NCBI GenBank assembly: GCA_002786715.1
Contig: PCTW01000023.1
Location: forward strand, 34,109 to 73,221
Length of the DNA: 39,113 nt
Reading direction: 5' to 3'
Source: Bdellovibrio sp. CG22_combo_CG10-13_8_21_14_all_39_27
GTDB lineage: Bacteria; Bdellovibrionota; Bacteriovoracia; Bacteriovoracales; Bacteriovoracaceae
Each line of letters starts with the position of its first letter. The stretch's first letter is position 1. A program made the position numbers and the translations under genes. Below, piece after piece: positions 1-39,113 of this stretch. A model generated the notes under the pieces. It worked only from the letters and a program-made list of their open reading frames with translations. It was not told where the DNA came from and searched no databases.

Positions 1-1259
1 ATTTTGATTATGGCTATGAAGCGCCAAAGAAAAATGATGAGCATCCCATTCGCATTTATACCGAGATGGCCAATTCTCCTTATAACTCAAAATATAAGTT
101 GGTTAAAATTGGATTGAAGACCAGAGAGTTTTTGGCTGAGAAACGTCCCGCTTCGAACCTTGTCTTTTTGATCGATGTGTCTGGTTCTATGTCAGATGCC
201 AACAAGCTTCCCTTAGTAAAAGAAGCGATGAAGATGATGGTTCGCAAAATGGATAAGAAAGAAACCATCTCAATCGTGGTTTATGCCGGCGCTTCAGGAT
301 TAGTTCTTCCAGCTACAAGTGCTGATAATGTCACTGAGATTTTTGATTCTCTGAATAAGCTCAGTGCCGGTGGATCGACCAATGGGGGAGCGGGAATTGA
401 GTTGGCCTACAAAGTGGCGAAAGAGAACTTTATTCAGGAAGGAAACAATCGAGTGATCTTAGTTACTGATGGCGATTTCAATGTGGGGACTACTTCTCAG
501 GGGAGCTTAGTCGATGTGATTAAAGAGAAAGCGAAAGACAATATCTACTTAACAGTCTTAGGTGTTGGTATGGGGAACTATAAGGACTCTACACTTGAAA
601 AACTCTCTGCTTACGGCAATGGTAACTATGCTTATATCGACAGTCTGAGTGAAGCCAAGAAAGTCTTAATTGAGGATCGATTTAAAACACTGCACGCCAT
701 GGCCAAAGATGTGAAGATTCAGGTTGAGTTTAATCCACAAAATGTTGAGGCCTATCGTTTGATTGGATATGAGAATCGCAAAATGGCGAATCAAGATTTT
801 AACAATGACAAGAAAGATGCTGGGGATATGGGAGCTGGACACACTGTGACCGCCTTTTATGAAGTTGTGCCAAAGGGCGTTTCAATTAATCTACCTGGAG
901 TTGATAAGTTGAAATATCAAAAAGCTGAGATCACTGAGGCAAAGGGAAAAAATACTGATGAATTGCTTACTGTAAAAATTCGTTACAAAGATCCAAAAGG
1001 TGATGCCAGCAAGTTAGTTGAGCAAGCTGTTAACAAAGAGGATCGTGCCTTTGAAAAAGCATCTTCCGACTTTAAGTTTGCGAGTGCAGTGGCTGGCTTT
1101 GCGATGATTTTACGAGAGGACGACAAGATCAACGATATCAATATGAGTCAGTTGATTGAAATCGCCAAAGAGAACAAAGGTGAAGACCCCAATGGTCATC
1201 GAGAAGAGTTTATTGAGAATATGAGCATTGCTCAAAAGATCGCTCGCAAAGTTCGGTAA
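1..1259 (+). CDS. YfbK-type von Willebrand factor A domain protein, 5' truncated
   Basis: The reading frame is open from base 3 through an internal ATG at 66, and the residues before that ATG still match the YfbK N-terminal region (FDYGYEAPKKNDEHP), so the gene starts outside the window. The VWA domain carries a full MIDAS metal site: DVSGSMSD, then the Thr in GGSTNGG, then the Asp in VTDGDF. The C-terminal part has the DUF3520-like DAGDMGAGHTVTAFYEV motif. Family knowledge: YfbK-like proteins are VWA proteins, often exported or lipid-anchored, with no well-defined biochemical role. The upstream signal peptide cannot be seen here. A strong terminator follows the stop codon. Family call is firm; function is unknown. 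Confidence 0.9.
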   Translation, partial: FDYGYEAPKKNDEHPIRIYTEMANSPYNSKYKLVKIGLKTREFLAEKRPASNLVFLIDVSGSMSDANKLPLVKEAMKMMVRKMDKKETISIVVYAGASGLVLPATSADNVTEIFDSLNKLSAGGSTNGGAGIELAYKVAKENFIQEGNNRVILVTDGDFNVGTTSQGSLVDVIKEKAKDNIYLTVLGVGMGNYKDSTLEKLSAYGNGNYAYIDSLSEAKKVLIEDRFKTLHAMAKDVKIQVEFNPQNVEAYRLIGYENRKMANQDFNNDKKDAGDMGAGHTVTAFYEVVPKGVSINLPGVDKLKYQKAEITEAKGKNTDELLTVKIRYKDPKGDASKLVEQAVNKEDRAFEKASSDFKFASAVAGFAMILREDDKINDINMSQLIEIAKENKGEDPNGHREEFIENMSIAQKIARKVR

Positions 1260-1268
1260 AATATCTTT

Positions 1269-1303
1269 CCAGGAGGCTTGATTTCAAGTCTCCTGGACTT
1301 TAT
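1269..1303 (+). terminator. Rho-independent terminator after the VWA gene
   Basis: Arms CCAGGAGGCTTG (1269-1280) and CAAGTCTCCTGG (1285-1296) pair over 12 bp with one G-U pair and an ATTT loop. A T-rich tail (actttattatttt) follows. It lies 9 bases after the VWA stop codon. Confidence 0.8.
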
Positions 1304-1349
1304 TATTTTATTCAAGAGTTTAACTATTGTAAGAATAAAAGGTCTACCG

Positions 1350-1937
1350 ATGAAATTGAATCTACTACTTTCTTCAATCCTCCTTTTTGCAACCGCTTGT
1401 GCCACGATGTCTCAGGAAGATTGTCAAAAAGCCAATTGGAAAATGATAGGTGAAGAAGCTGGTCGAGAAGGTAAACCAACAACGAGTTTTACAAGAATTA
1501 GTCGTCAATGCCAAGAATTTGGAATTTCGGTCAGTCAAGCAGAATGGGTTTCTGGATATAAAATTGGGTTGTCCGCTTTTTGTACTTTTGAAAATGGTTA
1601 TGAAATAGGGTTAAAAGGCGAGACTTATCAAAAAGTTTGTCCTTCAAATAGTTCAAAAGAATTTCTCCGAGGATATATTGAAGGAAAGCGCAGTTTCGAT
1701 CAGCAAAAATTAAGGAATGAGCAACGTCAGCAATATGCGGAAGAGCAACAGAGGCAAAATCAATTTCGCGAAAGGATTTTGGGGAATATGAGAAATCAAT
1801 CTTGCCAGAGTGAGTATGACTGCGTGATTAAGGATTCCTGTAATAAAAACAAATGTAGCTATACCGGTAAGCAATGCAGTGTCGATTATAATTGCGAAAT
1901 TAAAGGCTCATGTTACAGCAATAAATGTCAATTTTAG
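1350..1937 (+). CDS. DUF2799-like lipoprotein with two Cys-rich C-terminal repeats
   Basis: A 195-aa protein. I chose the ATG at 1350 because it begins a lipoprotein signal (MKLNLLLSSILLFATAC) with a lipobox ending at Cys17; a longer frame from 1278 would run through the preceding terminator. The middle resembles DUF2799 lipoproteins (DCQKANWKMIGEEAGREG, and repeated G-Y-x-x-G helices). A Gln/Arg-rich coiled segment follows. The C-terminus holds two copies of a Cys repeat of about 20 residues: CQSEYDCVIKDSCNKNKC and CSVDYNCEIKGSCYSNKC. Each has four Cys, suggesting disulfide-bonded modules outside the cytoplasm. Function unknown. Confidence 0.75.
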   Translation: MKLNLLLSSILLFATACATMSQEDCQKANWKMIGEEAGREGKPTTSFTRISRQCQEFGISVSQAEWVSGYKIGLSAFCTFENGYEIGLKGETYQKVCPSNSSKEFLRGYIEGKRSFDQQKLRNEQRQQYAEEQQRQNQFRERILGNMRNQSCQSEYDCVIKDSCNKNKCSYTGKQCSVDYNCEIKGSCYSNKCQF

Positions 1938-2011
1938 CAACACAGTCAAAGCCAAAGGACAATTTCTAACCTTCAATTGTTAAGAGTAGTTTGATTTAGG
2001 TCATATCTTTG

Positions 2012-2026
2012 CTCTTTTTCAAAGAG
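2012..2026. promoter_or_regulatory. Short inverted repeat upstream of the DUF302 gene
   Basis: CTCTTT-TTC-AAAGAG is a perfect 6-bp inverted repeat 26 bases before the DUF302 start codon. It could be an operator half-site pair or a 5' UTR hairpin. It does not resemble the TTTGCAT operators near the arsR gene. Weak evidence. Confidence 0.3.
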
Positions 2027-2051
2027 TACAATTAATTGTCAGGGGGTATTT

Positions 2052-2441
2052 ATGAGTAAAATGGCAATTAAGGTAGAAGTAGAAGGGACTCTCGATGAGG
2101 TTTGCAATCGCATTGTTGAAGTTATTAAACCTGCAGGTTTTGGTATATTGACTCGAATAGATTTCGATAAAAAAATAAAAGAAAAATTGGATGAGACTAT
2201 CAACCCTTGTGTGATACTTGGCGCCTGTAATCCCAAACTGGCTTATGATGCTTATACTCAAACTACTGATGCGGCTTTGCTTATGCCCTGTAATATTGTG
2301 GTGACCGATATCGGGCAAGGAAAGATTAAAGTTGAGGCGATCAGGCCAACTCTCATGCTTCAAATGCTACCTGATGTGGCCAGTGATCCCAATGTCTTAA
2401 AGGCTGAATTACAGCTGGAAAGCGTTCTTCAAAGGCTATAA
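2052..2441 (+). CDS. DUF302 family protein
   Basis: A 129-aa protein with no signal peptide. The pattern fits DUF302: an amphipathic start, then ILTRIDFDKKIKEKL, the short NPCVILGACNPKLAYDAY motif, and LLMPCNIVVTDIGQGKIKVEAIRP near the C-terminus. Three Cys (in NPC, GAC and MPC) sit in the conserved core. The start ATG follows a clear ribosome-binding site (AGGGGG). DUF302 proteins have a small alpha-beta fold and no settled function; they are often found near metal or redox stress genes. The next gene is an ArsR-type repressor and then a Cys-rich peptide, which suggests a metal or thiol-stress role by context only. Confidence 0.85.
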   Translation: MSKMAIKVEVEGTLDEVCNRIVEVIKPAGFGILTRIDFDKKIKEKLDETINPCVILGACNPKLAYDAYTQTTDAALLMPCNIVVTDIGQGKIKVEAIRPTLMLQMLPDVASDPNVLKAELQLESVLQRL

Positions 2442-2448
2442 AAAATAA

Positions 2449-2472
2449 ATATTTGCATACTCATGCAAATAT
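2449..2472. promoter_or_regulatory. ArsR operator 1 (perfect palindrome)
   Basis: Arms ATATTTGCAT and ATGCAAATAT are exact reverse complements, 10 bp each with a 4-base spacer (ACTC). The site lies just upstream of the putative -35 of the ArsR-type gene. Size and symmetry suit a dimeric winged-helix repressor. Confidence 0.7.
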
Positions 2473-2475
2473 AGC

Positions 2476-2504
2476 TTGATTCTTGATTTCATTTGCATCA
2501 TAAT
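2476..2504 (+). promoter_or_regulatory. Putative promoter of the arsR-type gene
   Basis: TTGATT (2476-2481), a 17-base spacer and CATAAT (2499-2504) match sigma-70 elements. A start 7 bases past the -10 would fall on the ATG at 2511, so the mRNA would have no leader. The -10 lies inside operator 2. No Shine-Dalgarno is visible before 2511, which agrees with a leaderless message. Confidence 0.5.
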
Positions 2505-2510
2505 GCAAGT
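2491..2510. promoter_or_regulatory. ArsR operator 2 (imperfect palindrome)
   Basis: ATTTGCAT and ATGCAAGT, separated by CATA, repeat the core and the 4-base spacing of operator 1 with one mismatch. The site covers the putative -10 and ends at the base before the ATG at 2511, so repressor binding would block transcription of its own gene. Confidence 0.65.
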
Positions 2511-2816
2511 ATGAAGTGTCGAAGTTTTTCAAAATTGACCAACCTTTTTAAAGTTCTCTCAGATCCTAATCGTCAGAGTTTGATTGCTCACCTCAGCGGC
2601 TGTCGCGAAGCCAATGTAGGGGAGCTGTCCAAGTGCTGTGAAATAGATCTTTCGGTAGTTAGTCGACATCTATCGAAACTTCGGGATGCGGGAATTCTTG
2701 GCGCCAATAAAAAGGGAAAGGAAGTTTTTTATGACCTCAAAGCTTCTGAGTTAGCTAAGATGTTGCGCGACCTGGCCGACGAAATTGAAGCTTCGGCTTC
2801 GAGTTCAGAAAAATAA
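2511..2816 (+). CDS. ArsR/SmtB-family winged-helix repressor
   Basis: A 101-aa protein (107 aa if a TTG at 2493 is used). The fold is read from FKVLSDPNRQSLIAHLSGC, the recognition region ELSKCCEIDLSVVSRHLSKLRDAGIL, and the wing KKGKEVFYDLK. The ATG at 2511 is preferred because the TTG lies inside operator 2 and the predicted transcript begins at 2511. Cys in SGC and the adjacent pair in KCCEID just before the recognition helix are plausible metal or thiol ligands. Family knowledge: these proteins release DNA on binding metals or on thiol oxidation. Two matching palindromes lie directly upstream, so autorepression is likely. The inducer cannot be named. Confidence 0.9.
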   Translation: MKCRSFSKLTNLFKVLSDPNRQSLIAHLSGCREANVGELSKCCEIDLSVVSRHLSKLRDAGILGANKKGKEVFYDLKASELAKMLRDLADEIEASASSSEK

Positions 2817-2836
2817 TTTTAAACCAGGAGATAAAC

Positions 2837-2950
2837 ATGAGTGAACAAACGAAAGAAGATCAAAAAAGCTGTTGTGGCTGTAAATGCAGTGGCACTAAGG
2901 TGGCAGAGTTTTTACGTCATTTGGCAGAGTTTTTTGAAAAACAAAAGTAA
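2837..2950 (+). CDS. 37-aa Cys-rich small protein (CCxCxC)
   Basis: ATG at 2837 after a good ribosome-binding site (AGGAG), 20 bases behind the ArsR-type gene. The sequence reads MSEQTKEDQKSCCGCKC, then SGTKVAEFLRHLAEFFEKQK and stop. Four Cys lie within six residues, followed by an amphipathic helix. It ends 8 bases before a strong terminator, so it appears to be the last gene of the repressor transcript. By inference it is a soluble metal- or electrophile-binding peptide co-controlled with the repressor. I recognise no family. Start, ribosome-binding site and terminator placement support that it is real. Confidence 0.7.
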   Translation: MSEQTKEDQKSCCGCKCSGTKVAEFLRHLAEFFEKQK

Positions 2951-2958
2951 TGTTTTGG

Positions 2959-2989
2959 GATGCGAGGAGCATAAATCCTCGCATCTTTT
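2959..2989 (+). terminator. Terminator of the arsR-type unit
   Basis: GATGCGAGGA and TCCTCGCATC form a perfect 10-bp stem with a 7-base loop, followed directly by TTTT. Confidence 0.85.
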
Positions 2990-3000
2990 ATTTGAGGCAT

Positions 3001-3276
3001 TTAGTCTTCGCAAGCTACTTTTGATGTTGGATTCTTAGAATTGTATTTTCTAATCAAGATAGGAAGTTCATCGTCATAAACACAAATGCCCAAACCTTCA
3101 TAAAAGTCACCATCGCGAACACATTCATAGCCTTCAGCCTCGACTTCTTCGCACATTGCTTGAGCACAATTATCTTCAGCAAGGGTTGTGAGCTCCTCAC
3201 AAATTTTTTCTTCACTCACAGCAAAAGAATTTGCACTTATGACTAAAAAACTAAGAGTTATAAAAATTTGCTTCAT
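3001..3276 (-). CDS. Small secreted six-Cys protein
   Basis: A 91-aa protein with a Sec signal peptide (MKQIFITLSFLVISANSFA, cleavage after SFA). The mature chain is acidic and has six Cys, enough for three disulfides. A good ribosome-binding site (GGAGG) precedes the start. No family recognised. It is divergent from the next small secreted gene, with 133 bases between their starts. Confidence 0.7.
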   Translation of the reverse strand: MKQIFITLSFLVISANSFAVSEEKICEELTTLAEDNCAQAMCEEVEAEGYECVRDGDFYEGLGICVYDDELPILIRKYNSKNPTSKVACED

Positions 3277-3409
3277 AGGGCCTCCAAAAGATATTTATAA
3301 CCAGGAATTTATGAAGAAAATTGAAGAGCGACAATAGATGGGTGAAATTTTTACAAGAAACAAGTCTTTTTGTTTCCCTTGATCTAAATAGAGGAATCAG
3401 GAGATTATT

Positions 3410-3742
3410 ATGAAATTTTTAGCTTCATTATTGGTCATCTTCTCATTTTCTTCTCAAGCAGCTGTTTTCTGCGTAAATGATCAAAAAGAGCTTGTTGATG
3501 TTCTGAAAGCAGAATTAGATTGCCAAGGCCCTTTACTATGGGGAGATGGTGTTTGTTTTACGGGGAGTCGTTCACAAGCGATTAGAGTTTTGAACTCTGC
3601 TGAATTAAACCAAATCTTTGATGGTACAGATGGGGAATACATAGGAAATGCCCATTTTAATGGTCGTAATGCCATCTCTTATACTTCCTTTGATGATGCT
3701 AATGAACTAACCTCAAAAATTGTCATTAATCGTTGTAAATAA
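3410..3742 (+). CDS. Small secreted protein, unknown function
   Basis: A 110-aa protein with a signal peptide (MKFLASLLVIFSFSSQA, then AVFC). The mature part has four Cys and a segment GDGVCFTGSRSQAIRVL. AGGAG lies 8 bases before the ATG. No domain recognised. The periplasm or exterior is the expected site. Confidence 0.65.
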   Translation: MKFLASLLVIFSFSSQAAVFCVNDQKELVDVLKAELDCQGPLLWGDGVCFTGSRSQAIRVLNSAELNQIFDGTDGEYIGNAHFNGRNAISYTSFDDANELTSKIVINRCK

Positions 3743-3799
3743 TTGCTGAAGACCTAATGTCCTCTAGACTTCGTTAAGAGAATGTGAAAAACCTAAGAC

Positions 3800-4735
3800 A
3801 TGAAAATAGCGAAAGGGTTGCACCCAAAAAATCTTCATTCTGAAAAGTATGATTTTGAAAAATTAGTTTCTAGCTTTCCTCAACTTGGAGAGTTCGTAAA
3901 ACCAAATCAATACAATGATCTCTCAATTGATTTTGGTGATCCAAGAGCTGTTTTAGCTCTTAACCAGTCTTTGCTGAAAGAGTTTTATCAGGTGGAGAAT
4001 TGGAATATTCCAAAGGGCAATTTATGTCCGCCTATTCCAGGACGAGTCGATTACATTCACTATGTTGCGGATCTTTTGGCTGAAGCTAATGGGGGAGTTG
4101 TTCCGGTTGGAACTAATGTTAAAGGTCTCGATATCGGAACAGGGGCAAGTTGTATCTATGCTATCCTCGGCAACAGTGTTTATGGTTGGAGATTCGTTGG
4201 AACAGATACCGATTCAAACGCTGTAACTCAAGCGAAGAAAAATATTGAGCTTAAATCAACTCTTCAAAAGAATATTAAAATTCGTTTCCAAAAAAATCAA
4301 AATTCCCCTTTGAAAGACATGATAAAAAGCGACGAAAAGTTTGATTTCACAATTTGCAATCCTCCATTCTACTCATCTCTGGAAGAAGCCAATTTAGCGG
4401 CTGACCAAAAAATTAGAAATTTAAATCAAAATAAAGAAAAGAAAGGTCATTTTGTTGCACAAAATAGAAGACCTGATAATTTTGGTGGACAGCAAAGTGA
4501 ACTTTGGACAGCTGGTGGAGAGTTGGCTTTTATTAATCAAATGATTGATGAGAGCTGCGATTTCTCCAGTCGTGTAGGCTGGTTTACGACCTTGGTTTCA
4601 AACAAAGAACATCTGATGCCTTTAAATGAAAAACTCCAACAAATGAAGAATGTCGAATCACGCACGATCGAAATGGAACATGGAAAAAAGAAAAGCCATA
4701 TCCTTGCTTGGCGATTTGCCAATAAAGAGAAGTAA
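3800..4735 (+). CDS. rlmF: 23S rRNA (adenine(1618)-N6)-methyltransferase RlmF
   Basis: A 311-aa protein matching the RlmF/YbiN layout: N-terminal GLHPKNLHSEKYDFEKL, FVKPNQYNDLSIDFGDPRAV, a PPIPGRVDYIHYVADLL segment, the SAM-binding DIGTGASCIY (111-120) and the catalytic NPPF (187-190). The family uses SAM to methylate N6 of A1618 in 23S rRNA. Length is usual. The start codon has only a weak ribosome-binding site, but the N-terminal family match supports it. The yaeQ gene follows after 3 bases, so the two are probably cotranscribed. Confidence 0.92.
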   Translation: MKIAKGLHPKNLHSEKYDFEKLVSSFPQLGEFVKPNQYNDLSIDFGDPRAVLALNQSLLKEFYQVENWNIPKGNLCPPIPGRVDYIHYVADLLAEANGGVVPVGTNVKGLDIGTGASCIYAILGNSVYGWRFVGTDTDSNAVTQAKKNIELKSTLQKNIKIRFQKNQNSPLKDMIKSDEKFDFTICNPPFYSSLEEANLAADQKIRNLNQNKEKKGHFVAQNRRPDNFGGQQSELWTAGGELAFINQMIDESCDFSSRVGWFTTLVSNKEHLMPLNEKLQQMKNVESRTIEMEHGKKKSHILAWRFANKEK

Positions 4736-4738
4736 GAA

Positions 4739-5272
4739 ATGGCGTTAGGTGCTTCGATTTATAAAGTTAACTTGAATCTCTCAAATCTTAATACCCATCA
4801 ATACGGCGACTTTAATCTCACCATGGCCAAACATCCATCTGAAAATGAGTCTCGAATGATGTTTCGTTTGCTTGCCTTTGCCTATTGTGCTGATGAAAAG
4901 TTAGAATTTACCAAAGGCTTAAGTGATGTGGATGAGCCTGAACTTTGGATGAAAAGTTATGGTGGAGATATACTCCAATGGATTGAGCTAGGTCTACCTG
5001 AAGCAAAAAGAATTAAGCAGGCCCTTGGGAAATCATTAAATGTGAAAATATTTGCTTACCACCCAAATAAAACCCAAGAGTGGTTCGACAAGATAAAAGA
5101 ACCATTTGAAAATAATGAGAAGTTAGAAGTATATGCATTTAATGTTGAGGAAAATGGCCCTCTCGATGTGCTCGTATCCAAAACGATGAATTTAAATTGT
5201 TTGATACAAGATGGTATGATGTATCTAAGTAATGATAGCGATCGAGTAGGTGTTAGTATTCGAAAGCTCTAA
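4739..5272 (+). CDS. yaeQ: YaeQ family protein
   Basis: A 177-aa cytoplasmic protein with the YaeQ pattern: MALGASIYKVNLNLSNLNTHQY, HPSENESRMMFRLLAFAYCA, GLSDVDEPELW and IQWIELG-like spacing (here ILQWIELGLPEAKRIKQA). YaeQ proteins have a PD-(D/E)XK nuclease-like fold; the motif with Asp, Glu-Pro-Glu and Lys is visible in DVDEPELW through AKRIKQA. The molecular role of the family is unsettled. It starts 3 bases after rlmF. Confidence 0.88.
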   Translation: MALGASIYKVNLNLSNLNTHQYGDFNLTMAKHPSENESRMMFRLLAFAYCADEKLEFTKGLSDVDEPELWMKSYGGDILQWIELGLPEAKRIKQALGKSLNVKIFAYHPNKTQEWFDKIKEPFENNEKLEVYAFNVEENGPLDVLVSKTMNLNCLIQDGMMYLSNDSDRVGVSIRKL

Positions 5273-5349
5273 GCAGGAAACTTTTAAAGAGTATTCATTG
5301 CAATTGTTTGCCTAATTATTCTCGGCACTATGGTTTGGTATGATAAAAA

Positions 5350-5372
5350 AAAGCCACTCATTGAGTGGCTTT
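5350..5372. terminator. Convergent terminator between yaeQ and the SWIB gene
   Basis: AAAGCCACTCA and TGAGTGGCTTT pair around a very short loop. Read on the minus strand, the stem is followed by a T-run (TTTTTTTAT), so it mainly ends the SWIB transcript. On the plus strand the tail is weaker. Confidence 0.75.
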
Positions 5373-5400
5373 CATTAATTAATAAATTATTAATTTAAAA

Positions 5401-5730
5401 TTAAGCTTTAATGTTCGCACCAACAACAGCTGCCATTTGCATCATGTCGATAGTTTCGCCTTCCTTCAATTTAGTAAGGTCAGTTACTTTACCTGTCTTA
5501 CTCGTTGATTTTGTTTTTTGAAAAATTGGAAGTAAAACTGAATCGGCCACGATATACTTGCCACCATCTTCAGGTTTTCCGTTTGGAGTTTTCGTCTGAA
5601 GTTTCTTTGACTTGATATAGTCCCAAAGTTTCTTAGTGATTTCAGTACGTGGAAGCTCTGTTGCACCGAGCATTTTTGCGAGCTCTGGTTGAAGTTGAAC
5701 TGGTTTTTTCAATCCTTTTTCTTCTGACAT
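5401..5730 (-). CDS. SWIB/MDM2 domain protein
   Basis: A 109-aa protein that is almost entirely one SWIB domain: PVQLQPELAKMLGATELPRTEITKKLWDYIK, then DGGKYIVADSVLLPIF and DMMQMAAVVGANIKA. SWIB domains are best known from eukaryotic chromatin-remodelling complexes (BAF60b), but short stand-alone forms occur in several bacterial groups, including Chlamydia. Role in bacteria is uncertain; a chromosome or topoisomerase-linked role has been suggested for chlamydial forms. An AAGGAT ribosome-binding site precedes the start. A minus-strand terminator follows it, so it is probably a single-gene transcript. Confidence 0.88.
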   Translation of the reverse strand: MSEEKGLKKPVQLQPELAKMLGATELPRTEITKKLWDYIKSKKLQTKTPNGKPEDGGKYIVADSVLLPIFQKTKSTSKTGKVTDLTKLKEGETIDMMQMAAVVGANIKA

Positions 5731-5883
5731 TTAACAAATCCTTGTTTGAGTTTTCGCCATTGTCTCAGAAAAGAAAGTACTCGTCTAAAGATAAAGTTAG
5801 GCATTCGCTTGATATTTCACTTTAAGTGTCTAAAAAGACAAGAGTGTCTGGCCAAAAAAAATGCTAATTGGTACTTTTTTAGC

Positions 5884-6873
5884 ATGAAAACAACTCCGAT
5901 TGACTTCCAATGGCCAACTCAAGAACCCTTTCTCTTTTGTGTTCATCATTATGATTATTACCCTCGAGGGAACCAAAATTTGGGATTAGATGGCCACCAT
6001 TTTGGCGGGAGAAACATGGGGCAAGACTTTGAAATAAAGGATGGCTTTCGCCTTTACCATGGTCGAGAAATTCCTGGATTTCCAGTTCATCCTCATCGTG
6101 GATTTGAAACGATAACTATTGTGAGAAAGGGCTACGTTGATCACGCCGACTCTCTCGGGGCTGCAGGGCGCTATGGGGAAGGAGATGTTCAATGGATGAC
6201 AGCAGGGGCAGGTGTGCAACATTCAGAAATGTTTCCCTTGCTACATCAAGATCGCGAAAATACCTTAGAACTCTTTCAAATTTGGCTCAACCTACCACGC
6301 AAAAGTAAAATGGTTCCAGCCGATTTTAAAATGTTATGGGCCAATCAAATTCCTAAAATAGAAAAAGAGGGAATAGAAGTAAGTCTCATTTGCGGAAACT
6401 ATGACAACCAATCCTATTATCAAGCTCCTCAAAATAGCTGGGCCTCTGATTTAAATAATGAAGTACAAATTCTTTTAGTGAAAATGAAGGCCGGTACAAC
6501 ATTTAATTACTCAGAATCTAAGAACGCGACGAACCGTAGTCTCTATTTTTTCGTAGCAGATAAATTCAAGGTAAACAATGAAGTCATTTCTGGTAAGCAG
6601 GCGCTATTTTTGAATTCAAAAGAATCATTAATGGTTCAAAGTCTTGAAGAAGAAATTGAATTTCTTATTTTAGAAGCTTGTCCCATTGGAGAGCCAGTTT
6701 TTCAACACGGCCCTTTTGTGATGAATACTCGGGAAGAAATAGTACAAACCTTTAATGATTATCAGAAAACGCAATTTGGTGGGTGGCCTTGGTCGAGATC
6801 AGATATGATCCATGGGGAAAAAATCGAAAGATTTGCAAAATACCCAAATGGAAAAATTGAAAAGCCTGACTAG
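5884..6873 (+). CDS. Pirin family protein
   Basis: A 329-aa cupin-fold protein. I place the start at ATG 5884 (MKTTPIDFQWPTQ); the frame is open upstream to 5746 but that stretch is not pirin-like. The metal site is intact: HPH in FPVHPHRGFET (H69, H71) and H113/E115 in GVQHSEMFP, with the spacing of the pirin Fe-binding site. Pirins are quercetinase-like or regulatory proteins, and the in vivo substrate is unknown here. It converges on and overlaps by 4 bases with the methyltransferase-glyoxalase gene. Confidence 0.9.
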   Translation: MKTTPIDFQWPTQEPFLFCVHHYDYYPRGNQNLGLDGHHFGGRNMGQDFEIKDGFRLYHGREIPGFPVHPHRGFETITIVRKGYVDHADSLGAAGRYGEGDVQWMTAGAGVQHSEMFPLLHQDRENTLELFQIWLNLPRKSKMVPADFKMLWANQIPKIEKEGIEVSLICGNYDNQSYYQAPQNSWASDLNNEVQILLVKMKAGTTFNYSESKNATNRSLYFFVADKFKVNNEVISGKQALFLNSKESLMVQSLEEEIEFLILEACPIGEPVFQHGPFVMNTREEIVQTFNDYQKTQFGGWPWSRSDMIHGEKIERFAKYPNGKIEKPD

Positions 6874-7853
6874 ACTTTTTTGAGATACTTTCCTTCGAAT
6901 CCTATGACATGTCCCATTGGATCTATGAGCTGGCATATTCCAAAATAGTCATTTATTGATAGAGGCCCTCGATAAAGAGCTGCACCCTTTTTCAAAAAGG
7001 GTTCAATCGCATTTAATAAGTCTTCAACAAGCCAATAACCGATACTTCCACCTGTCGATGTTGGGGATTTTTCATCAGCAGGGTGAAAATTAAGAAAAGA
7101 GTCACCGATCTGAAAAGAGGCAAAGAATTCGTCTTGCTCAATTGGGGGGTAACCGAGGACAGATTGATAAAACTCCACACATTTCTTTATATCTTTCGTG
7201 AATACGAGTTGAGAATTGAGCTTTAAAATCTTATTGTCTGACAAATTTTTTTCAAAGACAAAGTTGTCCCAAATAATTCCAGATCGAGCGGATTCAATTT
7301 GTTCTTCGTGAAATTTTAATCTAGCACCTAATTGTTCGAACAGTTGAATGAGTATCTTTGGCTTTATATAATTATAGAGTCGCTCATCATGTTCTCTTAT
7401 CAAATCATCGGTGTGATCAGGTCTTGGTTTTCTTATGCTTAAAAAGATTCTTCCACCTGGGCGAGTAATACGAATGATATTAAAGACTGATTCATGTAAA
7501 TGTTCTTGAGGAATGTGCATTAGCACTGCACATAAAAGCAAATTACTAAATTTATTATCTGTTGTTTGTGATTCTAATCCAGGAAGAGCATCTTGATAAA
7601 TGGGGACACCTTCCAAAAAGTGCCGACAATGTTCAACAAAGGCAGGCACTGGATCCATACCTTCAACGATGAAGCCTGATCCTGAAAGATAAGCAAGATC
7701 TCGTCCACTGGCGCAACCGATATCTAATGTGAGCTCCTTGGGATGAAAAAAAGTCGCAATGAGTTCGTAAACTCTTCTCGGTTTTACGCTTTTATAGTTG
7801 TCGATAAAAACATGCGCATCTTGTTGGTAGCGCTCAATCGTCTGTTTATCCAT
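6870..7853 (-). CDS. SAM methyltransferase fused to a glyoxalase (VOC) domain
   Basis: A 327-aa two-domain protein. Residues about 10-200 form a class I methyltransferase: LTLDIGCASGRD (42-52) is the SAM loop, then MDPVP, LLLCAVLMHIP and RPGGRIFLSIR. Residues about 212-325 form a glyoxalase/bleomycin-resistance (VOC) domain: QLVFTKDIKKCVEFYQSVLGY, then IGDSFLNFH and LIDPMGHVIGFEG. VOC domains bind metals or small hydrophobic ligands, so the fusion could methylate a toxic small molecule. The methyltransferase resembles stand-alone SAM enzymes often annotated as methyltransferase type 11/12. A perfect palindrome at 7895-7910 lies 42 bases before the start. Confidence 0.82.
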   Translation of the reverse strand: MDKQTIERYQQDAHVFIDNYKSVKPRRVYELIATFFHPKELTLDIGCASGRDLAYLSGSGFIVEGMDPVPAFVEHCRHFLEGVPIYQDALPGLESQTTDNKFSNLLLCAVLMHIPQEHLHESVFNIIRITRPGGRIFLSIRKPRPDHTDDLIREHDERLYNYIKPKILIQLFEQLGARLKFHEEQIESARSGIIWDNFVFEKNLSDNKILKLNSQLVFTKDIKKCVEFYQSVLGYPPIEQDEFFASFQIGDSFLNFHPADEKSPTSTGGSIGYWLVEDLLNAIEPFLKKGAALYRGPLSINDYFGICQLIDPMGHVIGFEGKYLKKV

Positions 7854-7894
7854 AAGCGAATATTAGACTAAGGACATTAAACGAACAAGATATG

Positions 7895-7910
7895 TTAACC
7901 AATTGGTTAA
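7895..7910. promoter_or_regulatory. Perfect 16-bp palindrome upstream of the methyltransferase-VOC gene
   Basis: TTAACCAATTGGTTAA is its own reverse complement. It sits 42 bases before the minus-strand methyltransferase-VOC start and contains the first of the clustered GTTAAC sites. Likely an operator for a dimeric regulator. Confidence 0.5.
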
Positions 7911-8113
7911 AAAAATATGACTCAAGCAGCATTTAAAAAGTTTGAAATAGCTTTGCTATCATTTTTTTAATTGTTTAGATCATTAACGCTTAGTTAACAA
8001 AATCGCATTCCAAAGCTTCAAAGAAGAAGAAAAAGGAGAATTTTCTTTCTATAAAACGTTCATTGAAAAAAACGGGGACGAGCAATTACGCTCAAACTTT
8101 TTGGAGGTTTAAG

Positions 8114-8746
8114 ATGAAGAAAATGATGTTTACAATGTTAATTGGTTTAATTTCACTTGGGGCACATGCTGATAGTGGAGCTGGCGGCGAACTCACCGAT
8201 TACTGGAATTCTCGCTACATTATTCAAGACAAAATTTCTGAACAAGAAGGAATTCCAAATACTGGCGTTTCGACTGGGTATCAAACTCATTATGTGAAAA
8301 TCATAAACGTCTGCCAAGAGGACAATGAAGTGAGAACAATTAAGCCCATTAGCACATGTGCTGAATGGGGTTATAAGCCATTATCTCGGGCGCAATGTAA
8401 TAATCGAGACCAAACATTTCCTTGTTATGATCGCGATGAAAGAGTTTGTTCTAAAACAGTTTTGGCGACCGGAAAAGCACCTATTAAGTATAAGCAACAA
8501 ACATGTGCAAAACTTACTGATATAGAATCACGTGAGTGGAGAAGAACTCATGATGATGACCGTTTCAAAGATGACTACCCAAATTGCTCTGTGTTCAAAA
8601 CATTTAACGCTACAAAGAGAACTTCATTCACTTTCAATATCATTAAGAAAGTTGGTGAAAATCACCCTAACTACGAAAGACGTTTCAATGGCGACTTCCT
8701 TTTCGAACTTGATTTCGATATCCCTCAATGTGAAGCCGCTCTTTAG
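8114..8746 (+). CDS. Secreted Cys-containing protein, unknown function
   Basis: A 210-aa protein. The ATG at 8114 is preferred over an upstream one because it has a good ribosome-binding site (TTGGAGG) and opens a signal peptide (MKKMMFTMLIGLISLGAHA, then DSGAGGELTDYW). The mature chain has eight Cys, mostly in the middle (around ISTCAEWGY, RAQCNNRDQTFPCYDRDERVC), and is likely disulfide-bonded. No domain recognised. It is followed by a strong terminator, and GTTAAC sites lie on both sides, so it is a candidate target of the membrane regulator encoded next. Confidence 0.7.
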   Translation: MKKMMFTMLIGLISLGAHADSGAGGELTDYWNSRYIIQDKISEQEGIPNTGVSTGYQTHYVKIINVCQEDNEVRTIKPISTCAEWGYKPLSRAQCNNRDQTFPCYDRDERVCSKTVLATGKAPIKYKQQTCAKLTDIESREWRRTHDDDRFKDDYPNCSVFKTFNATKRTSFTFNIIKKVGENHPNYERRFNGDFLFELDFDIPQCEAAL

Positions 8747-8776
8747 TTAACGTTTTTGTATCTCTCTCCCTCTCTC

Positions 8777-8808
8777 AAAGGCCCAAGCATTCACTTGGGC
8801 CTTTCTTT
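8777..8808 (+). terminator. Terminator of the secreted gene at 8114
   Basis: AAAGGCCCAAG and CTTGGGCCTTT form a perfect 11-bp stem with a 6-base loop (CATTCA), followed by ctttac. Confidence 0.9.
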
Positions 8809-8841
8809 ACTTGAGGTTAACAATAAGGCCTCTGTTAAGGT

Positions 8842-8862
8842 TCATGAGGATAGAGCTCATGA
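8842..8862. promoter_or_regulatory. Inverted repeat upstream of the HTH regulator gene
   Basis: TCATGAG, spacer GATAGAG, CTCATGA: a perfect 7-bp inverted repeat between two GTTAAC sites, about 200 bases before the regulator start. The rest of 8805-9057 holds no gene that I can support. Confidence 0.35.
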
Positions 8863-9057
8863 GATTTCAGCAGTTTATGTATTTACCTTTGGTTAACGAA
8901 ATGATGGTGAGTGAGAGGCTTAGGCTAGCTTGAAATTAGGTTTTTAGCTAGAAGTTGCTAATTGAATACGAGGACTTGAGTGTCAAATAAATAGTCACTC
9001 ACTGTAAATGGAGTCCTTAAGGGCTTAGTAAACTTCAAAACGTGATAGGTATAAGTA

Positions 9058-10329
9058 ATGGAACAAATTATTTCAGAAAGTCTAAATAAGTACCTCGGTT
9101 CGACCAAGTTGAGCATGGGACAGATTGCTAGCCGCTGGGGAGTTTCAACTCCTTTATTATCACAAATTAAAAGCGGTAAGAAAAAGGCTGGTTTAGAGCT
9201 TGGGTTAAAAATTTTAAGAGAAGCTGGTGTTGAACTTACTGAAAGACAAAAGTGGCTTGAAGCAAGAAAGACCGAAGGCGAAGAAAGTGCCAAAATCTTT
9301 GAAGACTTGAAAAAGGAACGAACTGAGTTTCGCTTACAAAAGAATATCTGCGATCATTTGACTTCAAATCCTATATTAACGGATCTTTTTTTAGATATTT
9401 CTCTGATGAAAGAGAAAGGTTTTTCGTGGAACGGAATACTTAAAAACTATGGCGAATATGGCTTAGAACAAATTGATTTTCTCATGTCTTCAGGGTTAGT
9501 TCGAAAGGAATGCGATCGCTATTATATTATTCAGGACAAATTACCGCATGCTTTAAATCCAGAAAATTCATTTGGTCTTATGTCGGGAATCTTTGAAATA
9601 TTTAAACGCAAAGTGAAGAACGAAGATTTTCGAGGTGAATTCCATTTTGACATCACTGATGTTAGTCAAGAAGGCTACGAAGAACTAAAAAAATTAAATA
9701 TTGAATATACTAAAAAGATGGTGGCCATTATTAAGAATAATGAAAAGCCACGTGTGACCGGGGGAATTAGAGTGATTGCGCAGAATTTAGTTGGAATCTT
9801 GAAAGTCTTAATTGTTGTTGTTTTGACAGGATATTTTGGCCAAGAATCTTATGCCCAAGGGAATGGATTAACTGGTGGAGCATCTGGAAAAGTGATTTCA
9901 ATTGATCAAATTAATGTAGGTGATCTCTTTGGAGTTGCAAGGCAATCCTTTTCTTATGGAAAAACTCCTCGAAGCATCGTTGTCGATAGTGAAAGAAAGC
10001 TTAAAGTCGAGTTTAAGCCTGCTTCTCTTGCCACTCCTCTTTTTGAAAGCAAAGAGGATGCTATAGAAGGAGCAGTAAAAGTGAATCAAATGTTCAAATC
10101 AGGTTCTATTTCGAGAGAAGAAGCAAGAACTTTGGCCAATCGATATCAAATCCATTGTGGTAGTTCTGGATCTGGTAATGGTATGGCGATGAATGAAATC
10201 GAAAGGCAAATCAGAAAAGGGAGCATTGTCGCGATAGGATTTACTGTCGAGCAAAGTTTTACACCTGATGGGAAACCACTTTATCGGGCCATCGGTAATT
10301 ATCTACTTCCCTGCGCGACTAAAGACTAA
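9058..10329 (+). CDS. Membrane-anchored HTH regulator with a periplasmic C-terminal domain
   Basis: A 423-aa protein with three parts. Residues 15-57 read as an XRE-type helix-turn-helix (LSMGQIASRWGVSTPLLSQIKSG). Residues 85-225 resemble the TIGR02147/DUF4423 regulators (FLDISLMKEKGFSWN, DFLMSSGLVRKECDRYYI, then FDITDVSQEGYEELKKLNIEYTKK). Residues 239-260 are a single hydrophobic span (VIAQNLVGILKVLIVVVLTGYF) followed by ESYAQG, which also looks like a signal-peptidase site. About 160 residues then lie outside, with Cys in IHCGSSGSG and LPCATKD. The layout is ToxR-like: DNA binding inside, sensing outside. If cleaved, the C-terminal part would be released. The ribosome-binding site is weak (AGGTATAAGTA). 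The output domain has no family I recognise. Confidence 0.75.
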   Translation: MEQIISESLNKYLGSTKLSMGQIASRWGVSTPLLSQIKSGKKKAGLELGLKILREAGVELTERQKWLEARKTEGEESAKIFEDLKKERTEFRLQKNICDHLTSNPILTDLFLDISLMKEKGFSWNGILKNYGEYGLEQIDFLMSSGLVRKECDRYYIIQDKLPHALNPENSFGLMSGIFEIFKRKVKNEDFRGEFHFDITDVSQEGYEELKKLNIEYTKKMVAIIKNNEKPRVTGGIRVIAQNLVGILKVLIVVVLTGYFGQESYAQGNGLTGGASGKVISIDQINVGDLFGVARQSFSYGKTPRSIVVDSERKLKVEFKPASLATPLFESKEDAIEGAVKVNQMFKSGSISREEARTLANRYQIHCGSSGSGNGMAMNEIERQIRKGSIVAIGFTVEQSFTPDGKPLYRAIGNYLLPCATKD

Positions 10330-10382
10330 TAGCGAATAACTTCAATCCAGCAATTGACAGCATTTGAAGATCAAATATTGCT

Positions 10383-11027
10383 TTAAAGTTGCTCTTGTAT
10401 TTGCTTCCTTAAAACTTCTGGATCAAATTCGCGAAGTGGAATTCCGTTGATGAAGAAGCTTGGGGTACCTCTTACATTGAGAGTGACGCTATCAAGCTCA
10501 TCTTGCTGAATCACATCGGCAATTGCTGGATCCTGCATATCGACTTTAAGTTTTTCAATGTCAGCTCCGCTCTCGGCTAGATATTTCCATAAAATATCAA
10601 TTTGAGGATTGTGGTGATCTCCCCATTCTGGCTGATAATAAAATGCGACTTCTAAGACTTCCCAAAACTTACTTTGTTTGCGAGCAGCTTCAAGAATTGA
10701 GATCACATACTTTGAGTTACCGTGATAGGCCTTGTAGCGAACGACTAATTTAACTTGATTCGGAAATTCTGCCATGATTTTTTTGACGTAGGGATAAAAC
10801 GCCCTACAGCTTTCGCACTCAGGATCAAGAAACTCTACCAGAGTTACCTTTGCTGAATCTGGTCCCATCGTAGGTGAATGAGGTCTTACATAAACTTGAC
10901 TCTGATCTTGAGCAAGATCATTCATGCTCTCCGTATGTCGTGTTTGATAGTAAAATTTCGCCACGAAAAAAATAAGGATAATGCTTAAGAGAGTTGAGAA
11001 AAGGATAATTTTTTTCTGATTGTTCAT
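10383..11027 (-). CDS. DsbA/BdbD-like thioredoxin-fold thiol oxidoreductase
   Basis: A 214-aa protein with an N-terminal membrane anchor or signal (MNNQKKIILFSTLLSIILIFFVAKFYYQ). The thioredoxin fold is read from VTLVEFLDPECESCRAFYPYVKKI, with active site CESC, and the cis-Pro loop VRGTPSFFING. The pairing with a DsbB-like gene marks it as a periplasmic disulfide oxidant of the BdbD type. Its ATG overlaps the upstream gene stop (ATGA, 4 bases). Clients could include the many Cys-containing secreted proteins encoded nearby. Confidence 0.88.
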   Translation of the reverse strand: MNNQKKIILFSTLLSIILIFFVAKFYYQTRHTESMNDLAQDQSQVYVRPHSPTMGPDSAKVTLVEFLDPECESCRAFYPYVKKIMAEFPNQVKLVVRYKAYHGNSKYVISILEAARKQSKFWEVLEVAFYYQPEWGDHHNPQIDILWKYLAESGADIEKLKVDMQDPAIADVIQQDELDSVTLNVRGTPSFFINGIPLREFDPEVLRKQIQEQL

Positions 11028-11536
11028 GCTTCTTTATTCCTCAAAATTAAAAAACTTATAATGTTGATTAGGGTAAATGCAGTAAGTGATAAAAAGGGAA
11101 TTGTGATAAATCCCAACCATTCAATATTGACATCAGCACAAGAAAGACCAGCTTGGCAGGGGGATAAATTCTCAGGAATGACACCCCAATAAATTAAATT
11201 ATGGTAGGCGGCAATGATCCAGCCAAGGATGCTTAAACTTAAAGTATAGCGAATGACTGTGCTGTTTTGATCAAAGAGTGAAGTGAAAAAAATGAGAACG
11301 AGTGGGTACATACAAATTCTTTGGTACCAACAAAGAATACATGGAGGAAAACCCATGACCTCGCTAAAAAACAGGCTACCTAAAGTAGCCACGAGGCTGA
11401 TGAGCCAGCTAATAAAAAGTTGAGACCAACGAGACATGCGGTAATTAAACCACATTTTGTTCACTTTTTGGTTATACATTCGCTCCATTTTTGTTTTGTG
11501 AACAATGCGTCGTAAGATGTTTTCTTTTTTGACCAA
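11024..11536 (-). CDS. DsbB/BdbC-like disulfide bond formation protein
   Basis: Up to 170 aa with four membrane spans. Redox pairs are visible: PPCILCWYQRICMYPL (CxxC after span 1) and SPCQAGLSCADV (second loop). The family passes electrons from DsbA to quinone. The start is uncertain: the longest frame uses a TTG at 11536, while the ATG at 11437 (MSRWSQLF) gives about 137 aa, close to the usual BdbC length of about 140. Neither has a clear ribosome-binding site. Forms an operon with the DsbA-like gene. Confidence 0.85.
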   Translation of the reverse strand: MVKKENILRRIVHKTKMERMYNQKVNKMWFNYRMSRWSQLFISWLISLVATLGSLFFSEVMGFPPCILCWYQRICMYPLVLIFFTSLFDQNSTVIRYTLSLSILGWIIAAYHNLIYWGVIPENLSPCQAGLSCADVNIEWLGFITIPFLSLTAFTLINIISFLILRNKEA

Positions 11537-11915
11537 ATTTTTTGTTCCAAGCTCAATCTGAAACTAGATTCTGAATTTCGAGCATTGCTACTGGCGATGT
11601 CTGGATTGGCTAGTGTAGGCGATTCTTTTTAATGATAGATTTTCATCAGGATTTATTTCTTGGTCAGGAAAAAATAATGGACGAGTCCAGCTTCTGATCG
11701 ATGGCCAAAGAACAAGTATTATTGAATGAACTGTTATTGAGTTCCATGAAGAGATCTCAAAAGGAAATATTGAAATTAATCCTAGAGTGACTAAACCTGC
11801 AATTTGTAATGAATTATCAAACCTGTATTTTTCAGTCGTCTATTTGCCAAAAGACACTTAGACGAATTTCTCTTCTGAATCTTAAGTAAACTTCCAAGAT
11901 GCCGATCAGTACGGC
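11537..11915. other. 379-bp gap with a possible decayed ORF
   Basis: No intact gene is seen. On the plus strand, 11619-11861 reads as two protein-like stretches in one frame with a single TGA at 11727: RFSSGFISWSGKNNGRVQLL before it, and FHEEISKGNIEINPRVTKPA onward to PKDT-stop after it. No start codon with a ribosome-binding site is visible. This may be a gene remnant, or chance. Confidence 0.3.
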
Positions 11916-12824
11916 ATGAAGAAGATTTCATTATTAAAAGTTTCAATGTTTGTTCTCACATTTTCTGCACTGTCATGTGTGCCACAGGATCCTTGCGCCA
12001 AGTCTGGTGGAACAGTAACAACTGGAGCCGCGACGACTGGTGATAAAGCAAGTTGTACCGATCCAAATTCTGGAAGTGATGGGGGAACAGTAACTCCACC
12101 TCCAGTAAATCAAGATCCAACTCCTCCAAGTCCAACTCCAATTACTGGAGGCGATCCTTGGAACCAACCTTGGAAGAGAAGCGATACTTCAATTGTCATT
12201 GATGCCTATGAACTTAATGGAATTGATTGGGATAAAATGGCGACTGATAAGAAAATGGTTGGCGTTATCCATCGATCGAGTATCGGTCTAACCGTTGATA
12301 AGCAATACAAGGCGAGAAGAGCTATCGCTAGTGAAAGAGGATACCTTTGGGGTGCCTACCATCTTGGAAGAAGAGGTGACACTATTAAGCAAGCGGATCT
12401 TTTCCTTTCTCTAGTGGGCAATGACCCTGACGCTTTAATGGTTCTCGACCTTGAGGATACAGCTTCAAGTAGTTTTATGAGTATTGATGAAGCGGTAGTC
12501 TTTATGGATTATGTCTATGAGCAAACAGGTCGTATCCCTGTGGTTTATGCCAATCATTCAACTACTCAGAAAGTAAATCAATTGCTTAAAAGTAATCCGC
12601 TCTTTCCTCAGGCCAAGCTCTGGTATGCTCGCTTTAAATCGAGTGTGACTGATTTCCCAGTGGGGATTTGGGACAATTATTTCCTTTGGCAATTCTCAAG
12701 TGAGATCAATTGTACTAAGACCGGATCATGTCTTTACAACGTACCAGGAACCTCGAGCGATATGGACGTTAACGTCTTTAATGGCTCGGCTACTGATTTA
12801 CGTATGATGTGGAACAACGATTAA
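11916..12824 (+). CDS. GH25 lysozyme-like lipoprotein
   Basis: A 302-aa protein. Lipoprotein signal MKKISLLKVSMFVLTFSALSC with Cys21, then a Pro/Thr/Gly-rich linker (about 22-80), then a GH25 domain (92-290). Four acidic residues expected in GH25 are present: D96 (VIDAYELNGIDW), D178 and E180 (VLDLED) and D284 (SDMDVNVFNG); the LWQFSS strand is also visible. GH25 enzymes cut the N-acetylmuramic acid-GlcNAc bond of peptidoglycan. Predatory Bdellovibrio encode exported lysozymes for prey wall processing, so such a role is plausible here but only inferred. The linker suggests reach from the membrane into the wall. Confidence 0.88.
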   Translation: MKKISLLKVSMFVLTFSALSCVPQDPCAKSGGTVTTGAATTGDKASCTDPNSGSDGGTVTPPPVNQDPTPPSPTPITGGDPWNQPWKRSDTSIVIDAYELNGIDWDKMATDKKMVGVIHRSSIGLTVDKQYKARRAIASERGYLWGAYHLGRRGDTIKQADLFLSLVGNDPDALMVLDLEDTASSSFMSIDEAVVFMDYVYEQTGRIPVVYANHSTTQKVNQLLKSNPLFPQAKLWYARFKSSVTDFPVGIWDNYFLWQFSSEINCTKTGSCLYNVPGTSSDMDVNVFNGSATDLRMMWNND

Positions 12825-12900
12825 GCCATAATTACTGTATTTTTTATACATATCAAGAGCTTAGACTGGCTTATGCCTGACAGCTCAGGTAAAAAATCTC

Positions 12901-14766
12901 ATGAAATTATTGCTCATTATTCCTCCTATGACCCAGGTGAATACGCCCTATCCCTCGACGGCGTACTTGACTCAATTTTTACGGGAGCAAGGATTTGAAG
13001 TTGAACAGAGGGATTTGGGCATCGATCTGTTCCACAAGCTTTTAAGTCGCAAGGGCCTAGAGCGAATTCAAAAAAAATTGATCAAAATTAAAAAACCAAC
13101 AGAGATAGAAGAATACTTTATTAGCGCCTTTCCAGATTATCTCAACACGATTGATTCTGTGATTACTTATCTTCAAGGTAAAGACCCAACTCTCGCCCTT
13201 CGAATCGCCAAGCGAATGCTTTTGCCAGAGGGGCCGCGTTTTATTCCTTTAGATGATCATGAAGATGAAATCTCTGCGCTTTTTGGAGAAATGGGACTTC
13301 AAGATAAGGCCAAGTATTTAGCAAGTCTTTATCTCGATGATCTTGCGGATCTCATCAAAAACTCGATTGATGAACGATTTGAATTTTCTCGCTATGGAGA
13401 GTCATTGGCTTCTTCTCAAGCTTCTTTTACGCCTCTGTATCATGCTCTCAAGAATGAAACATTGGTAGATCAATTGATGTTTGAATGCGTAGACTCCTAT
13501 GTCGATGAAACTCAACCTACAATAGTTGGTTTTACTCTTCCATTTCCGGGAAATGTATACGGTGCTTTAAAAACGGCCAAGTATTTAAAACAAAAAAATC
13601 CTCAATTCATCACTGTTGCAGGTGGAGGATTTGTTAATACGGAGCTGAGAGAGCTTTCAGATATTCGTTTTTTTGAATTTATTGATTATCTGCTTTTTGA
13701 TAATGGAGAAATGCCTTTTTTAAAACTTCTCACTTTTTTAAGAGATCAAACAACAGAGAGTGAACTCTCTCGAACTTGGTTTGTAAAAGAAGGCCAAATT
13801 ATTAAGAGCAATGCAAAAAAAGCTGATGTCGCTTTCAAATCGCTCTCGGGTCCTACATATGACGGTCTTAACAGCGATCGTTATATTCCAATGTTAGAAA
13901 TGCCTAATCCTATGTACCGAATGTGGTCAGACTTTCGCTGGAATAAATTGATTCTCGCTCATGGTTGTTATTGGAAAAAGTGTACCTTTTGTGATGTCAG
14001 TCTTGATTACATTGGTCGCTACGAGCCAACTCAAGTAGAGACGATGGTGGCGAGTATTGAGAGACTAGTAAATGAAACAAAACAGACAGGATTTCATTTC
14101 GTCGATGAGGCAGCCCCTCCGGCTTTGGTGAAAAGTCTTAGTGAGAAATTGATAGAGAAGGATTTAAAAATTTCATGGTGGGGAAATCTTCGATTTGATA
14201 AAAATTTCGAACAAATTGCCGCTCTTATGGCCGAAGCAGGTTGTGTCGCTGTCACTGGAGGACTGGAAGTCGCGAGTCCTCGAATTTTAAAATTAATTGA
14301 TAAAGGTGTTTCAATTGAACAAGTAGCGAAGGTTACAAAGGCCTTTACTGAAAATGGTATTTATGTTCATGCTTATTTAATGTATGGCTTTCCTTCTCAG
14401 ACGGTACAAGAAACGGTTGATAGCTTAGAAATTGTGCGACAGCTTTTTGAAAATGATTGCATTCAATCGGCTTACTGGCATCGATTTATGTGTACCGCCC
14501 ACAGTCCGGTTGGTCTTAATCCTGAAAAGTATGGAATTGAATTGATCCCAATTGAAACTCCAGCAACTGGATTATTTGCCAAAAATACAATTTATTATAA
14601 CGATAAGGTGCAAACAGATCACGATCAGCTAGGAGAGGGGCTGCGCAAGGCCGTTTACAATTTCATGCATGGGATTGGTCTGGAAGAAGATGTAAGAGCT
14701 TGGTTTCCAATGCCTGTGCCAAAATTAACTGTTAAAAAGGACTTTATCAAAAGTCTTTTCGATTAG
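12901..14766 (+). CDS. B12-binding-domain radical SAM protein
   Basis: A 621-aa protein. The N-terminus (LLLIIPPMTQVNTPYPSTAYLTQFLREQGF) and the middle (VGFTLPFPGNVYGALKTAKYL, TVAGGGFVN) look like the B12-binding fold of this enzyme class. The radical SAM cluster motif is HGCYWKKCTFC, a Cx4Cx2C variant common in this subgroup, followed by the GGLEVAS and GVSIEQV segments. These enzymes use a 4Fe-4S cluster and SAM, often with cobalamin, for methylation or rearrangement. Substrate unknown. A long insert (about residues 45-190) separates the N-terminus from the typical B12 part. The secreted gene at 14791 follows after 24 bases. Confidence 0.82.
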   Translation: MKLLLIIPPMTQVNTPYPSTAYLTQFLREQGFEVEQRDLGIDLFHKLLSRKGLERIQKKLIKIKKPTEIEEYFISAFPDYLNTIDSVITYLQGKDPTLALRIAKRMLLPEGPRFIPLDDHEDEISALFGEMGLQDKAKYLASLYLDDLADLIKNSIDERFEFSRYGESLASSQASFTPLYHALKNETLVDQLMFECVDSYVDETQPTIVGFTLPFPGNVYGALKTAKYLKQKNPQFITVAGGGFVNTELRELSDIRFFEFIDYLLFDNGEMPFLKLLTFLRDQTTESELSRTWFVKEGQIIKSNAKKADVAFKSLSGPTYDGLNSDRYIPMLEMPNPMYRMWSDFRWNKLILAHGCYWKKCTFCDVSLDYIGRYEPTQVETMVASIERLVNETKQTGFHFVDEAAPPALVKSLSEKLIEKDLKISWWGNLRFDKNFEQIAALMAEAGCVAVTGGLEVASPRILKLIDKGVSIEQVAKVTKAFTENGIYVHAYLMYGFPSQTVQETVDSLEIVRQLFENDCIQSAYWHRFMCTAHSPVGLNPEKYGIELIPIETPATGLFAKNTIYYNDKVQTDHDQLGEGLRKAVYNFMHGIGLEEDVRAWFPMPVPKLTVKKDFIKSLFD

Positions 14767-14790
14767 CTTTATTTGTCTTAAGCTAAATTT

Positions 14791-15177
14791 ATGAAATATT
14801 TAATTCCTTTTTTACTTCTGAGTTCTTCTCTCTATGCAGGAGGAGATTTAACTCTGAACTGTAAAGGTTGGGGCCCTGATCAATTTGAAATGTCGGGTGA
14901 ACTTGAAGAGTCGGGAAGTACTTATATTGATGCGTTTATCGATTTTAAAATTGTTGAATCAGGCGCAGTTATACATGAGAGAAAACATATTGATACAACC
15001 GGACTTTATCAGTTAGCTTCGATTGATAGCAAACAAGTCTACCTCGCAGAGCTTCGTCCACTGAATACATCAGAATTTCAATTCTTATCAATTGCCGCCA
15101 ATCACCCACGTCCAAGTGGCAACTCCTATTTAATTTATAATAATAAGCAATATTTTGCGGAGTGTACGGTTCGCTAA
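14791..15177 (+). CDS. Small secreted protein, unknown function
   Basis: A 128-aa protein with a signal peptide (MKYLIPFLLLSSSLYA, then GGDLTLNC). Two Cys (LNC and AECTVR) bracket the mature chain and may form one disulfide. Beta-rich by appearance. It lies 24 bases after the radical SAM gene and may be cotranscribed. Its stop abuts the stop of the next, convergent gene with no base between them. Confidence 0.6.
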   Translation: MKYLIPFLLLSSSLYAGGDLTLNCKGWGPDQFEMSGELEESGSTYIDAFIDFKIVESGAVIHERKHIDTTGLYQLASIDSKQVYLAELRPLNTSEFQFLSIAANHPRPSGNSYLIYNNKQYFAECTVR

Positions 15178-16113
15178 TTATTTAGTCGAAACCGCCATGC
15201 CTGTCAGCTGTCCGCTATTGCGGTCGTAGATTTTTCCACAGCCTTTGATTTGACCATCTTCAAAAATAAGATCACCTTCAATCATCACGTATTGTTGATA
15301 ATTATTCTGCTGATGGGGAAGAGCTTGCCAAGTTGGTTTGATCACTTTTTTAGTAAGAAGCTCTGACTTCTTTACATGATGAATCCATCCTCCGTTGTTG
15401 AGAGTGATTACTCCATTAAGTTCATATATAGAGGCGTAAGGATCAATGACTCCGGCCGTGCGACGATTGTATTCGCTACTTGAAACAAGTTGATTGGTTT
15501 GGGGATCGAAAACAATAACACCATTAAAACCTTTTTCGGTATTTCCAGTCATGGCAATAAATAAGTGGTCTTCGTTGTCGCCTACCACAGCAATCGAAAG
15601 AGATTGCTGACCGTTGGAGTTCACTGATTGTAGATCGTCTACGAAAACTATTTTTCTCGTGGCCAAGTCAAAAAATGATAATCCCATGGCTTCGTTGGCC
15701 ATATAAAGTCGATTTGTCGATGCTTGAAAATAGAGGCCTCGCGGAGCTGTGTGCGGCTCTGGTCGATTTACTTGCGCCAATAGTTTTCCAGTTAATAGAT
15801 CATATTCAAAAAGACCTTTGCTTGTAGCCAAGTAAACTTTGTCTTCAACAACAACGAAGTCTCTGACTGGAGCTGGGTTAGGTGAAAGGCTAAGGTTTGA
15901 TAAAGAATATTTCCCGTTCGTTCTTTGAAGAAAATAGTCTTCTTGATTAGTTTTATAATGAAGAACATCATTTATCTTATAATATCCACTTTGAGCACCG
16001 GCCTCGATTAATTTTGAGCAGTAATTTTGATTGAGCCAATTGAGATCTACTTTGGAAAAAGCTTGAGAAGTAAAAAGAAGAAATAATGTCGCTATTAAAA
16101 GTAATTTTTTCAT
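15178..16113 (-). CDS. Secreted beta-propeller-like protein
   Basis: A 311-aa protein with a signal peptide (MKKLLLIATLFLLFTSQAFS). The rest is made of repeated strand units of the YVTN/WD40 style: VVVEDKVYLATSKGLFEYDL, YFQASTNRLYMANEAMGLSF and NGVIVFDPQTNQLV. The repeats suggest a propeller fold for protein or ligand binding. No catalytic signature recognised. It converges on the preceding gene. Confidence 0.65.
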   Translation of the reverse strand: MKKLLLIATLFLLFTSQAFSKVDLNWLNQNYCSKLIEAGAQSGYYKINDVLHYKTNQEDYFLQRTNGKYSLSNLSLSPNPAPVRDFVVVEDKVYLATSKGLFEYDLLTGKLLAQVNRPEPHTAPRGLYFQASTNRLYMANEAMGLSFFDLATRKIVFVDDLQSVNSNGQQSLSIAVVGDNEDHLFIAMTGNTEKGFNGVIVFDPQTNQLVSSSEYNRRTAGVIDPYASIYELNGVITLNNGGWIHHVKKSELLTKKVIKPTWQALPHQQNNYQQYVMIEGDLIFEDGQIKGCGKIYDRNSGQLTGMAVSTK

Positions 16114-16264
16114 AAGACCTCTGAATTAGTTAAATATAGGTTAGAAAATTGGAATCAAGAGGTCAAATGAGGAGATGCTTCGGTGTGTCGACTGCGCTTT
16201 TTTGTGTTCAAACAATTTGAAGATAGGTTTAAATAATGACTCTTCAATCAACTTAGGGGAATTT

Positions 16265-16687
16265 ATGAAACTTACTGTGATGACACTTGCCATTTTTTTA
16301 TCAGCTAGCGTTTTCGCCCATTTTGAAATTGGAACCTATATGGGAACTGATCAAAACGGGAATGCCTGTAAGGTTGTCATTAAAGGCGTAACTTTTACTA
16401 ACAATGAACACCATCCTTTGAATGAGAATGTTGAAATTGAAGTTCCTTTTCATGCCCAGACCAGAACTTTTTCTCACTTGGCGATTGTTGATGAAAGCAA
16501 AGGTACAGTTCGTCCTAAAAAAGAAATTTTAAGCAGCGTCAATACTACTTCAGTTGGAGCAGCTGCTTATGAACTCACTATGGATTCTGTTGGTCCATCG
16601 AAAATGGTTTATATGGAAGACAATTATAAAGATCGCGCTCAAAGCTCAATGAAAACTTGCTCAGAGCTTCTGTTTACGGGGAATTAA
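16265..16687 (+). CDS. Small secreted protein, unknown function
   Basis: A 140-aa protein. ATG 16265 is chosen because AGGGGA lies before it and it starts a signal peptide (MKLTVMTLAIFLSASVFA). An open frame upstream to 16175 has no such features. Two Cys (ACKVV and KTCSEL) could form one disulfide. No family recognised. Its stop overlaps the start of the next gene (TAATG), indicating an operon. Confidence 0.65.
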   Translation: MKLTVMTLAIFLSASVFAHFEIGTYMGTDQNGNACKVVIKGVTFTNNEHHPLNENVEIEVPFHAQTRTFSHLAIVDESKGTVRPKKEILSSVNTTSVGAAAYELTMDSVGPSKMVYMEDNYKDRAQSSMKTCSELLFTGN

Positions 16688-17289
16688 TGAATCATTTTAA
16701 AGAAGCAGCTAAAACTTGGGACCAAGGGCCGACAATAAATCGCAATAAGGTTTTTGCCGAGAGCATAGAGAAGCACCTGCAAAGAGGTAATCTCAGTCTT
16801 CTCGATTTTGGTTGCGGAACAGGGCTGTTGAGTCAGTTCCTGGAGAGTAAAATTTCTAATTTAGTTGGAATTGATCCTACTTTAGAAATGCTTGATCAAT
16901 TTAAATCAAAGTTCACTCATTTAAATTCAGTGAGGTCATTTGCCCTTAATATTGAAACGGAATCACTTCCAAAAGATATTGGTCGATTTGACGTTGTCGT
17001 TTCAGCAATGGCTTTTCACCATTTAGATCAACCTCTTAAGGCCCTTGGTATTTTGAAAGGTCTGCTTAATCCTGAAGGACAAATTTTTGTTATTGACCTG
17101 GACCAAGAAGATGGCTCTTTTCACCCCGATAACAAAGGGATGGGAGTTAAGCATTTTGGTTTTTCTGCTGACGAGCAAAGAATGTGGTCATCAGAATTAG
17201 GATTTAAATCATTTACCAGAGAGATCATTCATCATATAAGCAAGAATGAACGCGAATATGGTGTCGCCTTAAGCCTTTATCAAATTTAG
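16687..17289 (+). CDS. Class I SAM-dependent methyltransferase
   Basis: A 200-aa cytoplasmic protein with SAM loop LLDFGCGTGLLSQFL (about 36-50), acidic GIDPTLEML, then VVVSAMAFHHLDQP and GLLNPEGQIFVIDLDQEDG. The pattern fits methyltransferase type 11, with small-molecule substrates in most characterised members. Start ATG 16687 shares one base with the preceding stop. A coiled-coil gene follows after 9 bases. Substrate unknown. Confidence 0.85.
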   Translation: MNHFKEAAKTWDQGPTINRNKVFAESIEKHLQRGNLSLLDFGCGTGLLSQFLESKISNLVGIDPTLEMLDQFKSKFTHLNSVRSFALNIETESLPKDIGRFDVVVSAMAFHHLDQPLKALGILKGLLNPEGQIFVIDLDQEDGSFHPDNKGMGVKHFGFSADEQRMWSSELGFKSFTREIIHHISKNEREYGVALSLYQI

Positions 17290-17298
17290 AGAGTAAAA

Positions 17299-17526
17299 AT
17301 GGAAGATGGTGAGTTTTTAAGTCCAAAAGATAAGCTTCAAATGGAAAAACTTAAAAAACGTTTGGTCGTCTTAAAAAAACAGCATAAATCATTTGCTGCT
17401 AAAAAAAGTACATTGTCAGCTGAAGAAAGAGATAAGTGGCGTGAGAATGCCAAAGAAACTCAAGAAATCAACGTTGAGATCAAAGAATTGCGGCTTAAGA
17501 ATATTATGGAAGCGGGAAGAGGCTAA
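17299..17526 (+). CDS. Small coiled-coil protein, unknown function
   Basis: A 75-aa, highly charged, Lys/Glu-rich protein predicted to be almost all helix (KLQMEKLKKRLVVLKKQHK, then EERDKWRENAKETQ). No signal peptide. GAGAG lies 8 bases before the ATG and the gene directly follows the methyltransferase gene, so it is probably the last gene of that operon. No family recognised. Confidence 0.6.
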   Translation: MEDGEFLSPKDKLQMEKLKKRLVVLKKQHKSFAAKKSTLSAEERDKWRENAKETQEINVEIKELRLKNIMEAGRG

Positions 17527-17858
17527 GGATATTCAACGCATTCTGAAAGTTGAATCATTGATTCATTTCTAAAAATAAATCCGTTCGAAATAATTTGACC
17601 TTTCATTTCATTTTTATTGATATGAATTGTGGTGTCTTGATCACTAAATTCAAAAGACTCTGAATTGTTGCTCCACTGATTTGAACCAAGAGGATAGTAT
17701 TTTTCAACTTCCTTTTCATTCAGAAAAAGAAGATATGTTTTGTTACTCATCTCGCTAGTCTTTAGCACCATTAAAATATTTTCCAACTGAGTTGAGCATT
17801 GAATCTCAAAGGCCTGTGCAGAAGAAAAGATAAAAGAAATAAGGATCAACATTTTCAT
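17523..17858 (-). CDS. Small secreted protein, unknown function
   Basis: About 111 aa. I use the ATG at 17858 (MKMLILISFIFSSAQA signal peptide); an earlier ATG at 17876 adds six residues. Two Cys (IQCSTQ and SECVEYP) lie at either end of the mature part. Its 3' end overlaps by 4 bases with the convergent coiled-coil gene. No family recognised. Confidence 0.6.
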   Translation of the reverse strand: MKMLILISFIFSSAQAFEIQCSTQLENILMVLKTSEMSNKTYLLFLNEKEVEKYYPLGSNQWSNNSESFEFSDQDTTIHINKNEMKGQIISNGFIFRNESMIQLSECVEYP

Positions 17859-17915
17859 TAGAATGTGATTTAGCACTGATAAAGCTTAAAAAAAAGAGAT
17901 TCTATACTTTTTCTC

Positions 17916-19325
17916 CTAAGTCCCGCAGAACGTATTTTGAATAATTTCATGGACTTCTGGTGGCTTTTGTAAATCTTCACAACCACTCTGTATTGTAAAA
18001 GGACTTTGATAGACTTCATTAAGCCTATTAAAGAGTGTGTAGTCACCTGTCAGTCCTAACTGGATGGCCTTCTCTATCAAATGGTTTCGCGGAATATTGG
18101 CTGGATTTGTGGCATCCAGATGATCAATGATTTCTTGAGTTGAAAGAGATTGAGAGCGCACTCGCTCGCGCCATCTCATCAAAATGGGGAAAGCATCTTT
18201 CTGTTCCAACTGAGATGAGAGATTTCTAAAGCTATTAGTGAAATCTTGACCTCGTACTTGAAGATCATTGAGGAAGTCGACGATCAGAGGACCATCTTCT
18301 TCCATTTCATCGAGTAGTCCCAGTTTTAATCTCATTTTTTTGAGCCACTCATTTTCGAAAATGGTCGGTAGAGTTGCGAGCACTGCTTCCAGTTTTTTGA
18401 TGGCCTCTTGTGAATCATCATCGATTAAAGGAATAAGGCATTCTGCCAATCGTGTAAGGTTCCATTGAGCAATTTGAATCTGATTATTGTAAGCATAACG
18501 ACCCTGACGATCAATAAAGCTATAAACTTGATCAGCTTTAAAAATATCCATAAAAGCACAGGGACCGTAATCTATGGTCTCTCCTGAGATAGACATATTA
18601 TCCGTATTCATTACACCGTGAATAAATCCGATACTCATCCAATGGGCGATAAGTCTTGCTTGGTTATGACAAACTTTTTCAAAAAATGAGAGGTAAGTTG
18701 AATCCGGATAATGTCTCTCGATTGCATAGTCAGCTAAAATTTTGAGGTTTGTAATATCTTGTCTTGCAGCGAAGTACTGAAAGGTTCCAATTCTCAAGTG
18801 GCTTGATGCGACTCTGGTAAAAATTCCACCTGGTAATTCTTCCTCGCGAAAGACCATCTCTCCAGTGGTAACAGCAGCTAAGGCACGAGTCGTGGGGACT
18901 CCTAAAGCATTCATCGCCTCACTGACAATGTATTCACGAATGACTGGTCCTAAAGATGATCGACCATCGCCTCGACGTGAGAAGGGGGTTTGGCCAGAGC
19001 CTTTGAGTTGGATATCAAATCTTTCTCCCTCAATTGAGATAACTTCTCCAAGGAGAACTGCTCGTCCGTCCCCTAGTTGAGGAACGAAATTCCCAAACTG
19101 ATGACCAGCATAGGCGAGGGCAATGGGTTTTGAATTTGGGAAGAGATCAAGTCCAGAGAATAATTTTGCTAATTCAGAAGGAGTTGATTTTTCTAAATCA
19201 AGTTGTAACTCTTTTGCCAGCTGAGAATTAAAAGCCAGCAACTCTGGAGAAATGGCACTGGAAGGCATTATCTCTTTAAAAAAAGCTTCAGGTAATTCAG
19301 AGTAACTATTATTGGATTTGATCAT
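17916..19325 (-). CDS. selO: SelO/YdiU pseudokinase protein adenylyltransferase
   Basis: A 469-aa protein matching SelO along its length: YAGHQFGNFVPQLGDGRAVLLGE, the nucleotide-site Lys in QLKGSGQTPFSRRGDGR (K108), EYIVSEAMNALGVPTTRAL, then GVMNTDNMSISGETIDYGPCAFMD with metal ligands Asn and Asp. SelO binds ATP in a flipped orientation and transfers AMP to Ser/Thr/Tyr of proteins, with links to redox stress. The C-terminus ends FCGT; a Cys near the end takes the place of the selenocysteine in eukaryotic SelO. Length is normal. It begins 41 bases after the lysozyme-fold gene, so it may be cotranscribed. Confidence 0.93.
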   Translation of the reverse strand: MIKSNNSYSELPEAFFKEIMPSSAISPELLAFNSQLAKELQLDLEKSTPSELAKLFSGLDLFPNSKPIALAYAGHQFGNFVPQLGDGRAVLLGEVISIEGERFDIQLKGSGQTPFSRRGDGRSSLGPVIREYIVSEAMNALGVPTTRALAAVTTGEMVFREEELPGGIFTRVASSHLRIGTFQYFAARQDITNLKILADYAIERHYPDSTYLSFFEKVCHNQARLIAHWMSIGFIHGVMNTDNMSISGETIDYGPCAFMDIFKADQVYSFIDRQGRYAYNNQIQIAQWNLTRLAECLIPLIDDDSQEAIKKLEAVLATLPTIFENEWLKKMRLKLGLLDEMEEDGPLIVDFLNDLQVRGQDFTNSFRNLSSQLEQKDAFPILMRWRERVRSQSLSTQEIIDHLDATNPANIPRNHLIEKAIQLGLTGDYTLFNRLNEVYQSPFTIQSGCEDLQKPPEVHEIIQNTFCGT

Positions 19326-19366
19326 AAAGCTTTATATCACAAAAGCTTGAGATGAGGAGGGCCGTC

Positions 19367-20326
19367 TTAAGGATTTCGAGCCAGACTCATTAAGGGATTT
19401 TGAGTGGTAGGAGTATAAGTCATGCCTCCTTTCACTTTTGAAGCTCTTGCCATACAGGCTTGAGAGCAACAGCCTAGAGGTCCTAAATGCTTCATAAATT
19501 GCAAACGATCGCGAGTGGTTTTAGAGCAGTGGCGATTTGAACCCCATTTTTTAGTTTTACCCCAATCTCGAAGACCATTATTAGCTTCGTAAAGTTTTAA
19601 AGCACATTTCGCGTTATCAAGTCTTACGGCATCAGTCATATAGCGTCGATTATTTCTCTTTTTGTCAGCTTTATCTTCATTTCCATTAGCATCTCTAACA
19701 ACCGCTTGTGTTCCATAGCAGAGTGATTCTCTTTTATTATTGTGAATAGGATTTATGCCCCACGGCCCTCTTCCACCTATACCAATATTATCCTTTCCTA
19801 AGGTCGATTCATTGTTGGCGATACATAAAAACTGATGAAGCAATTCATCATTATTTGTGACTCCGATATTTAAGTAATTTTCATTATGAACTTGAACTTT
19901 ACAAACACCTGCATCTTTCATGGCTTGGGCCAAAGATTTCAGTCTATCGATGGCAGGATCGCTTGGTGGAAGATCATTAAATTGGTCTACGGTGAATGCA
20001 ATTTTCTCAAACATCCAACAAGAACGAATTGATTTATTTGGTCCTTCAGCTAAATCAAGAACCATATAAGGGGAAGCTTCAGCAAGATACTCATCCATTT
20101 TTACTAATCTAGCTCCATTAGCGCTAATATCATCGAGTACGCTCTTGTGAGCAATTGATGGAACAGTATAGTCCATTGGTTTTTTTGTCTCTTTATTCAT
20201 ACAGAAGAAAGTCGTCTCTGTTTCTCTTTCATCATAAGAGCAAATCACATTTGCCTTTGCCCAAAGAGTAAGAGGGAGTAATAAAGAGAGAAATGAAAGT
20301 AATTTGATTAAGTTTTTCATGAACAC
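19367..20326 (-). CDS. Secreted lysozyme/transglycosylase-fold-like protein
   Basis: A 319-aa protein with a signal peptide (MKNLIKLLSFLSLLLPLTLWA) and ten or more Cys. The segment FLCIANNESTLGKDNIGIGG then GPWGINP (about 167-193) resembles the Glu-Ser and glycine-turn motif of lytic transglycosylases and lysozymes, with E173 as candidate catalytic acid. The upstream half has no recognised domain. The start may be a GTG at 20326 (AGGA six bases before) or the ATG at 20320. Similarity is limited to a short motif, so the enzymatic role is a prediction. Confidence 0.55.
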   Translation of the reverse strand: MFMKNLIKLLSFLSLLLPLTLWAKANVICSYDERETETTFFCMNKETKKPMDYTVPSIAHKSVLDDISANGARLVKMDEYLAEASPYMVLDLAEGPNKSIRSCWMFEKIAFTVDQFNDLPPSDPAIDRLKSLAQAMKDAGVCKVQVHNENYLNIGVTNNDELLHQFLCIANNESTLGKDNIGIGGRGPWGINPIHNNKRESLCYGTQAVVRDANGNEDKADKKRNNRRYMTDAVRLDNAKCALKLYEANNGLRDWGKTKKWGSNRHCSKTTRDRLQFMKHLGPLGCCSQACMARASKVKGGMTYTPTTQNPLMSLARNP

Positions 20327-20512
20327 ATATTATCCTAAGAGCGTTTGTTCTAGATCTAGGCATTTTTCTCTCTTAGGGTCTAACTATCCGAATTCTAAAC
20401 TGAGGTTAGGCTGATATACTGCCTTAAAAATTGGCCATTACAATATTTTCTCAGTGTGATTTTCCTAGAACGTCATTAGAATAAAAGAAACTCATTCAGC
20501 TAGGAATTCTTA

Positions 20513-21850
20513 ATGAAATTAAGCAAAGAACAAATTATCAGTGAAGTGAAAACGTCAACTAATCCCAAGGTTAAAGTGGCCATTACGGATATCGATGGCG
20601 TTTTAAGAGGAAAGTATCTTCATAAAGATAAGTTCATTTCAATCCTTGAAGGAGGCTTTGGTTTTTGCGACGTCGTTTTTGGATGGGATATAAATGATCT
20701 TTCCTATGAAGAAATGGAATTCACGGGCTGGCATACTGGTTATCCGGATGCTGTGGCAAAACTTGATCTCGATACCTATCGCAGAGTTCCTTGGGATAAC
20801 GACGTTCCCTTTTTTCTTGGTGATTTTGGTATTTCAATTTGCCCTCGAAATTTACTAAAAAAAATCAGACAAGAATCGCTTAGCCTAGGATACAAACCTT
20901 CATTCGGCCAAGAATTTGAATGGTTTAATTTTAAAGAAACTGCTGAAAACCTTCATGAGAAAAATTTCAATCAACCAGAACACTTAACTCCAGGCATGTT
21001 CGGCTATTCCATTTTACGAATGGCCAAAAATACCGATTTCTTAAACGATATTTACGATTTGATGTTTAAGTTCAATGTTCCCATTGAAGGGCTTCATACT
21101 GAAACGGGACCAGGAGTGCTTGAAGCAGCTATTCTTTTTGGTGATGCTCTTGAATCTGCAGATCGTGCGGTCCTTTTCAAATCAGGCGTGAAGGAAATAG
21201 GGTTGCGTTACGATATTATGCCAACATTTATGGCAAAAATTAGTGAGAATTTACCAGGGTGCTCAGGACATATTCACCAAAGTTTATGGGACGAAAGATC
21301 CAATCTTTTTTATGATGAGAAAAGTAAAACAAAGATGAGTCCATTAATGGAGAGTTATATTGCAGGACTATTACATTGCATGCCTCATGTTTTGCCAATG
21401 TATGCGCCAACAATTAATTCATTCAAACGACTCGTAGAAGGAGCTTGGGCGCCAACAACTGTGACTTGGGGGATTGATAATAGAACGACGTGTATTCGCG
21501 CTTTACCTGGTAGCCCTAAGTCAACCAGAATTGAACTTCGAGTAGTGGGTTCTGATGCCAATCCCTACCTCGCTCATGCCGCGGCGTTAGCTTCAGGCCT
21601 CTACGGGATTAAAAATAATTTAAAGCTTGGCAAAATGACGGAAGGAAATGGCTATCAGGATTTTTCAAATGGTGTGCTTCCTCGCAATTTATGGGAGGCA
21701 ACTCAGGCAATGTCTAAATCTGAAATACCAACGCAGCTTTTTGGAGCTGAATTTGTAAAGCACTTCACTAAGACAAGAGAGTGGGAGTGGAAGCAGCACG
21801 CTAAGGCCGTGACTGACTGGGAGTTTAAACGTTACTTTGAAATAGTTTAG
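20513..21850 (+). CDS. Glutamine-synthetase-like gamma-glutamyl-amine ligase
   Basis: A 445-aa protein of the GlnA/PuuA superfamily. Catalytic signatures are present: metal-binding E134 and E136 in SFGQEFEWF, HTETGPGVLEAA (195-206), SGHIHQSLWD (251-260), NSFKRLVEGAWAP, and NRTTCIR followed by TRIELRVVG. Family knowledge: such enzymes use ATP to join glutamate to ammonia or to another amine. The position of the regulatory adenylylated Tyr of housekeeping GS reads Trp (PRNLWEA), so PII/GlnE-style control is not expected. Gene context (Fe-ADH, C26 hydrolase, ALDH directly downstream) points to an organic amine or amino alcohol as acceptor. First gene of the operon. Confidence 0.85.
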   Translation: MKLSKEQIISEVKTSTNPKVKVAITDIDGVLRGKYLHKDKFISILEGGFGFCDVVFGWDINDLSYEEMEFTGWHTGYPDAVAKLDLDTYRRVPWDNDVPFFLGDFGISICPRNLLKKIRQESLSLGYKPSFGQEFEWFNFKETAENLHEKNFNQPEHLTPGMFGYSILRMAKNTDFLNDIYDLMFKFNVPIEGLHTETGPGVLEAAILFGDALESADRAVLFKSGVKEIGLRYDIMPTFMAKISENLPGCSGHIHQSLWDERSNLFYDEKSKTKMSPLMESYIAGLLHCMPHVLPMYAPTINSFKRLVEGAWAPTTVTWGIDNRTTCIRALPGSPKSTRIELRVVGSDANPYLAHAAALASGLYGIKNNLKLGKMTEGNGYQDFSNGVLPRNLWEATQAMSKSEIPTQLFGAEFVKHFTKTREWEWKQHAKAVTDWEFKRYFEIV

Positions 21851-21879
21851 TGTCTCTTTTTTTTAGAGGTTGAAATATT

Positions 21880-23034
21880 ATGAACTACGATTGGAATCAG
21901 AAGTATAATTACAATTTTCCCACACTCGTGCGCTTTGGAGCGGGAGTGATTACAGAACTTGGCCCTCATCTTAAAGATCAAGGGTTAAAGCATGTTCTGT
22001 TGGTTTCAGATCCCGGACTCGCGAAGTTACCAGTTTTTCATGAAGTCGCGGAGATGATCAAATCTGCTGGACTCAATGTTACTAGCTTTAGCGATATCGC
22101 CAAGAATCCTGTTAAATCCAATGTGCTCAAGGGCGCTGAAACTTATCATCAATCAAAAGCTGATTGCATAGTTGGATTTGGTGGTGGAGCAAGCATGGAT
22201 GTTGCTCGCGCTATTGCACTCGCCATCAATCATCATCGTGATCTCTTTGATTATGACGATGCTACTGGTGGAGATCGTTTTGTTACTGAAGCAGTTCCTT
22301 ATTTTGTTACAGTACCCACAACTTCTGGAACTGGTTCCGAAGTGGGGCGTTCAACAGTTATTTCAGATGATGTCACTCATGAGAAAAAAATCTTATTTTC
22401 GCCAAAGTTAATGGCCAGAAAAGTTTTTGCTGATCCTCAGCTGTCGATGGCACTTCCTTCTTTTGTTACCGCCGCCACAGGTATGGATGCTCTTACTCAC
22501 AATGTTGAAGCCTATTTAGCAAAAGGCTTCTCTCCGATGTGTGATGGAATTGCCTTGGAAGGAATTCGTCTCATTTCACAAAGCTTAGAAATGGCGACTC
22601 ATTCACCAGATCTAGAATCACGATCAAAAATGATGATTGCCTCTCTTATGGGGGCGACTGCATTTCAAAAAGGATTAGGAGTTGTTCATTCACTGGCCCA
22701 TCCTCTTTCAACACTTGTAGATATGCACCATGGATTGGCCAATGCCATTATGCTTCCTTATGGAATGGAATTTAATAAATCGGTATCAAGTTCGCGAATG
22801 GCCACCATTGCTCAAACAATAGGTTTAAAAGAAGCTTCCGCCGATAGCTTCATCGATTGGATCAATCAGTTAAATAAAAAGTTAAATATACCAAGTCAAT
22901 TATCTACTCAAAAGATTGATCAGTCCCATTTGAAGCCTCTTGCGGCCCTTGCGATTAAAGATCCATGCTGGGGTTCCAATGAAAAACCTGTTTCAGAATC
23001 AGACTTTCTCTCAATTTATCAAAAAAGTTTGTAA
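21880..23034 (+). CDS. Iron-containing alcohol dehydrogenase
   Basis: A 384-aa group III alcohol dehydrogenase. NAD(P) loop GGGASMD (101-107), VPTTSGTGSEV, and Fe ligands D203, H207, H270 and H284, with the same spacing (4, 63, 14) as in FucO. The family interconverts alcohols and aldehydes. In this operon it takes the place that PuuB, an FAD amine oxidase, holds in the putrescine pathway, so an alcohol substrate is expected. It lies 29 bases after the ligase gene. Confidence 0.9.
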   Translation: MNYDWNQKYNYNFPTLVRFGAGVITELGPHLKDQGLKHVLLVSDPGLAKLPVFHEVAEMIKSAGLNVTSFSDIAKNPVKSNVLKGAETYHQSKADCIVGFGGGASMDVARAIALAINHHRDLFDYDDATGGDRFVTEAVPYFVTVPTTSGTGSEVGRSTVISDDVTHEKKILFSPKLMARKVFADPQLSMALPSFVTAATGMDALTHNVEAYLAKGFSPMCDGIALEGIRLISQSLEMATHSPDLESRSKMMIASLMGATAFQKGLGVVHSLAHPLSTLVDMHHGLANAIMLPYGMEFNKSVSSSRMATIAQTIGLKEASADSFIDWINQLNKKLNIPSQLSTQKIDQSHLKPLAALAIKDPCWGSNEKPVSESDFLSIYQKSL

Positions 23035-23042
23035 GGAAGAGC

Positions 23043-23783
23043 ATGATTAAGTTAGGTGTCACTTCTTGCTTTATGTATCCCGACCCAAATCGAGTTGTCT
23101 TCGGGCACAAAACATTGACTTATTTCGAACATGATATGAGCCGTTACCTCTCACGAAAGGGCGTTATGCCCATTTTACTTCCCGATCTACCATGGGAAGA
23201 GCTAGAGCAGTATTTACAAGAAATGGACGCTTTTGTTTTTCAAGGAGGAGCTGATATTGCTCCTCGAAATTACGGTGAAGAAGGAATTGAGAACGGGCGT
23301 TGGCCAGGGGATTATCATCGCGACCAATACGAATTGAAAATCATGGATTGGGCTTTCAAGAATAAAAAGCCCATCTACGCCATTTGCAGAGGGTTTCAAT
23401 TGGCCAATGTTTATTTTGGAGGCACGCTCTTTCAAGATTTAAAAATTCAAAAGAAAACGCCAATAGAACATCGAAATGCAGAGCTTTATGATAGAATTTT
23501 TCATGAAGTTGAGATGACATCTGGAAGTTTGCTTGAAAAAATTTATAAGACAAAAAAAATAACTGTTAATTCAGTACATCACCAAGGAATTAAAACCTTG
23601 GGTGCTAAACTTCAAGTTGACGCTATTTGCCCAGAAGACCAATTGATTGAAGCTTTTCATTATGAAGAGGAAGATCATTTCGTCATGGCAGTCCAATGGC
23701 ATCCAGAATTTTCACACTCTATAAAAGATATCGTTGCTGATCCTAAACCATTATTAGATTACTTTCTTTCGAGGATTAAATGA
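23043..23783 (+). CDS. Class I glutamine amidotransferase-like gamma-glutamyl hydrolase (PuuD type)
   Basis: A 246-aa peptidase C26 family protein. The nucleophile is C115 in IYAICRGFQLANVYFGG, and the H220/E222 pair lies in AVQWHPEFS. The family includes PuuD, which frees GABA from gamma-glutamyl-GABA. Here it would release the final amino acid and glutamate from the gamma-glutamyl product. It starts 8 bases after the dehydrogenase gene and its stop overlaps the ALDH start by 4 bases (ATGA). Confidence 0.88.
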   Translation: MIKLGVTSCFMYPDPNRVVFGHKTLTYFEHDMSRYLSRKGVMPILLPDLPWEELEQYLQEMDAFVFQGGADIAPRNYGEEGIENGRWPGDYHRDQYELKIMDWAFKNKKPIYAICRGFQLANVYFGGTLFQDLKIQKKTPIEHRNAELYDRIFHEVEMTSGSLLEKIYKTKKITVNSVHHQGIKTLGAKLQVDAICPEDQLIEAFHYEEEDHFVMAVQWHPEFSHSIKDIVADPKPLLDYFLSRIK

Positions 23784-25114
23784 AAATTGTAAACCCAAGC
23801 AATAACCAAGTGATAAAAGAAATCCAAGAAGATAGTAAAGATACAATTCATCAAAAATATAATAAGGCTTCAGATGCTCAAAAAGATTGGCAACATTCAA
23901 AACTAGAAGATCGACTGAAGATCATTGCTCAGTTTTCAGCTTTGTTGGAAAAAGAATGTGAATCTCTTGCGAAAGACCTCTCTGATGAAGTCGGAAAGCC
24001 GTTACAAGAAGCACGAAATGAAGTGAATGGAGCGAGAGGTCGAATTCAGTTCTTCATTGAGAACGCCAAAAAATGGTTGAGTCCCTCACTTCAAAATACA
24101 GCGGGCAATACAGCTGAAGAATTAAGTTTTGATCCGCTTGGAGTCATTGCTAACATTTCAGCATGGAATTATCCCTTTCTAGTAGGGGTGAATGTTTTTG
24201 TTCCTGCTTTAATTGCTGGCAACGCTGTTCTCTATAAACCCTCTGAGTTTGCCACTATGACAGGCTTAAATATTGGTCGTCTACTGAAAGAAGCTGGATT
24301 GCCATCAGGTCTTTTTCAAGTCGTGGTTGGTGATTATCATGCAGGTGAGAGACTTCTTGAATTACCTCTAGATGGTTATTTTTTTACGGGAAGTTATAAA
24401 ACAGGAAAATATATTGCAGAGAGAGTTGCTTCCAAATTAGTTCCAGTTGGCTTAGAGCTTGGAGGAAAAGATCCGCTTTATGTCACTGAAGATGTGCAAG
24501 ATTTAAAACAAGTTGCTGGAGCCGTTGCAGAAGGATGCTTTTATAATAATGGTCAAAGCTGTTGTGCCGTTGAAAGAGTTTATATTCATGAAAAAGTTTA
24601 TGATCAATTCGTTCCGCTCTTTATTGAGGAAGTTAAATCATTTACAACTGGTGCGATAACCAGATCAGCTCATTTGGATTTTTTGCAAAAACAAGTTGAT
24701 GATGCAGTTAAAAAAGGCGCAAAGCTTGAACTAGGTGGAAGAAAAGGTAATGCCGATGGAAGCTTTTTTGAATCGACGGTATTGACCAACGTTAACCATG
24801 AAATGCTTGTGATGAAAGAAGAGACCTTTGGTCCAGTTATCGGCCTTATGAAAGTAAAGAGTGATCAAGAGGCAATTAAGCTGATGAATGATTGTGAATA
24901 TGGACTTACGGCCTCCGTTTATTCAAAGGATATTGAACGGGCCAAGAAGATCATTTCGCAAGTAAACTCAGGAACTTCGTATATCAACTGTTGCGACCGA
25001 GTCAGTCCTTATCTCCCTTGGTCGGGGCGAAATAAGTCAGGATTGGGATCAACTCTGTCCTATCTCGGTATTTTAGCTTTTGCCAGGCCACGTGGATGGC
25101 ATATTCGAAGCTGA
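23780..25114 (+). CDS. Aldehyde dehydrogenase
   Basis: A 444-aa NAD(P)-dependent ALDH. Catalytic residues: N130 (SAWNYPF), E226 (GLELGGKDP) and C261 (NNGQSCCAVER). It is shorter than most ALDHs (about 480) with a compact N-terminus, but all active-site motifs are present. It would oxidise the gamma-glutamyl-aldehyde made by the alcohol dehydrogenase. Translationally coupled to the hydrolase gene (4-base overlap). Last gene of the operon. Confidence 0.9.
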   Translation: MKIVNPSNNQVIKEIQEDSKDTIHQKYNKASDAQKDWQHSKLEDRLKIIAQFSALLEKECESLAKDLSDEVGKPLQEARNEVNGARGRIQFFIENAKKWLSPSLQNTAGNTAEELSFDPLGVIANISAWNYPFLVGVNVFVPALIAGNAVLYKPSEFATMTGLNIGRLLKEAGLPSGLFQVVVGDYHAGERLLELPLDGYFFTGSYKTGKYIAERVASKLVPVGLELGGKDPLYVTEDVQDLKQVAGAVAEGCFYNNGQSCCAVERVYIHEKVYDQFVPLFIEEVKSFTTGAITRSAHLDFLQKQVDDAVKKGAKLELGGRKGNADGSFFESTVLTNVNHEMLVMKEETFGPVIGLMKVKSDQEAIKLMNDCEYGLTASVYSKDIERAKKIISQVNSGTSYINCCDRVSPYLPWSGRNKSGLGSTLSYLGILAFARPRGWHIRS

Positions 25115-25157
25115 TTTTAAATGTAAGCCCTTAATATTGCATTATGCCACTGAATAA

Positions 25158-25175
25158 GTGACACTAAAATGTCAC
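25158..25175. promoter_or_regulatory. Candidate operator upstream of the metal efflux operon
   Basis: GTGACA, spacer CTAAAA, TGTCAC: a perfect 6-bp inverted repeat 54 bases before the efflux TolC-like start. No matching repressor gene is adjacent. It is not a CRP-type site, since the gap between GTGA and TCAC is 10 rather than 6. Confidence 0.45.
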
Positions 25176-25229
25176 AAAAATCGTTAGTGAAACGTATTGC
25201 GAATAACATATTCAATTAAGGGCACAATT

Positions 25230-26447
25230 ATGCTTTTCAGATTCAAAATTGAAGGTCTCTTACTTTTAAACTTTTTTACAATCACAGTTGCCCAAGCAGG
25301 TACCTTCAAACAAATAGCTGAAAATTTATCACAACATGTCGAAGTGACACAAATCGAAGCGAAGTCAAAAGCGATGAGTGAAGAGGCGAGTATGGCGAGC
25401 TCATGGGGAGACCCTCGTTTTCAAATTGCAGCAAGAAACTTTCCAAAAGATACATTAAAGAACGACACAACTCCAATGACTGGAATTGAATTTGGATTGT
25501 CTCAAAAAATAGCGCTTTCGACTAAGTACGGAAATATAGGAGACGCTCAAGAGTCAATGTCTCAAGCTGTTCATTACGAAGCCATTAATCATTCAATCGA
25601 GTTAGTTAAATCGTTATGGGAATTGGCCATAATGAAACGCAAGGCCCTAGAGGAGAAAGAGATTCTCAGTGAGAATTTAGATTGGATCACAAAAATACTA
25701 GATGTAAGTAAAAAGAGATATGGCAATGGCAAAATCTCTCAACAAGCTGTTCTCGAAATTGAAATACGAAAATCTGAAATTGAAAGTGAGCTAAGTAATA
25801 AAAAGTATGAGCTCTCTCAAATTTCAGATCAATTGAATTATCTGACAGGAGAAGGGCAACAATTAGATTTTAATACCGTTCCCTGGTCACTCCTGAATAA
25901 AAAGGATCAAGAACGAAGAGACCACAGAGAACTTGCGATGAAAGCTAAAGTGACGGCAAAAGAATTAAGCCTTACTGCGGCCAAGCAAAATTATCTTCCA
26001 GATTTAATGGTGTCAGTAGGCTATACGAAAAGATCAAATATCGATGGCAAAGGAGACTTTGTCGGTGCCTCTGTAAGTTTTCCTCTCCCTTTCTCTAGCG
26101 AGAAATATTCTCAACATGGCAAAGCGACTGAAGAAAAGTTAATGGCGCAAAGAGAATATGAAAATTACGAACTTAAAAAGAAGCGTGATCTCGACGTGCT
26201 TCATAAAGAAATAGAAAAGATAAAAGCTGAAATTTATCTGCTAGAGTCAAAAACAATTAAGTTTGCTAGAAACTCTCGAACAATCACATCTAAATCCTAT
26301 GGCCTTGGTCATTCAACTTATGTGGAACTTTTGCAAGCAGAGTTAAAATTACAAAGCATTCTTATGAAAAAGACAATGTTAACAGCTCAGAGAGATTCTA
26401 AGTTAATTAATCTGAAGTATATGAATGGAGAGTCTCTTTATGAATAA
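25230..26447 (+). CDS. TolC/CusC-like outer membrane efflux protein
   Basis: A 405-aa protein. ATG 25230 is chosen: it follows AAGGG and opens a signal peptide (MLFRFKIEGLLLLNFFTITVAQA). An upstream TTG frame is unlikely. The helical repeats (for example MSEEASMASSWGDPRFQI and VLEIEIRKSEIESELSNKKYELSQ) match the outer-membrane factor family. It forms the exit duct of a three-part pump with the next two genes. It overlaps the adaptor gene by 8 bases. Confidence 0.88.
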   Translation: MLFRFKIEGLLLLNFFTITVAQAGTFKQIAENLSQHVEVTQIEAKSKAMSEEASMASSWGDPRFQIAARNFPKDTLKNDTTPMTGIEFGLSQKIALSTKYGNIGDAQESMSQAVHYEAINHSIELVKSLWELAIMKRKALEEKEILSENLDWITKILDVSKKRYGNGKISQQAVLEIEIRKSEIESELSNKKYELSQISDQLNYLTGEGQQLDFNTVPWSLLNKKDQERRDHRELAMKAKVTAKELSLTAAKQNYLPDLMVSVGYTKRSNIDGKGDFVGASVSFPLPFSSEKYSQHGKATEEKLMAQREYENYELKKKRDLDVLHKEIEKIKAEIYLLESKTIKFARNSRTITSKSYGLGHSTYVELLQAELKLQSILMKKTMLTAQRDSKLINLKYMNGESLYE

Positions 26448-27744
26448 ACACCTTTTTTTACTTTTGGTTGTTGCTGCTGTCTCAAGTTCTTGTACGAAAA
26501 ATAATAAAGAAGTTAAAACTGAAGCTAGTCCAACAGAGCAAGTTAAACCAATGGAAGCTAAGACTAACAGCTATTACACTTGCTCGATGCATCCAGAAGT
26601 CCATGAGGATAAGCCTGGCAAATGTCCAATCTGTCACATGAATTTAGTAAAAGTTGAGGTTGAAGAAGATAGCGCAAATCAACAAAGACCTACCTCTAGC
26701 AGCGCTGGAAGCGACAGTGCGGCTGAGATCATCGCCAAAGTAAAACTACGAAAAGCCCAATTGAGTCATTTTAATCCAGATTTCTTTCCCGTCACAAAAA
26801 TGAAAATGGCAAAGAAAATACGATTATTGGGTTCGGTACTCCAATCGGAAGAAAAAGAAAGTAGTATTCCCGCTCGTATTAATGGAAGAGTAGAAAAGGT
26901 TTATGTGAAATCAACTGGGAGCTTTGTGAAGATTGGAGATCCAGTCGTTGATATCTACAGTCCCCAATTAATAACGGCCGGAGAAGAATACCTTTTGGCC
27001 AGAGAGAGCTTTAATAAAAGCAAAAGTCGTGAATTTAAGGAAATGCTTACTCAAAGTGAAGAAAGACTTCTTTTGTGGGGAATTAAAGAATTTCAATTTG
27101 AAAAATGGTTTAAGGAAAAGAGCGTTCCTAAGCAAATCACTATTCACTCAGCAGCCACAGGTATTGTTCGGAAGCGACATGCAACAGTGGGTAAGTATTT
27201 TAAAGAAGGTCAAAACTTTTTTGAGCTGTCAGATCTTTCCGAAATTTGGGTTGAGATGGATGTTTACGAGCACGATGCAGCCTTAATTGAATTAGGGCAA
27301 AAAGTGGAACTTGAGTTTTCTTCTTTGCCTGGAGAAATTTTAGAAGGTGAAGTCGATTTCATTAATCCGGTACTGGAAGAAAAATCTCGCACACTAAAAA
27401 TTCGAACGACAATATCTAATTCAAAAGGAACGTTAAAGCCTGGAATGGTTGCTGATGCGACCTTGTCTCTCGATCTTCCTGGTGAACCTCTCGTCGTTCC
27501 AAGAAGTGCAGTCATTGATACTGGGAAACGAAAAGTCGTTTGGCTAAAAGTTGATGACCAATCCTTTCAGGCAAAAATTATCCATACTGGTCAAGAGTCA
27601 GAAGGCTATGTCGAAATTAAGCATGGCTTAGTTGAAGGCGATAATGTTGTCATTGAAGGGAATTTTCTTTTAGATGCTCAGGCACAGCTCTTTGGTGGCT
27701 ATGAGGATATGAATACTCAAAAATCAAGCGGTCATCAACACTAG
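26440..27744 (+). CDS. cusB: CusB-like efflux adaptor lipoprotein with an N-terminal heavy-metal-binding domain
   Basis: A 434-aa protein. ATG 26440 has GGAG upstream and starts a lipoprotein signal ending VSSSC (C18). A heavy-metal-binding domain follows (about 45-72: YYTCSMHPEVHED, then GKCPICHMNL, with C48, C62 and C65), and then the HlyD-like barrel-sandwich and hairpin (RINGRVEKVYVKSTGSFVKIGDPV, VVPRSAVIDTGKRKVVWLK). It links pump and duct in the periplasm, and the metal-binding domain probably captures Cu(I) or Ag(I). Overlaps the TolC-like gene by 8 bases. Confidence 0.9.
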   Translation: MNKHLFLLLVVAAVSSSCTKNNKEVKTEASPTEQVKPMEAKTNSYYTCSMHPEVHEDKPGKCPICHMNLVKVEVEEDSANQQRPTSSSAGSDSAAEIIAKVKLRKAQLSHFNPDFFPVTKMKMAKKIRLLGSVLQSEEKESSIPARINGRVEKVYVKSTGSFVKIGDPVVDIYSPQLITAGEEYLLARESFNKSKSREFKEMLTQSEERLLLWGIKEFQFEKWFKEKSVPKQITIHSAATGIVRKRHATVGKYFKEGQNFFELSDLSEIWVEMDVYEHDAALIELGQKVELEFSSLPGEILEGEVDFINPVLEEKSRTLKIRTTISNSKGTLKPGMVADATLSLDLPGEPLVVPRSAVIDTGKRKVVWLKVDDQSFQAKIIHTGQESEGYVEIKHGLVEGDNVVIEGNFLLDAQAQLFGGYEDMNTQKSSGHQH

Positions 27745-27752
27745 GAATTGAC

Positions 27753-30700
27753 ATGATTCAGAAACTAATCGAATTATCCATCCGTAATCGTGTCTTTGTC
27801 GTGATGATATTCATTATCATCAGCTTACTTTCCGTCTTTAGTTTAAAGACTGCGAGAGTTGATGCCATTCCAGATATTGGCGAAAATCAACAAATTGTTT
27901 ATTCGGAGTGGATGGGACGATCTCCAAAAGACATTGAAGAGCAAGTGACTTATCCCTTAAGTATTCTTCTGCAAGGCCTCCCTGGCGTTAAAAGTATTAG
28001 AGGTATTTCAGCATTTGGCTTTTCAACAATTTATGTCATTTTCAAAGATGATGTCGATTTTTACTGGAGTCGAAGCCGCGTTCTTGAAAAACTTTCTTCT
28101 TTAGGAAGTGAGCTTCCTGAAGGTGTTACTCCTCAAATCGGACCTGACGCTACCGGACTCGGTCAAGTTTATTGGTACACATTGGAAAATGAAAAAGGAG
28201 CAGAGCATCCTCAGTCGTTAGCTCAATTAAGATCTTTACAAGATTTTTACGTAAAGTATCTTCTTCAGGGAGTTGAAGGAGTGAGTGAGGTTGCCAGTAT
28301 TGGTGGCTTTGTTAAAGAATATCAAATTGATGTTGATCCCAAAAAACTATTTGCCTATGATGTCCACTTCGATGCCATTATTAAAAGTATCAAATCAAGT
28401 AATATCGATGTTGGTGCGGAAGTTGTTGAAGACGGTGATAGAGAGTATATCGTTCGAGGTAAAGGTTTTCTTAAGTCTCTCGCCGATATCGAAAATGTCG
28501 TCATCGCAGTAAAAAATAAAACCCCTATAAGAGTGAAAGATGTTGCAACTGTCGGACTGGGACCTGGTTTCCGAAGAGGCGATCTCGATAAAAACGGTGT
28601 TGAGTCGGTTGGTGGAGTTGTCACTATGAGATATGGTGAAAACCCACAAGAAGTTATTGAGGGTGTTAAAAAAAGACTTGATGTCATTAAAAATGGTCTA
28701 CCAAAAGGTGTAAAACTCGTCCCTTTCTATGATCGCACGGAATTGATTCAGCGAACCCTTTCAACCGTTTATTCTTCGTTGCGTGAGGAACTCGTAATCA
28801 CAGTTGTGGTCATTTTACTTTTTCTTCTGCATTTTCGCTCATCGATTTTAGTTTCGTTGACATTACCTTTTGGAGTCGGGATCAGTTTTATTCTTATGAA
28901 ACTCATTGGTATCGACTCAAATATAATGAGTTTGTCAGGGTTAGTTATTGCGATTGGTTCGATGGTCGATATGGGGATCATCATGACCGAAAATATTTAT
29001 GCTCATTTGGCATCTCAACCTGAGGCAAAGAATGAAGAGAAAATTGAAATCATAGTAAAGTCGGCAAGAGAAATTGGTCCTGCCATTTTGACTGCAGTTC
29101 TTACAACTATTGTTACATTTCTACCTGTCTTTGGATTAGAGGGAAGTGAAGGAAAACTTTTTGGTCCCTTGGCTTGGGCAAAAACATTGGCCATGTTTGG
29201 ATCAGTCGTCGTCGCTATTATCTTAGTTCCAGCACTTTCTGTTTACTTTTTAAGAGGCAAGCTAAAGCCAATTGAAAAAAATGCTGTGACGATGTTTATT
29301 ATCGATCGCTACAAACCCACACTTACTTGGATATTGGACCATCGAAAAATATTTATAATGTTCCCATTACTTTTGCTTCTTCTAGGGGGAATTGCTCTCA
29401 ATCAGTTAGGTAAAGAGTTTATGCCATCGTTAAATGAAGGCGATATCCTCTATATGCCAGTGACAACACCCGATATTAGCTTAACTAAAGCTCGCGAGCT
29501 TTTAGCCTATACTGACAAAGTTTTAAATAGTCATCCTCTTGTGGTTCATGCAGTTGGCAAACTAGGCCGAGCAAAAACGGCACTTGATCCTGCGCCTGTC
29601 GCCATGTTTGAAACGATTGTTAAATTAGTTCCTAAGGAACAATGGCCTAAAGGCAAGTCCATCTATGACATCATGGAGGAGTTGGATAAGAGCTTACAAG
29701 TACCAGGCTTAGTTAACTCATGGGACTTTCCAATTCAGACTCGAATAGGAATGATTTCAACTGGAATCAAAACTCAAATTGGTATCAAAATATTTGGAAC
29801 TGATTTAAAAACTCTTGAGTCAATTGCTGCTGAAGTCGGGGCTGAAGTTGAGAAAGTTAAAGGTGCCTATGGTGTATATTCAGAGAAAATCACAGGTAAG
29901 CCCTACATCGAGTTTGATATTGATAGAGTTGCAGCCAGTCGCTATGGCATTAATACAGGTGTTGTTAATCAAATAATACAGTCTGCAGTTGGTGGTATGA
30001 CTATTGGTCAGTTTTATGAGGGTCGCGAGCGTTATCCTATTCGCGTCCGATATAAAAAAGAGTTGCGTGATCGTATCGATGAGCTCAAAAGAGTTCTCGT
30101 CCCAAGTCCCTTGGGTCAACATATACCTTTAGAGCAACTTGCAGATGTTCGAATCGTAACAGGACCTGCTGCGATTCAATCTGAAAATGGAATGCTACGC
30201 TCTGTTGTTCTTCTCAATGTTAAAGACCGTGATCTCGTTGGCTTCGTAGAGGAAGCTCAAGAGCACATACAAAAGATGGTTGAGTTGCCAAAAGGTTATT
30301 CGATTGTTTGGGCAGGTCAATATGAGAACCAAGTTCGAGCTACAAACCGATTGCTCTTTCTCGTTCCGATGGCCTTAATTATTAATCTTCTGATCATTTA
30401 TTTAGGTATTAAAAACTTAAGAAATTCGGCAATTATATTTTCAGCTGTTCCCATTGCGTTTGCTGGTGGTTTACTGCTTTTATGGATTGGAGGATTTAAT
30501 ACGTCGGTGGCTGTTTGGGTTGGGTTTATTGCCCTTTTTGGAATCGCCGTTGATGATGGTGTGGTCATGATGACCTATCTTCAAGAGGCAATTAAGCTTC
30601 ATTCTCCCCAAAATTGGAGTGAACTCAAGGAATGCATCATAGAGGCCGGGAGTCGTAGAATTCGTCCACTTATTATGACAACAGCGACCACTGTGGTTGC

Positions 30701-30872
30701 GCTTGTTCCTGTGATGTGGGCCACTTCGACAGGAAGTGAAGTGATGAAGCCTATGGCAATACCTACATTAGGTGGTATGTCCGTAGAATTACTTACTCTT
30801 TTTGTCGTTCCCGTTGTTTTTTCTTATTTTGAACAAAAGAAAATTAAAAGTGAACACATGATGAATGCCTAA
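27753..30872 (+). CDS. cusA: CusA-type heavy-metal RND efflux pump
   Basis: A 1039-aa inner-membrane HME-RND pump. The N-terminus MIQKLIELSIRNRVFVVMI and the proton-relay span IAIGSMVDMGIIMTEN are typical. All three methionines known to bind metal in E. coli CusA can be aligned: in GDILYMPVTTPD, in PVAMFETIVKL and in RIGMISTGIKTQIGIK. This supports Cu(I)/Ag(I) rather than Zn/Co specificity. The pump moves metal from the periplasm through the CusB/TolC-like partners. Starts 8 bases after cusB, with AGGA upstream. Last gene of the three-gene operon. Confidence 0.93.
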   Translation: MIQKLIELSIRNRVFVVMIFIIISLLSVFSLKTARVDAIPDIGENQQIVYSEWMGRSPKDIEEQVTYPLSILLQGLPGVKSIRGISAFGFSTIYVIFKDDVDFYWSRSRVLEKLSSLGSELPEGVTPQIGPDATGLGQVYWYTLENEKGAEHPQSLAQLRSLQDFYVKYLLQGVEGVSEVASIGGFVKEYQIDVDPKKLFAYDVHFDAIIKSIKSSNIDVGAEVVEDGDREYIVRGKGFLKSLADIENVVIAVKNKTPIRVKDVATVGLGPGFRRGDLDKNGVESVGGVVTMRYGENPQEVIEGVKKRLDVIKNGLPKGVKLVPFYDRTELIQRTLSTVYSSLREELVITVVVILLFLLHFRSSILVSLTLPFGVGISFILMKLIGIDSNIMSLSGLVIAIGSMVDMGIIMTENIYAHLASQPEAKNEEKIEIIVKSAREIGPAILTAVLTTIVTFLPVFGLEGSEGKLFGPLAWAKTLAMFGSVVVAIILVPALSVYFLRGKLKPIEKNAVTMFIIDRYKPTLTWILDHRKIFIMFPLLLLLLGGIALNQLGKEFMPSLNEGDILYMPVTTPDISLTKARELLAYTDKVLNSHPLVVHAVGKLGRAKTALDPAPVAMFETIVKLVPKEQWPKGKSIYDIMEELDKSLQVPGLVNSWDFPIQTRIGMISTGIKTQIGIKIFGTDLKTLESIAAEVGAEVEKVKGAYGVYSEKITGKPYIEFDIDRVAASRYGINTGVVNQIIQSAVGGMTIGQFYEGRERYPIRVRYKKELRDRIDELKRVLVPSPLGQHIPLEQLADVRIVTGPAAIQSENGMLRSVVLLNVKDRDLVGFVEEAQEHIQKMVELPKGYSIVWAGQYENQVRATNRLLFLVPMALIINLLIIYLGIKNLRNSAIIFSAVPIAFAGGLLLLWIGGFNTSVAVWVGFIALFGIAVDDGVVMMTYLQEAIKLHSPQNWSELKECIIEAGSRRIRPLIMTTATTVVALVPVMWATSTGSEVMKPMAIPTLGGMSVELLTLFVVPVVFSYFEQKKIKSEHMMNA

Positions 30873-30955
30873 TGTAAATTCTACTAAGTCCCTATAATTT
30901 TGACTATATATGGCCTAGAGTACTTTCATATTAATCTTTTATAAGGACCTTTTTA

Positions 30956-31903
30956 ATGAAGAAAGCACTCGCCTTGAGTATCTTGGCAACAACACTCTCT
31001 ATTTCTCAAGTCGTGTCTGCTGAACAAACTTATGTTGGTTCAAATTTCAATTCAGTATGGGCACAGGTCACTAGTGATGCATACGCGAAGCCACAGAATA
31101 AAATTTCATTTGGAAGTTTAGTAGAGTTTGGAGTCAATAAAATTAAAAACTCAGCAGAAAGAACATTAAGTGATCATTCTGATATCCTTCCACAATTTAA
31201 CAAGCTGGCCCACCCAAATGGAATCTGTTTGAAAGGAACTTGGGAAATTGACCAAGAAAATATTTATTCAGGTCTATTCAAAAATGGTTCAAAAGCGATG
31301 ATTATCGCGAGAGCAAGTACGGCCATGTCCACAACGAAAGCAGGTGAGACTAGAGCTTTTGGACTGGCCGGCAAAATCTTCTCACAAGATGAAGTTGATC
31401 AAGAGTCACTTGTTCCAACTGCCAACTTTTTCTTAGTTGATGATCTCGGAGGAACAAAAGCAAAGCACTATACAGACGTCGCAATGACTAATGAGCCTGC
31501 TGTTAGTAAAACATTCGAAGTTATTAAAAATCTAGCTTATGCATTAAAGCTGGCTTCAACTTTTGGCAAAGCAGATGAAAATCCGGGAATGAGACAGATG
31601 TATGAAATCTCTGAAATGGATGCTGAGGGGAAAGTTATTACCCCAAAATGGATGAAGATTCAGGCCCGTGCCGGTCAGACAATTAATAAATCAGACTTCA
31701 GAGATGAATTGAATGTTAAAAACTACAATAACCACCTTGTTTTTGATATTTCTGTTGCGAATTCAGAACTTTCAAATGGTCAGAAAGACTGGGAACGCAT
31801 TGGTTCAGTTACTTTCGAAGAATCAGTTGTAAGTAATAGCTGTGATCACCGTCTCCATTTTCATCATCCAAAGTGGAGAAAAGACCTCAAACACAAGCTC
31901 TAG
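30956..31903 (+). CDS. Secreted catalase-fold-like protein
   Basis: A 315-aa protein with a signal peptide (MKKALALSILATTLSISQVVSA). The segment LAHPNGICLKGTWEI (about 84-98, with H86) resembles the distal-His motif of catalase-related proteins, and IIARASTAMSTTKAG then TRAFGLAGKIF resembles their heme-side strand. The usual proximal RxxxY motif is not obvious; the C-terminus is His-rich (DHRLHFHHPKWRKD). It may be a periplasmic peroxidase or a non-enzymatic relative. It lies between the Cu pump and a Co/Ni exporter, consistent with metal-linked oxidative stress. AAGGAC precedes the ATG. Confidence 0.5.
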   Translation: MKKALALSILATTLSISQVVSAEQTYVGSNFNSVWAQVTSDAYAKPQNKISFGSLVEFGVNKIKNSAERTLSDHSDILPQFNKLAHPNGICLKGTWEIDQENIYSGLFKNGSKAMIIARASTAMSTTKAGETRAFGLAGKIFSQDEVDQESLVPTANFFLVDDLGGTKAKHYTDVAMTNEPAVSKTFEVIKNLAYALKLASTFGKADENPGMRQMYEISEMDAEGKVITPKWMKIQARAGQTINKSDFRDELNVKNYNNHLVFDISVANSELSNGQKDWERIGSVTFEESVVSNSCDHRLHFHHPKWRKDLKHKL

Positions 31904-31928
31904 ATTATACTTTTCAAATCTTTTTATA

Positions 31929-31964
31929 TAAAATCTCATCTTCACATTTGATGATGAGGTTTTA
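31929..31964 (+). promoter_or_regulatory. Hairpin covering the dmeF ribosome-binding site and start codon
   Basis: A 12-bp stem joins 31929-31940 (TAAAATCTCATC) with 31953-31964 (GATGAGGTTTTA), with one U-G pair and a 12-base loop. The right arm holds the GAGG ribosome-binding site and ends on the A of the ATG. No T-run follows, so it is not a terminator. Confidence 0.55.
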
Positions 31965-32863
31965 TGGTTCAGGATCACAACTATCTTTTGCAAGACGAAA
32001 AAATATCTTCAAATGAAAAGAAAACAATTCTAGTTGTTATCCTTACTTTTATAACCATGATCGTAGAAGTTACCTATGGTCACATCACGGGCTCCATGGC
32101 TTTATTGGCTGATGGCTGGCATATGGGGAGTCATGTCGGAGCGCTAGGTATTTCTGTAATGGCCTATCGGATGGCCCGCTCCCCAAGGTTTAAGCATTCA
32201 TTTAATTTCGGAACTGGGAAGTTCGTCCCCTTGGGGGGATACACAAGTGCAATTCTTTTAGGACTTGTCGCTTTTTTAATGATCGTTGAATCTGTTGAGA
32301 GACTCATGAATCCCAATACGATTCAGTTTACAACGGCCATCGGTGTCGCAGTTGTAGGCTTAATTGTTAACGTGATAAGCGCTTTAATTTTAAAAGATGA
32401 TCACCATCATGACCATGATGATGATCACAAACATCTTGAAGATCACGTTCACGATCACAACCATCACAGTGCTCTCGTCCACGTTATCGCAGATGCCTTG
32501 ACCTCAGTTTTGGCGATTGTCGCCCTATTGCTCGGGCAATGGAAAAATTGGCAATGGGCTGACCCCGTGATGGGAGTTGTTGGTGCTGTCGTGATTTTGC
32601 GTTGGGCGTACAAGCTTTGTAAAGATACTGGTTGGGAGCTTTTAGATGGCAATTCAAAGGCGATATCAAAATCGAAAATCGTTGAAATCTTTATTAATGA
32701 TAACGTCGAAATAATCGACTTACATATTTGGAGAATTGCACCGAGTGCGCATGCCTGTGAATTGGTAGTTAAGTCTGATTCACTTAAGGGAGCTATGTTT
32801 TACCGAGAGAAGATACTGAATGAGATCGAGATTGAGCATCTAATCATTGAGGAAATCGAATAA
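31964..32863 (+). CDS. dmeF: DmeF-type cation diffusion facilitator (Co/Ni exporter)
   Basis: A 299-aa inner-membrane protein with six spans. Metal site in span 2 reads DGWHMGSH (an HxxxH rather than the usual HxxxD) and in span 5 HVIAD. Between them is a His-rich loop (DDHHHDHDDDHKH, then DHVHDHNHH). This combination is typical of DmeF, which exports Co and Ni in other bacteria. The start codon lies in a hairpin (31929-31964). The GDT1-type gene follows after 2 bases, so the two are cotranscribed. Confidence 0.88.
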   Translation: MVQDHNYLLQDEKISSNEKKTILVVILTFITMIVEVTYGHITGSMALLADGWHMGSHVGALGISVMAYRMARSPRFKHSFNFGTGKFVPLGGYTSAILLGLVAFLMIVESVERLMNPNTIQFTTAIGVAVVGLIVNVISALILKDDHHHDHDDDHKHLEDHVHDHNHHSALVHVIADALTSVLAIVALLLGQWKNWQWADPVMGVVGAVVILRWAYKLCKDTGWELLDGNSKAISKSKIVEIFINDNVEIIDLHIWRIAPSAHACELVVKSDSLKGAMFYREKILNEIEIEHLIIEEIE

Positions 32864-32865
32864 TT

Positions 32866-33417
32866 ATGGAAGCTATTTTAAATTCATTTGCTTTGGTTGC
32901 AGTATCCGAAATAGGTGATAAAACACAGCTCTTGTCATTTGTCCTTGCAAGTCGCTTTAAAAAACCTTGGCCTATTATTTTGGGGATATTGATAGCCACT
33001 ATATTAAATCATGGGCTCGCTTCATATGTGGGAGTGGCAAGTTTTAACTTTATTCCAGCTGAGTATCACAAATGGATTCTCTCTTTTGTTTTTTTAGTTT
33101 TTGGCTTTTGGATATTGATTCCTGATAAAGAAGACGAGGTTAAACAAGAAAATAAGTATGGTGCTTTTCTCACGAGCCTCTTCCTTTTTTTTATAGCCGA
33201 AATGGGAGATAAAACTCAGCTCGCTACAATCGCATTAGGTGCGCAGTACCATAGCACAGTCGCAGTTACGATTGGGACGACCTTTGGAATGCTCGCTGCA
33301 AATGTTCCTGCTGTTTTTATGGGGGATAAAATATTAAAATATGTGCCTTTGAAAAGAGTAAGACAAATTGCTTTTTGCCTTTTTCTCTTCTTTGCAATAT
33401 ATATTGTACTAAATTAA
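32866..33417 (+). CDS. UPF0016/GDT1 (TMEM165) family cation exporter, Mn-type
   Basis: A 183-aa membrane protein of two related halves. Each has the family motif E-x-G-D-K-T: SEIGDKTQ near the N-terminus and AEMGDKTQ in the middle. Bacterial members export Mn2+ (MneA/MntX-like); eukaryotic ones carry Ca/Mn. It starts 2 bases after dmeF, suggesting joint expression. Length is usual for the bacterial form. Confidence 0.88.
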   Translation: MEAILNSFALVAVSEIGDKTQLLSFVLASRFKKPWPIILGILIATILNHGLASYVGVASFNFIPAEYHKWILSFVFLVFGFWILIPDKEDEVKQENKYGAFLTSLFLFFIAEMGDKTQLATIALGAQYHSTVAVTIGTTFGMLAANVPAVFMGDKILKYVPLKRVRQIAFCLFLFFAIYIVLN

Positions 33418-33484
33418 GAAACTCTTCCCATCTAAATCATTTTTATCACTTCTTTATCAATTGAATTCATGTAAAATACTTTTA

Positions 33485-34465
33485 ATGAGAATTGTTTCGT
33501 TATGTATTGCTATATTCAGTATTTTTCTGAGTTTGAATGCTCATTCAGAGTCTTTCTTTCGTTTTCGCTATTCAATTGAAGAAAAATCAACTCTTGGCCA
33601 AGTTTTAAATAAATTTACCAATAAAAACGTCAATTTTAAAAATGAATCACCTTCAATACTCAAAACGAAAAGTCAAAATCCCAACGTCGTAAATTGGAAT
33701 TACTTAGAGACAGGATTAGCTTTTGATATCTATTTAGAAAAAAAATTGGCGAGTAAGAAAGCAATTGCCGAATATATAAAGAGAAAAGATAGAACAAAAG
33801 TTGTAGTCAAAAGGAATAGACAATATCAACTTAATGTTTTCTATATGGCTTCGAATGGAATTTTCCAACAAAGCAATCAAAGCAAATCTGTGAAAATTGA
33901 ATTCAAACAATATTCACCTTATACTTTTGGAATAGGCTATAATTACTTATTTAAGAATAAGCCTTATCAATGGGTGTCTTCGCTCTATTTATCGCATCTT
34001 GAGACGGCCTCTACGAATTTTGATCAAAATGTTAGTTTACAACCCGAAATTGGCTTTAATCTCTATTTTCAATACGACGAATATAAACGTAAGAATTCTT
34101 ATTATTTTGGTTTTGATTACGAAAGATTCAATACTTTCAATCTCCCTACTTTGGAATCCTCCAGTATTTCAGTTGTCGACCTTAATTTTGTTTCTTATTT
34201 AACAGCAGGACTTGCAAGTTCATTTGCCATTTTTAAATTACCTGTTTATTTCAAGTTCTCTGTTTCTAAAAGTCTCACTTATGAGAGAAAATTTTCTAGT
34301 AGCGAAGGCATTTCTCACTTAAGTGGTTTTAAAGCTATTGTTTTCTTTTCGACTCCTATCGGAGGTAAATGGACCTTCAATCTCATGCAAAAGTACCACA
34401 GTTTTTCTGGAGATGAGAAACTATCAACCATAAGATATGGGGCAGGGTTTGGTTATGTCTTTTGA
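33485..34465 (+). CDS. Outer-membrane beta-barrel protein with a LysM-like N-terminal segment
   Basis: A 326-aa protein. The ATG at 33485 starts a signal peptide (MRIVSLCIAIFSIFLSLNAHS). Residues about 23-80 (RYSIEEKSTLGQVLNKFTNK, then NPNVVNWNYLETGLAFDIYL) resemble a LysM-like unit. The rest is made of alternating amphipathic strands and ends in Phe (GFGYVF), the usual outer-membrane barrel signature. It may grip peptidoglycan and span the outer membrane. Function unknown. It overlaps the terC start by 11 bases, so the two are cotranscribed. Confidence 0.65.
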   Translation: MRIVSLCIAIFSIFLSLNAHSESFFRFRYSIEEKSTLGQVLNKFTNKNVNFKNESPSILKTKSQNPNVVNWNYLETGLAFDIYLEKKLASKKAIAEYIKRKDRTKVVVKRNRQYQLNVFYMASNGIFQQSNQSKSVKIEFKQYSPYTFGIGYNYLFKNKPYQWVSSLYLSHLETASTNFDQNVSLQPEIGFNLYFQYDEYKRKNSYYFGFDYERFNTFNLPTLESSSISVVDLNFVSYLTAGLASSFAIFKLPVYFKFSVSKSLTYERKFSSSEGISHLSGFKAIVFFSTPIGGKWTFNLMQKYHSFSGDEKLSTIRYGAGFGYVF

Positions 34466-35168
34466 TGCTATCATCGCTTTATTTACTCTTACTGCCATGG
34501 AAACAGTTCTTGGTATCGACAATATTGTTTTTATCTCAATCCTCGTGGCGAGAGTAAGTGAAGAAAATAGAGACAAAGTTCGACAATTGGGAATTTCTCT
34601 CGCCTTGATTTTAAGATTGGGTCTTTTGTTTTCTATTTCATGGGTTATGGGTTTGACTCAACCCATTTTCTCATTAGCTTCATATGAATTTTCAGGTCGC
34701 AGTCTTATCTTGCTTGCAGGCGGTCTTTTTCTTATCGGTAAATCTACCTTTGAAATTCATCATAAAGTGGAGGGGGAGCCCGAGTCTGAAATTGCACAAA
34801 AGGAGGCAAAAGCTTCTGCCATAAGCATACTCCTTCAAATTTTAGTGTTGGATATTGTTTTCTCATTAGATTCCGTAATAACTGCTGTCGGTATGGCTTC
34901 TCAAATAGGGATCATGGTAGCTGCCATGGTGATATCGATGATCATTATGTTGATCAGTGCGAAGGGAATTGGAGATTTTGTAGATAGGCACCCAACTATT
35001 AAAATATTGGCCCTATCATTTCTTTTGTTAATCGGAGTGATGTTAACTGTAGAAGGAATGGGAGGTCACGTTTCAAAAGGTTATATATATTTCGCCATGG
35101 CCTTTTCTTTAACTGTTGAACTTCTTAATATGAGATTTAGAGCAAAAAGACTTAGTTCACGAAATTAA
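34455..35168 (+). CDS. TerC family integral membrane protein
   Basis: A 237-aa protein with about seven spans. The ATG at 34455 (MSFDAIIALFTLTAMETVLGIDNIVF) is typical of TerC/Alx; an upstream ATG at 34437 is inside the barrel gene. Acidic motifs GIDNIVF and FSLDSVITAVG lie in membrane spans. Known relatives, such as Alx, export Mn2+ or are tied to tellurite resistance. Its place after DmeF and GDT1 genes supports a divalent-metal role. Its 3' end overlaps the convergent GNAT gene by 17 bases. Confidence 0.88.
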   Translation: MSFDAIIALFTLTAMETVLGIDNIVFISILVARVSEENRDKVRQLGISLALILRLGLLFSISWVMGLTQPIFSLASYEFSGRSLILLAGGLFLIGKSTFEIHHKVEGEPESEIAQKEAKASAISILLQILVLDIVFSLDSVITAVGMASQIGIMVAAMVISMIIMLISAKGIGDFVDRHPTIKILALSFLLLIGVMLTVEGMGGHVSKGYIYFAMAFSLTVELLNMRFRAKRLSSRN

Positions 35169-35991
35169 TGTGACGACTTTCAGAGACCCACTGATAGCCA
35201 ATCTTCTGATAAATCGCGTTTGATGTTGGATTTTTTAAATCAGTAAAAAGGTTACACTTAGATTTTCCTGAATCGAGAATTTGCTGAGATAAGGCTGCAA
35301 CAACTTGGCTTGCGTAACCTTTTCCTCTTTTCTCAGGTGGAGTATAGACAAGAGAAACGCAGGCTGCATTTTTGGATTCGCGACTACGACCCGCCATCGA
35401 AACAATTTGTTCATTTTCATCTTTCCAAAAGAAAAGACTTTTATTTAAAATTTGAATTTCCCAAGATTTTTGCGCTGTCTTTTCGGGTTGTTTATCTTCA
35501 GGAAAACATTCTTCAACAAATCCTTTGATCATCTGAAGGGCAATCGTTTGATCTTTAACTTGAACTTGATGAAGCTTACCAACTTGTTTGAGTGGTGGAA
35601 TGACTTTTGTAAGTTCATAAACACCTTGCTCCATGGCCGTCGTCTTTCCTATTCCTAATTGCTTTGTCCATTCTTGAGCAAAGATCAGGGCACTTTCTTT
35701 AGGGCCAACGACACCCGAGAGTTTGGTATTTAAAGAATGAAGATAAGTGATAAGCTCTTTAATTGACTCAGAACTCATTTGAGTTATGGCAAGTGGACGA
35801 TCATCATTTGAACGAAGTGCCTGACCTCCCTCCGTCAGGGAAAGAAAGAGAGTATTGTCAAAGGGCCGTTTTGCATTTGAAATAGCATCGGCCAATCCTA
35901 ATATTAGATTATTTTCAGATTCTCTTTCCAATAATTGAGATTCATTCTCTTTTAAAAATTCTGAAACATTTTGATATTGTATACAAGTCAT
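35152..35991 (-). CDS. GNAT family N-acetyltransferase
   Basis: A 279-aa protein. The C-terminal GNAT domain (about 165-275) has SLVYTPPEKRGKGYASQVV (acetyl-CoA motif, RGKGYA) and LKNPTSNAIYQKIGYQWV. The N-terminal half is helical and less familiar; it may be a second, degenerate GNAT unit. Substrate unknown. The gene overlaps terC by 17 bases at its 3' end and diverges from the EamA gene. Confidence 0.85.
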   Translation of the reverse strand: MTCIQYQNVSEFLKENESQLLERESENNLILGLADAISNAKRPFDNTLFLSLTEGGQALRSNDDRPLAITQMSSESIKELITYLHSLNTKLSGVVGPKESALIFAQEWTKQLGIGKTTAMEQGVYELTKVIPPLKQVGKLHQVQVKDQTIALQMIKGFVEECFPEDKQPEKTAQKSWEIQILNKSLFFWKDENEQIVSMAGRSRESKNAACVSLVYTPPEKRGKGYASQVVAALSQQILDSGKSKCNLFTDLKNPTSNAIYQKIGYQWVSESRHINFVN

Positions 35992-36066
35992 TAGCTGATT
36001 CTCGTGTTTGGATTCCTATTATATTTAAGGTATCTTTGAAGTGTACAGTCTTAAAGAGAGAACTAT

Positions 36067-36504
36067 ATGATAATTGGTAGTTGGAAAATCTTTGCCCTCC
36101 TTTCCGCTTTTTTCGCCGCATTAACTGCCATCTTTGGAAAGATAGGTGTGACAGGCATCGATTCCAATTTTGCAACTTTTATTCGCACTGTGGTTATACT
36201 CATTTTTATTTCACTCATGCTCATTTTTGGTGAATTTAAATTTTCAACCTTTAAAGATTTAACACCTCATCAGATTGCATTTTTAGTTTTATCTGGTCTT
36301 TGTACAGGATTTTCTTGGCTTTGTTATTATCGTGCCCTTCAACTTGGTCCAGCTTCATCAGTTGCTCCTGTCGATAAGCTCAGTGTGGCTTTTGCTATTT
36401 TATTGGCTTGGATTTTCCTGGGGGAAAAGATGACAATGAATACAGCTGTTGGTGGAGCTTTAATCGTTGTCGGTTCCATTATCATCCTCCTTGGTACTTT
36501 ATGA
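36067..36504 (+). CDS. Half-size EamA/DMT-type transporter
   Basis: A 145-aa membrane protein with about five spans and one EamA repeat (SAFFAALTAIFGKIGVTGID, then PVDKLSVAFAILLAWIFLGEK). Most family members have two repeats, so this one probably works as a dimer. Substrate unknown. The pentapeptide-repeat gene starts within its stop codon (ATGA, 4-base overlap). Confidence 0.85.
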   Translation: MIIGSWKIFALLSAFFAALTAIFGKIGVTGIDSNFATFIRTVVILIFISLMLIFGEFKFSTFKDLTPHQIAFLVLSGLCTGFSWLCYYRALQLGPASSVAPVDKLSVAFAILLAWIFLGEKMTMNTAVGGALIVVGSIIILLGTL

Positions 36505-37085
36505 ATTACTATGATGAATTTAAAATAACGGTGAAGAATATCGACGAATTTGAATTTGTCGAAAGCGAATTCATTGATTGTTCTTTCGAAGGAATTGACT
36601 TTCAAAATCAAGATTTGAAGAGATGTAAATTCGTTGAATGCCAATTTAACTATTGTAACCTTTCAAATGCTAAAATTTCATTTTCAACTTTTCGAGAAGT
36701 TACCTTTAAAGAGTCAAAAATGGTAGGTTTGAATTGGACAACAACTCAAGCCATTAGTGATATCGCTTTTGATCACTGTAAGCTTGATAACTCAGTCTTT
36801 CAGGGTTTAAAAATTAATGGATTTAAATTTATAAACTGTTCAGTAATCAATTGCGATTTTTCCGAATCTCATTTGCAGAAAGCTAGTTTTAAAGGATCCG
36901 ATTTAAGTCTTGCGCAATTTAATAATGCAAACCTCGAATCTGCCGATCTCACCAATTGCTCGAACTATTTTATTAATCCCTTGTTCACTAAACTTAAAAA
37001 AGCTAGATTTAGCTTTCCTGAAGCGATTTCTCTTTTGGAAGCTCAAGATATTAAAATTGAATACTCTGAAAAGGACATTATTTGA
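36501..37085 (+). CDS. Pentapeptide-repeat protein
   Basis: A 194-aa protein. ATG 36501 overlaps the EamA stop by 4 bases. Tandem A(D/N)LXX-type repeats run from about 25 to 160 (DCSFEGIDFQNQDLKRCKF, CNFDFSE-like units and ANLESADLTNC). They would form a right-handed quadrilateral beta-helix. Some such proteins (Qnr, MfpA) mimic DNA and shield gyrase, others have no known role. This one cannot be assigned. It overlaps the DUF188 gene by 4 bases (TTGA). Confidence 0.85.
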   Translation: MNYYDEFKITVKNIDEFEFVESEFIDCSFEGIDFQNQDLKRCKFVECQFNYCNLSNAKISFSTFREVTFKESKMVGLNWTTTQAISDIAFDHCKLDNSVFQGLKINGFKFINCSVINCDFSESHLQKASFKGSDLSLAQFNNANLESADLTNCSNYFINPLFTKLKKARFSFPEAISLLEAQDIKIEYSEKDII

Positions 37086-37534
37086 AAATCTGGATTGACG
37101 CTGATGCTTGCCCGAAAGTGATTAAAGAAGTGATTTTTAAAACTTCAATGAGGCTCAATTTAAAAGTTGTCATGGTGGCGAATTCTCAGATGTTCACTCC
37201 GCCTAGTCCTTTAATTACTTTAGTTCAAGTTGATAAAGGTGCTAATATTGCCGACTTCTATATTGTTGAGCATGCAGACCCAAGTGACTTGATCATTACT
37301 GCCGATATTCCCCTTGCCGCTTTAATCGTCGAAAAAGGGGCATTGGCGATTAATCCTCGAGGAGAGGTTTATACCGAAGATAATATAGGGGAGCGACTTT
37401 CGATGCGCGACTTTATGAAGGAGCTTCGAGACGGAGGTGGACTTATAACCAGTGGCCCAGATGTCTTTGGCCCTAAGGATAAAGAGAAGTTCGCGAATTC
37501 ACTCAATAGCATTCTCACCAAGATCATGAAGTAA
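37082..37534 (+). CDS. YaiI/YqxD family (DUF188) protein
   Basis: A 150-aa protein with the family start KIWIDADACPKVIKEVIFKTS, then VDKGANIADFYIVEHADPSDLIITADIPLA and GEVYTEDNIGERLSMRDFMKELRD. The fold is related to PIN/NYN nucleases, with conserved Asp residues in DADACP and ADIPLA, but the activity is unproven. A TTG start at 37082 is used: it overlaps the preceding stop (TTGA), and the family begins at exactly this residue. Confidence 0.88.
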   Translation: MKIWIDADACPKVIKEVIFKTSMRLNLKVVMVANSQMFTPPSPLITLVQVDKGANIADFYIVEHADPSDLIITADIPLAALIVEKGALAINPRGEVYTEDNIGERLSMRDFMKELRDGGGLITSGPDVFGPKDKEKFANSLNSILTKIMK

Positions 37535-37612
37535 TTTTGTAGAACCTTGACATGTTCATTGGGATAGGGGACAAAGGCTTATCATCATCTGAACAGGCTT
37601 TATTTTTATTGC

Positions 37613-37639
37613 TACTACCGTTGTTTGGATTAGGTAGTA
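37613..37639 (+). promoter_or_regulatory. Hairpin in the 5' region of rhlE
   Basis: TACTACC (37613-37619) pairs with GGTAGTA (37633-37639) across a 13-base loop, 25 bases before the rhlE start. The stem is short. It could end the DUF188 transcript weakly or lie in the rhlE leader. The rest of 37535-37664 shows no gene. Confidence 0.3.
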
Positions 37640-37664
37640 ACGATAGTAAAAAATAAGGTTTATC

Positions 37665-38807
37665 ATGACTGATTTCAATTCGTTTTCATTACTCCCCACT
37701 ATTCTCGAAGCACTGGCAAACAAAGGCTATACAAGCCCTACCCCGATTCAAGAACAAGCGATTCCCCATCTTTTAAATGGCCGTGACCTTTTAGGTATAG
37801 CTCAAACGGGGACTGGAAAAACTGCTGCTTTTTCATTACCTATTATTAATCGACTTTTTACAGATAAGAAGAAGGCAAAGCCTGCAAGAATGAGATCGCT
37901 GATCTTAACTCCGACGAGAGAGCTTGCTGCCCAAATCAATGACAATGTTAAGACTTATTCTAAAGGCCTAGGACTTAAGAGCGCTGTTATCTACGGCGGA
38001 GTTGCTCAGAAACCCCAAGTTGAAGCTATGGTCAGAGGCGTGGATATCTTGATTGCCACTCCAGGACGTCTTCTCGATTTAATTAATGAAGGACATGTTC
38101 TCTTTGATCAACTTGAAGTTTTTGTTCTCGATGAAGCTGATCGTATGCTCGATATGGGTTTCATTCGCGATATTGAAAAAATTGTGAAGCTCTTACCTGC
38201 AGTCAGACAAACGATGCTCTTTTCAGCAACTATGCCTAACGATATTGCAAGAATTGCCAATAAGTTGCTTAAGAATCCAGAAAGAGTTGAGGTCACTCCT
38301 GAATCAACCACAGTTGAAAAGATTGAGCAAAAGGTGAATATGATTGATGGGACCTTAAAGCCTATCTTTTTAAAGCATATTTTAAAAGATCAGAGCATCA
38401 AAAGTGTTTTGGTTTTCACCAGAACGAAGCATGGTGCAGATAGAGTGGTAAGACACTTGGAAAAAGATCGTATCCAGTCTGCAGCCATTCATGGAAACAA
38501 GTCCCAAAATGCCAGAGAACGTGCTCTAGGCGATTTTAAGGCAGGTAAAATAAGAGTTTTAGTTGCCACAGACATTGCTGCTCGTGGAATCGATATTAGT
38601 CAGGTTAGTCATGTTATCAACTACAATCTTCCTGAAGATCCCAAAAGTTATGTTCACCGTATTGGTAGAACGGCCAGAGCAGGACGTAGTGGTGTCGCCA
38701 TTAGTTTTTGTGATGAGAGTGAAGTTAAATTTTTAAAGGGAATTGAAAAGTTAATTAATATCAAAATCCCTGTCGATAAGTCTCATCTTTCAATGCATCG
38801 AAACTAA
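37665..38807 (+). CDS. rhlE: DEAD-box RNA helicase, RhlE-like
   Basis: A 380-aa protein with the full set of motifs: Q motif (GYTSPTPIQEQAIP), AQTGTGKT, PTRELA, DEAD (VLDEADRML), SAT, then VLVFTRTKHGADRV and HRIGRTARAG. It unwinds RNA with ATP, in ribosome assembly or RNA decay, often important in the cold. The C-terminal tail is short. An AAGG ribosome-binding site lies before the ATG. It is followed by a strong terminator. Confidence 0.92.
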   Translation: MTDFNSFSLLPTILEALANKGYTSPTPIQEQAIPHLLNGRDLLGIAQTGTGKTAAFSLPIINRLFTDKKKAKPARMRSLILTPTRELAAQINDNVKTYSKGLGLKSAVIYGGVAQKPQVEAMVRGVDILIATPGRLLDLINEGHVLFDQLEVFVLDEADRMLDMGFIRDIEKIVKLLPAVRQTMLFSATMPNDIARIANKLLKNPERVEVTPESTTVEKIEQKVNMIDGTLKPIFLKHILKDQSIKSVLVFTRTKHGADRVVRHLEKDRIQSAAIHGNKSQNARERALGDFKAGKIRVLVATDIAARGIDISQVSHVINYNLPEDPKSYVHRIGRTARAGRSGVAISFCDESEVKFLKGIEKLINIKIPVDKSHLSMHRN

Positions 38808-39104
38808 GCTATTTTTTTTGTAAAAGTGATTGATTGGAGCTTATTGCTCCAATCTTTTTCTATTCTTGTGAGTTTCTCTCCGCCGAAGAAAATCATCATG
38901 GCATGACTAGTAAGATCGTACTATCAAAGACTTAAAACAATTATCTCTGACATGTCTCTGCCCAATCACAAGTCGCAAGTACATGTCCCCAATAGTGATC
39001 TCCCTAATTCGTCTTCTTTTGAATTATCAGAACACAGTGTTTAAAACGCCTTCATTGAAACAATCACTCGCATCAAACGCGAGACAAATACTTTGGAGGA
39101 TACC
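38808..39104. other. 297-bp intergenic region after rhlE
   Basis: Apart from the rhlE terminator I see no gene. ACATGT occurs twice (38950 and 38981) with similar flanks ending in cccaat. The segment before 39105 should hold the promoter of the next gene, but I cannot name one with confidence. Confidence 0.4.
38832..38859 (+). terminator. Terminator of rhlE
   Basis: GATTGGAGC and GCTCCAATC form a perfect 9-bp stem with loop TTATT, followed directly by TTTTT. Confidence 0.9.
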
Positions 39105-39113
39105 ATGAAATTG
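39105..39113 (+). CDS. Start of a gene cut by the window end
   Basis: ATG AAA TTG follows a strong ribosome-binding site (GGAGGA) at 39095-39100. Only the first three codons (M-K-L) are visible. It may open a signal peptide, but the product cannot be known. Confidence 0.6.

Follow-up and report, generated by a model that had tools for sequence, protein, structure and literature searches.

The gene at positions 9058..10329 (+ strand) of the window, i.e. the whole 39,113-nt stretch of DNA analyzed here, encodes a putative transcriptional regulator which appears to continue, through one hydrophobic span, into an exported domain. This locus raises two questions: how a regulator of this kind came to carry such a domain, and whether the span acts as a membrane anchor or as a signal peptide.

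Architecture, kinship and conservation of the fused protein

The gene is complete (ATG start, 423 aa), and its product is best described as a tethered regulator of XRE/winged-helix build that carries an exported domain fused to it, with all its parts encoded on the + strand. Residues 1-66 (9058..9255) form an XRE-type helix-turn-helix: in the structural model they match the XRE structures HipB, ClgR and ComR with a Foldseek probability of ~1.0 (Z 6.5-7.0), and the best sensible N-terminal Pfam signal is a weak one to HTH_3 (E 0.07). Residues 87-247 (9316..9798) make up a DUF4423/TIGR02147-like part, identified by hhalign to soluble relatives, of which residues ~87-166 are modelled as an ArsR/MarR-type winged helix (Z 10.5 to ArsR). 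The exported domain, termed DomA, covers residues 279-423 (9892..10326) and belongs to no Pfam family. Sequence and models taken together, the 423-aa protein has the predicted architecture of a transmembrane transcription regulator, namely a DNA-binding fold, one span and an exported C-terminal domain. The sequence-only reading had proposed an XRE helix-turn-helix, a DUF4423-like middle, one span and a C-terminal part with two Cys, the last regarded as uncharacterized; all these parts were recovered, and the predicted exported domain matches no known family.

Structure modelling drew only on proteins of the window and of related loci. The full-length model is poor overall (pLDDT 63), including around the span, and DomA modelled alone reaches a pLDDT of 79 and a pTM of 0.73. 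The best matches in a fold search with DomA were phage tail-terminator proteins, but their Z of 5.1 was tied with many unrelated entries, which indicates a common arrangement rather than kinship. The viral contigs searched contained no relative. Pfam and NCBIfam contain no match above cut-off for the 423-aa regulator, for DomA or for the neighboring DomB gene (see below), and a sequence search of solved structures returned only XRE helix-turn-helix matches for the regulator part and none for DomA. The OmpR-type winged helix (Trans_reg_C, PF00486) is absent from the Pfam matches of the regulator at E<=1.

The sequence-only reading called the protein TIGR02147-like. The curated TIGR02147 and DUF4423 (PF14394) models do not match it at E<=1, and it is not among the family matches of these models in its own genome. 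Nevertheless, when the tethered N-terminal half is aligned by hhalign to a set of 12 soluble relatives, the probability is 98.3 (E 1.4e-14) over 227 columns, and the two of these relatives that were scanned match both TIGR02147 and DUF4423 well above cut-offs (132 and 90 bits for one, 130 and 134 bits for the other). The comparison with a closer soluble clade is stronger still (probability 99.6, E 3.7e-24), and as these soluble proteins align right to their C-terminus, they stop where the tethered span starts. In a tree of 70 N-terminal halves, the tethered clade is joined to TIGR02147-type proteins via intermediate soluble clades. Thus, the label holds as regards homology, and sequence comparison indicates a kinship that is real but distant rather than curated membership. 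TIGR02147 proteins reach up to ~20 copies per genome in these bacteria. In a literature search that most subscription journals fall outside, TIGR02147 was named nowhere and DUF4423 only in a Bdellovibrio proteome table.

The span covers residues 244-266 (LVGILKVLIVVVLTGYFGQESYA; 9787..9855) and is the only one in the protein: its peak 19-residue window (239-257) has a mean Kyte-Doolittle value of 2.30, versus 0.73 for the next highest elsewhere, and 35 of 2000 shuffled sequences score as high. A predicted signal peptidase I site, SYA266^Q267 (9853..9858), follows, and then a Gly-rich motif, GNGLTGGASGK (9859..9891; consensus GG[LIV]xGGxS), in which alignments A1 and A4 show little or no variation at G270 and G273. 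The 157 residues beyond the site contain exactly two Cys, C367 (10156-10158) and C419 (10312-10314), both invariant in 16/16 aligned copies. Tethered homologues have a common joint, in which a GGxRxxxQxL-like stretch is followed by a short core, a polar stretch, small-x-Ala and a GGxxGG-like motif. The hydrophobic core has 10 residues in the window protein (247-256) and 10-12 across the homologues. Small-x-Ala precedes the Gly-rich stretch in 21 of 22 of them (genome G034 has SSMS instead of AxA). The sequence-only reading had noted that SYAQG also fits a signal peptidase site. Net charge is +2 on the N-flank and -1 on the C-flank of the window span, and it is higher on the N-flank in all tethered homologues except one. 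With its short core, positive N-flank and small-x-Ala, the span resembles a signal peptide placed inside the protein. We infer from the positive-inside charge bias an N-in/C-out topology and, from the motif, a signal peptidase cleavage of the tethered regulator; signal-peptide and topology calls follow heuristic rules of this analysis.

A protein search of 97 genomes detected full-length homologues (37-48% identity) in six other genomes of Bacteriovoracaceae, as well as paralogues that share the N-terminal half but carry a different exported part. With the results of a 129-genome profile search and of scanning named genomes added, the tethered set comprises ~22 proteins, which come from assemblies of Bacteriovoracaceae, Halobacteriovorax and Bdellovibrionales and all have the same span between the DUF4423-like and C-terminal parts. 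The DNA-pattern scan for tethered relatives used a narrower alignment, A1 being too diverse. All tethered proteins form one clade in the tree (support 100/98), as expected for a fused form of single origin at the sequence level. In close homologue pairs, dN/dS through the span is 0.04-0.22, which argues that the fused frame is real and used.

Some members of the set depart from the common form. One regulator within the tethered clade (genome G114, L065:6382-7158) has secondarily lost the span and the exported part, ends as a soluble protein of 258 aa and has kept a conserved neighborhood; no remnant of the lost parts is visible 3' of the gene. A homologue in another genome (L071:5907-6779, G117:C131) lacks most of the winged-helix middle, so that the helix-turn-helix start runs into the DUF4423-like end and the span; it is probably a decaying copy. 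Isolate AH-541-E20 (G057; L006/L020/L127) has an in-frame TAA inside the exported domain, which is intact in its close relative G016.

Soluble regulators and their secreted partners

We gathered 82 soluble relatives, 54 from the closer clade and 28 true TIGR02147 matches from across the phylum (L072-L125, L154-L183). A same-strand gene starts within 40 bp downstream of 74 of these 82 regulators, most commonly with a -4 (ATGA) overlap (45 cases). A signal peptide was called in 70 of the 74 downstream neighbors (Fisher 7e-7 and 1e-4) by a heuristic that is lax, its background being 45-50% (45% of other ORFs score). By contrast, only two of the 22 tethered genes are closely followed by any gene on their own strand (p 5e-13), a scarcity that is expected if the partner is carried inside the protein.

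Sequence relationships link the two forms more directly. In the sister group of tethered proteins (type B), the exported domain is homologous to unfused secreted partners. In particular, the secreted partner of soluble regulator L124 (L124:1620-2111) matches this domain at the first pass (E 2e-6), and alignment A2 shows a signal peptide, GGDSGG, W, P and LC-ERIRT in the same order in both; the common motifs are GG-SGG and VxxxLCxxxExIRT. The main gap concerns type A, as no soluble regulator was found with DomA as its direct downstream partner; only type-B partners were.

The partners of true TIGR02147 regulators (L155-L183) present a motif of their own. A GGxxxGN / GTDTGNP-like sequence lies right after the predicted cleavage site in 18 of 24 TIGR02147 partners, versus nine of 225 other secreted proteins, and may be a sorting or recognition motif. 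Some of these partners are lipoprotein-like. The pairing of a TIGR02147 regulator with a secreted protein seems to be a general module in the phylum, and one that has not been described.

As soluble relatives have secreted neighbors, tethered ones mostly lack them and the type-B domain is homologous to a partner, we consider with a probability of roughly 0.7 that the gene arose long ago by an in-frame joining of the two genes of a phylum-wide module, one for a TIGR02147-like regulator and one for a secreted protein, the signal peptide of the partner having been kept as the joint. The architecture, its conservation, the single-origin fusion, the unfused counterparts and the conserved cleavage motif are all established at the level of sequence. 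The regulator of G114 counts against the fusion reading, since it belongs to the tethered clade but has neither span nor exported part.

Under the fusion reading, the tethered protein would probably insert N-in/C-out, with its two DNA-binding folds in the cytoplasm, and its C-terminal domain would be exported via Sec, where a C367-C419 disulfide presumably forms. Signal peptidase I would then cut after A266, yielding a free exported protein and leaving the regulator attached to the membrane by a short stub, from which a site-2 protease (M50) could release it. This genome encodes one type I signal peptidase plus M50 site-2 proteases. Cleavage might be constitutive, as it is in ordinary secreted proteins, or might depend on the binding of a ligand or of a partner, for instance DomB. 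A more tentative proposal is that of a regulator class joined to its own secreted partner by a signal peptide, in which the export machinery and signal peptidase would provide the signal-transduction step, export or ligand-gated cleavage of the cargo deciding between a tethered and a free regulator.

Neighboring genes and alternative readings of the joint

Upstream of the regulator lies the gene of a free secreted protein, DomB (8114..8746, + strand; 210 aa, with a signal peptide). The genome has a second tethered regulator (G000:C77), and profile searches and alignment A2 show homology between its exported part and DomB, with a first-pass profile E of 4.3e-5 and an iterated E of 1e-41 (genome match G000:C70:42225-42842). 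As a strong terminator-like hairpin (8777..8804, + strand; 11 pairs including six GC, identified by consensus match only) lies between them, the DomB gene and the regulator probably belong to separate transcripts. Free type-B genes are found near tethered loci in the window and in G034, G117, G137, G138, G143 and G127, and because of this adjacency exported parts and free type-B proteins may act together. In G137, the tethered regulator and the downstream free type-B gene are 218 bp apart, and in its sister genome G143 a transposase-like ORF (L067:4992-5876) lies between the two. Free secreted copies of DomA also exist: two in G033, one intact ORF each in G117 and G034, and a truncated-looking ORF in G117. 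In both G117 and G034, the intact copy immediately precedes a tethered gene and has the same orientation. A 102-aa secreted protein upstream in the G137 group is DomA-like by eye, but it was missed by the DomA profile and was not counted. Apart from such local secreted-protein genes, nothing is conserved in synteny across the homologous loci. Another ORF of the window (6870-7853) combines, by eye, a methyltransferase-like and a glyoxalase-like half.

The best surviving alternative is a stable regulator of ToxR type, in which an uncleaved anchor would hold the protein in the membrane, the exported domain would sense a ligand or DomB, and DNA would be bound from the membrane. We regard it as plausible, albeit somewhat improbable. 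The predicted N-in/C-out build is in its favor, and the DomB genes near the tethered loci of the window, G034, G117, G137, G138 and G127 recall the co-component pairs ToxR/ToxS and TcpP/TcpH (survey PMC10269533). However, a core of 10-12 residues, a polar c-region and AxA in 21/22 make the span resemble a signal peptide, and a plain anchor has no need to keep AxA. The sequence-only reading had suggested a ToxR-like build on another DNA-binding family: the XRE/winged-helix part, the span and the exported part bear out the build, whereas a ToxR-like sensor is not favored over dual processing. As soluble relatives form two-gene modules, which are fused into one in this gene, dual processing into a regulator and a secreted protein is no less likely than a sensor of ToxR type.

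A further alternative, of which we are doubtful, is a switch resembling that of RsiV. In RsiV, signal peptidase cuts a conserved AXA after the single span only once lysozyme has bound the exported domain (PMC4183432). Here, the AXA would be protected from signal peptidase for as long as the exported domain has bound no ligand (one derived from prey, or DomB); upon binding, signal peptidase would cut, and a site-2 protease would free the DNA-binding part, with a change in transcription as a result. The order of the parts is that of RsiV, with a cytoplasmic part, one span, a conserved AXA and an exported domain (PMC4183432), and both kinds of protease are present in the genome. On the other hand, RsiV is an anti-sigma factor and does not bind DNA, and both gating and ligand are putative here. 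The RsiV precedent also bears on the fusion reading: AXA alone does not prove cleavage, and in RsiV it is blocked until the ligand binds.

Internal initiation, by which the gene would yield, besides the fused protein, a secreted DomA with a translation start of its own, is improbable. In the window, TTG-248 followed by Lys would make a canonical signal peptide start, but no start codon is conserved: several homologues (G000b, G044b, G119 and G117d) lack one in this region, and the ENEM codon present in others has been lost in the window.

Still less credence can be given to a redox sensor, which the sequence-only reading had guessed from the two Cys and the adjacent DsbA and DsbB genes. The two exported Cys are indeed invariant, and the genes are indeed present, a DsbA-like gene (10383-11027, - strand) 53 bp from the regulator and a DsbB-like gene (11024-11536, - strand). 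They are nonetheless convergent with the regulator and not co-transcribed with it, BLAST detected no counterpart of either in any of ten homologous neighborhoods, and the same Cys pair occurs in free secreted DomA copies. Because C367 and C419 are invariant in these free copies too, a structural disulfide looks like the simpler reading of the pair. Beside the dsb genes, a signal-peptide protein (11916-12824) has, on reading only, the look of a GH25-type muramidase.

The sequence-only reading would have been refuted by the lack of a span, but a single span stands out clearly. Finally, although in most of its relatives the regulator is encoded by a gene of its own, the idea raised at the outset that a sequence error had joined two genes is virtually eliminated and was already refuted, as independent assemblies carry the same fusion in ~22 homologues, which form a supported clade and are under purifying selection across the joint.

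Significance and comparison with known systems

The gene looks like a natural one-piece version, in a relative of the predatory Halobacteriovorax, of a little-studied pair of regulator and secreted partner. If so, the fused regulator class is the one-piece form of a phylum-wide, undescribed module of TIGR02147 regulator plus secreted protein, and this module may be a more general find than the fused gene. The TIGR02147 family would gain a testable functional frame, in which regulator and secreted cargo work together. The gene also suggests that signal peptidase could be a signalling protease for DNA-binding regulators in a Gram-negative lineage, a role known so far, to our knowledge, mainly for RsiV.

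Compared with TIGR02147 (Fsuc_second) and DUF4423 (PF14394) proteins, the regulator has the same XRE helix-turn-helix and winged-helix/DUF4423-like part, with profile homology over their full length, and true members in the phylum also adjoin a secreted-protein gene. It differs in being tethered, in its length of 423 aa and in having both a span and an exported domain, whereas the members matched here are mostly soluble and of ~250-310 aa. In Streptomyces, XRE regulator genes are routinely followed by a small DUF397 partner gene (PMC10364602, PMC6262351). The order of an XRE regulator gene and then a small partner gene is alike, but the partners described here are secreted proteins, and we claim no homology between the two systems.

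With regulators of the ToxR/TcpP/CadC type (PMC10269533), the window protein shares an N-terminal DNA-binding part, one span, an exported C-terminal domain and a possible partner. Unlike them, it has an XRE plus winged-helix part that is not OmpR-type, a signal-peptide-like span with AxA, and a domain drawn from a secreted family. With the anti-sigma factor RsiV (PMC4183432), it shares a single N-in span, an AXA site for signal peptidase that is conserved, and a sensor-like domain on the exported side, although it is a DNA-binding regulator instead of an anti-sigma factor and is unrelated in sequence. Small-x-Ala directly after a single span, a feature of RsiV-type substrates, is predicted in all but one of the 22 tethered homologues.
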